Source of the DNA: Cloacibacillus evryensis DSM 19522
GTDB taxonomy: Bacteria; Synergistota; Synergistia; Synergistales; Synergistaceae
Direction: 5' to 3'
DNA: 64,000 nt
Assembly: GCF_000585335.1 (NCBI RefSeq)
Contig: NZ_KK073872.1
Location: 1,012,501-1,076,500 of the forward strand
Program-made: the position numbers and the translations under genes
Notes under the pieces: model-generated
What the model saw: the letters and a program-made list of their open reading frames with translations, nothing else
Told to the model about the DNA's origin: nothing
Databases searched by the model: none
Shown here: positions 1 to 64,000 of the stretch, in pieces
Numbering within the stretch: the first letter of the stretch is position 1
Layout: each line of letters opens with the position of its first letter

Positions 1-156
1 GGAGCAGTCGCGTAAAGCGACAGCTAAAACAACAAAGTGCCCTTTTGAGACGACCCGACAGGACCTTTTGCTTTCTCATTCTTTTTGTTCAAAAAGAACC
101 ATGACAAAAAGACCTTCAAAACCGCAAGGACAATACAAGGTCAATAAAGGATTTAT
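1..156 (+). other. 16S-23S internal spacer, 3' part
   Basis: This stretch precedes the 23S gene and should be the distal part of the 16S-23S spacer, since the 16S gene itself lies outside the window. I see no tRNA in it. Positions 144-166 are the exact reverse complement of 3122-3144, so the end of the spacer and the start of the 23S form the usual processing stalk cut by RNase III. Small open frames here are not credible genes. Confidence 0.8.
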
Positions 157-158
157 GA

Positions 159-3130
<2,972 letters not shown>

Positions 3131-3150
3131 CATAAATCCTTTATAGACCT

Positions 3151-3279
3151 GATTTTGACAGAACTTTGCCCCAGAAGCCGCAAAGCGCTGGTCGGGCTCG
3201 CGTCGACGCACTAGAGTGCGTCTTAACTCGCCCTCCTTACGCGCTTCACGTCTTCTGGAACAAATCTCTGCCAAAATCA
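3151..3279 (+). repeat. Long imperfect inverted repeat in the 23S-5S spacer
   Basis: The arms 3151-3178 and 3252-3279 are near-perfect reverse complements over about 27 bases with a few mismatches, and a second short hairpin (GACGCACT / AGTGCGTC) sits between them near 3204-3221. The likely role is folding and processing of the spacer between 23S and 5S. It could also be the remains of a small inserted element. Confidence 0.55.
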
Positions 3280-3311
3280 CAAAAGTTAGAGGGTCTACAG
3301 TCCAAAGCGTG

Positions 3312-3320
3312 TGATATAAT
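3312..3320 (+). promoter_or_regulatory. Possible extended -10 promoter ahead of 5S
   Basis: The bases TGATATAAT are a perfect extended -10 box about 56 bp before the 5S gene. There is no convincing -35 box at the right distance, which extended -10 promoters can do without. It could give 5S-only transcripts. It could also be chance in an AT-rich spacer. Confidence 0.35.
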
Positions 3321-3375
3321 ATCTCGCGTGGAAAATGACAAAGCAGATGAACGCGCAAGCGTTTATTCATAAAGT

Positions 3376-3492
3376 TTCCGGTGATTATGGAGAGAGGGTC
3401 CCACCCAGTTCCATGCCGAACCTGGCAGTTAAGCCTCTCATCGCCGATGGTACTACGGAGGGTATCCGTGGGAGAGTAGGTCGTTGCCGGAA
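3376..3492 (+). rRNA. rrf: 5S ribosomal RNA
   Basis: A 117-nt RNA whose ends pair (TTCCGG with CCGGAA). It contains the conserved loop sequence CCATGCCGAAC and the 3' domain GGGAGAGTAGG typical of 5S rRNA. It sits about 245 bp after the 23S end and just before a terminator, in the normal rrn order. Confidence 0.95.
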
Positions 3493-3503
3493 TTAATTGA
3501 GAA

Positions 3504-3541
3504 AAGAGAGTTGAGACTTTTAGTCTTGGCTCTCTTTTTTT
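3504..3541 (+). terminator. Intrinsic terminator of the rRNA operon
   Basis: An AGAGAG... stem pairs with ...CTCTCT through about 13 pairs (some G-U) around a TTTTA loop and is followed by a run of T. It ends the rRNA operon. The following ~160 bp up to the next gene hold no feature I can call. Confidence 0.9.
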
Positions 3542-3700
3542 GTCTTCGCGCGCAGGAGCTGCTGGCTCTCTGCCGCCTGGTGCCGCATACAGCGGCGGCC
3601 TGCGTTAACGGTACGTTACCGGCCATAAATCGTCATTAATGCTTAGGGCGATTGTATGTAGTTATGATATACATACTTAGCTCGTTTTCTGGTTTTATAT

Positions 3701-5923
3701 ATGGGAGGGCGATATAACAATTTATGGATGGTGATCGAGATAAAGGCTTCGGTTTTTGCAGGCAAAAGGTATCCTTCTTATCGCATGTTCGCGTTTATTG
3801 TCACACTGTCTATCTTTTTTCTTGATCCAAGCGTGGTTTGGGGGTTCCCCGCGTTGGATGAGCTTGAGGGCAAAGCCGGCGACGGTCCAGAGGTGCTGGC
3901 GGCCATATCGGCGATGCGGCGCGACGCGCTTACCGAGGAACTTGAATTACAGAGGGAGGGCGTCCGTTATTTTTTCAACGCCTCCTATGGCTATAATGAC
4001 GAACCGCAGTATGTCGGCAGTTCCACCAATATAAGCTATGAAAAGATCACAGTGGGAACGGGGCTTAGTTTTCCGCTTTTCGGTACGTGGAACAGGCTCA
4101 GGATAAACAGGCTCAACGCGGAGATAACGGCGATAGATTCCAAATACCGACCGCAAATGCTCGCGCTTCACAATTTGACGGCGCTGCGGAAGGCATACGC
4201 GGTCTTATGGATAGAATCTCAGAAGATAAAACTGGCAAAGCAGTTTCTCCGTTCCCGTGAGGATGTGACGAGGTATCTTGACGAGAGAAGGGACGCGTTT
4301 CTTCTTTTGGAGGCGGATAATCTTGAATTCCGTGCCGCTTATGATATGGCGAAACGTGACATAGCCGTCTCAAATCTGAGGAGGGTGCAGGCGCTTCAGG
4401 TGATCCGTCTGGCTACCGGCGTTATGTGGCCGATGCCGGAGGAGCCTCCCTTCCCGACGCTGCCGGTGTTTGAGGGTGCGAATGCCGACGTCGCCGCAAA
4501 TCCGGCTTCTCTGATGAGGAGGGAGGGGCTGGAAAAGTACGCCGAACTTGTCGATGTCACGAAACGGGTAGACCGAGATAGCGCGCTGGTGCTTGGAATA
4601 ACCGGAAGTAAAGAGGAACCCGGCGATTATGGCAGCGGAGTGTATCTTGGATTCAATATTTCCGAGCCGCTTAAAACGGCCGTTTCCCGCGAGGACAAGG
4701 CAAACCTCGCGGCGCGCGCCGACTATGAGCGCGCGGAGCGCGAGGAACACTTTGCCCGTATGAAGCTGGAGGGCGAGGCGGAAGAGGCTCTCTCTTACGC
4801 GGCATACGCTGCGGCGAATATCGAGGCACAGCTTTCCCGGCTGAGGGCGATATCGGAAAATGTTCGTGAGAAGCTGCTGCGTCACGCCTCAATCGCCGGC
4901 GATACCTTTGAGCAGCTGCAGAGCGGCCGTTATCAATATTATCGGGTGGCGATGGATGTGCTTGACTCGTACCTTCTTTTTATGGAAAGCGGCGCGGATA
5001 TACTCTGTTACGCCTATCCGCGCGGCCGGGAGAGCGAGCCCTCCGACCGTACTTCCGTTGCCTCCGCGGAGGCGATAGGGAAGATGCTGTCGCCTCAGTG
5101 GTTTTCGGGAGCCTTCGCCGTTCCGGCTGCGGCAACGGGGCTGAACGGCGGCGTATCTGGCAGGCCGGAAAGCGTCTATATATGGGAGGCGGCTCCGTTT
5201 CTCCGCCCTGATTCGCGGCGTCTCATGCTGAACAGGCTGCGGGAGCGCGGCATCACAAAGGTGCTGATATCATTCACGGGCAAAGAGCTAAGCAGCTTTC
5301 AGGGCGGGGAGGCGCGAAATAATTTAAAAACCCTTCTTGCGGAGGGGGAGGCCATGGGGGTATCTTTTGAGCTGCTTCTGGGCGAGCCTACCTGGCTTTT
5401 TCCGGGGAACAGGGGCAAGCTGATTTCTATAATAAGGTCTATGTCCGCTTTCCCATTTGGCGGCATACACCTCGACATAGAGCCCGATTCCCTGCCGGGG
5501 GCGGCGAATATGCGCCCGAAGCTGCTTTCTCTGCTCATCGACACGATAAAGGAGTCATGCGCGGCGGCCCGCGCGCCGGTCTCTGTCTCAATACATCCGA
5601 GGTATCTTGAGGGAAAGCTGGGGGAGATTGTTGCCAAAAGGCTGCCGCCTGCCTGCATCGGCTATATAGCGCCGATGATATATTCCACGAACGCCGATAA
5701 GACGGCGTCAAGAATGTCACGCATCCTCACCGGTCATCCGCAATTTAATTTTGTGCTGGCGCAGAGCGTGGAGCGATCACTGCCAGATAATGAAAGCTAT
5801 GCCTCCGCGGGGACCGGCGTTTTTTTAACCTCGATGGGCGAGCTGGGGAAAAAACTTTCTTTATACGGCAACTACCGGGGGATCGTCGTGCAGGATTGGA
5901 AAGATTATGAGGTGATGCGCTGA
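3701..5923 (+). CDS. TolC-like outer-membrane protein fused to GH18-like barrel
   Basis: Predicted exported protein of 740 residues. Residues about 30-48 are hydrophobic and look like a signal peptide. Residues about 55-430 are alpha-helical, charged and repetitive, as in TolC/OEP outer-membrane efflux proteins. Residues about 490-740 resemble a TIM-barrel glycoside hydrolase: a GGIHLDIEPD segment near residue 590 recalls the DxE motif of GH18, and YIAPMIY recalls its later strand motif. The start is uncertain: neither ATG 3701 nor ATG 3728 has a well-placed ribosome site, and 3785 is also possible. It is the first gene of a cluster with an HlyD-like protein, a degenerate-GGDEF regulator and a GT2 synthase, so the inferred job is export of a polysaccharide across the outer membrane plus its trimming. 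The GH assignment is by motif only. Confidence 0.75.
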   Translation: MGGRYNNLWMVIEIKASVFAGKRYPSYRMFAFIVTLSIFFLDPSVVWGFPALDELEGKAGDGPEVLAAISAMRRDALTEELELQREGVRYFFNASYGYNDEPQYVGSSTNISYEKITVGTGLSFPLFGTWNRLRINRLNAEITAIDSKYRPQMLALHNLTALRKAYAVLWIESQKIKLAKQFLRSREDVTRYLDERRDAFLLLEADNLEFRAAYDMAKRDIAVSNLRRVQALQVIRLATGVMWPMPEEPPFPTLPVFEGANADVAANPASLMRREGLEKYAELVDVTKRVDRDSALVLGITGSKEEPGDYGSGVYLGFNISEPLKTAVSREDKANLAARADYERAEREEHFARMKLEGEAEEALSYAAYAAANIEAQLSRLRAISENVREKLLRHASIAGDTFEQLQSGRYQYYRVAMDVLDSYLLFMESGADILCYAYPRGRESEPSDRTSVASAEAIGKMLSPQWFSGAFAVPAAATGLNGGVSGRPESVYIWEAAPFLRPDSRRLMLNRLRERGITKVLISFTGKELSSFQGGEARNNLKTLLAEGEAMGVSFELLLGEPTWLFPGNRGKLISIIRSMSAFPFGGIHLDIEPDSLPGAANMRPKLLSLLIDTIKESCAAARAPVSVSIHPRYLEGKLGEIVAKRLPPACIGYIAPMIYSTNADKTASRMSRILTGHPQFNFVLAQSVERSLPDNESYASAGTGVFLTSMGELGKKLSLYGNYRGIVVQDWKDYEVMR

Positions 5924-6954
5924 TGAGGATATCGTTCGGCAAGATGGGCGATCCGGAGAGTAAGGACGGAATGAAGATAAATTACGCCCCGGCAAAGAGG
6001 AAGGTTTCAAAGGTAACGTGGTGGCTGATATTGGCCGCGGTGTTCACTCCGTTTCTGTGGCTGCTTGTTTCACTGGGAGCGAACTGGCTCTTTGTATCCT
6101 CTTCGGGTGTTGTGGCAATGGATTCCTATCCGGTGAGCGTCGTCGGAGGCGGAGTCGTGACGAAAATATATGTAAAGCCGGGTGAGTTTGTGCGCGCGGG
6201 CAGCCGCCTTGCGGAGGTAAAGAGAAATATTCCCGAGGCGGAGGCGGCGGAGCGGCAGCGCGTGGAGGCCGAACTTGAGGCGCTTGGCCGCGCCGGCGGT
6301 ACCGCGGTTTCAAACCGTCCGTCAAGCTATCAGGACGGCATGATGGCCCATCTCGCGAATGAGGAACGCGTTATGAAGGAACTGATGGAAAAAGGAGCCG
6401 CCACCCGCGCCGAATATAATCAGGCGAAGGAGCGCCGGCTCGCCTCTCAGAGAGATATCGAGGCGCTGAAAAATCCGCCGGCACTGCCTGACGCCGGTGT
6501 CGAGACCAGAAAAATGTATCTGAAAAGGTATGCCGATATGCTTGCGGAGAAACAGAGCACGCCGCTTACGATCTACGCCCCGCGCGCGGGAAGGGTAGAG
6601 TACATATCGGTTACGCCGGGCTATGACACGGCGGGCGAACATGAGCTGATGCGGATAGCCGACCCCGGCGAGCCGTATGTTATCGCCTATGTACTTCCGG
6701 AAAACTATGACGATCGGGTACGGCCGGGAAGGGTCGTTGAGGTGCGTCTCCCCGGCAGCGGCAGGACGATAGAGGCCGTGGTATCCGAGCCTCCGCTGAA
6801 TGCCAACAGCGTGCCCGGGGGTCTCTCCGACACGATACTTTCAGGGAGGCGCGGCATTGTCGTTTTTCTGAAACCGAACGAGCGTCTCCTGCCGGAGGAG
6901 AGCGTCAACGGGATGCCGGTCCGCGTCGACTGGGGAATCAGGTTCTTTCGTTAG
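5923..6954 (+). CDS. HlyD/Alg44-like membrane-fusion protein
   Basis: Periplasmic adaptor of 343 residues anchored by one N-terminal membrane helix (about residues 32-55). After the helix comes a half-lipoyl segment (VVTKIYVKPGEFVRAGSRL), a short helical hairpin (about 95-175) and a second lipoyl/barrel part with IYAPRAGRVEYISVTPG. This order is that of HlyD-type adaptors and of Alg44-like proteins of polysaccharide synthases. Its ATG overlaps the stop of the TolC-like gene (ATGA), so the two are translationally coupled and probably physically joined in the envelope. Expected partners are the outer-membrane protein before it and the glycosyltransferase at 9762. Confidence 0.82.
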   Translation: MRISFGKMGDPESKDGMKINYAPAKRKVSKVTWWLILAAVFTPFLWLLVSLGANWLFVSSSGVVAMDSYPVSVVGGGVVTKIYVKPGEFVRAGSRLAEVKRNIPEAEAAERQRVEAELEALGRAGGTAVSNRPSSYQDGMMAHLANEERVMKELMEKGAATRAEYNQAKERRLASQRDIEALKNPPALPDAGVETRKMYLKRYADMLAEKQSTPLTIYAPRAGRVEYISVTPGYDTAGEHELMRIADPGEPYVIAYVLPENYDDRVRPGRVVEVRLPGSGRTIEAVVSEPPLNANSVPGGLSDTILSGRRGIVVFLKPNERLLPEESVNGMPVRVDWGIRFFR

Positions 6955-7437
6955 GAGTGAATTTCAAATATGAAAAAATATCCGGTTTTGAGGCTGCTGA
7001 ACGGAGGCAACGCTCCCGGCGACGGGGCGGCCCATGATTACGGTTCCGTACGCGAGTTGCTTGCCGCGGAGCATAGCCCCGCTATAATCATCATCGATTC
7101 GTCCCGGTATTTGCCGGGAGAGGGAAGAGCGTACTACGAAGATATCCTGAACCTTCGCCAGAGCCCGGTCTTTTGCTATGCTCCAATTTTTTCACACGTT
7201 CGGTATGCGGTCTTGACATTCTGGCTGACGGCGTTTCTGACGATATCGGCGCCATCGAGAGGGAAGGCGGTGCCATACTCGCTCGCGGAGAGAGGGTAAA
7301 GGCATCCTCCCTGGCCGGAAGCTACAAGCTGCGGATGCTCAGTTACATGTATGCGAGGGGCAGCGGCTACGAGCTGACCCCTTACTGTGTTCCCGGCTCG
7401 AAATGGATATATGGATATCCCGCCGCCGCTGTGATCA

Positions 7438-8734
7438 CAGGGCAAACGCATCAACATTCTGAGATTAACTTGATCATATAATCATTATCCCATCCAGCCT
7501 TAAGGCGTTTTCCCCTAAGGCTGGTTTTGCCGGATTTGTCTTGTTTCAGTAAATTAATTGCACAATGCCTGATGATTGCCATATTTGCGGCACTGTTTTT
7601 TTGTCTGTTGCGCATCGCGTCTTCATTGAATATCACATCAAGAACCCAATGGAGACTGTTTTCGATACCCCAGTGTGAACGTACTGACCGTCCTATTTCT
7701 GCCGCGTCAGCCGGCAGACTGCTTATGTAGTATCTTCGTTCCACAGAACTCTGAGTGCCGGATTCTCTTGTGGATTCCACCATGATTATGCTCTTGAGCC
7801 CCTTCCATTTATCAAATTCCGCAATGTCTATTTTCTCATTGTTTTCTATTGCAGCGACGTTCCTTTTTTCTATACGACCGTGGCTTTTTTCAATCGTCGC
7901 ATATGATGTGTGAGTTACTCCGGCGTAATCTGTTTTCTCTTCGCATTTGAAAAGATGTTCCGCCATTTCCAGCGTGCCGCCCTGATTGCCTTTCAAGGCC
8001 AGCAGGTAATTCCCTTTCATAGAGACGATCTTATCTGCTATTGCTTTCTGGCATCCCATGGCGTCTATTGTTATAGTGCAGTTTTTGATATCAAGCATAT
8101 CCAGAAGGGTCGGAATTGCTGTAATTTCGTTTGACTTAGCTTCCGTTGCTGTTTGGGCTAAAACAATTCCATTATCTGAGGACCACGCACTTACCATATG
8201 CAGGCAATCGCGGTGCTCTGTATTTTTGAAGGACCTTCTGGATGTCTTGCCGTCGATGGCAATGACGCCTTTTAAACGTTCGGACAATGACCTGGCCCAG
8301 TTCGCAAAACACTCCGAAAACTGCTTCGGGTCCAAGGCTGACATTACCCTGTTCATTGTGTCGTGGGAAGGGATTCCATTTGGTAAATCAAGAAACGATT
8401 CAAAGAAATCCTGTTTGCACTTTGCAAAAAGTTCAATGTCGTTAAAGCCTTCCGCACCGCAGATGACCCCGCACAGCACAATAGTAAGAATGTCGGTCAG
8501 GTTGTGCCTGATGTGGTTCTCCGCACGATTGTCAGTGAGAATAGCGAAATGTTGGCTGATGCTTGTTTGCATGTTCATTAAAACACTCCATAAATTATTT
8601 ATTGTAGTTTAGCATATTAATGATTTATTTGATTAGGGATAATACATTTTCATATGATACGTTTCGGTTTATGGTTGCTGGTGATATCGTTTTTTTGTAC
8701 AAAGTTTTTGACCTTTATTGATGCGTTTGCCCTG
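7438..8734 (-). mobile_element. ISAs1-family insertion sequence, copy 1
   Basis: A complete 1297-bp element. The ends are 17-bp perfect inverted repeats beginning CAGGGCAAACGC (7438-7454 and 8718-8734). It is flanked by a perfect 10-bp target duplication GCTGTGATCA at 7428-7437 and 8735-8744. It carries one transposase gene on the minus strand. The intact ends, intact gene and exact duplication mean a recent insertion that has not been rearranged. Confidence 0.96.
7451..8578 (-). CDS. ISAs1-family transposase
   Basis: DDE transposase of 375 residues, full length for the family. The catalytic segments are visible: AIDGKTSRRS (first D), TIDAMGCQ (second D) and HWGIENSLHWVLDVIF(N)ED (E region). 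The N-terminal part (LTDILTIVLCGVICGAEGF) is the DDE_Tnp_1-associated domain typical of ISAs1/H-repeat elements. It appears intact and able to move the element. It is only about 34-37% alike by eye to the second ISAs1-type transposase at 55965, so the two elements are different members of the family. Confidence 0.95.
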   Translation of the reverse strand: MNMQTSISQHFAILTDNRAENHIRHNLTDILTIVLCGVICGAEGFNDIELFAKCKQDFFESFLDLPNGIPSHDTMNRVMSALDPKQFSECFANWARSLSERLKGVIAIDGKTSRRSFKNTEHRDCLHMVSAWSSDNGIVLAQTATEAKSNEITAIPTLLDMLDIKNCTITIDAMGCQKAIADKIVSMKGNYLLALKGNQGGTLEMAEHLFKCEEKTDYAGVTHTSYATIEKSHGRIEKRNVAAIENNEKIDIAEFDKWKGLKSIIMVESTRESGTQSSVERRYYISSLPADAAEIGRSVRSHWGIENSLHWVLDVIFNEDAMRNRQKNSAANMAIIRHCAINLLKQDKSGKTSLRGKRLKAGWDNDYMIKLISEC

Positions 8735-9761
8735 GCTGTGATCATGGAACGCGAGCCGCAAACCGACGAAACATGTTATGATTGCCGCGACATCCGCTCA
8801 TACAATCGTTTCGTCTTTGACGACAAGGAGATGGCGGCAGCGACGAAATGGATAAGAAACTTGCAGCGGCGAGGTTATACCGAGCATACGGCCATATATG
8901 ACCGCATAAGGCTCTGCCCGAAATGCCAGACCGGGCATCTCAATTATGTCGATGTCTGCCCGAACTGCGGCAGTCTTAATATCGCCAAGAAGCGGATGCT
9001 GCATTGCTTCACCTGCGGCAATGTAGCTCCCGAGTCCGATTTCAGGCGTGATTTCTCGCTTGTTTGCCCTCGCTGCGATACAAAACTTCGTCATATCGGC
9101 AGCGACTACGATCATCCGCTCGAATCTTACCAGTGCGAGGATTGCGGCTCGTCGTTTGTCGAAGCGGACGTAAAGGTATCATGCCTCAATTGCGGGTCGC
9201 AGTCGCTTCCCGGCGAACTCACGATAAATAATTTCTATGGATACAGGCTCGGCGAACGTGGGGAAGAGGCGGTGCGCACCGGCATCATATCCGAAGATTT
9301 CACGCTCTTCGGAGGGACCAACGTCGTGAGCATACAGACATTCTGCAGCGTTGTCAAATGGCTTTCAAGTTTTCGCGGGCGCTATCCCGACGCCGGGTTC
9401 TCCCTGCTGCGGGTAAAACTTATCGGCCTTTCGGAGGCGGAAGACGTGATCGGGGCAGCCGAACTTAGAAAGCTGATAGCTGAGCTTGACACAAGGATAA
9501 GGGCCTCCGTGCGCGAGACGGATATCACGACGCTTGACGAAGACGGAACGTTCTGGCTGATATTGCCGCGCACGTCGCTTGATGGGGGAACGGCCCTCGC
9601 GAAGAGGCTGGAGGAAATGTCGTCCCTCTTTGGCGAACAGGCAGCCGGCAAGCTGAGGCTGTCCGCGAAATGTTTCATGGTATCCGACGCCGTCGCCAAG
9701 GTGCCGCCTCAAGAGCTGCTTAAAAAACTCGCGAAAGAGGATTAAGGAAGGCCGCCTTTAA

Positions 9762-11093
9762 ATGTACGAGTACCTTCTGGCGTTTCTGAAGCCCATAATC
9801 GAGCCGTTTATGAGCGGCGACGCCTGGCCGCTCATAATGCGCTTCATGCCCTTTATCATCTTCTATGAGCTGCCATACGCTCTGCTCATATACGCGGGCG
9901 TGATGAAATATATCTGGGAACGCGGCGGAGAGGGGCCCAGGCGCCCCTATTTTCCTCCGGTATCATGCGTTATAACCTGCTACAGCGAAGGGCGCGGCGT
10001 GCAGGGGACCATCCGTTCCCTTACCGAGCAGGTATATCCCGGAAGAATACAGATGATAGCGATGATCGACGGAGCGGCGCGGAATAAGGATACCTATGAA
10101 TCGGCCCTTGAGATGAGGGGCTATGTGCGGAGTTTTGCGGCGAGAAGCCTGGAAGTCGTTCCGAAATGGCAGAGGGGAGGAAGGGTGTCAAACATCAACA
10201 CCGGCCTTAATTATGTAAACGGGGAGATACTGTTCATCCTGGACGGAGATACCTCATTTGATAACGACATGGTCGAACGCGCCGTGCGTCATTTTGAAGA
10301 TCCGTCCGTAGCCGCCGTATCCGGCTGCCTGCGCGTCCGCAACGCCGACAGCTCGCTTGTCGCTTCACTGCAGGCGGTGGAATACTTCATTTCGATACAG
10401 ACGGCAAAGACCGGGCTCAGCGAATTCAACCTCGTCAATAACGTCTCCGGGGCTTTCGGTATATTCCGGCGTTCGGTCGTCGAGCTGGTGCGCGGGTGGG
10501 ACGCCGGTACCGCGGAAGATCTCGACATGACGCTGCGCATAAAGCAATACTTCGGCCGCTACGGCGGAAAGTTCAGGATAGTCTTCGACCCCGAGGCTAT
10601 GGGCCATACCGACGTGCCCGACACCCTGCTTGGGTACTTCAGGCAAAGGATAAGATGGGACGGCGACCTGCCCTTCATCTATTTCAAAAAACACTGGCGC
10701 GCATTCAGCGCGCGCCTTCTCGGCTGGCCGAACTTTATCATGGCTGTCCTTAACGGGCTCTATTCCCAGATAGTCCTGCCCTTCATCATCTTCACGTATA
10801 CCCTCTGGCTCTTCTGGGAATATCCGCTCAGCTATGTACTGAGCCTTCTCTTTGTCGTATATCTTTTCTACTTCCTGCTGCTCACTGCGATGTACGTGAC
10901 CTCGCTCATCTTCATTTCCGAACGGAAAAAAGATGATCTGTCGAGGCTTCCCCTGCTGCCGCTGTTTCCGCTCTTCATCTTTTCGTCACGCATCAACAGC
11001 CTCGTCGCCACGATATATGAGCTTGTATTTAAATCGCATAAAGATTCGTCGATGGCTCCCTGGTGGGTGACGAGAAAAAGCAAGTTTGATTAA
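9762..11093 (+). CDS. Processive family 2 glycosyltransferase (polysaccharide synthase)
   Basis: Inner-membrane protein of 443 residues. There is a membrane segment near residues 22-45, then a GT-A catalytic domain with a nucleotide-binding start (VSCVITCYSEG), the metal-binding LDGDTSF motif, a TAEDLDM base region and QRIRWDGD, the Q(Q/R)xRW-type acceptor motif of processive synthases such as BcsA, PgaC and HasA. Three to four C-terminal helices follow (about 325-425). No PilZ domain is present, so c-di-GMP control, if any, must come from another protein such as the broken regulator upstream. An AAGGAAGG ribosome site lies about 10 bases before ATG. The polymer cannot be told from sequence. 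Confidence 0.88.
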   Translation: MYEYLLAFLKPIIEPFMSGDAWPLIMRFMPFIIFYELPYALLIYAGVMKYIWERGGEGPRRPYFPPVSCVITCYSEGRGVQGTIRSLTEQVYPGRIQMIAMIDGAARNKDTYESALEMRGYVRSFAARSLEVVPKWQRGGRVSNINTGLNYVNGEILFILDGDTSFDNDMVERAVRHFEDPSVAAVSGCLRVRNADSSLVASLQAVEYFISIQTAKTGLSEFNLVNNVSGAFGIFRRSVVELVRGWDAGTAEDLDMTLRIKQYFGRYGGKFRIVFDPEAMGHTDVPDTLLGYFRQRIRWDGDLPFIYFKKHWRAFSARLLGWPNFIMAVLNGLYSQIVLPFIIFTYTLWLFWEYPLSYVLSLLFVVYLFYFLLLTAMYVTSLIFISERKKDDLSRLPLLPLFPLFIFSSRINSLVATIYELVFKSHKDSSMAPWWVTRKSKFD

Positions 11094-11123
11094 AAAATCC
11101 TTACATTGCCGAAGGACCGGCTG

Positions 11124-11150
11124 TTTTTTCCACGCGGCGGCGTGAAAAAA
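11124..11150. terminator. Bidirectional terminator between convergent genes
   Basis: T6 + CACGC stem, GGCG loop, GCGTG + A6. The A/T flanks make it usable from either side, ending the glycosyltransferase transcript (+) and the XRE gene (-). Confidence 0.7.
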
Positions 11151-11160
11151 TAACTTTCCG

Positions 11161-11553
11161 TTATATTCTGTCTTTCATAAAATCCGAAAGCTTCTTCAAA
11201 TCGCGGACATACGATAGCACCTTTATCTTTTCTTCCATCGGCAGTTCAGCGACGACCGCGAAAATCTCCCGCGTTATGCCGTTTGCCGCGGCGATCTCAC
11301 CGTTGTCGCCCGTGTATTTGAGGAATGGGCATTCTATCTGGTTTTCTTTTTCTGCGTCTTTTTTATCATCTTCACCCATCAGCGAAACTAAAGAGACCTC
11401 CAGCGCGGCGGCAATCTTCTCTAACGTTTTTAAAGACGGACGTTTTTTCCCGTTTTCGATCTCGGATATGTAACTTACGGAGAGATCCACCTTTTCAGCG
11501 AGGTTTTCCTGCGTCAATCTCCGGGCTATCCGATACTTCTGAATTTTCCACAT
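11161..11553 (-). CDS. XRE/Cro-CI family transcription regulator
   Basis: DNA-binding protein of 130 residues. Residues 1-60 form a Cro/CI helix-turn-helix (RRLTQENLAEKVDLSVSYIS, then IENGKKRPSLKTLEKIAAAL). The C-terminal half has no catalytic motif and is probably for dimerisation. It is divergent from the small membrane protein and surface-protein genes, and the shared upstream region has two TTAGCGAA repeats, so it probably controls itself and them. Confidence 0.88.
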   Translation of the reverse strand: MWKIQKYRIARRLTQENLAEKVDLSVSYISEIENGKKRPSLKTLEKIAAALEVSLVSLMGEDDKKDAEKENQIECPFLKYTGDNGEIAAANGITREIFAVVAELPMEEKIKVLSYVRDLKKLSDFMKDRI

Positions 11554-11633
11554 TAGACGAGCCCCTTTCTCTTACCAATTTACTTAGAAAAGAGCTAAAT
11601 TACTATCAGTTATAATCGAAATAAATTTAACTA

Positions 11634-11685
11634 TTAGCGAAAATATTAGAATGTAATTGACTTTTAGCGAATATGCATCTACTAT
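11634..11685 (+). promoter_or_regulatory. Promoter with two candidate XRE operators
   Basis: A -35 box TTGACT (11657-11662), 17-bp spacer and -10 box TACTAT (11680-11685) read toward the small protein and surface-protein genes. TTAGCGAA occurs inside this spacer (11664) and again exactly 30 bp upstream (11634), about three helical turns apart. A bound dimer would cover the promoter. The regulator itself is transcribed the other way from the same region. Confidence 0.6.
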
Positions 11686-11894
11686 AAATCAAAATAAAAT
11701 AGATGTAATCCATAAAAGACGAAGGCACATCGACATAATTTTTTGATACAGAGGCATTGTCGTCTCAATCAGTAAAGGCTTTTTGTATTTTGTGTCCGCA
11801 ATATATAAAAAATAACGGCTCGCAGCGTGGGGGGCACATTATAAAACGGAACAAACCGGCTGTAAGCACGCCATACCTGGAGGTGACAGATACT

Positions 11895-12002
11895 GTGAAA
11901 CAGAGAGTATTATACGCTACGTTTTTTATTTCGCTCTCCATATCAGTTGCCCTGTTGTTTTTCCTTGTCAGGAGCATGAGCGAACTGTGGCTGACGTGGT
12001 GA
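11895..12002 (+). CDS. Probable 35-residue single-span membrane protein
   Basis: A short frame starting at GTG 11895 with an ideal ribosome site GGAGGT ten bases upstream. The product has a short positive N-terminus (KQR), one hydrophobic helix (about residues 5-26) and an aromatic tail ending in tryptophans. No family is recognised. It lies between the XRE regulator's promoter and the surface-protein gene, in the same direction as the latter. A longer reading from TTG 11757 has no ribosome site and is not preferred. Confidence 0.5.
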   Translation: MKQRVLYATFFISLSISVALLFFLVRSMSELWLTW

Positions 12003-12123
12003 ACGAAGTACCGCGATCATAATACTATCTCAACAAAGGGGGGAAAGATAAAAGAATATTCTTGATTACGCGAACTTCATAACTGTGGATGAGGGGCAAC
12101 AGCGGAACGAAGAAAGGAGAAGG

Positions 12124-14412
12124 ATGATAGTGGGTAAACTGAGAAAGTACGGAATAATTTTTCTTGTGTTGTTGATGGTGCTGGCCGCCGCGCCGATGGC
12201 GATGGCGGCAACAGCGACAGAAATCGGTCAGGTTAATATTGGAGAGCTGTTTAATGAGGCGGGGGATTACATCCTGTCCGAAGATATCGTTTTGAGCGGC
12301 GACACGAAGGCAATAGAGCTTTCTAAGGATATAGAGGTCACGTTGGACCTGAATGGACATACTATATCCGCTGATACAAGCAAATACAGAGAACTTGAAA
12401 GTAATGCATTGAAGTATCCTGGAAGTATCATTTACGCGACATCAGGAGACATTACTATCAAAGATGGCGTTGGCGGAGGGAAAATATGTGATACCAGCGC
12501 GGCAGAATATAGTAAACATAACGATGGCGTGATACGCGTCGAAAAAGGAACTCATCTGACCATCGAAAAAGCGATAATAGAGGTCAAAGAAGGTATTGGG
12601 ATCACAACCTATGATGACGGTACCAGAGTGACGTTTAAAGACGGCGAAATAAAAGTCGAATATGGCTTCGGTATAGGCACGAATGGGCTAAATATTACCG
12701 AACCTGGTTCCGGCATTTACGTGGAGGGCGGAACGATTACTGTAGCTAGCGCCGATTCTGCGGCAATTTATCACCCTAGCAGCGGAACTTTAAGTATATC
12801 TGGCGGCACGCTGTCGGCTGCGGACGGCATTCAGGTAAAAGCGGGAAGAGTGATAATTACAGGCGGAACCATCACGGCAACGGGGAAACATAATGTCCCG
12901 CTAGACAGTAAGTTCTCAGGCGGCGGAACAAACGAACTTGGCAATGCACTGTCCTTGATATCCCATGCGAGTTATAAAGGCCAGTCCATGGATGTTGCGA
13001 TCTCCGGTTCGGCGATGCTGATAGCTGAACAGGATGACGCTATTGGTGTTTATGTGAACAGCGGAGACGTGAGCCACGTAAATTCGTTTGTAATTACCGG
13101 CGGCACCTACAGCAGCGACCCGTCCGCCTATGTCGAGTCTCCTTATGTAGTCAAGCAGGTCGAAGGTAAATATGTCGTCGCCCTCGCCAGCGTCGCCGTC
13201 ACTCCGACAGCCGCCGAACTCGTACTCGGCCTTACGCCGACGGCAAAGTTGACGGCATCCAGCGACATCGAAGAGGCTTTTACATGGGCATCTAAGAACA
13301 ACGACGTCGTGACTGTCGACAGCTCCGGCAACATCACCGCCGTCGGCGCGGGCACTGCGGACGTAACAGCGACCGGCGATTCCAGCAAATCTGTCGGTAC
13401 ATGTGTGGTCACAGTGCGCGCAGCGACTCCCGTAAGCGTGACTCCGTCCAAGATGGAACTTAACATCGGCGCGACCGGCAAGGCGACCGCCAAGTATGAC
13501 GCGAAAGACAGCATAACTTGGGAAAGCAGCGACACAGCCGTCGCCACCGTCAAGGACGGCACGGTAACTGCCGTTAAAGCCGGCATCGCCGTCATCACCG
13601 CCAATGGGTCAAAAACCTCGGCCGCCTGCACGGTGACCGTCACCGACCCGGCGGCGCCCGATCCCGTCACGCCTACGCCGGCCCCCGTCGACGCGGGGAC
13701 TGTAGATAAAGAAAACAACCCCGTCAATAAAGAAGAAGGCAAACCGGAGAACGTAGAGGCGGCGACGCCGGCCATTACGGAAGCTACCGAGGAAGGTAAA
13801 GCCGCCGTAGTTAGCGCGACAAAGATCGAGGAAAAGAACCTCGTCGCCACCGCCGACGGCAAACTCACGATCAGCCCCGTGCTTGCCAAGAGCGCGCTTG
13901 AAGAAGTGATATCCGCCGACGCGACAGTCGCGCCGAAGAACGTGGTCCTGCTTCCGATCGTACAGGCTGCGGTAACGGCAAATAACGTGGCCGCCCTCGC
14001 CTTCACGATGACCGGCGAACAGTTGGGCGCTGAGGAAAACACAGTCGCGGGAGACGTCAAGGTGATCAAGGTCCTGGCAGACGGCAAGGGCGGACAGTTC
14101 AGCTATGCCTCCGCGGCGGCAGACTACGCGGACAAGACTTTCACGCTCAAAGACGCTGACGGCAAGAGCCTCGCCCTGACGGATAAGGTCGCGAAGGCTT
14201 CGACCTATACGCTGGTAGTATTCGTAGCCGACAACGGCGACTTCGACCTCGACGCGACGGCCGGCAGCGTGATCGACCCCGTGGCGGTAGCCACCAACGC
14301 GGCGACAGAGCCGAAATCCGGCGGTTCAAGCAGCGGATGCAACGGCGGCTTCGGCGCGCTGGCATTGCTTGCGCTCGCGGTGCTTCCCTTTATCCGCCGC
14401 GAAAAGAGATAG
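12124..14412 (+). CDS. Synergist-CTERM surface protein with beta-helix and Big2 repeats
   Basis: Exported protein of about 762 residues. ATG 12124 is chosen because AAAGGAG precedes it; the upstream ATG 12085 has no ribosome site. After a signal peptide (VLLMVLAAAPMAMA) comes a right-handed beta-helix-like region (about 35-340) with repeated SGGT / GGTIT turns. Two Ig-like Big2 domains follow (SVAVTPTAAELVLG... and PVSVTPSKMELNIG...), then a Pro/Ala/Thr linker, an acidic domain, and finally a C-terminal sorting signal: SSSGCNGGFG, a hydrophobic helix (ALALLALAVLPF) and RREKR. That tail is of the Synergist-CTERM type, in which the Cys region is thought to be processed for surface anchoring. 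The ligand or partner is unknown. Confidence 0.88.
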   Translation: MIVGKLRKYGIIFLVLLMVLAAAPMAMAATATEIGQVNIGELFNEAGDYILSEDIVLSGDTKAIELSKDIEVTLDLNGHTISADTSKYRELESNALKYPGSIIYATSGDITIKDGVGGGKICDTSAAEYSKHNDGVIRVEKGTHLTIEKAIIEVKEGIGITTYDDGTRVTFKDGEIKVEYGFGIGTNGLNITEPGSGIYVEGGTITVASADSAAIYHPSSGTLSISGGTLSAADGIQVKAGRVIITGGTITATGKHNVPLDSKFSGGGTNELGNALSLISHASYKGQSMDVAISGSAMLIAEQDDAIGVYVNSGDVSHVNSFVITGGTYSSDPSAYVESPYVVKQVEGKYVVALASVAVTPTAAELVLGLTPTAKLTASSDIEEAFTWASKNNDVVTVDSSGNITAVGAGTADVTATGDSSKSVGTCVVTVRAATPVSVTPSKMELNIGATGKATAKYDAKDSITWESSDTAVATVKDGTVTAVKAGIAVITANGSKTSAACTVTVTDPAAPDPVTPTPAPVDAGTVDKENNPVNKEEGKPENVEAATPAITEATEEGKAAVVSATKIEEKNLVATADGKLTISPVLAKSALEEVISADATVAPKNVVLLPIVQAAVTANNVAALAFTMTGEQLGAEENTVAGDVKVIKVLADGKGGQFSYASAAADYADKTFTLKDADGKSLALTDKVAKASTYTLVVFVADNGDFDLDATAGSVIDPVAVATNAATEPKSGGSSSGCNGGFGALALLALAVLPFIRREKR

Positions 14413-14469
14413 TACGATTCGCGAAAAAGTCAACACGGCGTTAATGACAGTCCGATAACATAAATCAGT

Positions 14470-14515
14470 AAGGCCGCCGCCGGAGAGAAACCCCTCCTGC
14501 GGCGGCCTTGTCTTC
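14470..14515 (+). terminator. Terminator after the surface-protein gene
   Basis: An 11-bp perfect stem AAGGCCGCCGC / GCGGCGGCCTT with a purine-rich loop, followed by a T-rich stretch. Confidence 0.75.
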
Positions 14516-14539
14516 CCCTTTACATATTTTTGCGTCGGC

Positions 14540-14555
14540 GTTACTTTCGCGTAAC
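14540..14555 (+). promoter_or_regulatory. Candidate operator before the phosphonate operon
   Basis: GTTAC-N6-GTAAC is an inverted repeat, with a further GTAACTTT copy about 16 bp downstream (near 14572). It lies about 70-85 bp before the first gene of the aminoethylphosphonate operon. No clear -10/-35 pair was found, so the role is a guess. Confidence 0.3.
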
Positions 14556-14623
14556 TTCGGCGAAAAACATCCGTAACTTTGTGGTGGTTAAATTGAGTCA
14601 ACACATTGAGAGGATGATTTTTG

Positions 14624-15676
14624 ATGATGAATTTGTCGGATCAGATCGGAAAGGCCTGGAAGTTCGCGCTGCTGCTCATCGCCGTCACGGCGGTATTCAC
14701 GGCGGTCGCGGCGCACGCGGCTGGTAAGGAGCTCGTCGTCTATACGGCGCTGGAGAACGAGCAGATCAATAAGTATCTCGCTACCTTTAAGGAAGAAAAT
14801 CCCGATATCGACGTAAAAATAGTCCGTGACTCTACGGGCATCATCACAGCGAAGCTGCTCGCCGAAGGAGCGAGGACGCCGGCCGACGTCGTTTGGGGCA
14901 CGGCGGCCTCCAGCCTTCTCGTGCTTGAAAAGAAGGGACTTATCGAGCCCTACGCTCCCAAGGGGCTGGCCCGTGTCGAAAAGATGCTGAAGGACACGGC
15001 GAATCCGCCCGCGTGGGTCGGCATCGACGCTTGGGAGTGCGCGATCGTCGTGAATACCGCGGAGGCTAAAGCCCAGGGACTGCCGGCGATAAAGTCATAT
15101 AAGGACCTGCTGCGCCCCGAATTCAAGGGCAAGATCGTCATGAGCAATCCCAATTCATCGGGAACCGGTTTTCTCGCCGTCTCCGGAATCCTTCAGCTGA
15201 TGGGCGAGAAGGCGGGCTTCGACTACCTTGACAAGCTCCATGAGAATATCGCGCTCTACACTCACTCCGGCTCCGCGCCCGCGAAGAAGGCCGCCTCTGG
15301 CGAGTTTCCCGTCGGAATCTCCTACGGTTACGCCGGCGTGAACCAGAAGAAGAAGGGCGCGCCGGTGGAGATAGTCTTCCCCGTTGAGGGCAGCGGCTGG
15401 GACGTCGAGGCGAACGCCCTGATCAAAAAGAAGAATATCAAGCCGGAGGCGAAGAAGTTCCTCGACTGGGCCATCTCCGACAAGGCGATCAACGCGCTGA
15501 AGGATGACTACGCGATCACGGCGGTGAAGGTGAGCGGCGCTATCCCCGAGGGGTATTCAAAGAGCCCGCTGTCGCAGCTCGTGAAGAAGAACGACCTGCG
15601 CTGGGCCGCCCAGAACCGCGACCGTCTGCTTAAGGAATGGGCCTCGCGTTACGAGGGCAAGACGGAAGCGAAGTAG
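14624..15676 (+). CDS. phnS: Aminoethylphosphonate ABC transporter substrate-binding protein
   Basis: Periplasmic binding protein of about 350 residues, of the iron/thiamine/AEP-binding class (SBP_bac_6-like). There is a signal peptide ending near AHA-AGKE, then the class-typical opening LVVYTALENEQINKYLATF. GAGAGG lies about ten bases before ATG 14624; ATG 14627 and TTG 14621 are also possible. By fold alone the ligand could be Fe3+ or a small phosphorylated molecule. The direct operon link with PhnX and PhnW makes 2-aminoethylphosphonate by far the likeliest. It delivers substrate to the ATPase/permease pair that follows. Confidence 0.85.
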   Translation: MMNLSDQIGKAWKFALLLIAVTAVFTAVAAHAAGKELVVYTALENEQINKYLATFKEENPDIDVKIVRDSTGIITAKLLAEGARTPADVVWGTAASSLLVLEKKGLIEPYAPKGLARVEKMLKDTANPPAWVGIDAWECAIVVNTAEAKAQGLPAIKSYKDLLRPEFKGKIVMSNPNSSGTGFLAVSGILQLMGEKAGFDYLDKLHENIALYTHSGSAPAKKAASGEFPVGISYGYAGVNQKKKGAPVEIVFPVEGSGWDVEANALIKKKNIKPEAKKFLDWAISDKAINALKDDYAITAVKVSGAIPEGYSKSPLSQLVKKNDLRWAAQNRDRLLKEWASRYEGKTEAK

Positions 15677-15686
15677 GAGCGTAACG

Positions 15687-16655
15687 ATGACCACTCTCCG
15701 CGCGCGGAATATTACAAAGAGATTTAAGGGCACGACGGCTCTCGATAAAGTAAGCTTTGAGATCCGCGACGGAGAGTTCGTCTGCATATTAGGTCCTTCG
15801 GGCTGCGGCAAGAGCACGCTTCTGCGCGCGCTCGCCGGGCTGGAGGCCATAGACGGGGGAACGATAGAGATCGGGGGCCGCGACGTCACCTGCGAGCCCC
15901 CCTCTGAAAGAAATTTTGGGATAGTTTTTCAGTCTTACGCTCTCTTTCCGAATCTCAACGTCGAGGAGAATATCGCCTATGGCCTCTGGAATAAGGGGCT
16001 TGCGAAGGATGAGATCGCGGCGCGCGTCGCCGGGATCATCGAAATGACGGGATTGGGCGGCCACAATAAAAAATATCCGCAGCAGCTCTCGGGCGGCCAG
16101 CAGCAGCGGGCGGCCATCTGCCGGGCGCTGGTACTTAACCCGGAGTTCCTGCTTCTCGACGAGCCGCTTTCGGCGCTCGACGCGAAGGTGCGCCTGCGGC
16201 TGCGCCGGGAGATACGCCGTATACAGCAGCGTTTCGCGATCACCACGATCATGGTGACGCACGATCAGGAGGAGGCCCTTTCGATGGCGGACCGTATCAT
16301 CGTCATGAACGAGGGGCGCATCGAGCAGATGGATACGCCGCAGGCGCTTTATGACGCGCCCGTCAACGGCTTCGTCGCCGATTTCGTCGGCACGGCTAAC
16401 TTTGTCGGCGCGGGGAGGGCGATCCGCCCGGAGAGCCTCTGTCTCAGCAAGTCGCTGTCGGACAGCGCGGTCCAGGCCGAGGTCTGTGACGTGGAGTACC
16501 GCGGCGCCTTTTACCGCCTCGAGGTCGATACGCACGTGGGACACCTGATGATAGACATCCCCTCGCAGCAGAGTGACGCCAGAGTCCTGCGGCTCGGCAG
16601 CCGCCTCTATATCGATATCCCGCAGGATAAGGTCATCATGCTCAAGAGCGCCTGA
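15687..16655 (+). CDS. phnT: Aminoethylphosphonate ABC transporter ATP-binding protein
   Basis: ABC ATPase of 322 residues. It has Walker A GPSGCGKST (about residue 38), signature LSGGQQQRAAICRAL, Walker B FLLLDEPLSALD and the switch histidine in MVTHDQEEAL, followed by a short TOBE-like C-terminal domain. It starts ten bases after the binding-protein gene behind AGGAG and powers the import of aminoethylphosphonate through the fused permease next to it. Confidence 0.9.
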   Translation: MTTLRARNITKRFKGTTALDKVSFEIRDGEFVCILGPSGCGKSTLLRALAGLEAIDGGTIEIGGRDVTCEPPSERNFGIVFQSYALFPNLNVEENIAYGLWNKGLAKDEIAARVAGIIEMTGLGGHNKKYPQQLSGGQQQRAAICRALVLNPEFLLLDEPLSALDAKVRLRLRREIRRIQQRFAITTIMVTHDQEEALSMADRIIVMNEGRIEQMDTPQALYDAPVNGFVADFVGTANFVGAGRAIRPESLCLSKSLSDSAVQAEVCDVEYRGAFYRLEVDTHVGHLMIDIPSQQSDARVLRLGSRLYIDIPQDKVIMLKSA

Positions 16656-16657
16656 CG

Positions 16658-18304
16658 ATGAAAAAGATCAAAAACGCCAACCGCTTGGAAAGCGTGCTTC
16701 TCATAATAAGTTTGTGCCTGCTTTTCACAGCCGTCGCCGCGCCGATGGCTGTTCTTTTTGCGAAGGCCTTTACCGATTTTGACGGGGCCTATATCGGCCT
16801 TGCCAATTTTCGCGAATATTTTGCTTCGCCGCACCTCGTCGGCGCGCTCTGGAACTCTCTGGCGATCTCCGCCGTCGTTTCGCTGATATCGCTGCTGCTG
16901 GCCTTTATCTACGCCTACGCGCTGACGCGCGCGGAGGTGCCGGCGAAGGGGTTTTTCAAGTTCATCGCGCTGCTGCCGCTCTGCGCGCCGACCATGATGT
17001 TCGGCATCGCGCTGATCTACCTGATCGGGAATAAGGGCGTGATCACGATGCTGGGGCTGAAGCTGCCGCTCTACGGGCCGCTTGGGATCATCGTCTCCGA
17101 GGTAGTCTACACATTCCCGCAAGCCTTTCTGATCCTCTATATCACGCTTTCCTATACCGATAACCGCCTTTACGAAGCGGCGCGCGCGATGGGGACCGCC
17201 CCGCTGCGCATTTTGCGGACGGTCACGCTGCCGGGAGCGAAGTTCGGCCTTGTCAGCGCCTTTCTCGTCGCCTTCACCCTCTGTTTCTCAGACTTCGGCG
17301 CGCCGAAGGTGGTCGGCGGCAATTACAGCGTGCTGGCCACCGACATCTATAAACAGGTGATCGGGCAGCAGAATTTCGGCATGGGCTCGGTCGTCGGGCT
17401 GCTGCTGATGATACCGGCGGTGGTGATGTTCGTCACGGAGCGCCTCACCGCGAGCGACAACGGCGTGACGGTGAGCTCGCGCAGCATGGCCTACCGCGTG
17501 ATCCCTCATCGCGGGAGGGACGCGGCGCTCACGCTCTTCTGCGCCCTCGCCGCGGGCTTCATCATAACGCTCTTCGCCGCGGTGCTTGCCGCCTCGCTGA
17601 TCAAGGCCTGGCCCTATAATATGGTTCCGACCTTCGAGCATTTCACGGTGGACAGTCCCGCCACGGGAGGGCTGAGCTCCTTCTTCAACAGCCTCGTTAC
17701 CGCGCTGCTGACGGCGTTCTGCGGCACGGCCTTCGTCTTTATGAACGCCTGGCTGGTGGAGAAGAGCGCGGCGAACCGGCTGCTTCGGCAGGCCGAAAAC
17801 CTCTTTTCACTGATACCGCTCGCGCTGCCGGGGCTTTCGATCGGGCTCGCCTTCATCTTCTTTTTCAATATGGAGGGCAACCCGCTGAATTTCATCTACG
17901 GCACGGCGGCGGTGCTGGTGCTGGCCAACGTCGTCCATTTCTATTCCGTGCCCTACGTGACCGCCTCCTCGGCGCTGAAAAAACTTGACCGCGAGATCGA
18001 GGCTGTCGCCGCCTCGATGGCGGTGCCCTCTTACAGGACGCTCTTTAAGGTGACTATGCCGATGTGCCGCGCCGCGATCTTCGAGACGGCGCTGTATTTC
18101 TTTGTCAACGCGATGGTGACGATATCTGCGGTCGTCTTTCTCTATCCGCCGGATTTTAAACTGGCCTCCGTGGCTATCGTGAACATGGAGGACGCCGGGG
18201 ACATCGCGCCCGCCGCGGCGCTCTCGGTGCTTGTGATCTTTGTGAACGTGGCGGCGAAACTACTCTACGAATATACCTTTGTGATGAAAAGGAGCGGCAA
18301 ATAA
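16658..18304 (+). CDS. Aminoethylphosphonate ABC transporter permease, fused double domain
   Basis: Integral membrane protein of 548 residues with about twelve helices. It has two copies of the binding-protein-dependent transport fold, each with an EAA-type loop: EAARAMGTAPLRILRTVTLP in the first half and EAVAASMAVPSYRTLFKVTMP in the second. In some organisms these halves are separate genes (PhnU and PhnV); here one chain carries both, as in FbpB/ThiP-like permeases. The gene starts two bases after the ATPase stop and overlaps the PhnX start (TAATG), so translation is coupled through the operon. Confidence 0.88.
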   Translation: MKKIKNANRLESVLLIISLCLLFTAVAAPMAVLFAKAFTDFDGAYIGLANFREYFASPHLVGALWNSLAISAVVSLISLLLAFIYAYALTRAEVPAKGFFKFIALLPLCAPTMMFGIALIYLIGNKGVITMLGLKLPLYGPLGIIVSEVVYTFPQAFLILYITLSYTDNRLYEAARAMGTAPLRILRTVTLPGAKFGLVSAFLVAFTLCFSDFGAPKVVGGNYSVLATDIYKQVIGQQNFGMGSVVGLLLMIPAVVMFVTERLTASDNGVTVSSRSMAYRVIPHRGRDAALTLFCALAAGFIITLFAAVLAASLIKAWPYNMVPTFEHFTVDSPATGGLSSFFNSLVTALLTAFCGTAFVFMNAWLVEKSAANRLLRQAENLFSLIPLALPGLSIGLAFIFFFNMEGNPLNFIYGTAAVLVLANVVHFYSVPYVTASSALKKLDREIEAVAASMAVPSYRTLFKVTMPMCRAAIFETALYFFVNAMVTISAVVFLYPPDFKLASVAIVNMEDAGDIAPAAALSVLVIFVNVAAKLLYEYTFVMKRSGK

Positions 18305-19098
18305 TGAACAACGGCAAAAAAATCAAATGTGTGATCCTCGACTGGGCCGGCACTACGGTGGATTTTGGCTCGATGGCCCCGCTGCGGGTCTTCTCCGATA
18401 TCTTTGCACAGCGCGGGCTTCGCCTTGAAACCGACGAGCTGCGCGCGCCGATGGGGATGCCTAAGCTGGAGCATATCCGCGAGCTGCTCAGGATGGAGCG
18501 TCCAGCGAGGCTATTCAGGGAAAAGTATGGGCGTATGCCGATAGACGACGACGCGCTGGGGATGTACGCCGCCTTTGAGCCGGCGCTTTTGAAGATACTC
18601 CATGATTTTGCGGAGCCGCTAGAGGGCGTCTGCGGCGCGGTGCGCGAGCTCCGTGAAACGGGGGTAAAGATCGGTTCGACCACCGGCTATACGAGGAAGA
18701 TGATGGATATTATCGCGCCGCTCGCGAAGGCGGCCGGCTATGCCCCCGACTGTATCGTGACGCCCGACGAGGCCGTTGAGGGGCGCCCAGCGCCGTGGAT
18801 GATCTTCAAAAATATGGAACGGCTCGGCGTTTATCCGCCCTCTTCGGTGGTAAAGGCTGGGGATACGGCGGCGGATATCCGCGAGGGCAAAAACGCCGGC
18901 GTGATCAGCGTCGGCATCCTGCGCGGCAGCAATGAGCTTGGCCTTACGCGGTCAGAGTTTGAATCGCTGCCGGCTAAGGAGGTAGATGAGAGGCGGCAGG
19001 CCGCGCGCGAGCGTTTTTATCTCGCGGGGGCCGACTATGTGCTGGAGAGCATTCGGGAGCTGCCGGCCTTTGTAAGGGAGATGGACAAAGATGACTGA
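18304..19098 (+). CDS. phnX: Phosphonoacetaldehyde hydrolase (phosphonatase)
   Basis: HAD-family enzyme of 264 residues that splits phosphonoacetaldehyde into acetaldehyde and phosphate. The nucleophile D13 lies in LDWAGTTVD. The cap-domain lysine that forms the Schiff base is K54 in MGMPKLEH. The loop VKAGDTAADIREG holds the acidic Mg ligands. The length is normal. It uses the product of PhnW, encoded next with an 8-bp overlap. Confidence 0.94.
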   Translation: MNNGKKIKCVILDWAGTTVDFGSMAPLRVFSDIFAQRGLRLETDELRAPMGMPKLEHIRELLRMERPARLFREKYGRMPIDDDALGMYAAFEPALLKILHDFAEPLEGVCGAVRELRETGVKIGSTTGYTRKMMDIIAPLAKAAGYAPDCIVTPDEAVEGRPAPWMIFKNMERLGVYPPSSVVKAGDTAADIREGKNAGVISVGILRGSNELGLTRSEFESLPAKEVDERRQAARERFYLAGADYVLESIRELPAFVREMDKDD

Positions 19099-20221
19099 AA
19101 ACAAATATCTGCTGCTGACGCCGGGACCGCTGACGACGACCGCCGCCGTGAAAGCGGCGATGCTGCGCGACTGGTGTACGTGGGACAGGGACTACAACGA
19201 TTTAGTGGAAAAGCTGCGCGGCGACCTTGTCGAAATGGCGCTGCGCGACCGCGCGAAGCGCGCCGGTTATACCGCGGTGCTGATGCAGGGCAGCGGCACA
19301 TTTGCCGTGGAATCGGTGATCGGCAGCGTCATCCCGCAGGGGGGCAAGCTCGCCGTGCTCTCGAACGGGGCATATGGCAGGCGGATCGCCGAGATCGCGG
19401 GAATATTGAAGGTACCGGCCGTCGAGCTCCGCTTTGACGAGTGCGAACGCCCCGACGCGGAGACGCTTGCCGTGATGCTGGACGACGACCCCGCGGTGAC
19501 CCATGTCGCCGTCGTTCATTGCGAGACGACTACCGGTATCCTGAACGACATCGAGAGTGTCGCCCGGGCCGCGAAGAGCCGCGGCAAAAAGCTCATCGTC
19601 GACGCGATGAGCAGCTTCGGCGGTATTCCGCTATTCATGGACGTGCTTGAGATAGATTTTCTCATAAGCAGCGCCAACAAATGTATAGAGGGGGTCCCCG
19701 GATTCGCCTTTGTTCTCGCGAATCGCGCCGCTTTGTCCGAATGCGCCGGACTGGCGCGCTCGCTGTCGCTTGACCTTTACGGACAGTGGAAGACGATGGA
19801 GGAGCACGGCGGCAAATGGCGCTTCACCTCTCCGACCCACGTCGTCTGCGCATTCGCCGAGGCGCTGCGCGAACTTAAGGCGGAGGGCGGCGCTGCCGCG
19901 CGCAACAGGCGCTATGCCGCCAACAGGGATATGCTTGTCCGCGGGATGGAGGGCCTCGGCTTTAAGGCGCTGCTCCCCGCGGAGCTGCGTTCGCCGGTGA
20001 TCACCTCTTTCCTCTATCCAGACGGGATCGGCTTTGACTTTGCGGAGTTCTATGAATCTCTCAAGCGTGATGGCTATGTGATCTATCCGGGAAAACTCTC
20101 CGAACGCGACACCTTCCGCATCGGGAACATCGGCGACATCAGAGAAAAACAGATAACCGGGCTTCTGGCCGCCGTGGAAAGGTATGTCAAGCGATCGGAA
20201 GCCCGGCCTCTATGCGCCTGA
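19091..20221 (+). CDS. phnW: 2-Aminoethylphosphonate:pyruvate transaminase
   Basis: Class V PLP aminotransferase of 376 residues that turns aminoethylphosphonate plus pyruvate into phosphonoacetaldehyde plus alanine. It has the N-terminal LLLTPGPLTTT, the glycine-rich MQGSGTFAVE, the PLP-pairing aspartate D171 in VDAMSSFGG and the Schiff-base lysine K197 in SSANKCIEG. It ends the operon, and together with PhnX it makes the substrate a source of phosphate, nitrogen (as alanine) and acetaldehyde. No phosphate-regulator site was recognised upstream. Confidence 0.94.
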   Translation: MTENKYLLLTPGPLTTTAAVKAAMLRDWCTWDRDYNDLVEKLRGDLVEMALRDRAKRAGYTAVLMQGSGTFAVESVIGSVIPQGGKLAVLSNGAYGRRIAEIAGILKVPAVELRFDECERPDAETLAVMLDDDPAVTHVAVVHCETTTGILNDIESVARAAKSRGKKLIVDAMSSFGGIPLFMDVLEIDFLISSANKCIEGVPGFAFVLANRAALSECAGLARSLSLDLYGQWKTMEEHGGKWRFTSPTHVVCAFAEALRELKAEGGAAARNRRYAANRDMLVRGMEGLGFKALLPAELRSPVITSFLYPDGIGFDFAEFYESLKRDGYVIYPGKLSERDTFRIGNIGDIREKQITGLLAAVERYVKRSEARPLCA

Positions 20222-20378
20222 TCGATCCGGCAAGGATAAGGTCTGGCCGCTGACTTGAAAATTTTGTGATCGGCCCCTCGGATTAGAGCCGCCGTATTTG
20301 GTGATGACGGCGGCGCAGACGATCCGCCCGTCCGGCCCGTTGCGGGCCGCCTTCGACATCAGCCATAATGATGCACGG

Positions 20379-21395
20379 TTAGGAGTCGTCCTCGCCGGTT
20401 TCCACATCGGCGAGTTCTTTCAGTTCCCGCAGTTTCTCGGTTAAAATATTCTTATTCGGCAGATGCAGCTGATAATCAGCCACGAGCGTGGGCGACAGGC
20501 TTCTGCTCAAAGCGTACTCTACGACCATATCGTCTTTTCCGGCGCATAGGATTAAGCCGACGCTGGGATTTTCGCTCGGCTTCTTGACGTCGCGGTCGAG
20601 AGCTTCAAGGTAGAATTCCAACTGTCCGAGATGCTCCGGCTTGAAGTCCGTTACCTTAAGTTCAATCGCTACAAGGCAAGATAGTTCACGATTGTAGAAA
20701 AGGAGATCAATATGGAAGTCTTTGTTGCCGACCTGAACAAGATATTCTTCGCCGACAAACGTGAAATCCTTGCCAAACTCTAAGATGAAGTCGCGAATGT
20801 TCGCCACAATGGATTTTCGAAGCTCTTTTTCTTTGTGGTTCTCCGGCACGTTAAGGAATTCCAAGACATAGCTGTCACGTAGTGCTGTGAGGCCAGTGTT
20901 TTTGGCAAGAAAAAGTTTATTTCGCTCATCTGAAAACAAAGTGCGTTCAAAGAGCATACTGTCAATCTGCCGCTCCAGTTCTCGCTTGGTATAATTGTTC
21001 CGGCCGCAGAGAAGCAGATAGAACTCCCGCGCTTCATCGGTCTTTGCCCGTGACATTATTATCAGGTTCTGCGTCCAGCTGATTTCTCGCGCCAATGGTG
21101 CGAGTTTTTCGCTGCCACTGTACGTTTCGTAAAATTGGCGCATGCGCCAGATGTTCGATGCAGAAAAGCCCTTGATGTCCGGACGTTCTGATTCCATGAA
21201 TCGGGCGAAGTCTGTGACAATGGATTTGCCCCAGCCGCCGTTTTTAACCTTGTTGCTGACATAGGCGCCGATCTCCCAGTACATAGAAATTAACTCTCGG
21301 TTCACGGCTCGAAAGGCGTTCTCACGGGAGCGTTCAATGATGGATATAATCTCACCATACGCGGCATGGTTGTTATGTATTAGTTGACTGCTCAT
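20379..21395 (-). CDS. DUF1016/YhcG-type PDDEXK nuclease-domain protein
   Basis: A 338-residue protein counted from ATG 21395, where family members begin; an in-frame extension to 21491 looks untranslated. The N-terminal half (YWEIGAYVSN, GWGKSIVTDF, FSASNIWRMRQFY) is the DUF1016 N domain. The C-terminal half has the nuclease core: GNKDFHIDLLFYNREL (D), then LVAIELKVTDF (ExK). Family members are found near mobile and restriction genes and are thought to act on DNA; the cellular role is unknown. It is convergent with phnW and followed on its 5' side by IS debris, consistent with an accessory gene. Confidence 0.85.
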   Translation of the reverse strand: MSSQLIHNNHAAYGEIISIIERSRENAFRAVNRELISMYWEIGAYVSNKVKNGGWGKSIVTDFARFMESERPDIKGFSASNIWRMRQFYETYSGSEKLAPLAREISWTQNLIIMSRAKTDEAREFYLLLCGRNNYTKRELERQIDSMLFERTLFSDERNKLFLAKNTGLTALRDSYVLEFLNVPENHKEKELRKSIVANIRDFILEFGKDFTFVGEEYLVQVGNKDFHIDLLFYNRELSCLVAIELKVTDFKPEHLGQLEFYLEALDRDVKKPSENPSVGLILCAGKDDMVVEYALSRSLSPTLVADYQLHLPNKNILTEKLRELKELADVETGEDDS

Positions 21396-21544
21396 GGTTC
21401 CGTTACAGCCCCTCTTTTTTTCGCAAGCGAAGTCTCGTGTGAATTCTCGCACTGCTGATGCGAGTTTTTGAAAACAGACATCTCGGCACACATCACTTGT
21501 ATTGCATGATTTTATTGCGAGTAGGGCCTACGGATAAAAATCGG

Positions 21545-21676
21545 ACCAAGCTAAGCTGCATAAATAGGTGTAGGCTCCGATAGTCTTTCGGGCTAAGATA
21601 ACCCAAAGTGCTCTTGATTCACTTTTTTATTATACCACCTAATATAATCATCGATGTACTTGATGAACTTTCCAGT
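21545..21676 (-). pseudogene. C-terminal scrap of an IS3-family transposase
   Basis: Read on the minus strand from 21676, the frame gives FIKYIDDYIRWYNKK and, after a one-base frame change, LGYLSPKDYR. These are the hallmark end of IS3/IS150-type integrase transposases. Only the last 40 or so residues remain. Its upstream end joins directly to the ISAs1-type end at 21677. Non-functional. Confidence 0.7.
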
Positions 21677-21704
21677 CAGGGCAAACGCATCAAGAAAGTC
21701 AGGT
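21677..21704 (-). mobile_element. Solo ISAs1-type inverted repeat end
   Basis: Positions 21677-21693 match all 17 bases of the terminal repeat of the intact element at 7438-8734, and about ten more bases match its right end loosely. No transposase and no partner repeat is nearby. A 17-bp perfect match is unlikely by chance. This is a relic end of the same or a sister element. Confidence 0.7.
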
Positions 21705-21817
21705 AAATGGTAAACTGCGATTTAGCGCATTTCCATCGCTCCGGCCTCCGAGCCGGGGCCGAGTGGCGTTGGTTTTTGCTTTACAATTGATGTTGGAACA
21801 AACCTGAAGCCACTGGA

Positions 21818-21836
21818 TGCCGGGTCAAGCCCGGCA
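21818..21836. repeat. Small palindromic repeat (REP-like)
   Basis: TGCCGGGT-CAA-(A/G)CCCGGCA forms a tight hairpin just after the TIGR04076-like gene. Similar palindromes are dispersed in many bacterial genomes. It may also act as a transcript end for the minus-strand polyamine operon, although a T run is lacking. The remaining bases of 21396-21855 hold nothing else I can call. Confidence 0.5.
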
Positions 21837-21855
21837 TGACAAGATAAACCTCCGT

Positions 21856-22200
21856 TTACCTTACCGGTTCGTAATCTATCCGCGAGTCTTCGTCGGTGGC
21901 TTCAAGTTTGAAGATGACGGGGCGCAGGCCGTCGTTGCAGCTGCAGATCGCGACGCCGGGTTTTCTGATCCAGTCGCCGTAATAGAACAGGCCGTTTCCG
22001 GAGCCGTGCGCGAGCGCGAAAACGTATTGGTATATCGCCTTCCACGCCTCGTCGCAGAAGCCCTCCGGCTTCGCGTAGTCGGCGTGGAACGTCTGTCCCT
22101 CGCGCAGCATCGGGCAGGGGCCGAGTCCTTCCGCGCCATACTCTTCGGCGAGCTCTTTGTCCAAAGTGGTCTTTAAGACGGTGATTTTTACCTTTTTCAT
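21856..22200 (-). CDS. TIGR04076 family protein
   Basis: A 114-residue soluble protein with GPCPMLREGQTF, then WKAIYQYVFALAHG and a late Cys pair (AICSCNDGLRPVIFKLEA). This pattern matches the small TIGR04076 family, whose function is not known. It follows speB by 13 bp with a good ribosome site (TAGGAG), so it is the last gene of the polyamine transcript. The conserved cysteines could bind metal, but nothing here proves it. Confidence 0.7.
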   Translation of the reverse strand: MKKVKITVLKTTLDKELAEEYGAEGLGPCPMLREGQTFHADYAKPEGFCDEAWKAIYQYVFALAHGSGNGLFYYGDWIRKPGVAICSCNDGLRPVIFKLEATDEDSRIDYEPVR

Positions 22201-22213
22201 AACTTGTCCGCTC

Positions 22214-23062
22214 CTATCCGCAGTAAGCTAACAGCATCTCGCGCAGCGTCTTGCAGGCCAGCGCGGTCGAAGCGCCAGAGTTGTCGTAGTGCGGCGAAAG
22301 CTCGCAGAGGTCGAAGGCTTTGACGTTCAGGCCGCGCAGGGCCAGCAGCGCTTTCAGCAGCTCTGCGAAGCGCAGGCCGCCTGCCTCGGGCGTGCCGGTG
22401 CCGGGAAACTCCGCTGGGTCTGTGACGTCGAGGTCTAGCGTGATATAGACCGGCGCTTCGCCGATCTCTTTTACGGCCGCGCCAACGGTCTCGGCGCGGA
22501 ATTTTTCCATCGTCGTGCGCCCCGCGCTCCACCGCATCTCTTCGCGGCTGCCGGAGCGGATGCCGAACTGGAATATCCTGCCGTCACCGAGGATGTCGTG
22601 GCAGCGGCGGATCACCGAGGCGTGCGATAGGCTTTCTCCCATGTAATCACTGCGGAGGTCGGCATGAGCGTCAAAGTGGATAAGGCGCAGGCCGGGATAT
22701 TTTTTTGCCGCCGCGCGCACCGCGCCGAGCGTAACGAGATGTTCGCCTCCCAGCAGCACCGGCGTTTTGCCGTCGGCGAGTATCTCCGCGGCGGCGGCCT
22801 CTATCGCCTCTATCGCCGCGGCGGCGTTGCCGAAGGGCAGGTCGAGGTCTCCCGCGTCAAATACGCCGAGATCCTCAAGATCTCTGTCCTGATAGGGGCT
22901 GTAGGTCTCGATCCCGAAGGATTCGGAGCGCATCGCGGCGGGGCCGAAGCGCGTGCCCGGACGGAAGGAGGTCGTCGAGTCGAAGGGCGCGCCGAAGAGG
23001 ACGGCGCGCGCCTCCGCGTAGGGCGAGGAACAGCCGATGAATCCCTGAATGTTCGTTTCCAT
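22214..23062 (-). CDS. speB: Agmatinase
   Basis: Ureohydrolase of 282 residues that hydrolyses agmatine to putrescine and urea at a two-Mn centre. The metal-binding segments are present: GGEHLVT, HFDAHADLR and LDLDVTDP, and the active-site loop HASVIRR. It begins directly after the speE stop codon. With the decarboxylase at 23928 it completes the arginine-agmatine-putrescine route. The family includes arginases and guanidinobutyrases, but the neighbours favour agmatine. Confidence 0.9.
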   Translation of the reverse strand: METNIQGFIGCSSPYAEARAVLFGAPFDSTTSFRPGTRFGPAAMRSESFGIETYSPYQDRDLEDLGVFDAGDLDLPFGNAAAAIEAIEAAAAEILADGKTPVLLGGEHLVTLGAVRAAAKKYPGLRLIHFDAHADLRSDYMGESLSHASVIRRCHDILGDGRIFQFGIRSGSREEMRWSAGRTTMEKFRAETVGAAVKEIGEAPVYITLDLDVTDPAEFPGTGTPEAGGLRFAELLKALLALRGLNVKAFDLCELSPHYDNSGASTALACKTLREMLLAYCG

Positions 23063-23914
23063 CTAGTCTTTCAGCTCAAGCGCCTGTTTCACGTAGTTGG
23101 GCAGCATGAAGGCGCCGACGTGCAAGTCGGTGTTGTAGTATCTCGTCTCCAGGCCGAGGCCGTTCCAGGCGGCGGCGTCAAGGTCTTTGATCGGGTCGAA
23201 TTTCTTTGAGGCGAACCCGAAGAGCCAGTGTCCGGAAGGGTATGTCGGAATATGGGCCTGATAGACGCGGCAGACGGGGAAGAAATCCTCTATCCTCTGG
23301 TGCGCGCGCTTCATTGAGGCGCGGTAGGAGTCGTAATAGGGATTCTCATGCTGGTTGACGAGGATGCCGTCATCCGTCAGCGCCTTGAAGCAGTTGCCGT
23401 AGAATTCCTTTGTGAAGAGTCCTTCGCCGGGGCCGAAGGGGTCTGTCGAATCGACGATGATAAGGTCGTATTTTTCGCTGGCGGTGCGCACGAATTTGAG
23501 GCCGTCCTCAAAATAGAGCGTGACGCGCGGGTCGCCAAGCTTGCGGGATGTGAAGGGCAGCAGCTCGCGGCAGACCTTCACGACCATTTCGTCGATATCC
23601 ACCATGTCTATCTTTTCGATGGTTTTGTAGCGCGTCAGCTCGCGCACCGTGCCGCCGTCGCCGCCGCCGATGACGAGGACGCGCCTGACGTCCGGGTTTG
23701 TCGCCATCGGGACGTGTACGATCATGTCGTGGTAGATAAATTCGTCCTTCTCGGTGAGCATCATCAGGCCGTCAAGGGTGAAGAAACGCCCGAACTCCTC
23801 CGAATCAAAGACGTCTATCTGCTGAAAGGGGCTCTTGCCGCCGAAGAGCTGCTTTTTTACCTTTATTGAAAAACGCACCGTCGGCGTATGTTCTTCCGTG
23901 TACCATAGCTCCAT
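23063..23914 (-). CDS. speE: Spermidine synthase
   Basis: Aminopropyltransferase of 283 residues that joins putrescine and decarboxylated S-adenosylmethionine to give spermidine. The N-terminal strand domain is followed by the Rossmann core with VIGGGDGGTVREL, the acidic VDIDEMV and the DSTDPFGPGEGLF active-site loop. It has a strong ribosome site TAGGAGG. Its two substrates are made by the speD and speA-speB products of the same operon. Confidence 0.94.
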   Translation of the reverse strand: MELWYTEEHTPTVRFSIKVKKQLFGGKSPFQQIDVFDSEEFGRFFTLDGLMMLTEKDEFIYHDMIVHVPMATNPDVRRVLVIGGGDGGTVRELTRYKTIEKIDMVDIDEMVVKVCRELLPFTSRKLGDPRVTLYFEDGLKFVRTASEKYDLIIVDSTDPFGPGEGLFTKEFYGNCFKALTDDGILVNQHENPYYDSYRASMKRAHQRIEDFFPVCRVYQAHIPTYPSGHWLFGFASKKFDPIKDLDAAAWNGLGLETRYYNTDLHVGAFMLPNYVKQALELKD

Positions 23915-23927
23915 GATTATCTTCCTC

Positions 23928-25400
23928 CTATTTTACGATGTATAGATCGTTTAACTCCATATCCTGCGGCCCCATGACGAGGCTGCCTTTTTTCTTCGCG
24001 TAAAGGATGTAGTCGAGCGCCTCCCGCGTTACCTCCTCGCCTGGCGCCAGTATCGGGATGCCGGGCGGATAGCACATGACGAACTCCGCGGATATCTTTC
24101 CCACCGCCTCCCGAATCGGCAGCGGCCTGCTTGGCGCGTAAAAGGCCTCCTGCGGCGTCATGCGCACCACAGGAGGGATATATTCGTGATCGAGCAGATG
24201 AAGCCCCTCGCGCCCCCGCAGGCGTTTTATTTCCGAGAGCGAGGCGACGAGGCGCTCTATCGCGTAATGGTTGTCGCCGACGGAGATGATCGCGAGCATA
24301 TTGCCCATGTCTCCGAACTCTATCTGTATCCCGTAGTCGTCGCGCAGCAGATCATAGACCTCCACGCCCGCGAGGCCGATCTTCAGCGTATTGACGGAGA
24401 GCTTCGTCGTGTCGAAGCCGCAGATGTACTTGCCGTCGATTATCTCGCGTGAGAAGGCGTAATAGCCGCCGATTTTGTTTATCTCGCCGCGCGCGTATTC
24501 GGCGAGCGAGACGACGCGGGAGAAGGTCTCCTTTCCCTCGGTCGCGAGCGCCTTGCGCGCAATGTCGAGCGAACTCATGAGAAGATAGGAGGCGCTGGTC
24601 GTCTGCGTGAGGTTGATCACCGTGCGCACGTAATCGGGACGCACACGCCCTCGTTTCATGAGCAGCAGCGAACTCTGCGTCAGCGAGCCGCCTGTCTTGT
24701 GCATGCTGACCGCCGCCATGTCGGCTCCCGCCTCCATCGCCGTCAGCGGCATATCTGAGGCGAAGTAGAAGTGCGTGCCGTGGGCCTCGTCGACGAGCGC
24801 CGCCATTCCCGCGCGGTGCGCCGCTTCGGTTATGCGCCCGAGGTCGGCGCAGATGCCGTAATAGGTGGGGTTGTTGACGAAGACGGCCTTTGCCTCGGGA
24901 TGAGCGGCGATCGCCGCTTCGACGTCATCCGCGCACATACCGAGCGAAATGCCGAGTTCGGGATGGATGCCGGGGTCCACATATATCGGCGCGATGCCGC
25001 AGAGGATCAGCGCGTTGATCGCCGACTTATGGACGTTTCGCGGAATGATTATCGAATCGCCGCGTTTGCAGACGCTCATGATCATCGCCTGTACGGCGGC
25101 GGTGGTGCCGCCGATTATCAGAAAGGCGTCGTCCGCCCCGAAGGCGTCGGCGGCCAGCGCCTCCGCCTCTTTGATGACGGAGGTCGGGTGGCTTAGGTTG
25201 TCGAGCGGCTTCATTGAATTTACGTCGACGGAGAGGCAGGCCTTGCCGAGAAATTCCGTCAGCTCCGGCGTTCCCCGGCCCTGTTTGTGTCCGGGAACGT
25301 CAAAGGGGACGACGCGGCTCTTGCGGTACTCGGCGAGCGCCTCCAGCAAAGGAGCCCTCTCCTGCGCCAGTTTGTATGTTCTCTCTTTCATCGCGGCCAC
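23928..25400 (-). CDS. speA: Arginine decarboxylase (Orn/Lys/Arg decarboxylase, fold I)
   Basis: PLP enzyme of 490 residues of the short Bacillus SpeA-like type. It has the entry motif FDVPGHKQGRG, the PLP-binding aspartate in VDEAHGTH, and the Schiff-base lysine K235 in SMHKTGGSLTQ. The C-terminal Orn/Lys/Arg domain includes YPPGIPILAPGE. It starts at a GTG immediately after speD's stop (an internal ATG is nine bases in). Members may use lysine, ornithine or arginine; speB next door makes arginine the best choice, yielding agmatine. Confidence 0.85.
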   Translation of the reverse strand: MAAMKERTYKLAQERAPLLEALAEYRKSRVVPFDVPGHKQGRGTPELTEFLGKACLSVDVNSMKPLDNLSHPTSVIKEAEALAADAFGADDAFLIIGGTTAAVQAMIMSVCKRGDSIIIPRNVHKSAINALILCGIAPIYVDPGIHPELGISLGMCADDVEAAIAAHPEAKAVFVNNPTYYGICADLGRITEAAHRAGMAALVDEAHGTHFYFASDMPLTAMEAGADMAAVSMHKTGGSLTQSSLLLMKRGRVRPDYVRTVINLTQTTSASYLLMSSLDIARKALATEGKETFSRVVSLAEYARGEINKIGGYYAFSREIIDGKYICGFDTTKLSVNTLKIGLAGVEVYDLLRDDYGIQIEFGDMGNMLAIISVGDNHYAIERLVASLSEIKRLRGREGLHLLDHEYIPPVVRMTPQEAFYAPSRPLPIREAVGKISAEFVMCYPPGIPILAPGEEVTREALDYILYAKKKGSLVMGPQDMELNDLYIVK

Positions 25401-26237
25401 TTAATACATATTCATCCCGTAGTAGATCTCGAGCATCTCTTTCGTGATACGGTCGGTTATCGAGAGACGCTCCTCGGGAGGCAGTTCGCGTGGATCGATG
25501 TTGAAGAGGTAGTCGGCGAGCCGTATCTCCTTCAGCATCATCTTCGTATGGAATATGTTCGACTGATAGACGTTGACGTCTATCGCGTCATAGCGGCGCA
25601 GCGTAGCTTCGTCGATGTAGTTCTGGATGGAATTTATCTCATGGTCCTTGTAATACTTCTTCCCGTCGATGTCGCGCGTGAAGCCGCGGATGCGGTAATC
25701 CAGCGCGATGATGTCGGAGTCGAACTGGCCGATGAGGTAGTTGAGCGCGTTCAGCGGCGATATCTTTCCGCAGGTGGAGACGTCGATATCGACTCTGAAT
25801 GAGCTTATATCATTGTTTGGATGAAATTCGGGGTAGGTATGCACGGTCACGTGGCTCTTGTCGAGATGGGCGACGACGGTCTCGCGTTCCTCGTTGATCT
25901 TTTCCGCCCAACGGCCCATATTGCATGATTCGTCGATCTGCGCCGGCGGCACCGATTCCTCGGAGATGAGGATGGTGACGCTCGCTCCCTGCGGGTCGTA
26001 ATCCTGCTTGGAGATGTTCAGCACGCAGGCGCCGATGATATCCGTGACGCCGCATAATATCTTAGTAAGCCGTTCCGAATTATACTGCTCGTCGATATAA
26101 GCGATATAATCCTGCTTTTCCCGGTCTGTCTTTGCAAAACAGATGTCGTAAATGTTGAAACTCAACGTCTTTGTCAGGTTGTTGAATCCATAGAGCTGGA
26201 TCTTGTCTTTCAACCCTATCCCCACGTCCCTTCTCAA
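25401..26237 (-). CDS. speD: S-adenosylmethionine decarboxylase proenzyme (E. coli type)
   Basis: Pyruvoyl enzyme of 278 residues that supplies the aminopropyl donor. The self-cleavage site is K127-S128 in [14 protein letters not shown], where S128 becomes the pyruvoyl group. The conserved cysteine in [10 protein letters not shown] follows. Its length and motifs match the class 1b long form and not the short Bacillus/Thermotoga form. First gene of the operon, preceded by a strong promoter at 26290-26318. Confidence 0.94.
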
Positions 26238-26289
26238 GCCCGAGGCTTTATATTTTTCTTGCGCCGAAATTTTGCGCGGTTAAAGGGAA

Positions 26290-26318
26290 ACTATACATAT
26301 AAAGCGCCGCGTTGTCAA
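26290..26318 (-). promoter_or_regulatory. Promoter of the polyamine operon
   Basis: On the minus strand: TTGACA (26318-26313), 17-bp spacer, TATAGT (26295-26290). It lies about 53 bp before speD. The rest of the 26238-26549 gap contains GC-rich sequence and a plausible leader for the next + strand gene, but no further feature I can support. Confidence 0.85.
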
Positions 26319-26549
26319 AGGTTTATGCAAACGATTGCTTAATGATTTCGCACAAAAAAATGTCCGCGGAGCAAGGGGGGCGGCGTCTGTCCTGCGATGC
26401 GGAAAGGGCCGGAGGGCCGCGGGTGAAATGGCAGAATTGAATAGCCGTTTTTGAGAAGAATTCAAAGAAATGATATGCTATTCTTGCGTTGAGGCGTAGA
26501 TCATGCCCTCTAAATGACGAAACATGTGAATAAAATCGAGGTGGAAATT

Positions 26550-27221
26550 ATGTCTTTGAAAGATGCGGCAAATTTATACTTTAATCCCGGCTGCGCGTTG
26601 AGCATCTATCGGCCGGAAAACGTAAAAACAATATTTGATTATCTGCTTAAAAACTTCCCTGAAATAGAGATGCACGATATCTGCTGCCGCCATGATCCCA
26701 AGCTGCCGGGCGGTTCGGTGATTATCAATGTGTGCGCCGGATGCGGCAAACGATTCGGTTCCCTTTATGACGGCGTCTCAACGATTTCGCTGTGGGAAGT
26801 CATCCGGGAGCTGGATAATTTTCCGTTCCCGGATTATAAGGGGATGGAAGTCAGCATTCACGATCCCTGCCCCGTGCGAAACGAGCCTGGCGTACACGAG
26901 GCGGTCAGAGCCATTTTGAAAAAAATGAAGATTAGAATCGTCGAAGCGGAAAATATCGGCACGAACTCAGTTTGCTGCGGGGATAGTTTATACCCGAGCT
27001 GTGATAAGGAGAAAATCTTGGCTGCGATGAAAAGGCGAGCTGACAGTATGCCTTGTGAAAACGTTGCGGTTTATTGCGTCTCCTGCGTCAAGGCCATGCA
27101 CATAGGCGGGAAGGTCCCGCGCCATTTGGTCGATCTTCTTCTGGGAAAAGCGACCGACCCGCAGGAATGTGATATTGAGCGCTGGCATAATAAGCTGGAC
27201 GCGTATATTCAAACGCATTAA
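26550..27221 (+). CDS. CCG-domain (HdrB/GlpC-like) Fe-S protein
   Basis: Soluble protein of about 223 residues from ATG 26550, which has GAGGTGG before it; the upstream ATG 26514 has none. Two cysteine-rich units are seen: NPGCAL...ICCRHD...CAGCGKRF, and HDPCPVRN...SVCCGDSLYPSCDK...YCVSCVKAM. Such CCG domains in HdrB, GlpC and LutA-like proteins hold special Fe-S clusters for thiol/disulfide or quinone-linked electron transfer. This protein has the CCG pair but no other domain, so its redox partner is unknown. It precedes an Ada-like regulator by about 25 bp and is likely co-transcribed with it. Confidence 0.75.
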   Translation: MSLKDAANLYFNPGCALSIYRPENVKTIFDYLLKNFPEIEMHDICCRHDPKLPGGSVIINVCAGCGKRFGSLYDGVSTISLWEVIRELDNFPFPDYKGMEVSIHDPCPVRNEPGVHEAVRAILKKMKIRIVEAENIGTNSVCCGDSLYPSCDKEKILAAMKRRADSMPCENVAVYCVSCVKAMHIGGKVPRHLVDLLLGKATDPQECDIERWHNKLDAYIQTH

Positions 27222-27246
27222 CCGACATGGAGAAAGGGGCCGGCAA

Positions 27247-27801
27247 ATGACTGAGGATGAGATGTATGAAGCTGTGATAACGAACGACGCCAATTATGAC
27301 GGGTCGTTTTTCTATGGCGTGAAATCCACAGGCATATTTTGCCGGCCCTCCTGTCAATCCAAGAAACCGCTGCGGGAAAATGTATGTTTTTTTCATAGCG
27401 CCGGCGAAGCAATGAAAGAAGGTTTCCGCCCGTGCAAGCGATGCAGGAGCGACCTTCTGTCTTACAGACCGATGGAGAAGATCGCCGGGCTGGTGAAGAA
27501 ACATCTTGACGAGCTATACGAGCGTCAGACCTCATGGAACGGCGAACTGCGTGAGATAGGACTTTCCGAGCGGCGGGTGGTGCAGATATTCAAAGATGTT
27601 TATGGGATGACCCCGAAGGCATATATGGATATTCTCAAATTGCGGGAGGCGAAGCGGCTTTTATCCGAGACAGATAAAAAGGTGATTGATATCGCAGCGT
27701 CTGTAGGTTTTGGCGGGCTGTCCGCCTTTAATCGTTTTTTCAAAGAACAGGCAGGATGCAGCCCCGCCGCATATCGAAAAATGTATAAGAAGCAGGCATA
27801 A
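27247..27801 (+). CDS. Ada-type Zn-binding / AraC-HTH regulator without methyltransferase
   Basis: Protein of 184 residues. The N-terminal Ada metal-binding domain has the four zinc cysteines in STGIFCRPSC and GFRPCKRCR; in Ada the first one is methylated by phosphotriesters. An AraC-type helix-turn-helix pair follows (REIGLSERRVVQIFKDVYG and DIAASVGFGGLSAFNRFFK). There is no C-terminal methylguanine methyltransferase domain (no PCHR), so it matches the Bacillus AdaA layout. Start at ATG 27247 with GAAAGGGG upstream. It may sense DNA methylation damage, or an electrophile, and control the preceding Fe-S protein gene. Confidence 0.85.
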   Translation: MTEDEMYEAVITNDANYDGSFFYGVKSTGIFCRPSCQSKKPLRENVCFFHSAGEAMKEGFRPCKRCRSDLLSYRPMEKIAGLVKKHLDELYERQTSWNGELREIGLSERRVVQIFKDVYGMTPKAYMDILKLREAKRLLSETDKKVIDIAASVGFGGLSAFNRFFKEQAGCSPAAYRKMYKKQA

Positions 27802-27841
27802 CACCGCCGAGGGGCGGCATTTCCATTTAGGAACATGAGAC

Positions 27842-27872
27842 AAAAAGCGGCATGGCCCTAAAGCCATGCCGC
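27842..27872 (-). terminator. Terminator of the minus-strand DUF3798 gene
   Basis: A perfect 10-bp stem GCGGCATGGC / GCCATGCCGC with a six-base loop. On the minus strand it is followed by a T run (CTTTTTG). It may also block read-through from the Ada-like gene. Confidence 0.8.
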
Positions 27873-27916
27873 AGATGTAACCTGGTATTACTGCTTTTTT
27901 GCGAGCGTTGCCCGGC

Positions 27917-29122
27917 CTATTTGCCGCTGAACTTGATCTTCTGGTACTTTTCAGGGACTTTGACGTCGGTGGCTTTCATGTAGCCCTTGCCGAGGATGTA
28001 GGTATCCTGGTAGATGAGCATCATGTTCTTCTTCGTGACGCCGGTTCCGAGGTCAGTGTAGTTCTGACCGTTCCATTTCGCGCCGGGGGTGAACTCCGCG
28101 TAGCAGGCGAGGAGGTCTTTCTTGCTGTTAAGCTTCGCCTTGCCATCGACTATACGCTTGCCGAATTCGGCAAGGGCGGCGCTGTTCGTGTAACCGTAGG
28201 AGTAGGCCCATGTACCCATGCGGCCCTTTGCGCCTGAATCTGATACCGTCTTTTCAACCTTCTTGAGGATGACGGGCCAGTTGCCGGCTTCCTTCGTGAG
28301 GTCGATGCCGAACGCTCCGGGGTAGCCCATCAGCGGCGAGGGGAGGTCAGCTTCGATGAAGTATCCGCCGTATTTGGCGAGCTGTTTGAGAAGAGGCTCG
28401 GTGTGGGCGTCGTTGGTGCAGAAGAAGGCTGTGTTCTTGCCATACTTCTTGACCCATGCCGGCGTCTTTTCAAGGATGAACTGCTGGGCTCCGGCCACGC
28501 CTACGTCGCTCGTGGGGTCGGGGGCCGTTTCAAATACAAATTTGATGCCGAGGTCTTTGCAGGCTTGCTCCATGATCGCGCGGCGGCGTCCGAGCGTCTC
28601 GTAGCTCATGTGGCGCGGGAAGGAGATGTGTACGAAGGTCTTGCATCCGAGCTTCTTCGCGGTATCGATGATGAGGTATCCGCGTGAGACGAAGTCGGCG
28701 TTGATCGCCATGTCGGCGACTGAGGTGATGACGTTCGGGTCTTCGTGGGCCTCGCCGGCGAAGCAGAGGATGTCCTTCCTCTTCTCCTTGACGCGGCGGA
28801 AAGCTTCAGCGGTTCCCGGGATCGCCTGGTTGACGACGATGACCTTCATCTTGGGGTCGTCGGCGAGTCCGGCAATCTGGGAGATCGTCGTCTCCATCTC
28901 CGACATGAAGTTGTCGGGATAGGTGAGATGCTGGATCATGCCGCCCTTGGCCACATCTCCGTATTTCTTGATCATCAGCTCTGCTCCGCGGAGGTCGTCT
29001 TCACTCTGTGATACTGTCCCGGTCACTATTCCGATATGGAACGGCGCCTCGGCTGCCATAGCGGCGGTGCTTACAAAGAGCGCAAGCAACGCAGCAAACA
29101 ATAAAAGCATAGCTTTTTTCAT
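27917..29122 (-). CDS. DUF3798 periplasmic binding protein, copy 1
   Basis: Exported protein of about 401 residues; ATG 29122 is chosen because AGGAGG sits just before it, and a clean signal peptide (MKKAMLLLFAALLALF...AMA) follows. It is a DUF3798 protein, with an overall look of periplasmic sugar-binding proteins (two alpha/beta lobes). It is very similar along its whole length to the second copy at 30748 (shared blocks SEMETTISQI, DDPKMKVIVV, RRVKEKRKDILCFAGE, SFPRHMSYE, SPLMGYPGAFGIDL). The ligand is unknown. It is transcribed away from the peptidase/transporter operon, from its own strong promoter, so it may serve the same ABC transporter as an alternative receptor. Confidence 0.88.
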   Translation of the reverse strand: MKKAMLLLFAALLALFVSTAAMAAEAPFHIGIVTGTVSQSEDDLRGAELMIKKYGDVAKGGMIQHLTYPDNFMSEMETTISQIAGLADDPKMKVIVVNQAIPGTAEAFRRVKEKRKDILCFAGEAHEDPNVITSVADMAINADFVSRGYLIIDTAKKLGCKTFVHISFPRHMSYETLGRRRAIMEQACKDLGIKFVFETAPDPTSDVGVAGAQQFILEKTPAWVKKYGKNTAFFCTNDAHTEPLLKQLAKYGGYFIEADLPSPLMGYPGAFGIDLTKEAGNWPVILKKVEKTVSDSGAKGRMGTWAYSYGYTNSAALAEFGKRIVDGKAKLNSKKDLLACYAEFTPGAKWNGQNYTDLGTGVTKKNMMLIYQDTYILGKGYMKATDVKVPEKYQKIKFSGK

Positions 29123-29173
29123 AAGGATTCCTCCTAAATTTTTTTGCCGCATCTCGAAACTGTATACTTATTT

Positions 29174-29183
29174 TTTACGTAAA
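29174..29183. promoter_or_regulatory. Palindrome TTTACGTAAA, candidate operator
   Basis: A perfect 10-bp palindrome in the leader of DUF3798 copy 1, about 40 bp after its promoter. The same palindrome, with the flanking TT, occurs at 32038-32047 inside the promoter of the ABC transporter genes. Its presence at both transcription units suggests one shared regulator. Confidence 0.45.
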
Positions 29184-29224
29184 CAATCTCAGGGAGGCGC
29201 GCATCTGCCATAGCAGACAGCCGG

Positions 29225-29254
29225 ATTATAGTCTACCTTTATTTGGGCTGTCAA
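29225..29254 (-). promoter_or_regulatory. Promoter of DUF3798 copy 1
   Basis: On the minus strand: TTGACA, 18-bp spacer, TATAAT. Both boxes are perfect. It lies about 100 bp upstream of the chosen start and leaves a leader with a small hairpin (CTGTCTGCTATGGCAG). Confidence 0.85.
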
Positions 29255-29344
29255 TAAAAAAAGCGCCTTATATATCAGTTGCATTTAATATATAATTAAT
29301 TAAAATAGTAAATTCTTAAGCTGCGTGACCAGAATTTTCAGTGC

Positions 29345-29372
29345 TTGACATATTCTGTCCGTGGTTTAATAT
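29345..29372 (+). promoter_or_regulatory. Promoter toward the M24 peptidase gene
   Basis: TTGACA (29345-29350), 16-bp spacer, TAATAT (29367-29372), with a leader of about 165 bp before the peptidase ATG. Confidence 0.6.
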
Positions 29373-29542
29373 AGAGAAGCTAAATTAATAAATGCCGTTG
29401 CGGGGGGCGGGGTGTGACGTTTTTTAGCAGTTCAATATATCAGTATTTTGTGCAGATAAAATAAGTAAAAATTACATTCATAAATTCATAAAATTGAATA
29501 TAAGGCCGCTGAAAAATATCCTTACAGGAGGCAGTTGTCCAT

Positions 29543-30649
29543 ATGATAAAGAAAAAAAGAGTCGAACGTCTGGCGCAGACATTGAAGGATAGGGGGATCG
29601 ATGCGCTTTATATCGGTCCTTCCACGGATCTGGAATATGTCGGAGGGCTTGACACCCAGCCGGATGAGCGCGTACGCGGCCTGATGGTCGCTAAAGACGC
29701 GCGCTGTTTTGCGATGACACCCCTGCTTTATAAAGAAGAGATCGTCAAGGCTTTCGAAGATGTTCCCTTTTACGCCGAGTGGAACGACCATGAGGGCTTC
29801 ACGGGAGCTTTTCGCCGCGGCTGTGAGCACCTGGGCATCGTCGGCGGCAGGATAGCTTTTAACGACGGCGTGCGCGCGGTGGACATGCTTGCCGTACGCG
29901 ACGCGATGCCGATGGAGATGGTGAACGGAGCTGACCTGCTCGCCGGACAACGTTCCCGGAAGGATGAGGAAGAGCTTGAGGTGCTGCGCGAATCGTCGCG
30001 CATAGTCGACAAAGTGGTAGCGAAACTCCAGAAGTTCATCCGTCCCGGCATCAAAGAACGCGACGTGGCGAAGAAGATCCCCGAGTTCTTTGAGGAAGAG
30101 GGCGTCACCCAGATGTCCTTCAACCCGATCGTCGCAAGCGGCCCCAACGGCTCGATGCCGCACTATTCGGGGGGAGAGCGCGTCATCGGTGAGAACGACA
30201 TCGTCATCCTCGACCTTGGCGGAAGGTATAAGAGCTACTGTTCCGACACGACCCGCACGCTTTTTACCGGCACGCCTACGGAAGAGATGAAAAAGGTATA
30301 CGAGATCGTGAAGAGGTCGCAGGCAGCCGGCGAGGCCGCCGTGAGGCCCGGCGCGACGGGCCAGGACGTCGACCGCGCGGCGCGCCAGGTCATTATCGAC
30401 GCGGGGTACGGCGAATTTTTCTTCAACCGCGTGGGACACGGAGTAGGCCTGGCAGTCCATGAGAGCCCTTATATGATAGAGGGCAACGACGTTCCGCTCG
30501 CGCCCGGCAATGTATTCAGCGTCGAACCGGGGATATACCTTCCCGGCAAGTTCGGCGTCAGGATCGAAAACCTGGTCGCGGTGCGTCCCGACGGCAGCGG
30601 CGAGGCGCTGAACCACTTTACCAGAGAGCTGACGATCTGCGGAGACTGA
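29543..30649 (+). CDS. M24 family Xaa-Pro-type aminopeptidase
   Basis: Cytoplasmic metallopeptidase of 368 residues. The N-terminal creatinase-like domain (1-135) is followed by the pita-bread catalytic domain with all five metal ligands: D224 (LDLGG), D235 (SDTTRT), H299 (GHGVGL), E328 (VEPGIY) and E342 (RIENL). AGGAGG precedes ATG. Family members remove residues ahead of proline or cleave related dipeptides. It stands between the two DUF3798 receptor genes, which suggests the imported ligand is a peptide or amide, but this is inference. Confidence 0.88.
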   Translation: MIKKKRVERLAQTLKDRGIDALYIGPSTDLEYVGGLDTQPDERVRGLMVAKDARCFAMTPLLYKEEIVKAFEDVPFYAEWNDHEGFTGAFRRGCEHLGIVGGRIAFNDGVRAVDMLAVRDAMPMEMVNGADLLAGQRSRKDEEELEVLRESSRIVDKVVAKLQKFIRPGIKERDVAKKIPEFFEEEGVTQMSFNPIVASGPNGSMPHYSGGERVIGENDIVILDLGGRYKSYCSDTTRTLFTGTPTEEMKKVYEIVKRSQAAGEAAVRPGATGQDVDRAARQVIIDAGYGEFFFNRVGHGVGLAVHESPYMIEGNDVPLAPGNVFSVEPGIYLPGKFGVRIENLVAVRPDGSGEALNHFTRELTICGD

Positions 30650-30660
30650 TTTGCTGAAAG

Positions 30661-30700
30661 ACACGGAAGCGGATTTTTATGATCCTCCTTCCGTGTTTTC
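30661..30700 (+). terminator. Terminator after the peptidase gene
   Basis: ACACGGAAG pairs with CTTCCGTGT, with an inner GGAT/ATCC stem, and TTTT follows. The next gene has its own ribosome site 10 bp upstream. Confidence 0.75.
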
Positions 30701-30747
30701 CATATAAGTACCAAATACGCACTGAATTTAAGGAGGAATGATTCAAC

Positions 30748-31938
30748 ATGAGAAGAGCAACAGTCTTTCTTTTTGCGCTGATCGCCGCGTCATTTATGGC
30801 GACGGCGGCCTTTGCCGCGCCGGCCTTTCACATCGGAGTCGCGACGCTGACCGTTTCCCAGGCCGAAGACACCTACCGCGGCGCCGAACGCCTGATCAAG
30901 GAATACGGCGACGTGGCTAACGGCGGCATGATCAAGCATGTCACGATGCCTGACAACTTCATGTCGGAGATGGAGACGACGATCTCCCAGATAGTCGGAC
31001 TCGCCGACGACCCCAAGATGAAGGTCATCGTAGTCGACGACGCGATCCCCGGAACGACGGAGGCCTTCCGCCGCGTCAAGGAGAAGAGGAAGGACATCCT
31101 CTGCTTCGCCGGAGAACCGCAGGAGGACCCGAACGTGATCACGAGCACCGCGGACTTCGCGGTCGGCGTGGACAACATCATGCGCGGCTACCTCATCATC
31201 AACACCGCAAAGAAGCTTGGAGCTAAGACCTTCGTGCACATCTCCTTCCCGCGCCACATGAGCTACGAGCTGCTTTCACGCCGCCGCGCGATCATGGAGC
31301 AGGCCTGCAAGGATCTCGGCATGAAGTTTGCCTTTGAGACGGCCCCCGACCCCACGAGCGACGTAGGCGTGGCCGGAGCGCAGCAGTTCATCCTTGAAAA
31401 GGTCCCGGCGTGGGTACAGAAGTACGGCAAGGATTCGGCTTTCTTCTGCACCAACGACGCGCAGACGGAGCCGCTCCTCAAGCAGGTCGCCAAATACGGC
31501 GCGATCTTTGTCGAGCCAGACCTTCCCTCGCCGCTGATGGGCTATCCCGGAGCGTTCGGCATCGACCTCAAGAAAGAGGCCGGAAACTGGCCCGCGATCA
31601 TGAAGAAGGTTGAAAAGACGGTCGTGGCTTCCGGAGGCAAGGGACGCATGGGAACATGGCCCTATTCCTACGGATGGAGCACGGTCTGCGCCCTCGCCGA
31701 ATACGGTAAGCGCATAACCGAAGGCAGCGCGAAGCTTTACAACCTTAAAGACCTCTGGAAGTGCTATGACAAATACACTCCCGGCGCGGAATGGAACGGC
31801 GCGCCTTACTATGATATGGCGAAACAGATGAAGATAAAGAAATTTGTTCTCGTCTACGAGGATACCTATGTATTCGGACGCGGTTACATGGGCGTGACCA
31901 AGGAAAAGGTTCCCGAGAAATACATCAAACTTAAGTAA
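30748..31938 (+). CDS. DUF3798 periplasmic binding protein, copy 2
   Basis: Exported protein of 396 residues with a signal peptide ending near FAA-PAFHIG. It is a close paralogue of the minus-strand copy at 27917: same domain, same length and long identical stretches, with the differences concentrated at the N-terminus and the last third. It is followed by an ABC ATPase and two permeases, so it is the natural receptor of that transporter. A strong AAGGAGG ribosome site precedes ATG. The terminator-like hairpin after it (31960) could set its level above that of the membrane parts, as is usual for binding proteins. Confidence 0.9.
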   Translation: MRRATVFLFALIAASFMATAAFAAPAFHIGVATLTVSQAEDTYRGAERLIKEYGDVANGGMIKHVTMPDNFMSEMETTISQIVGLADDPKMKVIVVDDAIPGTTEAFRRVKEKRKDILCFAGEPQEDPNVITSTADFAVGVDNIMRGYLIINTAKKLGAKTFVHISFPRHMSYELLSRRRAIMEQACKDLGMKFAFETAPDPTSDVGVAGAQQFILEKVPAWVQKYGKDSAFFCTNDAQTEPLLKQVAKYGAIFVEPDLPSPLMGYPGAFGIDLKKEAGNWPAIMKKVEKTVVASGGKGRMGTWPYSYGWSTVCALAEYGKRITEGSAKLYNLKDLWKCYDKYTPGAEWNGAPYYDMAKQMKIKKFVLVYEDTYVFGRGYMGVTKEKVPEKYIKLK

Positions 31939-31959
31939 CACGCAGTGTAATGTCACGTA

Positions 31960-31996
31960 AAGTTTTTCCGGCGCGAAGCGCCGGAAAAACTTTTGT
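31960..31996 (+). terminator. Hairpin between receptor and transporter genes
   Basis: A 15-bp perfect stem (AAGTTTTTCCGGCGC and its complement) around a GAA loop, ending in CTTTTG. It probably attenuates read-through and stabilises the receptor mRNA. Confidence 0.75.
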
Positions 31997-32030
31997 GGTA
32001 CAACGGCATACTCCCGACGGCAGTTTTTTC

Positions 32031-32059
32031 TTGAATTTTTACGTAAAAAACACTAAGAT
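32031..32059 (+). promoter_or_regulatory. Promoter with embedded palindrome before the ABC transporter
   Basis: TTGAAT (32031-32036), 17-bp spacer, TAAGAT (32054-32059). The spacer contains the TTTACGTAAA palindrome also found at 29174. A protein bound there would block RNA polymerase. Confidence 0.6.
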
Positions 32060-32127
32060 GCATTGCGTGTCGTCCATTAAAGTGAGGCGGCGGCGATATA
32101 TTTGGGAAAATATAAGAGGTGAAATAT

Positions 32128-33738
32128 ATGTCCATGGAAATTCCCCTTTTGAAGATGGAGAACATCGGCAAAGAATATTTTGGCAACCGAGTTCTTCAGG
32201 ATGTAACGTTTTCACTGCGGCCCGGAGAGATAATGGGGCTGGTAGGAGAAAATGGCGCTGGAAAATCGACCTTGATGAATATCCTCTTCGGGATGCCGGT
32301 CATTCAGGAGACGGGTGGGTATGAGGGGAAAATTATGATCGACGGGCAGGAGGTCCGTTTCAAGGACCCTCTTGACGCGCTTGAAGCCGGCATCGGAATG
32401 GTCCATCAGGAATTTTCCCTGATCCCGGGCTTTACGGCCACGGAAAATATACTTTTGAACAGGGAATCGGTAAAGTACAACGCGCTGGTCGAGGTATTCG
32501 GAGAGAGACTGATGACGCTCGACAGGCCGGAGATGAGGGAGAGGGCCGAAAAGGCGATAAAAACGCTCGGCGTGGAACTCAGCCCGGAGACGCTGATCAG
32601 CGAGATGCCGGTCGGCCACAAGCAGTTTACCGAAATAGCGCGCGAGATCGACAGAAGCAAAACGAGGCTTCTCGTCCTTGACGAGCCGACGGCGGTCCTT
32701 GCCGAAAGCGAGGCGACCGTCCTCATCTCGGCTCTCAAAACACTTTCCAAACAGGGTATCGCGATAATATTCATATCGCATCGGCTTCAGGAGATCATCG
32801 ACCTCTGCGACAAGCTCATCGTCCTTCGTGACGGGCGCGTCATACAGGAGGCCTGCACGAAGGAGACCAACGTCCGCCAGATCGCCGCCTGGATGGTAGA
32901 CAGAAAGGGCGATAAGGCCGGCGAGGAGAAGGCTGAGAAAAAGGAGAAAACGATCGGCGACGTCATACTGCGTACGGAACATCTCTGGGTCGACATGCCG
33001 GGAGAGACGGTGCGCGACGTTTCGATAGAGGTCCGTCAGGGCGAGATTCTCGGTTTCGGCGGTTTGGCCGGACAGGGGAAGGTCGGCATTTCAAACGGCA
33101 TCATGGGACTTTACGCCGCGGGCGGCAAGGTCTTCCTGCGCGGAAAAGAGATAAAACTCAACGACCCCGACGCCTCTCTGAAAGAGGGGATGGCCTTCGT
33201 CTCTGAAGACCGCAGAGGCGTAGGGCTTCTGCTTGAAGAGGGGATAGATTGGAATATAACCTTCACCGCGATGCAGGTGCAGGAGAAGTTTATTAGAAAG
33301 CTGGCCGGAGGCCTTGTCAAATGGCGCGACGACAAGGCGATCGAGGAGTGCACGAGGGAATATATAAAATCCCTTGAGATACGCTGCACCGGCCCCGCCC
33401 AGCGCGCGATAGAGCTTTCAGGGGGAAACCAGCAGAAGGTCTGTCTCGCGAAGGCCTTCGCGGTGAGCCCGGAGATACTTTTTGTCTCCGAGCCGACGCG
33501 CGGCATCGACGTAGGCGCGAAAAAGCTCGTTCTCGATACGCTGCGCCGCGTCAACGAAGAGGACGGAACGACGATCATCATGACCTCCTCCGAGCTGGAG
33601 GAGCTCCGTTCCATCTGTGACCGCATAGTGATAATAAACGAAGGCAGGGTCTCCGGCATCCTGCCGGCGTCGGCGCCGGCAGAAGAGTTCGGACTGCTGA
33701 TGCTTGGCCACGTCGAAGAACCAGCCGCCGTAAATTGA
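32128..33738 (+). CDS. Sugar-type ABC transporter ATP-binding protein (two ABC domains)
   Basis: Protein of about 536 residues with two ABC ATPase domains, as in RbsA/MglA/YufO-type proteins. Domain 1 has GENGAGKST and LVLDEPTAVLAE. Domain 2 has the usual degenerate Walker A (GLAGQGKV) and a good signature LSGGNQQKVCLAKAF. ATG 32128 is chosen because AGAGGTG lies seven bases upstream. It energises the two permeases that follow. Related systems import ribose, nucleosides or autoinducer-2; the DUF3798 receptor leaves the substrate open. Confidence 0.88.
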   Translation: MSMEIPLLKMENIGKEYFGNRVLQDVTFSLRPGEIMGLVGENGAGKSTLMNILFGMPVIQETGGYEGKIMIDGQEVRFKDPLDALEAGIGMVHQEFSLIPGFTATENILLNRESVKYNALVEVFGERLMTLDRPEMRERAEKAIKTLGVELSPETLISEMPVGHKQFTEIAREIDRSKTRLLVLDEPTAVLAESEATVLISALKTLSKQGIAIIFISHRLQEIIDLCDKLIVLRDGRVIQEACTKETNVRQIAAWMVDRKGDKAGEEKAEKKEKTIGDVILRTEHLWVDMPGETVRDVSIEVRQGEILGFGGLAGQGKVGISNGIMGLYAAGGKVFLRGKEIKLNDPDASLKEGMAFVSEDRRGVGLLLEEGIDWNITFTAMQVQEKFIRKLAGGLVKWRDDKAIEECTREYIKSLEIRCTGPAQRAIELSGGNQQKVCLAKAFAVSPEILFVSEPTRGIDVGAKKLVLDTLRRVNEEDGTTIIMTSSELEELRSICDRIVIINEGRVSGILPASAPAEEFGLLMLGHVEEPAAVN

Positions 33739-33763
33739 TAAAGGGAACGCAGGTGAGCAAAAA

Positions 33764-34810
33764 ATGAAGAATAAATTACAGGAATTTATTGAGAACGCAG
33801 GATGGCCGCGAGTAATAATCGCCCTCTTCCTGTGCGCGCTCTTCGTCGCCGCGCCGTTTGTCGGCGTGCGGATCGACGCCTCGCTCTCCGACACGCTCGT
33901 TCGTGTCGGAATGAACGGCATACTCGTCCTCGCGATGGTCCCGATGGTACAGTCGGGATGCGGGCTGAACTTCGGACTGCCGCTCGGCATCATCGCCGGC
34001 CTCCTCGGAGCCGTCACCTCGATACAGATCGGCATAAGGGGCAGCGTCGGTTTCCTCCTCGCCGCGGCGATCGCCATTCCGATAGCCGTCGTACTCGGCT
34101 GGCTGTACGGACAGCTGCTGAACCGCGTCAAGGGAGACGAAATGATGATCGCCACCTACGTTGGATTCTCATCCGTCGCCCTCATGTGCATCGCCTGGCT
34201 GCTGCTCCCATATACGAGCCCGACGATGATCTGGGGCTACGGCGGTTCTGGGCTCCGCACGACGATAAGCGTCGAGGGCTATTGGCTAAACGCGCTGAGC
34301 AAGTATGTGAATATCCAGATAGGCGAATTTTTCTATGTGCCGGTGGGGATGTTCCTCTTCTTCGCCTTCGTGGCCTTCCTCGTATGGGCCTTCTTCCGGA
34401 CGAAGATCGGAACGGCGGTCACCGCCGTCGGTTCCAATCCTGAATTCGCGCGTGCATCCGGCATCGACGTAGACCGTATGCGCACGATCTCCGTCATCCT
34501 TTCGACGGTGCTTGGAGCGGTCGGCATACTGGTTTACGAACAGAGCTTCGGATTCATCCAGCTTTACATGGGGCCGTTCTATATGGCTTTCCCCGCCGTC
34601 GCCGCGATCCTGCTTGGCGGCGCCTCCGTCAATAAGGCCACGATGGTCAACGTCGTCGTCGGGACCTTCCTGTTCCAAGGAATACTGACAATGACGCCTT
34701 CGGTAATCAACAGCGTCATGCAGACGGACATGTCTGAGGTCATCCGCATCATCGTCAGTAACGGCATGATCCTCTATGCCCTTACGCGGAAAGTGACGGT
34801 GAAACGCTAA
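33764..34810 (+). CDS. ABC transporter permease, BPD_transp_2 type (first)
   Basis: Inner-membrane protein of 348 residues with about nine helices and the conserved cytoplasmic loop TAVGSNPEFARASGIDVDRM, typical of RbsC/BmpB-like permeases. It forms a heterodimer with the next permease, with which it overlaps by one base (TAATG). The N-terminus is cytoplasmic. Confidence 0.88.
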   Translation: MKNKLQEFIENAGWPRVIIALFLCALFVAAPFVGVRIDASLSDTLVRVGMNGILVLAMVPMVQSGCGLNFGLPLGIIAGLLGAVTSIQIGIRGSVGFLLAAAIAIPIAVVLGWLYGQLLNRVKGDEMMIATYVGFSSVALMCIAWLLLPYTSPTMIWGYGGSGLRTTISVEGYWLNALSKYVNIQIGEFFYVPVGMFLFFAFVAFLVWAFFRTKIGTAVTAVGSNPEFARASGIDVDRMRTISVILSTVLGAVGILVYEQSFGFIQLYMGPFYMAFPAVAAILLGGASVNKATMVNVVVGTFLFQGILTMTPSVINSVMQTDMSEVIRIIVSNGMILYALTRKVTVKR

Positions 34811-35901
34811 TGGCTAAAAGAAATCGTGAATTGAAAAGTATGCTGGCCGACTACGCGGTCCCGATCGTCTTTATCGGGCTCTCCGCGATAGCCATCCCGC
34901 TTTCAGGCTTTTCCGCCACATATCTGATACAGGAGATGTTCACGCGCCTGGCGAGAAACTCCTTCCTCGTCCTCTCCCTTCTCATCCCGATACTTGCCGG
35001 CATGGGACTCAACTTCGGCATGGTCCTCGGCGCGATGGCGGGGCAGATTGGGCTCATATTCGTCACTGACTGGGCCGTCGTTGGCTGGGAGGGAATGCTG
35101 CTGGCCTCGATCGTGGGCATGCCGATCGCGATCCTGCTCGGATATATATGCGGCGCCGTCCTCAACCGCGCCAAAGGCCGCGAAATGGTGACGTCGTATA
35201 TCCTTGGGTTTTTCATCAATGGCGTCTATCAGCTGATCGTGCTCTACGGGATGGGCAACATCCTGCCGATATCGAACCCGCAGCTGGTGCTTTCGCGCGG
35301 ATATGGCATACGCAACGCGATAAACCTCACGGGCGTCCGCCATGTTCTCGACAACCTCATCCCGTTTAAGATCGGCACGATCGACGTACCGGTGGCGACC
35401 TTCATCCTGATCGGCATCTTCTGCCTCTTCATCGTCTGGTTCCGCCGCACGAAGCTCGGGCAGGACATGCGCGCGCTCGGGCAGGATATGGCGGTCGCCG
35501 AATCGGCAGGTATCCCCGTGGAACGCACGAGGATCATCGCGATCGTGATCTCCACGGTGCTGGCCTGCTTCGGACAGATAATATTCCTGCAGAACATCGG
35601 CACGATGAACACCTACAACAGCCACGACCAGGCGGGAATGTTCGCCATCGCCGCGATCCTCATAGGCGGAGCATCCGTCAGCCGCGCGACGATCACCAAC
35701 GTCTTTGTCGGCGTCGTGCTCTTCCACCTGATGTTCGTCGTCTCCCCGATGGCCGGCAAGGAGCTTATCGGGCAGGCGCAGCTTGGGGAATACTTCCGCG
35801 TCTTCGTCTCCTACGGCATCATCGCCCTGGCCCTCGTGCTTCACGCCTGGAGGCGCCAGAGGGATAAGATCGAGGCCAGAAGGAGCCTGAGAGGAGAATA
35901 G
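34810..35901 (+). CDS. ABC transporter permease, BPD_transp_2 type (second)
   Basis: Inner-membrane protein of 363 residues, about nine helices, with the loop DMRALGQDMAVAESAGIPVE that docks on the ATPase. It resembles the first permease in order of helices but is clearly diverged, as in nucleoside-type transporters with two different permeases. It follows directly by start/stop overlap and is followed three bases later by the small anchored protein. Confidence 0.88.
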   Translation: MAKRNRELKSMLADYAVPIVFIGLSAIAIPLSGFSATYLIQEMFTRLARNSFLVLSLLIPILAGMGLNFGMVLGAMAGQIGLIFVTDWAVVGWEGMLLASIVGMPIAILLGYICGAVLNRAKGREMVTSYILGFFINGVYQLIVLYGMGNILPISNPQLVLSRGYGIRNAINLTGVRHVLDNLIPFKIGTIDVPVATFILIGIFCLFIVWFRRTKLGQDMRALGQDMAVAESAGIPVERTRIIAIVISTVLACFGQIIFLQNIGTMNTYNSHDQAGMFAIAAILIGGASVSRATITNVFVGVVLFHLMFVVSPMAGKELIGQAQLGEYFRVFVSYGIIALALVLHAWRRQRDKIEARRSLRGE

Positions 35902-35903
35902 CC

Positions 35904-36395
35904 ATGACGCACAATATAAATAAAAAGAGGCTGATCATACGTCTCGCGCTCGTCGCGCTTCTGGTTCTCCTATGCTTTGTCCTCTACTATGTCGGCAAAG
36001 AGCACGAGGTGCTTATCGACAATAAGACGGCCGCCATCGACGGACACGAGTATCAGGAGATAGCCTATATGAACGTGGTCGTTGACGGCGACGAGGATAA
36101 GGCGATGGAGTTCTACGCGGGCGACCGTGACGTCGTAAAGCTTAAGGGACCGAGCCACAGGATCAAGATAACGGTCATCAACGAGGACACCGAAGAGGTC
36201 ATCAAAACGGTAGAACGCGACCTCAGCCTGGGAGCGGTGTCGAGTGTGATGTACTCCCTGCCAGCCATAGTTGACGGTGCTCCGACAGTCGAGCTCCCGC
36301 TGCCTCATACGGAGGCGCAGGAGGAGAGCGGCGGCGGGGATGCGCCGCAGCAGGAGGAAGTACCCACGGGCGAGGCTCCGGCCCTCTCCGACTAA
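35904..36395 (+). CDS. Small membrane-anchored protein of the transporter operon
   Basis: A 163-residue protein with one N-terminal membrane helix (about 11-29, LALVALLVLLCFVLYYVG), a beta-rich extracytoplasmic domain (about 30-125) and a Glu/Pro/Gly-rich tail. I believe similar proteins near such permeases are classed as DUF6672, but this is from memory and uncertain. Its tight spacing with the permease gene suggests an accessory subunit of the transporter. Confidence 0.65.
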   Translation: MTHNINKKRLIIRLALVALLVLLCFVLYYVGKEHEVLIDNKTAAIDGHEYQEIAYMNVVVDGDEDKAMEFYAGDRDVVKLKGPSHRIKITVINEDTEEVIKTVERDLSLGAVSSVMYSLPAIVDGAPTVELPLPHTEAQEESGGGDAPQQEEVPTGEAPALSD

Positions 36396-36423
36396 AAACT
36401 ATAGTTTCATAAGCCCTGTAAAT

Positions 36424-36470
36424 AAAAATCGAGACCGCCGGCATATCAGCAGGCGGTCTCGATTTTTTCC
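36424..36470 (+). terminator. Terminator of the ABC transporter operon
   Basis: A 12-bp perfect stem ATCGAGACCGCC / GGCGGTCTCGAT with a twelve-base loop and T6 behind it. The A run on the left makes it bidirectional in principle. Confidence 0.9.
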
Positions 36471-36668
36471 GGATGGACCTAAGCGGCGGATACTTTCGTG
36501 TTGCTGTTCCTCCAGCGCCGCGCCGGGTATTCCTGTCGATATCTGTAAAATAATAAATACCATTGTAATGATATACTTTAATAAGATATCATCATACCGC
36601 CGCGCACAACAGGCAGAACAGGTGACGGGCGGCGGCAGTTCCGAAAAACTTTGGAGGCGGAAACCGTT

Positions 36669-36722
36669 ATGATAAGAACCGGGACGGCATCCAAACCTGC
36701 GGGGATGAACAGGGAGGGATGA
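36669..36722 (+). other. Possible 17-codon leader ORF before the phosphatase
   Basis: ATG 36669 follows a GGAGG (36651) at a rather long distance, and its TGA at 36720 lies within the ribosome site of the phosphatase gene, so it could couple translation. The peptide (MIRTGTASKPAGMNREG) matches nothing I know. The rest of the 36471-36726 gap holds an AT-rich patch near 36550-36595 that could contain a promoter, but no clean boxes. Confidence 0.25.
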
Positions 36723-36726
36723 TGCG

Positions 36727-37377
36727 ATGTCAGCAAAGACGACGATATATTTCATAAGACACGGCGAATGCGCGGGAAACAGGGAGCGGCGCATCCGGGG
36801 CTGCGTCGATTTCCCCCTCAACGAAAACGGCATAAAGCAGGCGCGGGCGCTGGCTGAGCGTATGAAGGAGCTCGGGATCGGACGTATCGTCACGAGCCAG
36901 CTGTCGCGCGCGGTGATGACCGCCGAAATCCTCGGCCTGCGCCTGGGACTGTCGCCGGTCGTAAAAGATGGATTCCGCAACATTTGCTTCGGATCGTGGG
37001 AAAATCGCCTGCAAAGCGAGATCATTGAGGAGTTTCCGGAAATGTGGAAGACCTGGCTTACAGCCCCCGAGTCGCTCCGCGTCGACGGCGCGGAAAACAT
37101 CGAAGAGGTGCGCCGGCGCTCGCTGCGCGAACTGGAACGTACCGTCGCGGAGTATGCGGGAGAAACTATCGCCCTGGTATCGCACAGGGCGCTGCTGAAG
37201 CCGATGCTTGCCGGGGCTCTGGGAATAGAGCGTCCCTGCTTCTGGCGGCTGCATCTTGATAACGCGGCCTACGGGATTCTAACGCACGACCAAGCCAAGG
37301 GCTTCTGCCTTTGCGGCCTCAACTATACGGAACATTTAAAGAAATTAGAAATAGTTGATGATTTTGACAGCATGTGA
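36727..37377 (+). CDS. Histidine phosphatase family protein
   Basis: Protein of 216 residues with the phosphohistidine motif FIRHGEC near the N-terminus, the acidic catalytic region around GFRNICFGSWENR and the second histidine in LVSHRALLKPM. This is the layout of phosphoglycerate-mutase-like phosphatases (CobC, PhoE, GpmB). The substrate is not evident. A strong ribosome site GGGAGGG precedes it. Confidence 0.88.
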   Translation: MSAKTTIYFIRHGECAGNRERRIRGCVDFPLNENGIKQARALAERMKELGIGRIVTSQLSRAVMTAEILGLRLGLSPVVKDGFRNICFGSWENRLQSEIIEEFPEMWKTWLTAPESLRVDGAENIEEVRRRSLRELERTVAEYAGETIALVSHRALLKPMLAGALGIERPCFWRLHLDNAAYGILTHDQAKGFCLCGLNYTEHLKKLEIVDDFDSM

Positions 37378-37591
37378 CATCGGCGCCCAGCAAACAAAAG
37401 CCGGAAGAAGGTACGCGATATCTGCGGCTTTCGCAGTACAGGAACGAGGATAATAATAGACTTGTATATAATGGTATAAATAATACAAAGAATGTATTTA
37501 TAATGATCTTTTTGGAGAAAATCAAAGATAATGATAAAAATGTATGCCAATATGACGGAAGTATGCTATCCTAACGCATGAGGTGAAATGA

Positions 37592-38239
37592 ATGGAAGAA
37601 AAGTCATTATCTGCGCAGGTATATGAAAAGATCAAAGCAGGGATAATTTCCCTGAAATATCCTCCCGGCTCCGTACTTAAAGAGCGCGAACTGTCCGAGA
37701 GCCTTGGCGTGAGCCGCACGCCTGTGCGGGAGGCGATACAGCGGCTGTCGCAGGAATCCTGGCTCGTTCCCGGAGAGGGAAAACGGATGCAGGTACGTCC
37801 CGTCACCATCGCCGACGTCCACGAGATCATACAGATACGCAACCTTGTCGAATACGCCGCTTTGGATGACCTGTTGAAAAACGGAGAGCCGAGAGTGGCC
37901 GCCGGACAATTGGACTCAATCCTGAATGAGATGAAGTCGGCTACCGAAGTATATACGCTCACTACCCTTGACCTTAAATTCCATTACCTTGTGGTCGAAA
38001 GCATGAAAAATGAGCGGCTGCTGAGATTCTGGAGCACCGTTCAGGACGAGGTGCTGCGGATGGGGCTGCTGATGCTCAAGAGAAAAGATCGCTGGGGCGA
38101 GGTCATAAGCGAACATGAGCGCCTGGTGGAGATGCTGTGGAACAAAGACGCGGAAAAAACGCGCCTTGCGATGAAGGAACATTTGGAAAACAGTTATGCC
38201 GCTTTGATAAGAGATCCTGCCGGATGCTTAAAAAACTGA
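37592..38239 (+). CDS. GntR family regulator with FCD domain
   Basis: Protein of 215 residues. The N-terminal winged helix (residues 8-70) contains LKERELSESLGVSRTPVREAIQRL, the GntR hallmark. The C-terminal all-helical FCD ligand domain spans about 80-205 and usually binds a carboxylic acid plus a metal. It precedes and shares direction with the catabolic block at 38442-51727. TGTATGCCAA occurs both before this gene (37541) and in the promoter of the next gene (38359), so it probably controls itself and the block, releasing DNA when its acid ligand is present. Confidence 0.9.
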   Translation: MEEKSLSAQVYEKIKAGIISLKYPPGSVLKERELSESLGVSRTPVREAIQRLSQESWLVPGEGKRMQVRPVTIADVHEIIQIRNLVEYAALDDLLKNGEPRVAAGQLDSILNEMKSATEVYTLTTLDLKFHYLVVESMKNERLLRFWSTVQDEVLRMGLLMLKRKDRWGEVISEHERLVEMLWNKDAEKTRLAMKEHLENSYAALIRDPAGCLKN

Positions 38240-38271
38240 AAATGGATCGAATAATCTGCGTATAAATTTGA

Positions 38272-38307
38272 AGAAGAGAACCTATGAAGTTAGGCTCTCT
38301 TTTTTTG
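38272..38307 (+). terminator. Terminator after gntR
   Basis: AAGAGA-A-CCTA pairs with TAGG-C-TCTCTT and a T7 run follows, separating the regulator from the catabolic operon. Confidence 0.75.
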
Positions 38308-38328
38308 TCCAAAAGTCAATGTATCCTC

Positions 38329-38369
38329 TTGACAAAATTGCATTCAAAATAGATAATTTGTATGCCAAA
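38329..38369 (+). promoter_or_regulatory. Promoter and candidate GntR operator of the catabolic operon
   Basis: TTGACA (38329-38334), 17-bp spacer, GATAAT (38352-38357), then at once TTTGTATGCCAAA (38357-38369), an imperfect palindrome TTTG-N5-CAAA over the start of transcription. Its core TGTATGCCAA is repeated 50 bp before the gntR gene (37541-37550). This is the classical placing for a GntR repressor. Confidence 0.7.
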
Positions 38370-38441
38370 TAGATAAACACATCCATTATTAAGAAATGCA
38401 TATTTGTTGCAGGCATCTTTTGCATGAGAGGAGCCGGTATT

Positions 38442-39143
38442 GTGAAGTTTAAGGTATTAGAAAAAAACGGAGAAGAAAGGGTAATCGATTTTATCCCGAA
38501 ACATATCATCAACGCAGGCTATACGGGGCGTGACCAGGCCGCCGTGCAGGCCCACATCGACGAGCTGAAGGAGGAGGGGATACCCGCGCCCGATAAGACT
38601 CCGGTATATTTTCCCAAATTTACCGATAAGCTCACGCAGTCAGAGGAATTTGAGGTGCTTGATGAGACGGACCATTCGGGAGAGGCGGAATTTGCCCTTT
38701 TCTTTGACAAAAGCGAAATATATGTAGGCGTCGGCAGCGACCACACCGACCGCAAGCTTGAGACGATAGACATACCTAAAGCCAAACAGATATATCCAAA
38801 CACGATCAGCAAAGAACTCTGGAAGCTGAGTGACGTGATAGACCACTGGGACGACATCATCATCCGCAGCTGGATCAAAGCGGACGGAGAGAAAAAGCTC
38901 TTCCAGGAGGCAAAACTGACGGCCATGCTGGACGCGGCGGATCTTGCGGAGAGAGCGAAAAAGCTTCTCTGTGACCCTAAGGACACGGAGGGGCTCGTTG
39001 TCTATTCAGGAACCGTCGCCTCCCTCTTTAAGGCCGATTACAGCCCCTATTTTGAGACGGAGCTCGAGGACCCGATCCTTGGGCGCAGGCTGGGCAACGT
39101 ATACGAGATGACCTGCAAGTCATCATGGTATAAAGGCAACTGA
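38442..39143 (+). CDS. DUF2848 (FAH-related) protein
   Basis: Protein of about 233 residues from GTG 38442, which has AGAGGAG nine bases upstream; ATG 38424 gives six more residues. Family blocks are plain: NAGYTGRDQAAVQAHIDEL, GVGSDHTDRKLE, DHWDDIIIRSW and ETELEDPILGRRLGNVYEM. DUF2848 proteins resemble fumarylacetoacetate-hydrolase-fold enzymes, which cut C-C or hydrate keto-acid intermediates; no reaction is established. First gene of the catabolic operon, so a late step on a ring-opened acid is plausible. Confidence 0.85.
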   Translation: MKFKVLEKNGEERVIDFIPKHIINAGYTGRDQAAVQAHIDELKEEGIPAPDKTPVYFPKFTDKLTQSEEFEVLDETDHSGEAEFALFFDKSEIYVGVGSDHTDRKLETIDIPKAKQIYPNTISKELWKLSDVIDHWDDIIIRSWIKADGEKKLFQEAKLTAMLDAADLAERAKKLLCDPKDTEGLVVYSGTVASLFKADYSPYFETELEDPILGRRLGNVYEMTCKSSWYKGN

Positions 39144-39190
39144 TTAAAATTTTATCTTTATATAAAATTCACAAGGAGGCGTTTTTTGTT

Positions 39191-39592
39191 ATGGCAAAGC
39201 AGGAATATGAAATTCGCGATGTGGATCTTCGCGGCGAATGGCGGCTTGTGGAGGGCGGCTACAACGGAACGATGGAAAAGGTCCTCTCTTATGACCCCGA
39301 GACGGGAAATTACACGAGGCTTCTGAAGTTCCCTCCCCAAACGGAGATGCCAGAGGTCCTGTCGCATGACTTCTGCGAAGAGATCTATGTCGTGGACGGC
39401 TATCTGACCGATACGAACAAAAACCTCACGATGGCCAAGGGCTACTACGGCTCGCGCCTTCCCGGCATGAAGCACGGCCCCTACAGCATTCCCCTCGGCT
39501 GCATGACGATGGAGTTCCGTTATCAGGACCCCAATAAGCCGGTCGACCCCGAATGCTCACTGCTGAAAAATAAACTCGGCGCACCCAGATAA
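39191..39592 (+). CDS. Cupin-domain protein
   Basis: Small beta-barrel protein of 133 residues with acidic and histidine residues at cupin-like positions (VLSHDFCEEIYVVDGYL and GMKHGPYSIPLGCMTMEF). It could be an isomerase, a metal-dependent lyase or a binding protein. The AAGGAGG ribosome site and position between the DUF2848 and PreA-like genes place it in the same pathway. No closer assignment is possible. Confidence 0.75.
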   Translation: MAKQEYEIRDVDLRGEWRLVEGGYNGTMEKVLSYDPETGNYTRLLKFPPQTEMPEVLSHDFCEEIYVVDGYLTDTNKNLTMAKGYYGSRLPGMKHGPYSIPLGCMTMEFRYQDPNKPVDPECSLLKNKLGAPR

Positions 39593-39684
39593 AACAGACG
39601 AGTTTATCCCTATGAGGCGTTTATCTGACGCGTAAACGCCTCATTCTTCAAAATATTTACCATGCACTTATGGAGGGAAAATAA

Positions 39685-40905
39685 ATGAAACCGAATCTTA
39701 CCGTAGAATATTGCGGTGTTAAATTTAAAAACCCGATGGTGATCGCCTCCGCTTCGCCAAGCAAGAACGGCGAATATATGCGCCGCTGCGCGGAATCCGG
39801 GGCCGGCGGCGTCATTGCCAAGACCTACAGCCCGGAGCCTCTTGCCCAGAAGTATGTATCGCCGCGCTTTACCGTACTTCATAAAAAGGGCTGGCCCAAT
39901 AATTATTCGAACTACTCCTGCGAATTCCTCGCCACTTACAACACAGAGGAATGGATGAACGAGATGGCGATCGCGAAGAAAGAGTGCGACGAGCGTAACT
40001 GTACGCTGGTGGGCAGTATCTCCGGAAACTCAAAGGAAAGCTGGATCGAGCTGGCGAAACGCATGGAAGACCTCGGCCTGCCGATGCTCGAGCTCAACTT
40101 TGGCTGCCCGCATCCCAAAGACCTCGGCTACAAGAGCGGCCAGGAGCTCGGCAACTCGCCGGAGGCGGCGGCAGAGGTCACACGCATCGTCTGTGACGCC
40201 GTTAAAATCCCCGTCTTCGTAAAACTCACCAGCGAAGCCGTCAGCATCGTCGACGTCGCGGGACGCTGCAAAGAAGCGGGCGCGGCCGGCTTTACGGTGG
40301 TAAACCGCTTCTCCGCGCTCGACGTGGACATTGAGACGGGCCGCCCGCTGCTGCACGGCGGTTACGCCGGCGTCGGCGGTCCCTGGATGCGACCGATAAC
40401 GCTGAAGTGGATCGCGAAGATAGCTGCCGCCACGGGGATGCCGATCTCGGCGACCAATGGCATATTCAGCTGGGAAGATGTGATCAAGTGCATCATGTGC
40501 GGCGCGACGACGGTACAGACATGCACGGCGATCATGTATGGCCCGAAGCAGTTTGCCGAAGTCGGGAACTTCCTTGCGGGAGTAGAAAAGTACCTTGCAG
40601 ACCATAATATCGACGACATCAACAAGCTCCGCGGCATCACGCTGCCGCAGATAATCACCTGGGATAAGGTCGACCGCGAGCATACGGCGATCAGCAAGGT
40701 CTGCCAGGATAAGTGCGTCGGCTGCGGGCTTTGCCCGAGCTGGTGCTTCTATGACGCGATAAAGATAGTCGACGTCGAGGGCAAGAAAAAGTCATACATC
40801 GCCCCTGATAAGTGTGACGGCTGCGGCCTCTGCGCCGCCCTCTGCCCGAAGGACGCAATAAAGATGGAGGGCGAAGTCCCCGTCTATCTGGGCGATTTCA
40901 ACTAA
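39685..40905 (+). CDS. PreA-like dihydropyrimidine dehydrogenase / DHOD-type reductase with 2x[4Fe-4S], copy 1
   Basis: Protein of 406 residues. Residues 1-310 form the FMN TIM barrel of the dihydroorotate/dihydropyrimidine dehydrogenase family: KNPMVIASASPSKN, LELNFGCPHP, the FMN-phosphate region SATNGIFSWED and GATTVQTCTAIMYG. Residues about 335-395 carry two 4Fe-4S motifs (CVGCGLCPSWC and CDGCGLCAALC). PreA enzymes add hydride to the C5-C6 bond of uracil or thymine, usually with a PreT partner; no PreT is encoded here, so ferredoxin may supply electrons. It has a close paralogue at 49150. Confidence 0.85.
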   Translation: MKPNLTVEYCGVKFKNPMVIASASPSKNGEYMRRCAESGAGGVIAKTYSPEPLAQKYVSPRFTVLHKKGWPNNYSNYSCEFLATYNTEEWMNEMAIAKKECDERNCTLVGSISGNSKESWIELAKRMEDLGLPMLELNFGCPHPKDLGYKSGQELGNSPEAAAEVTRIVCDAVKIPVFVKLTSEAVSIVDVAGRCKEAGAAGFTVVNRFSALDVDIETGRPLLHGGYAGVGGPWMRPITLKWIAKIAAATGMPISATNGIFSWEDVIKCIMCGATTVQTCTAIMYGPKQFAEVGNFLAGVEKYLADHNIDDINKLRGITLPQIITWDKVDREHTAISKVCQDKCVGCGLCPSWCFYDAIKIVDVEGKKKSYIAPDKCDGCGLCAALCPKDAIKMEGEVPVYLGDFN

Positions 40906-40917
40906 GAGCATATAAAA

Positions 40918-41741
40918 ATGTTAAGGGACGGCAGATTGGCCATCGTCCGCGGCGGAGGAGACCTCGCGACGGGGATAATCTACAGGCTGTGGCGATGCGG
41001 TTTTCGCGTTCTTTCGCTCGAAACGCACGCGCCGCTTGTGGTGCGGCGCACAGTATCGGCCGCATCTGCCGTCTTCGATGGAAGTTGTGTCATCGACGGA
41101 ATGCCGGTGAGAAAGATATCTTCCGCGGAAGAGGTTTTTTTGAGCGGAGACGTTTCCGTACTGGTAGACCCGGAGGGAGATTCGATAAAGGCGCTGCGTC
41201 CGAATTTGCTGGTAGACGCCATCATGGCGAAGCGAAATACCGGGACGGCTATAAATATGGCTCCGCTGGTTATAGGTATAGGCCCGGGATTTACGGCCAA
41301 GGTCGATGTTCATTATGTTGTGGAGACAAAACGCGGACATTACCTCGGCCGTTTGATTTCAGATGGCGGAGCCATCCCCAATACCGGTATTCCGGGGATG
41401 GAGATGGGGTATACGACTGAAAGATTGTTAAAAGCTCCGTCCAATGGATTTGTCGAACCTATTGCTCAGATAGGGGACCATGTTATGGCAGGAGACACTG
41501 TGCGACAGTCGGAGGTAAAGATGTCGTCGCGCAGATAAACGGTATGCTGCGCGGGTTGATACATCCGGCTGTATATGTAACTGAAGGACTGAAAATAGGC
41601 GACGTCGATCCGCGCGACATAAGGGAACATTGCTTTTCGATCACAGATAAAGCTCTGGCGGTAGGCGGAGGGGTACTAGAGGCTGTTTTGCATGATATGA
41701 ATTATAAATTGTTCTACCAAAAAGGAGGTTTTTCCATATGA
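40918..41741 (+). pseudogene. EF2563/YqeB-type molybdenum-hydroxylase maturation protein, frameshifted
   Basis: One gene read in two frames. The first part (40918-41538) starts LAIVRGGGDLATGIIYRLW and contains INMAPLVIGIGPGF and ETKRGHYLGR. The second part (41544-41741) gives MLRGLIHPAVYVTEGLKIGD, DISREH-like and KALAVGGGVLEA blocks. Both belong to the selenium-dependent molybdenum hydroxylase accessory family. The frames join at about 41500-41507, where one missing base restores GDTV-ATVGGKDV. Either a real mutation or a sequence error. The protein is associated with maturation of xanthine-dehydrogenase-like enzymes such as the one encoded downstream. Confidence 0.8.
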
Positions 41742-42517
41742 AAATATCTTCTATTCAGTTAGAAATAAAGAATTCCCGCAGTAAAAAAGAGACAATAAAT
41801 TATGTGTTGGAACTTATGGATAAATGCGCCGGAGATGATCTTATTGTCCTTCCAGAGCTCTGGAACATAGGCTTCTTCAGCTATGATGAGTATAAGGCTA
41901 CCAGCGAGAGTCTTGAGGGGGAAACGGCCACAACGATATCACATAAGGCCAAAGAGCTTCGCGCCTATGTTTATTCAGGCAGCTTTGTTGAGGCCAGGAA
42001 CGGCAAATACTACAACACAAGCATACTTTTCGACCGTGAGGGCCGTAACGTTTTGGAGTACAGGAAGATGCACCTTTTCTCATATAAATGCAGGGAGCCT
42101 GAGATTCTTACCCCAGGAGAAGAGATGTCCGTAGTTTCCACGGAATTCGGACGTGTCGGTCTCGCGACATGCTATGATCTGCGCTTTCCCGAACTGTTCA
42201 GAAAGATGGTTATCGAACAAGGTGCAGAATTTTTCCTCGTTACGTCGGCTTGGCCATTTCCGAGGGTTGAGGCGTGGAACGCGCTTAATCAGGTCAGAGC
42301 GTTGGAGAATACCTGCTATCTGATTTCATGCAACGCGGCAGGCGTGGATCATGGAATACGCCTTGCAGGACACAGCCAGATCGTTGACCCCTGGGGGTAT
42401 GTGATCGCTTCTTCCGGCTACGAAGAGACGATTGTGAGAGCTGAGATATCATCCGGCAGCGTATATAGAATCAGAAAAGAATTCCCTGTCCTTGAAGATC
42501 GCCGCCTGACGGTATAA
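41738..42517 (+). CDS. Carbon-nitrogen hydrolase (nitrilase superfamily amidase)
   Basis: Protein of 259 residues, the usual length of stand-alone amidases in this superfamily. The catalytic triad is visible: E40 (VLPELW), K110 (EYRKMHLF) and C145 (LATCYDLRFPE). Likely activity is hydrolysis of an amide or carbamoyl group, as in omega-amidase or N-carbamoyl-amino-acid hydrolase. In this setting it would act on a ring-opened or ring-reduced intermediate after the hydroxylase and PreA-like steps. An AAAGGAGG ribosome site lies just upstream, and its ATG overlaps the end of the maturation gene. Confidence 0.88.
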   Translation: MKISSIQLEIKNSRSKKETINYVLELMDKCAGDDLIVLPELWNIGFFSYDEYKATSESLEGETATTISHKAKELRAYVYSGSFVEARNGKYYNTSILFDREGRNVLEYRKMHLFSYKCREPEILTPGEEMSVVSTEFGRVGLATCYDLRFPELFRKMVIEQGAEFFLVTSAWPFPRVEAWNALNQVRALENTCYLISCNAAGVDHGIRLAGHSQIVDPWGYVIASSGYEETIVRAEISSGSVYRIRKEFPVLEDRRLTV

Positions 42518-42530
42518 GGGGATATTTCAG

Positions 42531-43400
42531 ATGCGTAATTTTTCGTATGTAAAAATAAAAGATACGGATGAACTGCTCCAGCGTTTGAATGAAAGAAATG
42601 GGCGAATCTGGGCCGGAGGTACAGACTTCATGCTGAAGCTCAAGCACAATATGACGCGTCCCGGAATAGTTTTCGATATCTCATGTGTGAAAGAGCTATG
42701 TAATATTAGTTCTGATGGTGACTATATGCGCATAGGCTCCTGCGTGAAGCTTGCTGAGATAGTGAATAGCAAGCTTATAAAAGACTGGGCGCCGCTGCTG
42801 GTGATGTTTGCGGGAAATATAGGCTCTATGGAGGTTCGTAACGTCGGAACAATCGGCGGCAATATATGTGCCTCGCGAGCAAATTGCGGCGTATGTTTTC
42901 TTCCGGGATGCCGCGCTATGACAGGAGACCGTTCAACGCGCCCCTGCCGCAATGCGGCATATGCGGATATGCTGTTGCCTTTAAAGGCATACGGAGCGTC
43001 TGTCGTGATCAAAAGCAACGCAGGAGAACGCCATGTTTTAATAAAAGATTTTTTCAAAGGAGATGGCGGAATAGACCTTAACGTCAATGAAGTGCTGACC
43101 GAAGTGCTGTTGCAAGGAATGTGCAAAGGGCATTTTGGCATGGCTGAACTTCGCCAACCGTTAAAGATGGGGTTTCCATATATATCTGTGATAGCTAGGC
43201 GCCGCAGCGATAGTTATGACCTGACAATCGGCGGTTCTACAAAGAAAATATATTCCTTTCAGAATGTTTGTCGGAATAATATAAATTCTCTTTGCGGTGA
43301 AATTGAATTTGTCGGTACGCTTAAACTCTCGGAAGGATATCGCAAGAAAGCTCTTCCGTCTGTAATGCAAGAAGCTATTGACAGGGCGGGACAGGAATAA
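42531..43400 (+). CDS. Molybdenum hydroxylase FAD-binding subunit with extra cysteines
   Basis: Protein of 289 residues of the CO-dehydrogenase/xanthine-dehydrogenase medium-subunit family. FAD contacts are seen in WAGGTDFML and in GNIGSMEVRNVGTIGGNIC. Where relatives read NASPxxD, this protein has an insertion with cysteines at 113, 119, 122, 127 and 139 (CASRANCGVCFLPGC...RPC). A comparable insertion in 4-hydroxybenzoyl-CoA reductase beta subunits holds an additional 4Fe-4S cluster. The C-terminal CO_deh_flav_C domain is short. It is the middle link of electron transfer in the hydroxylase. Confidence 0.85.
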   Translation: MRNFSYVKIKDTDELLQRLNERNGRIWAGGTDFMLKLKHNMTRPGIVFDISCVKELCNISSDGDYMRIGSCVKLAEIVNSKLIKDWAPLLVMFAGNIGSMEVRNVGTIGGNICASRANCGVCFLPGCRAMTGDRSTRPCRNAAYADMLLPLKAYGASVVIKSNAGERHVLIKDFFKGDGGIDLNVNEVLTEVLLQGMCKGHFGMAELRQPLKMGFPYISVIARRRSDSYDLTIGGSTKKIYSFQNVCRNNINSLCGEIEFVGTLKLSEGYRKKALPSVMQEAIDRAGQE

Positions 43401-43404
43401 ACTC

Positions 43405-43902
43405 ATGACAACTATTAGAATCAATGAAAAAGTATACAGCGCTGAGGTCAACTCCTGCATGTCTCTGCTCGATTTTATAAGGAATGTCGCGCACCTTACA
43501 GGGACTAAAAAAGGCTGCGACAATGGTGACTGTGGTTCATGCACCGTCCTTTTGGACGGTAAAGCTGTTTTGTCATGTATGATGCTGGCGCATCAGGCCG
43601 AAGGACATTCCGTAACAACGATAGAGGGGCTTGCAGAAGCAGATGATCTGCATCCGGTGCAAAAGGCTTTCGTTGAAGCTGGGGCAATTCAATGCGGGTA
43701 CTGCACACCTGGTATGGTTATGGCTGCCGTGGGGTTTCTTTCTGAGAACAGCGATCCCACTTCGGAAGAAATACGCCACGCTATGGTTGGACATCTTTGT
43801 CGCTGCAGCGGTTACGAGAACATCGTGAAGGCCGTTGGTTTTGCTGCAAAGCATTTGGCGGATATTGCTGTACGGACAAAATTTGATCAAGGAGGGGAAT
43901 AG
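43405..43902 (+). CDS. Molybdenum hydroxylase 2Fe-2S subunit
   Basis: Protein of about 165 residues. The N-terminal plant-type 2Fe-2S domain has CDNGDCGSCTVLLDG...LSC, and the C-terminal helical 2Fe-2S domain has CGYCTPGM and CRCSGYENIV. This is the small subunit that passes electrons from the Mo site to the FAD. Start ATG 43405, four bases after the previous stop. Confidence 0.93.
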   Translation: MTTIRINEKVYSAEVNSCMSLLDFIRNVAHLTGTKKGCDNGDCGSCTVLLDGKAVLSCMMLAHQAEGHSVTTIEGLAEADDLHPVQKAFVEAGAIQCGYCTPGMVMAAVGFLSENSDPTSEEIRHAMVGHLCRCSGYENIVKAVGFAAKHLADIAVRTKFDQGGE

Positions 43903-43905
43903 GCA

Positions 43906-46233
43906 GTGTATTCTGTTATAGGTAAATCACACCCTTTGATTGATGCCGTAGACAAAGTTACAGGCAGACAAATTTTTGGAAGCGACTACAGTGTTGAGGG
44001 AATGCTCTTTGGTTCCGTCTTGCGCAGCCCATTCCCGCATGCATACATAAGAGGCATTGATGCCTCCAATGCTAAAGCCGTTAAAGGTGTCAGGGCCGTC
44101 GTTACAGGAAAAGATATAGAAATGCCGTACTATTCTGTTGCTGGCGTATCTAAACTTGACGAACAAATACTGGCATTTGATAAGGTTCGCTATGTTGGGG
44201 ATGAAGTGGCGGTCGTTGCCGCGGACACGTTGGACGCGGCGCAGGAAGCTGCCTCGCGCATAAAAGTTGATTATGAAGAAATGCCGGCGGTGTTTGACAC
44301 GGAGGAGGCAATGCGGGCTGACGCCCCTATTATTCATGAGCGCTTTGGATCTAATATCGCCAATGTGATGAATGTAAGTCACGGTGATATAGAAATGGCT
44401 CTGGGTGAGGCGGCATTGGTCGTAACGGGAGAATTCACTTCCGGCAGGATACACCATGGCTACCTTGAACCCAACGCTGGAGTGGCTTCATGGATTGGGG
44501 ATAAGATAACCTTCTGGCTGCCTACACAGTCGCCGGTGCTTGCAAGAATGACATACGCGAAGGCGCTTGGAGTAAGGCGCGATCAGGTCAAGGTGGTACA
44601 ATTACCATTAGGCGGCGGTTTTGGCGGAAAACTTGAATACAAGCTTCACCCTCTTTGCGCATTGCTTTCAAAATTCAGCGGACGTCCGGTGAAAATGGTT
44701 AATACGCGCCAAGAGGAGATGACGGCCTCTCTGCCCCGAGTACCGATAAAGCTCCGCATGCAGCTGGCTCTGTCAGCTGAAGGTAAATTCCTTGGCAAAA
44801 AAGTGCGCCTTGTTTGTGATAACGGCGCTTATATGAACTATGGCATTGGGATACAACTCAGTGCGACGACACGCAACGATAATTTATACCGCATCGAAAA
44901 TATTAAGACCGAAAGTTATTTGGTCTACACTAATTCAATGCCAACGGGTGCTTTTCGTGGCTTTGGCTGTCCTCAAAGCCATTTTGCGCAGGAAACGTTG
45001 ATAGATGAGGCTGCCGTAAAACTCGGTATTGACCCGGCAGGACTTCGTTTGATGAATGCAAGTCAAAAAGATGACATTACGCCGCATAATTGGTGGTTTG
45101 GAAGCTGCGGTTTTTCCGACTGTATAAAACAGAGCGTGGAAGCGGCGAAATGGTCTGAAAAGAAGAAAGAATATCAGCTTACTCACAACGATAAATGGAG
45201 CAAAGGTATTGGTATTGCCTCATGCCTCCACGTATCTGGCAATAGGACTTTTTTGCCCTTCTTTGATGGATCTTCAGCATTAGTACGCATTAATGAAGAA
45301 GGTCGCGTAACCATATTTCCAGGAGAAGTTGATATGGGACAGGGGTGCAAAACTGTCTTTGCGATGATTGCGGCAGAAGAGCTGGGGATACCGGTAGATT
45401 GGGTATCTGTCGCGGACATGGATACGGAAACTTGCCCGCATGGAATGGGGACTTTTGGCGACAGAGTCACCACTCTGGGAGGTAATGCGGTGAAGAACGC
45501 CGCTATCGACGCAAGGAGGATATTGTTTGAATCGGCGGCTAAGCATCTCCATTCTCAACTGGATCAACTGAGCGTTAAAGAGGGTGTGATTTACAGTTCA
45601 AACGGCGAGTTGATAAATTTTGCCGAAGCGTCAGAATTGGCATCCTACGAACAGGCTGGAGCTACCATAATAGGGCATGGCAGTTTTCAGCCGCCCAACG
45701 TCAGTATGGTTGACCCCATAACAAAAGTTGGAAACGTTTCCTGCGCCTATCCGTTTGTTACACAGATCGTTGAGCTTGCCGTCAATCGTGAGACTGGCGA
45801 AATAAAATTGTTGAATGTGGTCTCTTCACATGATCTGGGGCGGGCGATAAATCCAATGATGGCGGAAGGGCAAGTCCACGGCGCGGTGGCGATGGGATTA
45901 GGTTTTGCCCTGTATGAATCTATGATTGAGAAGAATGGAACTGTGGCCAATCAGAGCTTTAAGCACGGCAGTATGCCAAGAATGACCGACATGCCCCCGC
46001 TTATTTCACTGTTGATTGAATCGGATGATCCCAATGGCCCTTACGGAGCAAAAGGGCTTGGCGAACCTGCGCTGACATCGATTGCTCCCGCAGTTGCGAA
46101 TGCTATTTATGACGCTGTCGGCGTCCGCATACGCAGTTTGCCAATTACACCGGAAAAAATGCTGGCAGCGATTCAAGAAAAAATTGATTCAGAAAGGGAT
46201 GATGATCGTTATGAAGAAATCAATGTTATGTAA
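43906..46233 (+). CDS. Molybdenum hydroxylase large (Mo-cofactor) subunit
   Basis: Catalytic subunit of 775 residues. It has the small domain (about 10-120) and the two MoCo-binding domains, with LPLGGGFGGKLEYK, GAFRGFGCPQSHF, GEVDMGQGCKTVF and the catalytic glutamate in GAKGLGEPALTS. Such enzymes hydroxylate C-H bonds next to ring nitrogen using water, for example xanthine or nicotinate. The exact substrate cannot be read from the motifs. GTG start with AAGGAGGGG upstream. Its 3' end overlaps the TRAP small-subunit gene. Confidence 0.92.
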   Translation: MYSVIGKSHPLIDAVDKVTGRQIFGSDYSVEGMLFGSVLRSPFPHAYIRGIDASNAKAVKGVRAVVTGKDIEMPYYSVAGVSKLDEQILAFDKVRYVGDEVAVVAADTLDAAQEAASRIKVDYEEMPAVFDTEEAMRADAPIIHERFGSNIANVMNVSHGDIEMALGEAALVVTGEFTSGRIHHGYLEPNAGVASWIGDKITFWLPTQSPVLARMTYAKALGVRRDQVKVVQLPLGGGFGGKLEYKLHPLCALLSKFSGRPVKMVNTRQEEMTASLPRVPIKLRMQLALSAEGKFLGKKVRLVCDNGAYMNYGIGIQLSATTRNDNLYRIENIKTESYLVYTNSMPTGAFRGFGCPQSHFAQETLIDEAAVKLGIDPAGLRLMNASQKDDITPHNWWFGSCGFSDCIKQSVEAAKWSEKKKEYQLTHNDKWSKGIGIASCLHVSGNRTFLPFFDGSSALVRINEEGRVTIFPGEVDMGQGCKTVFAMIAAEELGIPVDWVSVADMDTETCPHGMGTFGDRVTTLGGNAVKNAAIDARRILFESAAKHLHSQLDQLSVKEGVIYSSNGELINFAEASELASYEQAGATIIGHGSFQPPNVSMVDPITKVGNVSCAYPFVTQIVELAVNRETGEIKLLNVVSSHDLGRAINPMMAEGQVHGAVAMGLGFALYESMIEKNGTVANQSFKHGSMPRMTDMPPLISLLIESDDPNGPYGAKGLGEPALTSIAPAVANAIYDAVGVRIRSLPITPEKMLAAIQEKIDSERDDDRYEEINVM

Positions 46234-46690
46234 GTTTGTTGACAGATTTGAAGAAGCAACATGTTTAATTGCGCTTTCAATGTCGGTTGTGGTTCTCTTT
46301 GTCAATGTTGTGTTGCGGTATTGTTTTAGGACTGGTTTTGCTTGGAGCGATGAAGCGGTCAGGTATCTTATCATTTACGTTACCATGATAGGCCTTGGCA
46401 TGGGAATTCGCAACAACGCCACAATATCTGTCGATCTGCTTCTTCAGATGTCATCAGAGTCATCAAAACGGATATTGCATATCGTCATATTTGCAATTCA
46501 AATAATATTTGGTATGGTGATGACTTTTGCTTCCTCGAAGTTGCTGCTTATGAGCTGGAAGATGAATGAACATACTCTTGCCATGGATATTCCGATCATA
46601 ATTCCATATTCTCCCCTGCTGATCGGGTCGCTGTTGGTGATATATCGTTCCGTTCAAGAGCTCATCTGTGTCTTGAAAAATGAAAAGTAG
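46202..46690 (+). CDS. TRAP transporter small permease subunit (DctQ-like)
   Basis: Inner-membrane protein of about 162 residues with four helices. The family motif around VVLRYCFRTGFAWSDEAVRYL is clear. ATG 46202 or 46211 is likely; an AAAGGG lies just upstream, and the gene overlaps the end of the hydroxylase gene, so uptake and first catabolic step are co-produced. It works with the DctM and DctP proteins that follow. Confidence 0.85.
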   Translation: MIVMKKSMLCKFVDRFEEATCLIALSMSVVVLFVNVVLRYCFRTGFAWSDEAVRYLIIYVTMIGLGMGIRNNATISVDLLLQMSSESSKRILHIVIFAIQIIFGMVMTFASSKLLLMSWKMNEHTLAMDIPIIIPYSPLLIGSLLVIYRSVQELICVLKNEK

Positions 46691-46702
46691 GAGGATGATA
46701 CT

Positions 46703-48010
46703 ATGTTAGCATGCCTCATAACAATATTGCTTGCGGCGATGGCGTTAGGCGTACCGATTTTTATTTCCATGTCGCTTTCGACAATTACTGCAATGCTTGC
46801 TTTTGGTAACTACGATATAGTCATTGCAATGCAGAGACTCTTTGACGGTATGGATAAATTTTCTCTCATGTCAATGCCATTCTATATTCTTGCCGCAGAT
46901 ATCATGATCGTAGGCGGTCTTTCAAAAAGGATATTGGATTTTGCGGATGTGTTTATTGGGGGATTTCACGGAAGCCTCGCGCTGACGACGGAAGCGAGCA
47001 GCATGTTTTTTGGAGCTCTTTCAGGTTCCAGCCCAGCGACTGTTTCCGCTATAGGCACGATGATGTATCCCCAATTGGTGAAAAGCGGGTATGGTCCGAA
47101 GTTTTCGACTGGTCTGATTACATCAGCAGGATCGGTTGCAATTCTTATTCCGCCAAGCATTACATTTATCGTTTACGGAGCGGTTACTGGCGTTTCAATC
47201 GGAGCTTTGTTTATGGCTGGTTTTGGCGCGGGGCTTGTCTACGGCGCCGGAGTATTACTCTATAGCTATTGGTACGCAAGGAAAAATAACATTCCACTCT
47301 CAAAATCTGCTACTTGGGATGAAAAGTGGAAGGCAACGAAGGATGCGTCGTGGGCTTTAGGTGTTCCCATAATCATTATGGGTGGGATAATGAGCGGCAT
47401 GTTCACACCGACAGAAGCGGCCGGAGTTTCTGTTGTGTATGCGGCTTTTGTAACGTCCGTTATATACAAAGAGCTGACTTTTAAAGGGTTGATCAAAGCT
47501 TTGCTGCGCTCAAGCGTTACAATATCGCAGCTTATGATCCTCTTGGGAGCGGCGGCGCTTTTTGGCTGGGCGTTTACAGTTACGTACGTTCCTCAAATGT
47601 TTATGGCTCATTTAGTGGAAGTAGTTAATTCTCCGTACGTATTTTTGCTCATATTAAACATAGTGTTTTTAATTTTGGGCATGTTCATTGATGGCAGCGC
47701 GGCAATTACTATAATGGCGCCGCTATTTTACAGACCCGCGCTGTCAATGGGAATAGATCCCGTCCATTTAGGTGCTGTAGCCGTATCGAATTTTGCGATA
47801 GGTATGTTCACTCCACCGTTTGGCCTGAACTTGTTTGTTTCTAAAACTATATCAGATTTAAAAATGTCTGGGATATATAGTGCTGTTCTACCGTTTATAA
47901 TCATTAATATAATAACCCTTTTGTTAATAACATATATTCCTGACATAAGTCTGCTTATACCTAAATTGACCGGTTACGTTGGCAGCCAGAGCGTGCTTGG
48001 AACGATGTAG
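46703..48010 (+). CDS. TRAP transporter large permease subunit (DctM-like)
   Basis: Integral membrane protein of 435 residues with about twelve helices. Family landmarks are MPFYILAADIM, GALSGSSPATVSAIGTMMYP, ILIPPSITFIVYG and GMFTPTEAAGVSVVYA. It uses a Na+ gradient to move the ligand released by the periplasmic receptor. Ribosome site GGAGG 13 bases upstream. Confidence 0.92.
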   Translation: MLACLITILLAAMALGVPIFISMSLSTITAMLAFGNYDIVIAMQRLFDGMDKFSLMSMPFYILAADIMIVGGLSKRILDFADVFIGGFHGSLALTTEASSMFFGALSGSSPATVSAIGTMMYPQLVKSGYGPKFSTGLITSAGSVAILIPPSITFIVYGAVTGVSIGALFMAGFGAGLVYGAGVLLYSYWYARKNNIPLSKSATWDEKWKATKDASWALGVPIIIMGGIMSGMFTPTEAAGVSVVYAAFVTSVIYKELTFKGLIKALLRSSVTISQLMILLGAAALFGWAFTVTYVPQMFMAHLVEVVNSPYVFLLILNIVFLILGMFIDGSAAITIMAPLFYRPALSMGIDPVHLGAVAVSNFAIGMFTPPFGLNLFVSKTISDLKMSGIYSAVLPFIIINIITLLLITYIPDISLLIPKLTGYVGSQSVLGTM

Positions 48011-48048
48011 GCAAGTATCACAAATAAAACATAGAGAGGAAGATTGTA

Positions 48049-49074
48049 ATGAGAAAGTGTTTTGCGGGAATTATGGCGGCGGTTGCGTTGGCTGGAGTGT
48101 TTTTTGCGGGGCAGGCCTCGGCGGATATCAAGATTAAAACAATCAAATATGCAATGACTGTTCCTATGGATGATGTCGGAGGCGTGGGGTTAAAAGTTTT
48201 TATTGAACAGATTGATAAGCTTTCGGGAGGTAAGATAAAGGTCCAGACATTTACCGGAGCACAGCTTGGTAGCGTAAAGGCACACTTCGACGCGGCGCAG
48301 TCCGGCGGAATGGATATTGTCTATGCCGCAGCTTCCGCTGTCAGCGGAATCGTCCCTGAAATCAATATCACCGACCTTCCATTTTTCCTTCCAGGTAATT
48401 ACAAGGATAACTGGAAAGTGTTGGATGCCTCTGTATCAAAGGCGATCGGTAAATACTTGAATGAGAGGATGGGGCTGCATTTCCTGGGATTTTCATCGTA
48501 CGGGTTTAAACAGTTCCATACGACAAATAAGGTCATCCATAATGTTAACGATATGAGTGGTATGAAAATGCGCATACTCCCTTCAAAACTTCTGGTAGCG
48601 GAAATGAAGGCCTGGGGTGCCGTTCCTACGCCGATAGATTTCAGTGAGGTCTATACCGCTCTGCAACAGGGGGTTGCCGACGGAGGGGAGAACACCGCCC
48701 ATGGAACTGAGAGAGTCAAATGGTATGAGGTACAGAAGGGCTTTACTGTAACTTACCATTGTAACTTCCTTGGGCTTCAGGTTGCCAACGAAAAATGGTG
48801 GAAGTCGTTGACGGACGAAGAAAAAGAAATCGTCTCTAAGGCAGCGGCTGCGAATATAAAAGCTCAGAGAGATTACCTTGTCGCAGATGAAGAGGCGTGT
48901 ATCGAGAGACTTGGAAAAAAGGGCCTGAAAATCTATCGACTTAATGACTCGGAGAGAAAGGAATTTATAGACAAATCACGCTCTGTTTGGGATTTGTATA
49001 AAGCTCAGGGAGAGACGAGCAAACAGCTTTTTGATGCCGCACAGAAAGATATAAAATCTCTAGCGGGTAAATAA
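48049..49074 (+). CDS. TRAP transporter periplasmic receptor (DctP-like)
   Basis: Exported protein of 341 residues with signal peptide MRKCFAGIMAAVALAG...ASA. The DctP fold is shown by GGKIKVQTFTGAQLGS, the carboxylate-binding arginine region SGMKMRILPS and EVYTALQQGVADGGEN. The arginine implies a ligand with a carboxylate. Together with the neighbouring enzymes this favours an aromatic or heteroaromatic acid. Confidence 0.92.
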   Translation: MRKCFAGIMAAVALAGVFFAGQASADIKIKTIKYAMTVPMDDVGGVGLKVFIEQIDKLSGGKIKVQTFTGAQLGSVKAHFDAAQSGGMDIVYAAASAVSGIVPEINITDLPFFLPGNYKDNWKVLDASVSKAIGKYLNERMGLHFLGFSSYGFKQFHTTNKVIHNVNDMSGMKMRILPSKLLVAEMKAWGAVPTPIDFSEVYTALQQGVADGGENTAHGTERVKWYEVQKGFTVTYHCNFLGLQVANEKWWKSLTDEEKEIVSKAAAANIKAQRDYLVADEEACIERLGKKGLKIYRLNDSERKEFIDKSRSVWDLYKAQGETSKQLFDAAQKDIKSLAGK

Positions 49075-49149
49075 AAGTCATTCGTTATAGTAAAAACAAA
49101 TTTTTGGGAAATAAAATAAGCCTTAATGGCAAAAGGAGAATGTATGAAC

Positions 49150-50370
49150 ATGAAACCAAATATGCAAGTTGAATATTGCGGCGTAAACTTTAAAAACCCC
49201 CTTATCGTTGCCTCCGCGACTCCGACGAAGAACGCCGAGTATATGCGGAAATGCTGCGAAGCCGGCGCCGGCGGCTTGATCAGCAAAACTATCAGCCCTG
49301 AACCGCTTGCGCAGCAATACAGCAACCCGCGCTTTACGATACTTCACAAGTCTGGGTGGCCAAATATCTATTCAAATTATTCAGCTGAGTTCCTCTGCAC
49401 TTACAACACTGAAGAATGGTGGCCCCAGATGGTTGAGGCTAAAAAAGTATGCGACGAATACAATACGACGTTGGTAGGCAGCATATCCGGGGTTTCCATC
49501 CCGAACTGGCAGGAGCTCGCCAAAAAGATGGAAGATATCGGTGTGCCGATGATAGAACTGAATTTTGGCTGTCCGCACCCCAAGGATCTTGGATATAAGA
49601 GCGGCCAGGTACTTGGCAATTCGCCTGATGCTGCCGCGGAAGTTGTAAATGCCGTTGTAAACGCAGTTAAAATCCCAGTGTTTACGAAACTTACGGGAGA
49701 AGCTGTCAATATTGTTGAGTCCGCCGGTAAGGTCAAAGCGGCAGGAGCGAGCGGCGTTACAGTAATCAACAGATATTCGTCATTGGATATCGATATAAAA
49801 ACAGGGCGGCCTATCCTCCATTCTGCGTATGCTGGGGTTGGCGGTCCGTGGATGAGGCCGATCATGCTTAAATGGGTCGCGAAGATCGCTAAGGAACACA
49901 ATATACCGATCTCAGCGACGAACGGAATTTATACATGGGAGGACTTTGCCAAAGCAATGATGGTTGGCGCAACGACTGTTCAGGTCTGCACCGCGATAAT
50001 ATACGGCGGCAAAAAATTCGGCGTCATTAAGGATATCCTAGATGGTTTTGAAAATTATCTTATCGAAAACAACATTTCCGCCGCAAAGGATATCATTGGC
50101 AAAACCCTTCCGCAGATCGTCACATGGGACAAGGTTAACCGTGATATTAGGCCATGCAGTTCCGTCGATCCCGAGAAGTGTAACGGATGCGGACTCTGCC
50201 CGAACTGGTGTTTTAAGGACGCAATAACCATGACCGGAGAAGGCGAAGATGCAAAAGCCGTCATTGATAGCAATAAATGCGAAGGATGCGGACTTTGCCC
50301 GTCGCTCTGCCCAGAGGATGCTGTCTCTATCAAAGCAGACACACCCATATTCTTGGGTGACTTTAATTAA
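49150..50370 (+). CDS. PreA-like reductase with 2x[4Fe-4S], copy 2
   Basis: Protein of about 406 residues, paralogous over its whole length to the product of 39685. It has the same FMN barrel (VEYCGVNFKNPLIVASATPT, LNFGCPHPKDLGYKSG, AGVGGPWMRP) and two cluster motifs (CNGCGLCPNWC and CEGCGLCPSLC). ATG 49150 gives the same N-terminus as copy 1; ATG 49144 has a slightly better ribosome-site spacing. The two copies lie at the two ends of the hydroxylase/TRAP block, so they could act on two successive intermediates or on two substrates. Confidence 0.85.
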   Translation: MKPNMQVEYCGVNFKNPLIVASATPTKNAEYMRKCCEAGAGGLISKTISPEPLAQQYSNPRFTILHKSGWPNIYSNYSAEFLCTYNTEEWWPQMVEAKKVCDEYNTTLVGSISGVSIPNWQELAKKMEDIGVPMIELNFGCPHPKDLGYKSGQVLGNSPDAAAEVVNAVVNAVKIPVFTKLTGEAVNIVESAGKVKAAGASGVTVINRYSSLDIDIKTGRPILHSAYAGVGGPWMRPIMLKWVAKIAKEHNIPISATNGIYTWEDFAKAMMVGATTVQVCTAIIYGGKKFGVIKDILDGFENYLIENNISAAKDIIGKTLPQIVTWDKVNRDIRPCSSVDPEKCNGCGLCPNWCFKDAITMTGEGEDAKAVIDSNKCEGCGLCPSLCPEDAVSIKADTPIFLGDFN

Positions 50371-50394
50371 GCTATCCACCTTTCCCTTATAGTA

Positions 50395-50432
50395 TAGCTT
50401 AGAACATGCCTTGCAAGGCGTGTTCTAAGCTA
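50395..50432 (+). terminator. Strong hairpin after the second PreA-like gene
   Basis: A 16-bp stem (TAGCTTAGAACATGCC and its complement, one G-U) with a TTGCAA loop. No T run follows, so it may stabilise the mRNA end rather than terminate by itself. Confidence 0.65.
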
Positions 50433-50494
50433 TTAAATGGATAGGCTACTCTTTCTGTGTCGTTGAGTGAATGCGTGAGAAAGGAATAGCGTAT

Positions 50495-51727
50495 ATGCGA
50501 AAAACAAATAGCGATGCTATCAATTATTTTATCTATTGCTTATTGGCCTTCTCATATTTTCTCGCATGTTTTTTACGGACGTCCAGTGGCGTTATCTTGC
50601 CCCATGTAGCAGCTTCGATAGTTTTGACACCGTCTGCAATCGGGCTTGTTTCTGGAATGTTTTTTTATGGGTATACGGTAACTCAACCCTTTTGCGGAAA
50701 AATGTGCGATGAAAAGGGACCGTTGTTTATTGAAAGTTGTGGATTAGCAATATTTGCCTTTGGATTATTTTTGTTTGCAATCGCGCGATCGACGACATCA
50801 CTCTGTTTTGCTAGGTTTTTGATTGGAATAGGGGCTGGCCCTACGTTTTGTGGGATAATGGTTTTTCAGGCAAAAGCATTTTCCCCGAGTATTTTTTCAA
50901 AATTAATGGGATATACAATAATGCTTGGTCACTTTGGCGGGGTTGTTTCAATTACGCCATTAGGAGTTGCCGTTGATAAATATGGATACCGCGCTATACA
51001 CAGCACACTTGCCGTTCTTGTGCTGTTAATTGCATGTTCCCTCTATTACTTGCGCAGGAATTTTACGATTAGTTGCGCAAAGGCAGAAAAAGCAAGCGGA
51101 GTATTATCGGGGTTTATGATAATTTGCAGATTTTCTCAGCTGAGATCGATTTTGTTTCTCTGGAGCCTGGGGATGCTTTTACAGATGAACCTTATAGGGC
51201 TGTGGGGCGTTACTTGGATTGCAAAGTCAGGTAATATCGCTGTAAGCTCAGCAAGGTTCTATATGTCCATGGCGGGCTCGGGCGTTCTGGTTGGAGCGTT
51301 TCTTTGCGGTCGCTATGGGAACGACCTAGTGAAGTCGCCGAAATACATCAGGTGGATATGCCTTCTTTTGATTTCAATATTGTTGTCTCTGACTATGTGT
51401 ATAGATTTTTGCCTGGCTTGGCCGCTACTATTGTCGTTATCCTTATGCCTTGGCGTTATCCTTGGTATGACGAACGTGCTCTGTAATATTTATCTCTACA
51501 AGATCGTGGGGCCAGATTTAGTAGGAACAGTTACCGGCGCCAACAATGTGATCCTCTTTTTGGCTGTGTTATTCAGCCAATGGTTCTCCGGGGTATTTAT
51601 TCAGGAATATGATAATTTAATAGATATAACTTACGTATCATCTTACGCGGCGTTCTTTCTTATTATTTCAATGCTGGGTGTGTTTGCGTTGCATATGTTA
51701 TGTAAAACATCGTTTAATAATGAATAA
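50495..51727 (+). CDS. MFS transporter
   Basis: Membrane carrier of about 410 residues with twelve helices. The first half has the MFS loop GKMCDEKGPLF between helices 2 and 3, and the second half repeats the pattern. It resembles anion:cation symporter and ACS-type members (hexuronate, phthalate and similar acids). ATG 50495 has AAGGA nine bases upstream. It lies at the end of the catabolic block and may be an alternative importer or an exporter of the end product. AT-richer than the genes before 38 kb. Confidence 0.85.
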   Translation: MRKTNSDAINYFIYCLLAFSYFLACFLRTSSGVILPHVAASIVLTPSAIGLVSGMFFYGYTVTQPFCGKMCDEKGPLFIESCGLAIFAFGLFLFAIARSTTSLCFARFLIGIGAGPTFCGIMVFQAKAFSPSIFSKLMGYTIMLGHFGGVVSITPLGVAVDKYGYRAIHSTLAVLVLLIACSLYYLRRNFTISCAKAEKASGVLSGFMIICRFSQLRSILFLWSLGMLLQMNLIGLWGVTWIAKSGNIAVSSARFYMSMAGSGVLVGAFLCGRYGNDLVKSPKYIRWICLLLISILLSLTMCIDFCLAWPLLLSLSLCLGVILGMTNVLCNIYLYKIVGPDLVGTVTGANNVILFLAVLFSQWFSGVFIQEYDNLIDITYVSSYAAFFLIISMLGVFALHMLCKTSFNNE

Positions 51728-51912
51728 TAAAATCATACCATAGGAACTGAACAGTAACAAGCCCTAAAGAAAAGAGGCATGATATCGCGATGAAGGCGGA
51801 AAACCATAAGAAAGAGGTCTGTCCGTGCGGGAGATAGGTTGAAAACATCTCGCAGGCATCGTTGGTTTTTATGACGTATCCGGGGCATACAAAAGGATAC
51901 ACACAAGTTGCT

Positions 51913-51994
51913 GAACCGCCATGTACAGAACTATACGTAGAGCAATAGTGTGATGTGGGCAGCCTTTCAATTAATGGGAGGCCTCCTACTCGAT
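51913..51994 (+). mobile_element. Possible degenerate 3' end of a group II intron
   Basis: The segment starts GAACCGCCATGTACAGAA, resembling domain V of bacterial group II introns, continues with GTGTGATGTGGG, and ends GGCCTCCTACTCGAT, which resembles the 3' terminus of many such introns. Several pairs of the domain V stem are lost and no reverse transcriptase is present. The rest of the 51728-52126 gap shows no gene I trust; a 121-residue minus-strand frame there has no recognisable domain. Confidence 0.4.
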
Positions 51995-52126
51995 CGGGCT
52001 TTACAAGCGGAGAAAAAACAAAACCTATAGGCCCCGAGATGCCAGTTGACAGCCATATATTTATAGGCGGGAACATCATGGGCTCAACAAGCCCCAGTAA
52101 TGTCTCGCCAGCAAGGCGAGATGGTA

Positions 52127-52666
52127 TTATACGTTATCTGTATTTTCCAAACGCCGCACGCCGTTGATGAAAGTATTGAAGCTTGCCGAGCTATTGGCTG
52201 ACAGATCCATGTGGCAGGCTATGCGCTTGGCTCCTGATATTTGTTGATGTTCGGGGATCAGCCGCCGCAATAGTTCTTTTGGATTGCGAATGTTGTCGGG
52301 ATAGCGGTATTTGTTTTTATTCGCAAGCGGCGATAAATTTTTACCATACGCCGCGGAAACGGCTTTTAAATCGCCGAAATACCAAGCTTCCAGTTCCTGG
52401 CAAGCGATTCTGATCAGCACCTTTCGGTTGTATGGTTTGCATATCTTAGCAAGCTCCTGTTTGAGAAGGCGGCAGTCTTTGTTGTCCTTATCGTGAACGA
52501 TGACGAAACGCATGTCATCACCGCGCCAGCTCTTTAACTTGTTTTCCACGGATATTCTTAAGTCTCCGCAGCCTTGATGCGGGATCGTGATAAAGCTTGT
52601 GTCTTCAGATAATATTTGTGGGAGGATAATGTCAAGCGTCTGTTTCATTGATTCCTCCTCGAGCAA
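52127..52666 (-). CDS. DUF4276-type protein, 5' end disturbed by a duplication
   Basis: Protein of about 180 residues with blocks of the DUF4276 family: FITIPHQGCGDLR, MRFVIVHDKDNKDC and RIACQELEAWYFGDLKAV. The original ATG at 52703 overlaps the ATPase stop (ATGA), but a 22-bp tandem duplication (52653-52701) throws that start out of frame. Translation could restart at TTG 52666 or ATG 52648, each with GAGGAGG upstream, giving a protein short of its first 7-12 residues. DUF4276 proteins are commonly paired with an AAA15/OLD-like ATPase, as here, in putative defence modules. The acidic residues suggest a TOPRIM/nuclease-like fold. Confidence 0.7.
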   Translation of the reverse strand: MLEEESMKQTLDIILPQILSEDTSFITIPHQGCGDLRISVENKLKSWRGDDMRFVIVHDKDNKDCRLLKQELAKICKPYNRKVLIRIACQELEAWYFGDLKAVSAAYGKNLSPLANKNKYRYPDNIRNPKELLRRLIPEHQQISGAKRIACHMDLSANSSASFNTFINGVRRLENTDNV

Positions 52667-52701
52667 AAAGACGATCCTCCTCGAGCAAAAAGACGATCCT
52701 C
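52653..52701. repeat. 22-bp tandem duplication (2.2 copies)
   Basis: Two perfect adjacent 22-bp units (52653-52674 and 52675-52696) with a few bases of a third. The unit length is not a multiple of three, so it shifts the DUF4276 gene relative to its original start. Such a repeat can gain or lose a unit by replication slippage. Confidence 0.9.
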
Positions 52702-53671
52702 ATCTAGTTTGTTTTTCCTCTGTGGTCAGAGAACCCTTGCGCCAGGCCGCATTGTTCGCGAGCAATCCCTGATTCCAAAGGTATACCAGTTTGTCTCCGC
52801 CTTCGTAGAGTTCTTTTACCTGCTCGTCTTCCGAAGTTTTGTATACTTTTGTAAAGCCGTCCTGCTTGACCATATAGTAGAGTTCGTCGATGTCGATTGC
52901 GTTCAGAAAATCCGGCGAGTGCGACGAGATGAAAACCTGGCCCCCCGCGTTTGAGTAAAGCCTGAATTCCTCCGCCAGTTCTTTTAATAGCTGTGGATAG
53001 AGTTGATTTTCCGGCTCTTTGACGCAGAGAAGGGCATGCGGCTCCGGGTCGCTCAGCAGCACCAGGTAGGTAAACATCTTTATGGTCCCGTCTGATACAA
53101 AGCGTGAGGAGAAGGGATTTTTTAATTTACCGTCCTGGAAACGCAGAACGATATATCCGTCGGAAGTTTCCTCGGCCTCGATGCCGGTGACGCCGGGTAC
53201 GCGCTGTTTCATTTTCGCGAGTATCTCATCAAATTTTTCTCTGTGGTTTTCATAAAGGTATTTTGCGACCAAGGCGAGGTTGTCTCCTGTTTTGGATAAC
53301 CTCTCGCTGTACCCCGCGTCTTTTCTGTCACGCGCGTCTTCGATATGGAAATCGGAGACGTACCAATCTTCTATCAGCCGGCGCGGGTGGAGACGGCGGT
53401 AAATTCTTTAAACTGCCCCAACCCTTTGATTGCCAGGATGTCCGGGGAATCAAGTTTTTGTTTTGAACGTTCCGCGATTTTTACGTCCGGATAGCTTTTT
53501 AATTCCCCTGCCGCGGCTGTTCCCTCACCTACGGCGAACTCCAGCACTTTCCAGGGGGCGCCAGTCTGCCCTCTTCTAAAACGCAGAATTTCTTTTTTGA
53601 CGACGAGAAGTTTTTTCTCCCCCAGGCCGATACTCAATTCGTATGTGATGAGAGGCTCTTTATCAGACTAA
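52700..53671 (-). pseudogene. AAA15/OLD-like ATPase, truncated and frameshifted
   Basis: The C-terminal part (53272-52700) has KMFTYLVLLSDPEPHALLCVKEPENQLYPQLL (Walker B/D-loop region) and VFISSHSPDFLNAI, typical of SMC-like AAA15 ATPases. Upstream, RRLIEDWYVSDFH and YELSIGLGEKKLLVVKKEIL belong to the same protein but lie in another frame; the shift is near 53390. The reading then meets a stop at about 53665, so the whole N-terminus with Walker A is missing. Its stop overlaps the old DUF4276 start. A prophage integrase begins 170 bp away, so integration may have cut this gene. Confidence 0.8.
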
Positions 53672-53763
53672 CATAGTAATATAGTATCCCTTAGAATGTT
53701 CGAGAAAAGCCTATTATATCAAGGTATTCCGCAACTTATGATTTAGTATCATCGAGCATAAAT

Positions 53764-53840
53764 AAGCGACTTTTAGTAGGTTTAAGCGACAAACAAGCGA
53801 CAAAATATAGCCGCTCACAGGCGGTTATCCTTTGTCGCTT
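53764..53840. repeat. AAGCGAC iterons and hairpin beside the integrase
   Basis: AAGCGAC occurs at 53764, 53784 and 53795 and inverted at 53834. The last two form a long stem (AGCGACAAA / TTTGTCGCT) containing an inner CCGC/GCGG hairpin. Repeats of this kind next to an integrase gene are candidate arm-binding sites or part of the attachment site; the hairpin may also end the integrase transcript. The crossover core cannot be found without the other end. Confidence 0.45.
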
Positions 53841-53845
53841 TTGCT

Positions 53846-55211
53846 TTATTCTTCTTGTTTGAACAGCGCCATTTCCACGGCTTGCATTGCTTTAACTTCA
53901 CTTGCGGCGAAAACGTGGCTGTATGTGTCGAGCGTGGTTTTTGTTGTGCTATGCCCTAACCTGTCCGCTATGACCCTTACCGTTACGTCGGAATTTATCA
54001 GTAAACTTGCGTGAGTATGGCGCAGGCTATGCAGGTGTATGTCTGGAAGTCCGGCGGCTTTTACAATGTCCTTTAACTTGCGGTTTAAGTTTATGCCGTT
54101 CAGATAGTCCCCGTGCAGGTTTGTAAAGATTATGTCGTCGGGATTTTTCCATAATTCCCGAAGCGAAGCCCGGTATTCCTTTTGACGCTCCCTATGTTCG
54201 GCTAACAATTTCAGTATATACGCCGGAAGTACAATTCGCCTTGTGCTGTCGGCGGTTTTTGTTGTCTGCCGTACAAACTGCCCGTTCATTCTAACAAGCG
54301 TATGTTGTACAAATAACACGCCCGTTTTGCCGTCCAAGTCGTCCCAATGTAACGCAGTTAATTCCCCCGCACGAATACCCCGTAGCTAAAAACAGGTTAA
54401 TAATGACTTCAAGCTGAAAGTCGCTTTGTTCGTGGCAAGCTGTCAAAAGGGCTTTTGCCTGTTCTTCATCGAGGAAAGCGGCGGGCGCAGTATCCACTTT
54501 TGGCGGCGTTACCAACTTGCAGGGGTTACGGCGCATTATCTCTTTTCGGCAAGCTGCCGTAAATATCGCGGAAAGGTTTAGTTTTATCTTATTCACTGAC
54601 GCACCTGTCATTCCTTTATTCTCTGTCACATCGTCAAAAACCTTTTCAAGCGTCATGCCGAGGGCGGCGGCTATCTTTTCGGCGGTTTTCTGCCTGCAAG
54701 TTTCGCCGCGAAGAATTCTATAAAATGTACCGCGTTCAAGCCCCTTGTCCTTTAGAAATTTCTCTTTGCCGTAGTCGTCAAACAGCGTATTGTCCCGCAA
54801 TCGGAACGAGCGTTCAAGATTGCCGCTTGTCTGCAATTCGCGGAAAAGGCTGTCGAGCATTTGCGGGGTTATGTCTTTCAGCTTGACCCGCCCTATGCGC
54901 GGTATGACATGGTTATATATCCCCTGCATATAGCCTTTAAGAATATTCGGCTTTAAGGTATTCGGGGCGATTGTTTCATAATACCATTGCGCCAATTCTG
55001 AAAGCGTCCTATTTTCATCAAGGGCGACAAAACCCCGTATCTTATCTTCCCACTTGACGGCGAATTCTTTTGCGAGTTTTTCCGCTTTCCCGTTTGTCAC
55101 GCCGTCCGGCGGGCGAAAGGTAGTAGTTTTTTTTTGCTGCTTGCCCGTATCGTCATAACCCATATAGGCGGTTATGGTGAATGTTTCGCCGCGTTTTCGT
55201 ATGCTTGCCAT
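53846..55211 (-). pseudogene. Tyrosine-recombinase integrase with inserted HTH, frameshifted
   Basis: A phage-type integrase in two overlapping frames. The first (55211-54291) has an Arm-type N-terminus (RKRGETFTITAYMGYD), a core-binding domain, and within it an unusual Cro-like insertion (LKDKGLERGTFYRILRG, KTAEKIAAALGMTLEKVF). The second (54337-53846) has the catalytic HSLRHTHASLL and the nucleophile in LDTYSHV. A single extra G in a GGGG run near 54380 separates the frames; removing it restores GIRAGELTALHWDDLDGK with the first catalytic arginine. Unless the shift is a sequencing error the element can no longer excise itself. Confidence 0.85.
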
Positions 55212-55778
55212 TTACTCATTCCCCCTCATCTGTTCATAGATAGCCCGCAAATTACGAGCAAAGAATTCAAGTAAAAAACCCTGCATATATTGCGCCGCTT
55301 TCCATTCGCAGAATTCTTTCATGTCGTCGGGGGCTTGCTCCTTTTGTCCGTACCAATTCGCCGCCTGTTCCATGGACAAATAGAAATCCTTGTCCCCGAG
55401 CAATGTATCAAGCGCGGCGAGCATATAGGGGCTATCTTCAAAATACCCCTCTTTGACTAACTTCATATTCTGGACGGTATTTTCCGAAAGCCCGAGCAAT
55501 TCACGCACGGGCTTATTTTCTATACGCCGACCTGTCATAAGGAAATCACAGGTAACGCCGAAAAAGTCCGCAATCCTTAAAAGCTGCTCACAATTCGGCA
55601 GGCTTTCCCCCGTGCAATAATAAGAAACCGTTTGAGGGCGAACACCTAAATAGTCCGCAAGGGCTTTTTGCGTCGTCTTTTCGCCCGTGTCCGGGTGCGC
55701 GTCCATAAAGGCGCGTAATGACGTTGCGAATAGAGCGTTGTACTTATCAATCGGCGGCGTATCGTTTGTTTTCGACAT
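55212..55778 (-). CDS. Prophage repressor (XRE family)
   Basis: Protein of 188 residues. The Cro/CI helix-turn-helix (about 35-80) contains TTQKALADYLGVRPQTVSYYCTG. The C-terminal half is rich in aromatic and acidic residues without a peptidase motif. It ends exactly where the integrase gene begins, a common repressor-integrase arrangement. It has its own strong promoter at 55869-55897. Ribosome site GGGAGG. Confidence 0.88.
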   Translation of the reverse strand: MSKTNDTPPIDKYNALFATSLRAFMDAHPDTGEKTTQKALADYLGVRPQTVSYYCTGESLPNCEQLLRIADFFGVTCDFLMTGRRIENKPVRELLGLSENTVQNMKLVKEGYFEDSPYMLAALDTLLGDKDFYLSMEQAANWYGQKEQAPDDMKEFCEWKAAQYMQGFLLEFFARNLRAIYEQMRGNE

Positions 55779-55868
55779 AGGCTTTTCCTCCCAAAATGTC
55801 GCTTTACTTGAACATTGCTAAGAAGCGCAAACTAAACTTGATTTATACGCTATCGTTTGCTATAATCT

Positions 55869-55897
55869 ATTATAGACAAACAAAACGCATTAGTCAA
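55869..55897 (-). promoter_or_regulatory. Promoter of the prophage repressor
   Basis: On the minus strand: TTGACT (55897-55892), 17-bp spacer, TATAAT (55874-55869). The nearby CAAACGATAGCG and AAACAAAACGC segments could be repressor sites. The second ISAs1-type element starts 20 bp further out, so any divergent early promoter has been lost. Confidence 0.8.
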
Positions 55898-55916
55898 TGA
55901 AAATCGGGTCTTTGAC

Positions 55917-57079
55917 CAGGGCAACAGCATTTACTTTTTACATAGTTAGCGAAAAACTATAGAGATGGAAATAAAAACATTAAAAGAAGAAATCCAGAAT
56001 ATCACGGAACCAAGACGAACAAGCCATGGCAGCATACGCCACAAGCTTGAAGATATCATAATCATCGGGTTATGCGCGACAATATGCGGAGGCGAAGACT
56101 ATGCCGATATGGAGGAATTGGGTATAGAACGCGAAGAATGGCTGCGTAATTTTCTTGAGCTTCCAAACGGGATCCCCGACAGCGAGACATCCCGTCGTGT
56201 CTTTGAACGCTTGAATCCAACAGAACTGTCAAAGAGCCTTTCAAATTGGCTTGATATTGAACGTGAAAAGCGCGCGGTAATAGCCGTTGACGGGAAAACC
56301 ATACGCGGCAGCGGCAATGCCGGACATATGGCGTATCATGTGGTGAGTGCATTTGTCGCTGAAAATCAAATCACACTTGGTGAAATAACCGTCCCTGAAA
56401 AAACAAACGAAATAACTGCGGTACCTGAGCTTCTTGAATTGATAGACGTAAACGGGGCGATCGTGACGGCGGACGCCATGAGCTGCCAGAAGAAAATAGT
56501 CGAGAAGATAAGCGACAAAAGAGCTGACTACGTGATAGGGCTGAAAGAAAATCAGCGTGCCCTGCATGATGACGTCGTCCTGTATTTTAAAACATTTGGC
56601 AAGGAGTCTGAAGTGATAAAAACGATCGATAAGGGGCATGGCAGGATAGAGAGCCGCGAATATAAGCTGTTTACGGATATATCATGGCTTGAACAGCGCA
56701 AAGAGTGGAAAAACCTCATGTCAGTCGGAGCGGTAAAATCAATAGTGTATGAAAAAGAAGAGGAACGGGAATTTACGAGGTACTTTATTACATCTTTGAC
56801 AGACATAGGCGAGTTTGCCAATGCGGTAAGAAAGCACTGGTCGATAGAAAACCAACTGCACTGGTGTTTAGACGTAATATTCCGCGAGGACGCGTCAAGA
56901 GCGAGAAAAGACAAATCCCCGCTCAACATGAACGTATTGCGCAAGCAAGCGCTTGCTCTGTTGAACCAAGCGAAATATGGTCGTTTGAGCAAGAAAAAGA
57001 TGATGTTCAAGGCTGCTCTTAACCCGGAGGTCTTGCTTGACATCTTATTTGCTGCTAAAAAGTAAATGCTGTTGCCCTG
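55917..57079 (+). mobile_element. ISAs1-family insertion sequence, copy 2
   Basis: A 1163-bp element bounded by 24-bp perfect inverted repeats beginning CAGGGCAACAGC (55917-55940 and 57056-57079). The 10 bases outside each end (GGTCTTTGAC and GGCTTTGTGG) do not match, so no target duplication is left. It sits between the repressor and a headless terminase gene, so an element-linked deletion has probably removed the prophage DNA between them. Confidence 0.93.
55965..57065 (+). CDS. ISAs1-family transposase
   Basis: DDE transposase of 366 residues, complete. The catalytic segments are AVDGKTIRGS, TADAMSCQ and HWSIENQLHWCLDVIFREDAS. The N-terminal IIIIGLCATICGGEDY region marks the ISAs1 type. 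It differs from the transposase at 7451 in sequence and in terminal repeats, so it is a separate element. Confidence 0.94.
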   Translation: MEIKTLKEEIQNITEPRRTSHGSIRHKLEDIIIIGLCATICGGEDYADMEELGIEREEWLRNFLELPNGIPDSETSRRVFERLNPTELSKSLSNWLDIEREKRAVIAVDGKTIRGSGNAGHMAYHVVSAFVAENQITLGEITVPEKTNEITAVPELLELIDVNGAIVTADAMSCQKKIVEKISDKRADYVIGLKENQRALHDDVVLYFKTFGKESEVIKTIDKGHGRIESREYKLFTDISWLEQRKEWKNLMSVGAVKSIVYEKEEEREFTRYFITSLTDIGEFANAVRKHWSIENQLHWCLDVIFREDASRARKDKSPLNMNVLRKQALALLNQAKYGRLSKKKMMFKAALNPEVLLDILFAAKK

Positions 57080-58343
57080 GGCTTTGTGGACGCTGAAACG
57101 GGCTTACGGCAATACCGGGAAAGTTTCTTCCTTGTGGGGCGTAAAAACGGCAAATCAACCCTGCTTGCGGGGCTTGCTCTGTATATGCTCACTTCCGACG
57201 GCGAGGGCGGCGCGGAGGTTTACAGCACAGCGACCAAATACGCGCAGGCGCGGTTATTGTTTGACGAAGCCCATAACATGATTAAGCAGTCGCCGGAACT
57301 GTCGAAGCATTTCAAGAAACGTAAAACCGACCTATATTATTCGCCGTCTATGTCCAAATTCCAGCCGCTGGCGCGGAACTCTGACACGTTGGACGGCTTG
57401 AACTGTTCTTTTTGCATTATGGACGAACTGCACGGCGTGAGGGACAGAAACCTATACGAGGTTATGCGCCAATCCCAAGCCGCCCGCCGTCAACCCTTGC
57501 TTGTGATGATAACGACCGCCGGAACAGTCCGCGAGTGCATTTTTGACGATATGTATAACCATGCGGCACAAGTCGCCGACGGGGTAATAAAAGACGCTCA
57601 TTTCCTGCCTATCCTTTATGAACTGGACGACCGCGCGGAATGGACGAACCCGAAAGCATGGGTTAAGGCGAACCCGGCTTTATGCTCCATTAAGAAGCTG
57701 GACGACCTGACCGCTAAAGTAGAGAGGGCAAAGCAGAACCGCAACGAACTTTCGGGCGTTCTTTGTAAAGAATAAAACTCAAACTTTTCCAGTTATAGGG
57801 ACTATGAGAACCTAACATTGTTCTTATGGCTGAAAAATACTAGCTTTTTGAGCTTATATTAATAGTACCTTACATATACTATATTAATTTGCTATAAGGT
57901 GTTGCTATTACCAGATCCTAGAGATACGAGTACCTATCATTAGAAAAGTTTGAGATTAAACGTCCGGGAAACGGTAAAAACGGCGTGGCTTTCCTTTGAC
58001 GATATAAACAACGAGGAAATATTCACCCTTGACGACTTCCGGGGCGCGTACTGTATAGGCGGCGTTGACCTGTCAATCACAACCGACCTAACCGCCGCAA
58101 GCCTGTTATTTATGAAGCGCGGGGACGATAAGAAGTACATAACGCAAATGTATTTCCTGCCCGCCGACCGTCTGCAAGAGCGCGTACAGCAAGACAAAAT
58201 CCCTTATGACAAATGGTTTGAACGGGGGCTATTGCGCCTTTGCGCGGGTAATTCAATCAACTATTCCGACGTTACAGAATGGTTTTCCAAAACCGTCAAG
58301 CAATACGACCTTTTCCCAGCGTGGGTTTACTATGAGGCCGATT
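57080..58343 (+). pseudogene. Phage terminase large subunit, broken
   Basis: Piece one (57080-57777) has Walker A in FFLVGRKNGKSTLLAGLALY and Walker B in SFCIMDELHGV, so it is the ATPase half of a TerL; its own start is lost at the IS end. Piece two (57955-58343) has FNVRE-like LNVRETVKTAWLSFDD and IGGVDLSITTDLTAASL, the start of the nuclease half, and breaks off at WVYYEAD where IS30 DNA begins. Between them lies a 177-bp MITE. Excising it with one six-base duplication rejoins CKE to LNVRE in frame. TerL packages phage DNA; this copy cannot. Confidence 0.85.
57778..57954. repeat. MITE copy 1 (177 bp)
   Basis: Non-coding element with 12-bp perfect terminal inverted repeats (CTCAAACTTTTC / GAAAAGTTTGAG). 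It is almost identical to copy 2 at 58534. Flanks ATAAAA and ATTAAA are a six-base duplication with one mismatch. It interrupts the terminase gene. Confidence 0.92.
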
Positions 58344-58401
58344 GAAAAATCAACTGCCCCCCCAAGGTAGTGTAGAAATGCTCCTGCATATTGTCACCTG
58401 T

Positions 58402-58919
58402 TTACAGTAACGGGACAGGTTGTTCCGAGACCTTGCCTCTCCCTGTTTCGGTCACCATAATAGCATCCAATTCGGCTTCCCACAATTCTTGTGGCGTCTT
58501 ATAGCGGTGTCTCTTGCGGGGCAACGTGTTGATCTCAAACTTTTCCAGTTATAGGGACTACGAGAACTTAATCTTGTGCCTATGGCTGAAAAATACTAGC
58601 TTTTTGAGCTTATATTAATAGTACCTTACATATACTATATTAATTTGCTATAAGGTGTTGCTATTACCAGATTCTAGAGATACGAGTACCTATCATTAGA
58701 AAAGTTTGAGGTTGATATAACCGGAAATCCTTACCATGTCTCGTTCCGTCAATTGTTCAAAGCTGCTCCCTTTGGAGATAAATCGCCTCACTATACCATT
58801 CCAGTTCTCATTCGTCCCACGCTCAAAACTGCTATAAGGATGCGCATAATATATCTCTGTTCGCCCGTTACGCTCCATCTCTTCACTGGAGGCAAACTCG
58901 GATGAATATTTCACTCCCA
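58402..58919 (-). pseudogene. IS30-family transposase, C-terminal fragment with MITE insertion
   Basis: The minus-strand reading gives YYAHPYSSFERGTNENWNG, the hallmark of IS30 transposases (DDE region before the last acidic residue), then ISGYI and, beyond the MITE, NTLPRKRHRYKTPQELWEAEL. Removing the MITE and one GTTGAT copy restores the frame exactly. The N-terminal two thirds are absent because an IS21-type element starts at 58920; they may continue beyond the window. The flanking bases 58344-58401 are probably the IS30 3' end, inserted in the terminase gene. Confidence 0.85.
58534..58710. repeat. MITE copy 2 (177 bp)
   Basis: Same length and 12-bp ends as copy 1, with only a few base differences. 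It is flanked by a perfect six-base duplication GTTGAT (58528-58533 and 58711-58716). It lies in the IS30-family gene. Being non-coding, it must be moved by a transposase made elsewhere. Confidence 0.95.
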
Positions 58920-59022
58920 TAGGCCCACTGTTCCGCTAGCGACAGGCCCAGCGTTCCGGCAGAGACGGGGCCACCATCTTAATGACGGCAGGCCCATATC
59001 TGAGCGAGTATTGTTAGTGAGC

Positions 59023-59769
59023 CTAATTTTCCACGGACGCCAGGCGCTTCCTCATTGAATCCCCTGCAATGAGCATGCTTTCAGAGTTATGGATAATGCG
59101 GTCCAATAGGCTTTCAGAAATAAGCCCGTTGCCTAAGGCTGCCATCCATTCCGACACATCAATTTGCGTGCAAAAAATAGTGGACTTGTGCATGGTATAG
59201 CGATACTCAAACAATTCAAAAATGTCTGTGATGTTGTTTGAAGACATGCGGTTTAGCAGCCATTCGTCCAGTATCAGCAGCGAAACTTTACTAAGCCGCT
59301 GTATCGTTTTGCTAAAAGAGCCGTCTTCTCTGGCAAGCGCTAGCTCGTCCAGCAGGTTAGGCATTCTGATATACTTGCAGGTGTATCTGTTGCGGCAGGC
59401 AGCAGTGCCCAGAGCACAGGCAAGATATGTTTTTCCAACGCCGGTTGCGCCCATGATTATGATGTTCCGGCCGTGGAGCAGATAACCGCATTCCACAAGC
59501 TCATTGATCTTTCGTTTCTCTAATCCACGATCTTCAGAATAGTCGATCTCAAGCGCAGAAGCGCTCGGATAGCAAAAAGAAGCTTCTCTGATATGAACGC
59601 AGGCCGTATTGTCCTTTCTGCGATGCCACTCCCGATCTATAAGCACTTCGATCTGCTGGTCAAATGTCAGCTCTGTGAAACCTTTACTTTCACTCCTCTC
59701 ACGTATGTCAGCCGCCAAAGAAGTAAGATGCATATCGCGCAGCTGATTGAGTGTGATCTGGCTAATCAT
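59023..59769 (-). CDS. istB: IS21-family ATPase IstB (outer element)
   Basis: AAA+ ATPase helper of 248 residues with Walker A GATGVGKTYLACALG, Walker B LLILDEW and the IstB-typical ending region STIFCTQIDVSEWMAALG...LLDRIIH. Its start overlaps the IstA stop by eight bases, as is standard for the family. It assembles on target DNA and stimulates IstA. About two-thirds alike by eye to the inner element's IstB. Confidence 0.92.
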   Translation of the reverse strand: MISQITLNQLRDMHLTSLAADIRERSESKGFTELTFDQQIEVLIDREWHRRKDNTACVHIREASFCYPSASALEIDYSEDRGLEKRKINELVECGYLLHGRNIIIMGATGVGKTYLACALGTAACRNRYTCKYIRMPNLLDELALAREDGSFSKTIQRLSKVSLLILDEWLLNRMSSNNITDIFELFEYRYTMHKSTIFCTQIDVSEWMAALGNGLISESLLDRIIHNSESMLIAGDSMRKRLASVEN

Positions 59770-60833
59770 TGTTTCTGCCTCCGTAATAAGCAGATCCGCG
59801 CCTGAATCCTATTACAGAAGAATTATCATCATTCTCGGCAAACCGGATGTTTATATCCTCCTGCAATGTGTTTCTGCTGCTCAACGCAAGTTTTATTGAC
59901 TTCAAGCTGGGTGTGGACTGAAGCTCAAGTATGCGTGCACATGCCTTTTCAAGCGCCGCCGCGCCGTATTTTTTATCCAAAGAAAGCAGCCCTGCGCAGA
60001 ATCTATCCCCTATGACACGGCTTCCATTCTTTTTGAGTATCTTATCAATGACGGTAAGCGTAGAGGGGCCGTGTTCTGTTCCCCAAGCAAGGTACTTATC
60101 CGCATCCCATTCCAGCATTCTGCGATGCGCCTCCGGCATGTGTGACTGGTCGGTAACATAACTCCCTTTTACTTCAGAACGAGGATGAGCAGCTATGCGC
60201 TCGCCATGAAAAAAACATTCGATAAGGTTGCTAGCTGTCCTTATCTGTACTTTTTTTGAGGCATAAGAGCATGGCACACTGTAATATGTTCCATCTATAT
60301 TGACGTGATAACTGTAAGGTACGGTCTGCTCTTTATAGTGCGCGATGACGAATTCATGCTCGGGAAGCGCTGTCATCATACTCCTTTCTTCAGTCTCATA
60401 AACGGACTTTCTCGAGCTTTCTTTCTTTTGGAACGGCTTGTTGTTGAATCCTTCGAGGCGTTCCCTGACTGCATTGTTGAGCTCGTTCAGAGAATAAAAT
60501 TCCTTATCTCTGAGCGCCGCTATGATATGGGTTGTAAGGAGCCCTACTGTGCATTCCACAGAAGACTTGTCTCTGGGTTTAAGCACTCTGGCCGGCGATA
60601 CAAAACAACCGTAGTATTCAGCAAGCTCACGGTACGACTGATTGATCTCCGGCTCATACCTGTCTGGCTTTTTTACTCCGGTTTTAAGATTGTCAGGACG
60701 CAGCAGGCGCGTGGTTCCCTGAAAGTAGCGGAACGCATTGATATGCGCATTTTGCCACGAATCCTGTTTCTGATCATTGGTTGCTTCAGCGTAGCAATAA
60801 CCTGAAAAGGGCAGGTGGATATTACGCTCCAAA
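59762..60833 (-). pseudogene. istA: IS21-family transposase IstA, C-terminal part (outer element)
   Basis: The segment contains LPFSGYCYAEATNDQ, the second catalytic D in RPDNLKTGV and the E in SSVECTVGLL, followed by the Mu-like C-terminal barrel and tail ending GSAYYGGRNND. The HTH and first catalytic D are missing here; a matching N-terminal part lies at 63336-63896 beyond the inner element. The overlap region (SLERNIHLPFSG against the expected NLFVACLPFSG) does not rebuild the gene, so bases were lost or the two parts come from different copies. Confidence 0.8.
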
Positions 60834-60919
60834 GAGCCCACCATTCCGCAGGTCATGAAATTCTGTTCCGTAGCAAACGAGCCCACCGTAACGACGGCGA
60901 GCCCATTCATTGAGATGCG

Positions 60920-61690
60920 TTATTTCATTTCGACCGTACTGGCTTGAATAGACTTCAATCCTTTTTTCTTCCTCATTGAGTCGCCGTGAAGCACGATTTT
61001 ATACGAACAATGAATGATCCTGTCCATTAAACTTTCGGCCATCAACGAATTGCCGAGCGCAGCCAGCCATTCCGAGGTCTCTATCTGACTGCAGAATATG
61101 GTCGAGCGCTGTTCTGTGCTGCGGCACTCCATTATTTCAAAGATGTCTTCAAGTCCTCCATGGCTGATCCGGGTTATAAGCCATTCGTCCAGGATAAGGA
61201 GCCGGGGTTTTCTGTATTGCTGTATAATTTGGCGTACAGAGCCATCGGTCCTCGCCATCGCAAGCTGATCCAGCAGTTCCGGCGTTCGGGTGTAACGGCA
61301 GGAATAGCGGTTGCGGCAGGCCGCCGTTCCCAGCGCGCATGCGAGATAACTTTTCCCCACTCCGGTGGCTCCCATGATCATGATGTTGTGTCCGTTTTCA
61401 ATATAAGAACAGGCCGCAAGTTCGTTTATCTGCTTTTTTACCAGTCCGCGCTCCTGTGCATAGTCTATCTCAAGCACTGAAGCGCTGTTGTAGCAGAACT
61501 GCCCCTCCCTTATAAGGTCTGTAATGCGCTTGCTGCGCCTCCTATGCCACTCTCTGTCCACAATGACGGTTATCTGCTCGTCGAAGCTGAGTTCGCAGAA
61601 AGAAGCGTCGGCCTGTCGCTCCTTGATGTCGCCGGCGAGGAAACTGAGGTGCATATCATGCAGCTGGTTTATCGTCTGCTGGCTAATCAT
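60920..61690 (-). CDS. istB: IS21-family ATPase IstB (inner element)
   Basis: ATPase helper of about 256 residues from ATG 61690, overlapping the IstA stop by eight bases; a longer frame to 61768 only reads back through IstA. It has Walker A GATGVGKSYLACALG, LLILDEWLITRI and TIFCSQIETSEWLAALGNSLM. Confidence 0.92.
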   Translation of the reverse strand: MISQQTINQLHDMHLSFLAGDIKERQADASFCELSFDEQITVIVDREWHRRRSKRITDLIREGQFCYNSASVLEIDYAQERGLVKKQINELAACSYIENGHNIMIMGATGVGKSYLACALGTAACRNRYSCRYTRTPELLDQLAMARTDGSVRQIIQQYRKPRLLILDEWLITRISHGGLEDIFEIMECRSTEQRSTIFCSQIETSEWLAALGNSLMAESLMDRIIHCSYKIVLHGDSMRKKKGLKSIQASTVEMK

Positions 61691-63233
61691 CGCTCTTGCC
61701 TCCGTAGTAGCCTGCGCCGCGTCTGAAACCTGTAACGGAAGGCCCATCATTCTGTGTCGAATCATCATCAGCGTTTCTTTTCGCGGTAACAGCGCTGAGC
61801 GCGAGCTTCATAGATTTCAGGCTCGGGGCGGAAGAAAGGGCGAGAAGCGCCCTGCAGGCGTTCTCTATATCCTGCGCGGCATAATTTTTACTCAGCGATA
61901 CCAGCCCCATACAGAATTTGTAGCCCGGCAGGCTATGTCCGTTCCTGGTAAGTATCTTCTGTATCACGGAGAGAGTGCCGCCGCCTATCTCCGCGCCCCA
62001 TTCAAGAAACTTGTCGTTGTTCCAGGCGTAGAGCTGTCTATGCGCCTCAGGCATATGAGAACTGTCCGTGACATACCGTTCAGCTCCCCGATTGCGTATA
62101 TGACAGGCGACCCGCTCTCCGTCGCAGAATACCTCTATCATAGAAGAGGTGCTCCTTACCGTTACTTTTCTTCTGATACACTCATAGGGCACACTGTAGT
62201 ATTTCCCGCCCTCTGCCTGAATATGATAATTTGCCGGAACGACGGCATCCTTGTAATGGGCTATCTGATAACAGAATTCAGGCAGCGGACTCAGATACCG
62301 GCTCTCCTGAACGGAGAACAGGAGGCTGCGTGAGCCCTCTTTCTTTTGAAAGGGCCTGTCGTTGAATTGTCTGAATCTGAGACAGATGTCCTTGTTAAGT
62401 TCTTTTAATGAATGATAGTCAACGTTTCTGACGGCGGCTATGATATGAGTGGTGAGCATTCCGACCGTTCCCTCGACGGTGGGCTTGTCTTTTGGTTTGC
62501 GTACTTTTGCGGGAGAGACAAAAGCACCGTAGTGCTCAGCGAGTTCTCTGTAAGCGCTGTTGATTTCAGGGTCATACTTATCTGACCTGACGACCCCGGT
62601 CTTTAAGTTGTCCGGCCTGAGAATCTTAGCCGTTCCTCCGAAGAAAGCATACGCATGGATATGCGCTGTGAGCCATGAATCCAGCTTCTCGTCCGCGAAT
62701 GCCTCGGCATAGCAATAACCTGAAAATGGCAGGCAGGCTGTGAAGAGAGACGCTTTTATTTCTTTCCCGGCAACGGCATCTCGAAGCAGAATCTTTGTGC
62801 CGGCCCAGTCGACCTCCATGACCTCGGCAGGCTTATGGGCGATATGCATAGACGTGCTGTTCGCTGCCGCATATTCCTTATAATTCTTGCTGAACTGTGA
62901 ATACATATACGGGATATCGCCGCTTTCCTGACATGCCGCGCAATACTCGTTCCATAACAGAGCAAGCGTGACGCCTGATCTGGCAAGCTCCTTATGTATA
63001 TAGGCGTAATCCGGTTCTTTCTGGATACGCGGCAGTATGGCCTGCGGATAGATCATCCTTGCAAGCGAATTGTCCGAGAGCTCTTTGATCTTGTTAAAAT
63101 CCAGCTCCAGCTCTGCGGCTCTTGCAAGGATCCGCTTGACAGTGCTGTGGGCGCAGCGGCAGCTGGCGGCAATATCCCGCTGGCTCAGCCCGCCTTCGAA
63201 GTGAAGGCGAAGTATCTCTCTGTACATGGTCAT
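61683..63233 (-). CDS. istA: IS21-family transposase IstA (inner element)
   Basis: Full-length transposase of 516 residues. The N-terminal HTH has GGLSQRDIAASCRCAHSTVK; the catalytic residues are in EVMEVDWAGTK (D), RPDNLKTGV (D) and KPTVEGTVG (E); the C-terminal DNA-binding part ends RGAGYYGGKSDD. GGGAGG ribosome site before ATG. All parts needed for transposition with IstB are present. Confidence 0.94.
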   Translation of the reverse strand: MTMYREILRLHFEGGLSQRDIAASCRCAHSTVKRILARAAELELDFNKIKELSDNSLARMIYPQAILPRIQKEPDYAYIHKELARSGVTLALLWNEYCAACQESGDIPYMYSQFSKNYKEYAAANSTSMHIAHKPAEVMEVDWAGTKILLRDAVAGKEIKASLFTACLPFSGYCYAEAFADEKLDSWLTAHIHAYAFFGGTAKILRPDNLKTGVVRSDKYDPEINSAYRELAEHYGAFVSPAKVRKPKDKPTVEGTVGMLTTHIIAAVRNVDYHSLKELNKDICLRFRQFNDRPFQKKEGSRSLLFSVQESRYLSPLPEFCYQIAHYKDAVVPANYHIQAEGGKYYSVPYECIRRKVTVRSTSSMIEVFCDGERVACHIRNRGAERYVTDSSHMPEAHRQLYAWNNDKFLEWGAEIGGGTLSVIQKILTRNGHSLPGYKFCMGLVSLSKNYAAQDIENACRALLALSSAPSLKSMKLALSAVTAKRNADDDSTQNDGPSVTGFRRGAGYYGGKSDD

Positions 63234-63335
63234 ATTAATGACCTCCCTTGTGTTATTTACGCAGTACGCGTATTGCGCAAGGGTACCAGAAATACCTCTG
63301 GGCTCGCCGCCGTGACGCTGGGCTCGTTTGCATAA

Positions 63336-63896
63336 TTACACTGGGCTCATGCGAAGGATTTTAGGTGCGCTTTGAGGAGCGGAATACTCACGCAGGCAGG
63401 CCACAAAAAGATTGGCATTTCGCTCTTCTCCGCCCGGGCCATTCCTGTATGCCATTTTCGTACCAGCCCAATCTACCTCCATGACTTCACCTGGTTTATG
63501 AGTGAGGTGGAAGGTAAGTTTGTTTTGCACGGCATATTGCCTATATCTGTTGCAGAATTGGGTGTACATATAGTGAGGAAGCGCAGCTGCAGCACATTTA
63601 TCGCAATATTCATTCCACAGCAACATAAGGGTGACGCCGGATTTGGCGAGTTCTCTGTGTACGTATTCATAATCTGGCTCTAACTGCCTGCCTCTTTTGG
63701 GAACTTTTGGATATATAAGAAGTCCTATTGCAATGTCTGACTTTTCCCGAATTATTTCAAAGTTGATTCCTCTTTCTCTGGCGCTGTTTAAGACTCTCTT
63801 CACTGTGGTATATGAACATTTGCAGCTGGCAGCAATCTCCCTTCCACTCATTTTACCCTCTTCTGCAAGGCGCAGAATCTCACGATACATGGTCAT
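63336..63896 (-). pseudogene. istA: IS21-family transposase IstA, N-terminal part (outer element)
   Basis: It gives the HTH (KMSGREIAASCKCSYTTVK) and the first catalytic D (EVMEVDWAGTK), then leaves the family sequence after NLFVACL and runs into the end repeats of the inner element. An AAGGAGG ribosome site precedes ATG. The rest of the gene is at 59762-60833. Confidence 0.82.
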
Positions 63897-64000
63897 TTTG
63901 ATGACCTCCTTGAATTTATTCGCCGAATGATTACGGCGCCTGTATCAAGGATACGTCTGCTGTCTGGGGCTGTCATTGTCGTGAGGGTGGGCCTGTCTGC

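Follow-up and report, generated by a model that had tools for sequence, protein, structure and literature searches.

In Shewanella oneidensis, the mxd operon encodes the degenerate-GGDEF protein MxdA, the membrane GT2 MxdB, the efflux-pump homologue MxdC and MxdD, which is described as a hypothetical protein without known homology; MxdA binds c-di-GMP and mxd mutants form no 3D biofilm (PMC3691769, PMC7666153, PMC3409153, PMC11395469). For cyanobacterial cellulose in Thermosynechococcus, the XcsAB-TolC model proposes a GT2, an HlyD protein, a TolC-like conduit and a glucanase (PMC12430437).

In this paper we looked at four genes (A to D) of Cloacibacillus evryensis DSM 19522, found in a window of 64,000 nt, by which we mean the whole stretch of DNA that was analysed (GCF_000585335.1, NZ_KK073872.1, 1,012,501-1,076,500, forward strand). 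We propose with good confidence that these genes encode a c-di-GMP-gated, synthase-dependent exopolysaccharide secretion machine with a TolC-HlyD conduit and a tethered periplasmic glycosidase. Such a machine would agree with the domains found, with the invariance of the catalytic motifs and with the conservation of all four genes across phyla. These same points support an earlier note on this DNA, which put forward a separate polysaccharide system with a pore resembling TolC and a hydrolase tethered to it; the copy in the window, though, is broken.

Based on open-reading-frame analysis of the window, A, B and D are intact and all four genes lie in one direction (Table 1). The ATG of gene B shares one base with the TGA of gene A, which confirms the start/stop coupling that was noticed at the first pair. 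A search for c-di-GMP and other known riboswitch families in positions 3200-12200 gave no match, with the 5S rRNA alone being found. With 21 GGDEF matches in a domain search of the window genome, this bacterium does have c-di-GMP signalling.

Table 1. Features of the locus in window positions (window position 1 is contig position 1,012,501).
Feature	Position	Strand	Description
5S rRNA gene	3377..3492	+	Adjoins the cluster upstream; context only
Gene A	3701..5923	+	Signal peptide, TolC/OEP-like outer-membrane channel, linker, GH18-like barrel
Gene A, parts			Residues about: channel 50-440; flexible linker 470-486; GH18-like (beta/alpha) barrel 490-740
Gene B	5923..6954	+	HlyD-type periplasmic adaptor, hydrophobic segment at N-terminus
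Gene C, 5' part	6970..7437	+	REC-like N-terminal domain and start of TackOD1
ISAs1-family element	7438..8734	-	Transposase 7451-8578 (-); splits gene C
Gene C, 3' part	8735..9745	+	TackOD1 zinc ribbons (PF18551) and GGDEF-like domain, I-site RETD, without GGDEF motif
Gene D	9762..11093	+	Membrane-embedded processive GT2 synthase

Gene C is the receptor candidate and the damaged member of the cluster. The zinc-ribbon protein with a degenerate GGDEF domain was previously read from the ORF 8654-9745; its domains are as described, yet this ORF covers no more than the C-terminal part of a protein that would be ~465-500 aa long when unbroken and whose gene starts at 6970, and about the first 27 codons of the ORF fall inside an ISAs1 element. 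Further upstream, the reading frame shifts at a run of T near 7186-7192, which divides this part of the gene into two frames (ORFs 6970-7299 and 7173-7481). The element, of which the window genome holds three near-identical copies, is 1,297 bp long and is assigned to ISAs1 by its transposase (NF033564, 420 bits), its 17-bp inverted repeats and its 10-bp target duplication (GCTGTGATCA). Relatives carry gene C as a single open frame. The TackOD1 profile (PF18551, cut-off 32) gives 181.5 bits for the window fragment and is matched by 40/40 relatives, and the CxxC zinc ribbons are present. The GGDEF fold is supported both by profile and by structure, and while the GGDEF motif is lost, the RxxD I-site is kept in all 109 of the 109 readable sequences; the downstream I-site Arg (R451) is at least 90% conserved.

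Because gene C is broken, the system of the window genome should be inactive or deregulated. One possible option is that the whole locus in this genome is a decaying remnant without function, and we consider this likely, as gene C carries a frameshift as well as an insertion element, and C and D are missing from the sister species in the genus. Against this option, the loci of relatives are intact, the frames of A, B and D run through without a break in the window and the remainder of C still has its zinc ligands and RETD; from these last two points we can suggest that any decay is recent.

Of 188 Synergistota genomes, 32 carry C (TackOD1), and D is found in precisely these 32 and no others; the order is A-B-C-D in every complete locus where the contig allows it to be read. 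Based on this co-occurrence and constant order, the grouping of the four genes is not a matter of chance. In Pseudomonas, Stutzerimonas, Marinobacter, Burkholderia, Desulfobacterota and others the order is C-D-A-B, so that the joint conservation on which the earlier note made its reading depend is found both inside and outside the phylum. Across phyla the cassette takes the forms ABCD, CDAB, CDB and one with a hydrolase-only A. In a minority of loci A is absent, or is present without its TolC part (the hydrolase domain alone), so export via TolC is not a requirement of the core; the adaptor and the synthase remain linked in loci without A. No extra conserved neighbour genes were found in Synergistota, and elsewhere an epimerase alone accompanies a subset of loci, as a GalE/epimerase-like gene that sits directly 3' of B on one Rhodobacteraceae plasmid and at several loci of Pseudomonas. 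We saw no gene for a deacetylase, an acyltransferase or a TPR-type porin in the cassette. We regard the Bacillota and Synechococcus MAG copies as uncertain, and a 'Methanomethylovorans' copy (L062), which nests inside Synergistaceae, was set aside as likely contamination.

Another hypothesis is that the cassette is the ortholog of Shewanella mxd, with C as mxdA, D as mxdB, B as mxdC and perhaps A as mxdD, so that only the spread and the TolC-hydrolase gene would be new. We lean somewhat towards this hypothesis: the published descriptions of MxdA, MxdB and MxdC correspond to C, D and B, and the loci of Plesiomonas and Photobacterium are in exactly the order C-D-B. The match, however, is one of published gene content, no TackOD1 is reported for MxdA in the cited mxd papers, and the description of MxdD as lacking homology does not favour its pairing with A. 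The chances are about even that the cassette represents an unnamed, multi-phylum class of c-di-GMP-controlled exopolysaccharide systems, with a TackOD1/dead-GGDEF receptor, a GT2, an HlyD adaptor and mostly a TolC channel-glycosidase fusion.

The gene A protein of the window reaches 19.7 bits with Pfam OEP, below the cut-off of 22, and 33/35 of its relatives match OEP, several of them above the cut-off (L079 and L103 among them). Its AlphaFold2 model shows the two OEP repeats, two beta-hairpins and long helical tunnel of the TolC/OEP family and was matched by Foldseek to CusC with an E of 1.6e-14. In the same model the barrel resembles GH18/GH84-type barrels (Foldseek E about 1e-3; GH18 chitinase E 9e-4). 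The fusion of a TolC-like and a GH18-like part, as it was first noticed, is therefore supported by the OEP matches in relatives and by the structural matches of both parts. A PDB sequence search with gene A gave two chance matches from the single sequence and none from the profile.

The conserved residues of the barrel are H590-L-D592-x-E594, H632-x-R634, M659-x-Y661, S689-x-E691 and Q731-x-W733, and the residues of active-site type are kept in about 100 of the 109 gene A sequences. From the classic GH18 motif DxxDxDxE, the DxE part is conserved, as is the MxY, and the two earlier Asp are replaced by H and G. The barrel also misses the Pfam GH18 cut-off, with 2/35 members matching at an E of about 0.07. 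Due to the missed cut-off and the two absent acidic positions, the barrel may be no hydrolase, or another bond may be its target. The same two observations would suit a domain of the channel that binds sugar or acts as a gate without catalysis; we find this unlikely, as D592/E594, H632, R634, Y661, E691 and Q731 hardly vary from phylum to phylum, as one expects of an active site.

Gene B is an HlyD protein by Pfam (PF13437, PF16576), and the Pfam search found no PilZ domain in it, so that from the suggested HlyD/Alg44-like adaptor the first likeness is kept and the second is dropped. Gene D has all the motifs of the processive GT2 with Q(R)xRW that it was taken for, and D103 (DG), D161/D163 (DxD), E252/D253 (ED) and Q295/R296/R298/W299 (QRxRW) are invariant in the family. 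Hyaluronan, cellulose and chitin synthases are among the solved structures nearest to D in the PDB search, and D aligns over most of its length with hyaluronan synthase and PgaC. In NCBIfam, named polysaccharide synthases match D below threshold only: TIGR03937 (PgaC/IcaA) gives 133 bits against a cut-off of 422.3 and TIGR03030 (CelA) 21 bits against 699, which leaves D outside both the PgaC/IcaA model and the cellulose synthases. A PilZ domain was not found in D by the Pfam search. The usual task of TolC-HlyD pairs is efflux or type I secretion, and this usual role, together with the sub-threshold matches, could suggest that the substrate glycosylated by D is a lipid or protein and that A and B are an unrelated efflux pair recruited into the operon; this is very improbable in view of the invariant QRxRW, the alignment with hyaluronan synthase and PgaC, the lack of any RND, ABC or MFS pump among the four conserved genes and the adaptor-synthase linkage that persists in loci without A.

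The domain content, motif conservation and cross-phylum gene linkage are established, as are the lesions of the window copy. In the proposed secretion machine, D would polymerise a UDP-sugar in the cytoplasm and move the chain through the membrane by a channel of its own, B would span from D to the outer membrane as the HlyD-type adaptor and a TolC-like trimer of A would form the exit duct, so the polymer would pass via B and A. The GH18-like barrel would be periplasmic, located at the duct, and would hydrolyse chains to trim or clear them, in a role like that of BcsZ, AlgL or PelA. C, with its REC-like domain, TackOD1 zinc ribbons, dead GGDEF and intact I-site, would be the cytosolic receptor that binds c-di-GMP and licenses D by direct control, in which it would be like PelD and BcsE, and probably like MxdA of Shewanella; D itself lacks a PilZ. 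As a weak guess, the product may be an N-acetylhexosamine polymer.

If this mechanism is true, the cassette is an operon-encoded example of TolC-family export of a long polysaccharide, bacterial TackOD1 gains a first function, and the TolC-HlyD conduit serves polysaccharides as well as proteins and small molecules, through a channel that contains a hydrolase. The cassette would also make a biofilm polymer in Pseudomonas, Stutzerimonas, Marinobacter and Synergistota. It is carried by many environmental members of Pseudomonas, Stutzerimonas, Marinobacter, Desulfobacterota and Synergistota, and its product may be an overlooked matrix polysaccharide. The cassette is furthermore a source of defined homologues for the study of the half-understood Shewanella mxd operon.

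Several known systems share part of this design. In Pel (PelD) and type II Bcs (BcsE), a dead GGDEF reads c-di-GMP through RxxD, and BcsE is also a tandem of REC-like and GGDEF-like domains, like gene C (PMC8461298, PMC7439463); these systems have other synthases and outer-membrane exits and no TackOD1 zinc ribbon, and BcsA has a PilZ. For PNAG (PgaABCD/IcaA), PgaC/IcaA are the NCBIfam models closest to D, yet the cassette has no PgaA porin, PgaB deacetylase or PgaD. The recently recognised NGR pathway of E. coli (NfrA/NfrB) likewise secretes a glycan by a c-di-GMP-dependent GT2, but NfrB has its own MshEN domain and NfrA is a TPR beta-barrel that is not TolC-like (PMC8669472). Unlike in alginate Alg8/Alg44, the adaptor encoded by gene B has no PilZ. 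The XcsAB-TolC model is similar in pairing a GT2 with an HlyD protein and a TolC-like conduit plus a glucanase; it differs in that XcsA, a cellulose synthase, contains a PilZ itself, the endoglucanase is separate, there is no TackOD1 receptor and the genes are unlinked in T. vulcanus (PMC12430437). By published descriptions, S. oneidensis mxdABCD is similar in having a degenerate-GGDEF protein, a GT2 and an efflux-type adaptor in one operon, and it differs from the cassette in that no TolC-GH18 protein is reported for it. The claim that no known system has this gene set thus goes too far, as the content of mxdABC is alike as described and GT2-HlyD-TolC export was proposed earlier (PMC12430437).

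In C. evryensis the cluster comprises a TolC-like channel joined to a GH18-like barrel (A), a HlyD adaptor (B), a zinc-ribbon/GGDEF-like protein (C) and a processive GT2 (D), and a 5S rRNA gene ends ~200 bases before its start. A riboswitch search of the cluster region gave no match to a known family. The four genes described in the earlier note are there in substance, but its third gene (8654-9745) is just the 3' part of C, and the breakage was missed. Within C the frame changes at a T-run near 7186-7192, which could still be a sequencing error, and the gene is split by an ISAs1 element, which is not one. The element is bounded by perfect 17-bp terminal repeats, and 10 bp of the target site are duplicated (GCTGTGATCA). 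Since the genome holds three near-identical copies (the one in C, C1:991712-993006 and C1:2037370-2038664), the insertion is recent; one of the three is located ~28 kb upstream of the cluster. Some 2 kb from another ISAs1 copy a GGDEF domain is interrupted by an in-frame stop (C1:989221-989679), and decay of c-di-GMP genes may be more general in this strain. Two neighbouring minus-strand genes (59762-63233) carry Mu-transpos_C_2 (IS21-type) transposase domains, and the region just downstream of the cluster (12085-14412) encodes a Synerg-CTERM protein, likely exposed at the surface, that contains Big_2 (bacterial Ig-like) domains.

Features of the cluster (window positions)
Feature	Position	Strand	Remark
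Cluster A, B, C, D	3701-11093	+	four genes
Gene A	3701-5923	+	
Gene B	5923-6954	+	one-base overlap with stop of A
Gene C	start 6970, 3' part ends 9745	+	interrupted
Gene D	9762-11093	+	
ISAs1 element splitting C	7438-8734		transposase 7451-8578 on - strand

C is built of a REC-like domain, TackOD1 (PF18551) and a GGDEF-like domain. TackOD1 was defined in archaeal response regulators and noted in some bacteria, without known function (PMC5847659). It was matched in all 40 scanned C relatives, and GGDEF in 39. In the AlphaFold2 model (mean pLDDT 88) the N-terminal domain alternates strands and helices and can be read as REC-like. A divergent homologue on a Roseibium aggregatum plasmid (L145) has TackOD1 fused to a genuine receiver domain, beside Hpt genes, which suggests phosphorelay control of a related synthase. 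At the C-terminus of C lies a domain with structural matches to GGDEF proteins, e.g. PleD. Diguanylate cyclase catalytic residues are replaced at the aligned positions and the GGDEF motif is lost in every C sequence, while the inhibitory I-site RxxD is kept in 109/109 readable ones, window included. An arginine conserved to at least 90% (R451 in the numbering of L061, a relative's locus) lies 28 residues past the RxxD aspartate, which is the spacing of PleD's second I-site arginine. A like pattern, GGDEF lost with RxxD kept, is found in PelD and in BcsE, a REC*-GGDEF* tandem (PMC8461298, PMC7439463).

D is a GT2 by Pfam and NCBIfam, far from CelA and nearest to PgaC/IcaA (133 of 422 bits, far below the cut-off); a domain search found no PilZ domain in it. 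D103, D161xD163, E252-D253 and Q295-R296-x-R298-W299 are invariant in 22 members, and its PDB profile matches include hyaluronan, cellulose and chitin synthases. These features are characteristic of processive polysaccharide synthases embedded in the membrane.

In A, a signal peptide precedes a TolC fold, which a linker joins to a TIM barrel. The modelled TolC part shows two beta-hairpins and long helices and matches CusC (E 1.6e-14), and OEP is matched in 33/35 members. The barrel resembles GH18 and GH84 enzymes weakly in structure (E ~1e-3) and barely touches Pfam GH18. Of 109 sequences drawn from several phyla, ~97 to 107 keep H590-L-D592-x-E594, H632-x-R634, M659-x-Y661, S689-x-E691 and Q731-x-W733, and this favours an active enzyme. 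TolC has both its ends in the periplasm, so the barrel is expected to lie there, next to the duct. It stands alone with a signal peptide in several Pseudomonas. The GH18-like domain occurs without the TolC part at L107, L118, L128, L134-L138 and L140; that of L134 (Synechococcus-labelled) has a lipobox-like signal (LLSGC).

Strong D matches come from 31 of the 188 Synergistota genomes, and in one more the match is cut by a contig end; TackOD1, the domain that marks C, exceeds the Pfam cut-off in exactly these 32. On long enough contigs the order is always A-B-C-D. The locus is patchy, since a sister species in the genus is without C and D. A C profile run against 84,980 species genomes gave 153 relatives; in nearly all of the best 80 of these D adjoins C, and in most A and B are also present. 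The C-D-A-B order is found in Pseudomonas, Stutzerimonas, Marinobacter, Vreelandella, Burkholderia, Nitrosomonas, Desulfobacterota and Planctomycetota, and minimal C-D-B clusters in Plesiomonas, Photobacterium and Rhodobacteraceae plasmids or replicons. Full-length C occurs in ~17 of 369 sampled Gammaproteobacteria genomes (4.6%). Gene order (ABCD 49 loci, CDAB 44, CDB 12, hydrolase domain alone 10) tracks the D tree strongly, with 12 changes vs 51 in shuffles. The Synergistaceae-type cluster on a contig labelled Methanomethylovorans, an archaeon (L062), nests inside Synergistaceae and is probably MAG contamination; the labels of the Bacillota and Synechococcus MAG copies are uncertain. Gammaproteobacterial L180-L184 form a deeply divergent A-B-C-D subfamily (D ~33% identical, A very diverged).

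From the observed domain content, conserved motifs, linkage and lesions we infer a mechanism in which C would bind c-di-GMP and switch D on, D would make and extrude the chain, B and A would form a continuous path outward and the barrel would trim stray chains. The signal should be present in this genome, which has 21 GGDEF matches. The PgaC-like synthase and GH18/GH84-like barrel hint weakly at an N-acetylhexosamine. An epimerase gene directly 3' of B, in several Pseudomonas loci and one Rhodobacteraceae plasmid (there a true GalE), is a weak hint of a galacto-configured sugar.

In the literature we found no description of a TackOD1 receptor in this role, of a TolC-glycosidase fusion or of the cassette's spread, and the E. 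coli NfrA/NfrB glycan system exemplifies that such pathways still come to light (PMC8669472). The earlier reading of a separate exopolysaccharide synthase-secretion system is largely right, but its uniqueness was overstated, given the XcsAB-TolC model and Shewanella mxdABCD. The former already proposes GT2-HlyD-TolC export for cyanobacterial cellulose; this export is unproven and the genes are unlinked in T. vulcanus (PMC12430437). The latter, required for 3D biofilm, encodes the c-di-GMP-binding MxdA, which has a degenerate GGDEF, the GT2 MxdB, the efflux-pump homologue MxdC and the hypothetical protein MxdD (PMC3691769, PMC7666153, PMC3409153, PMC11395469). Compared by published descriptions, Plesiomonas C-D-B equals mxdABC in content and order, and the TackOD1 cassette and mxd are probably one family.
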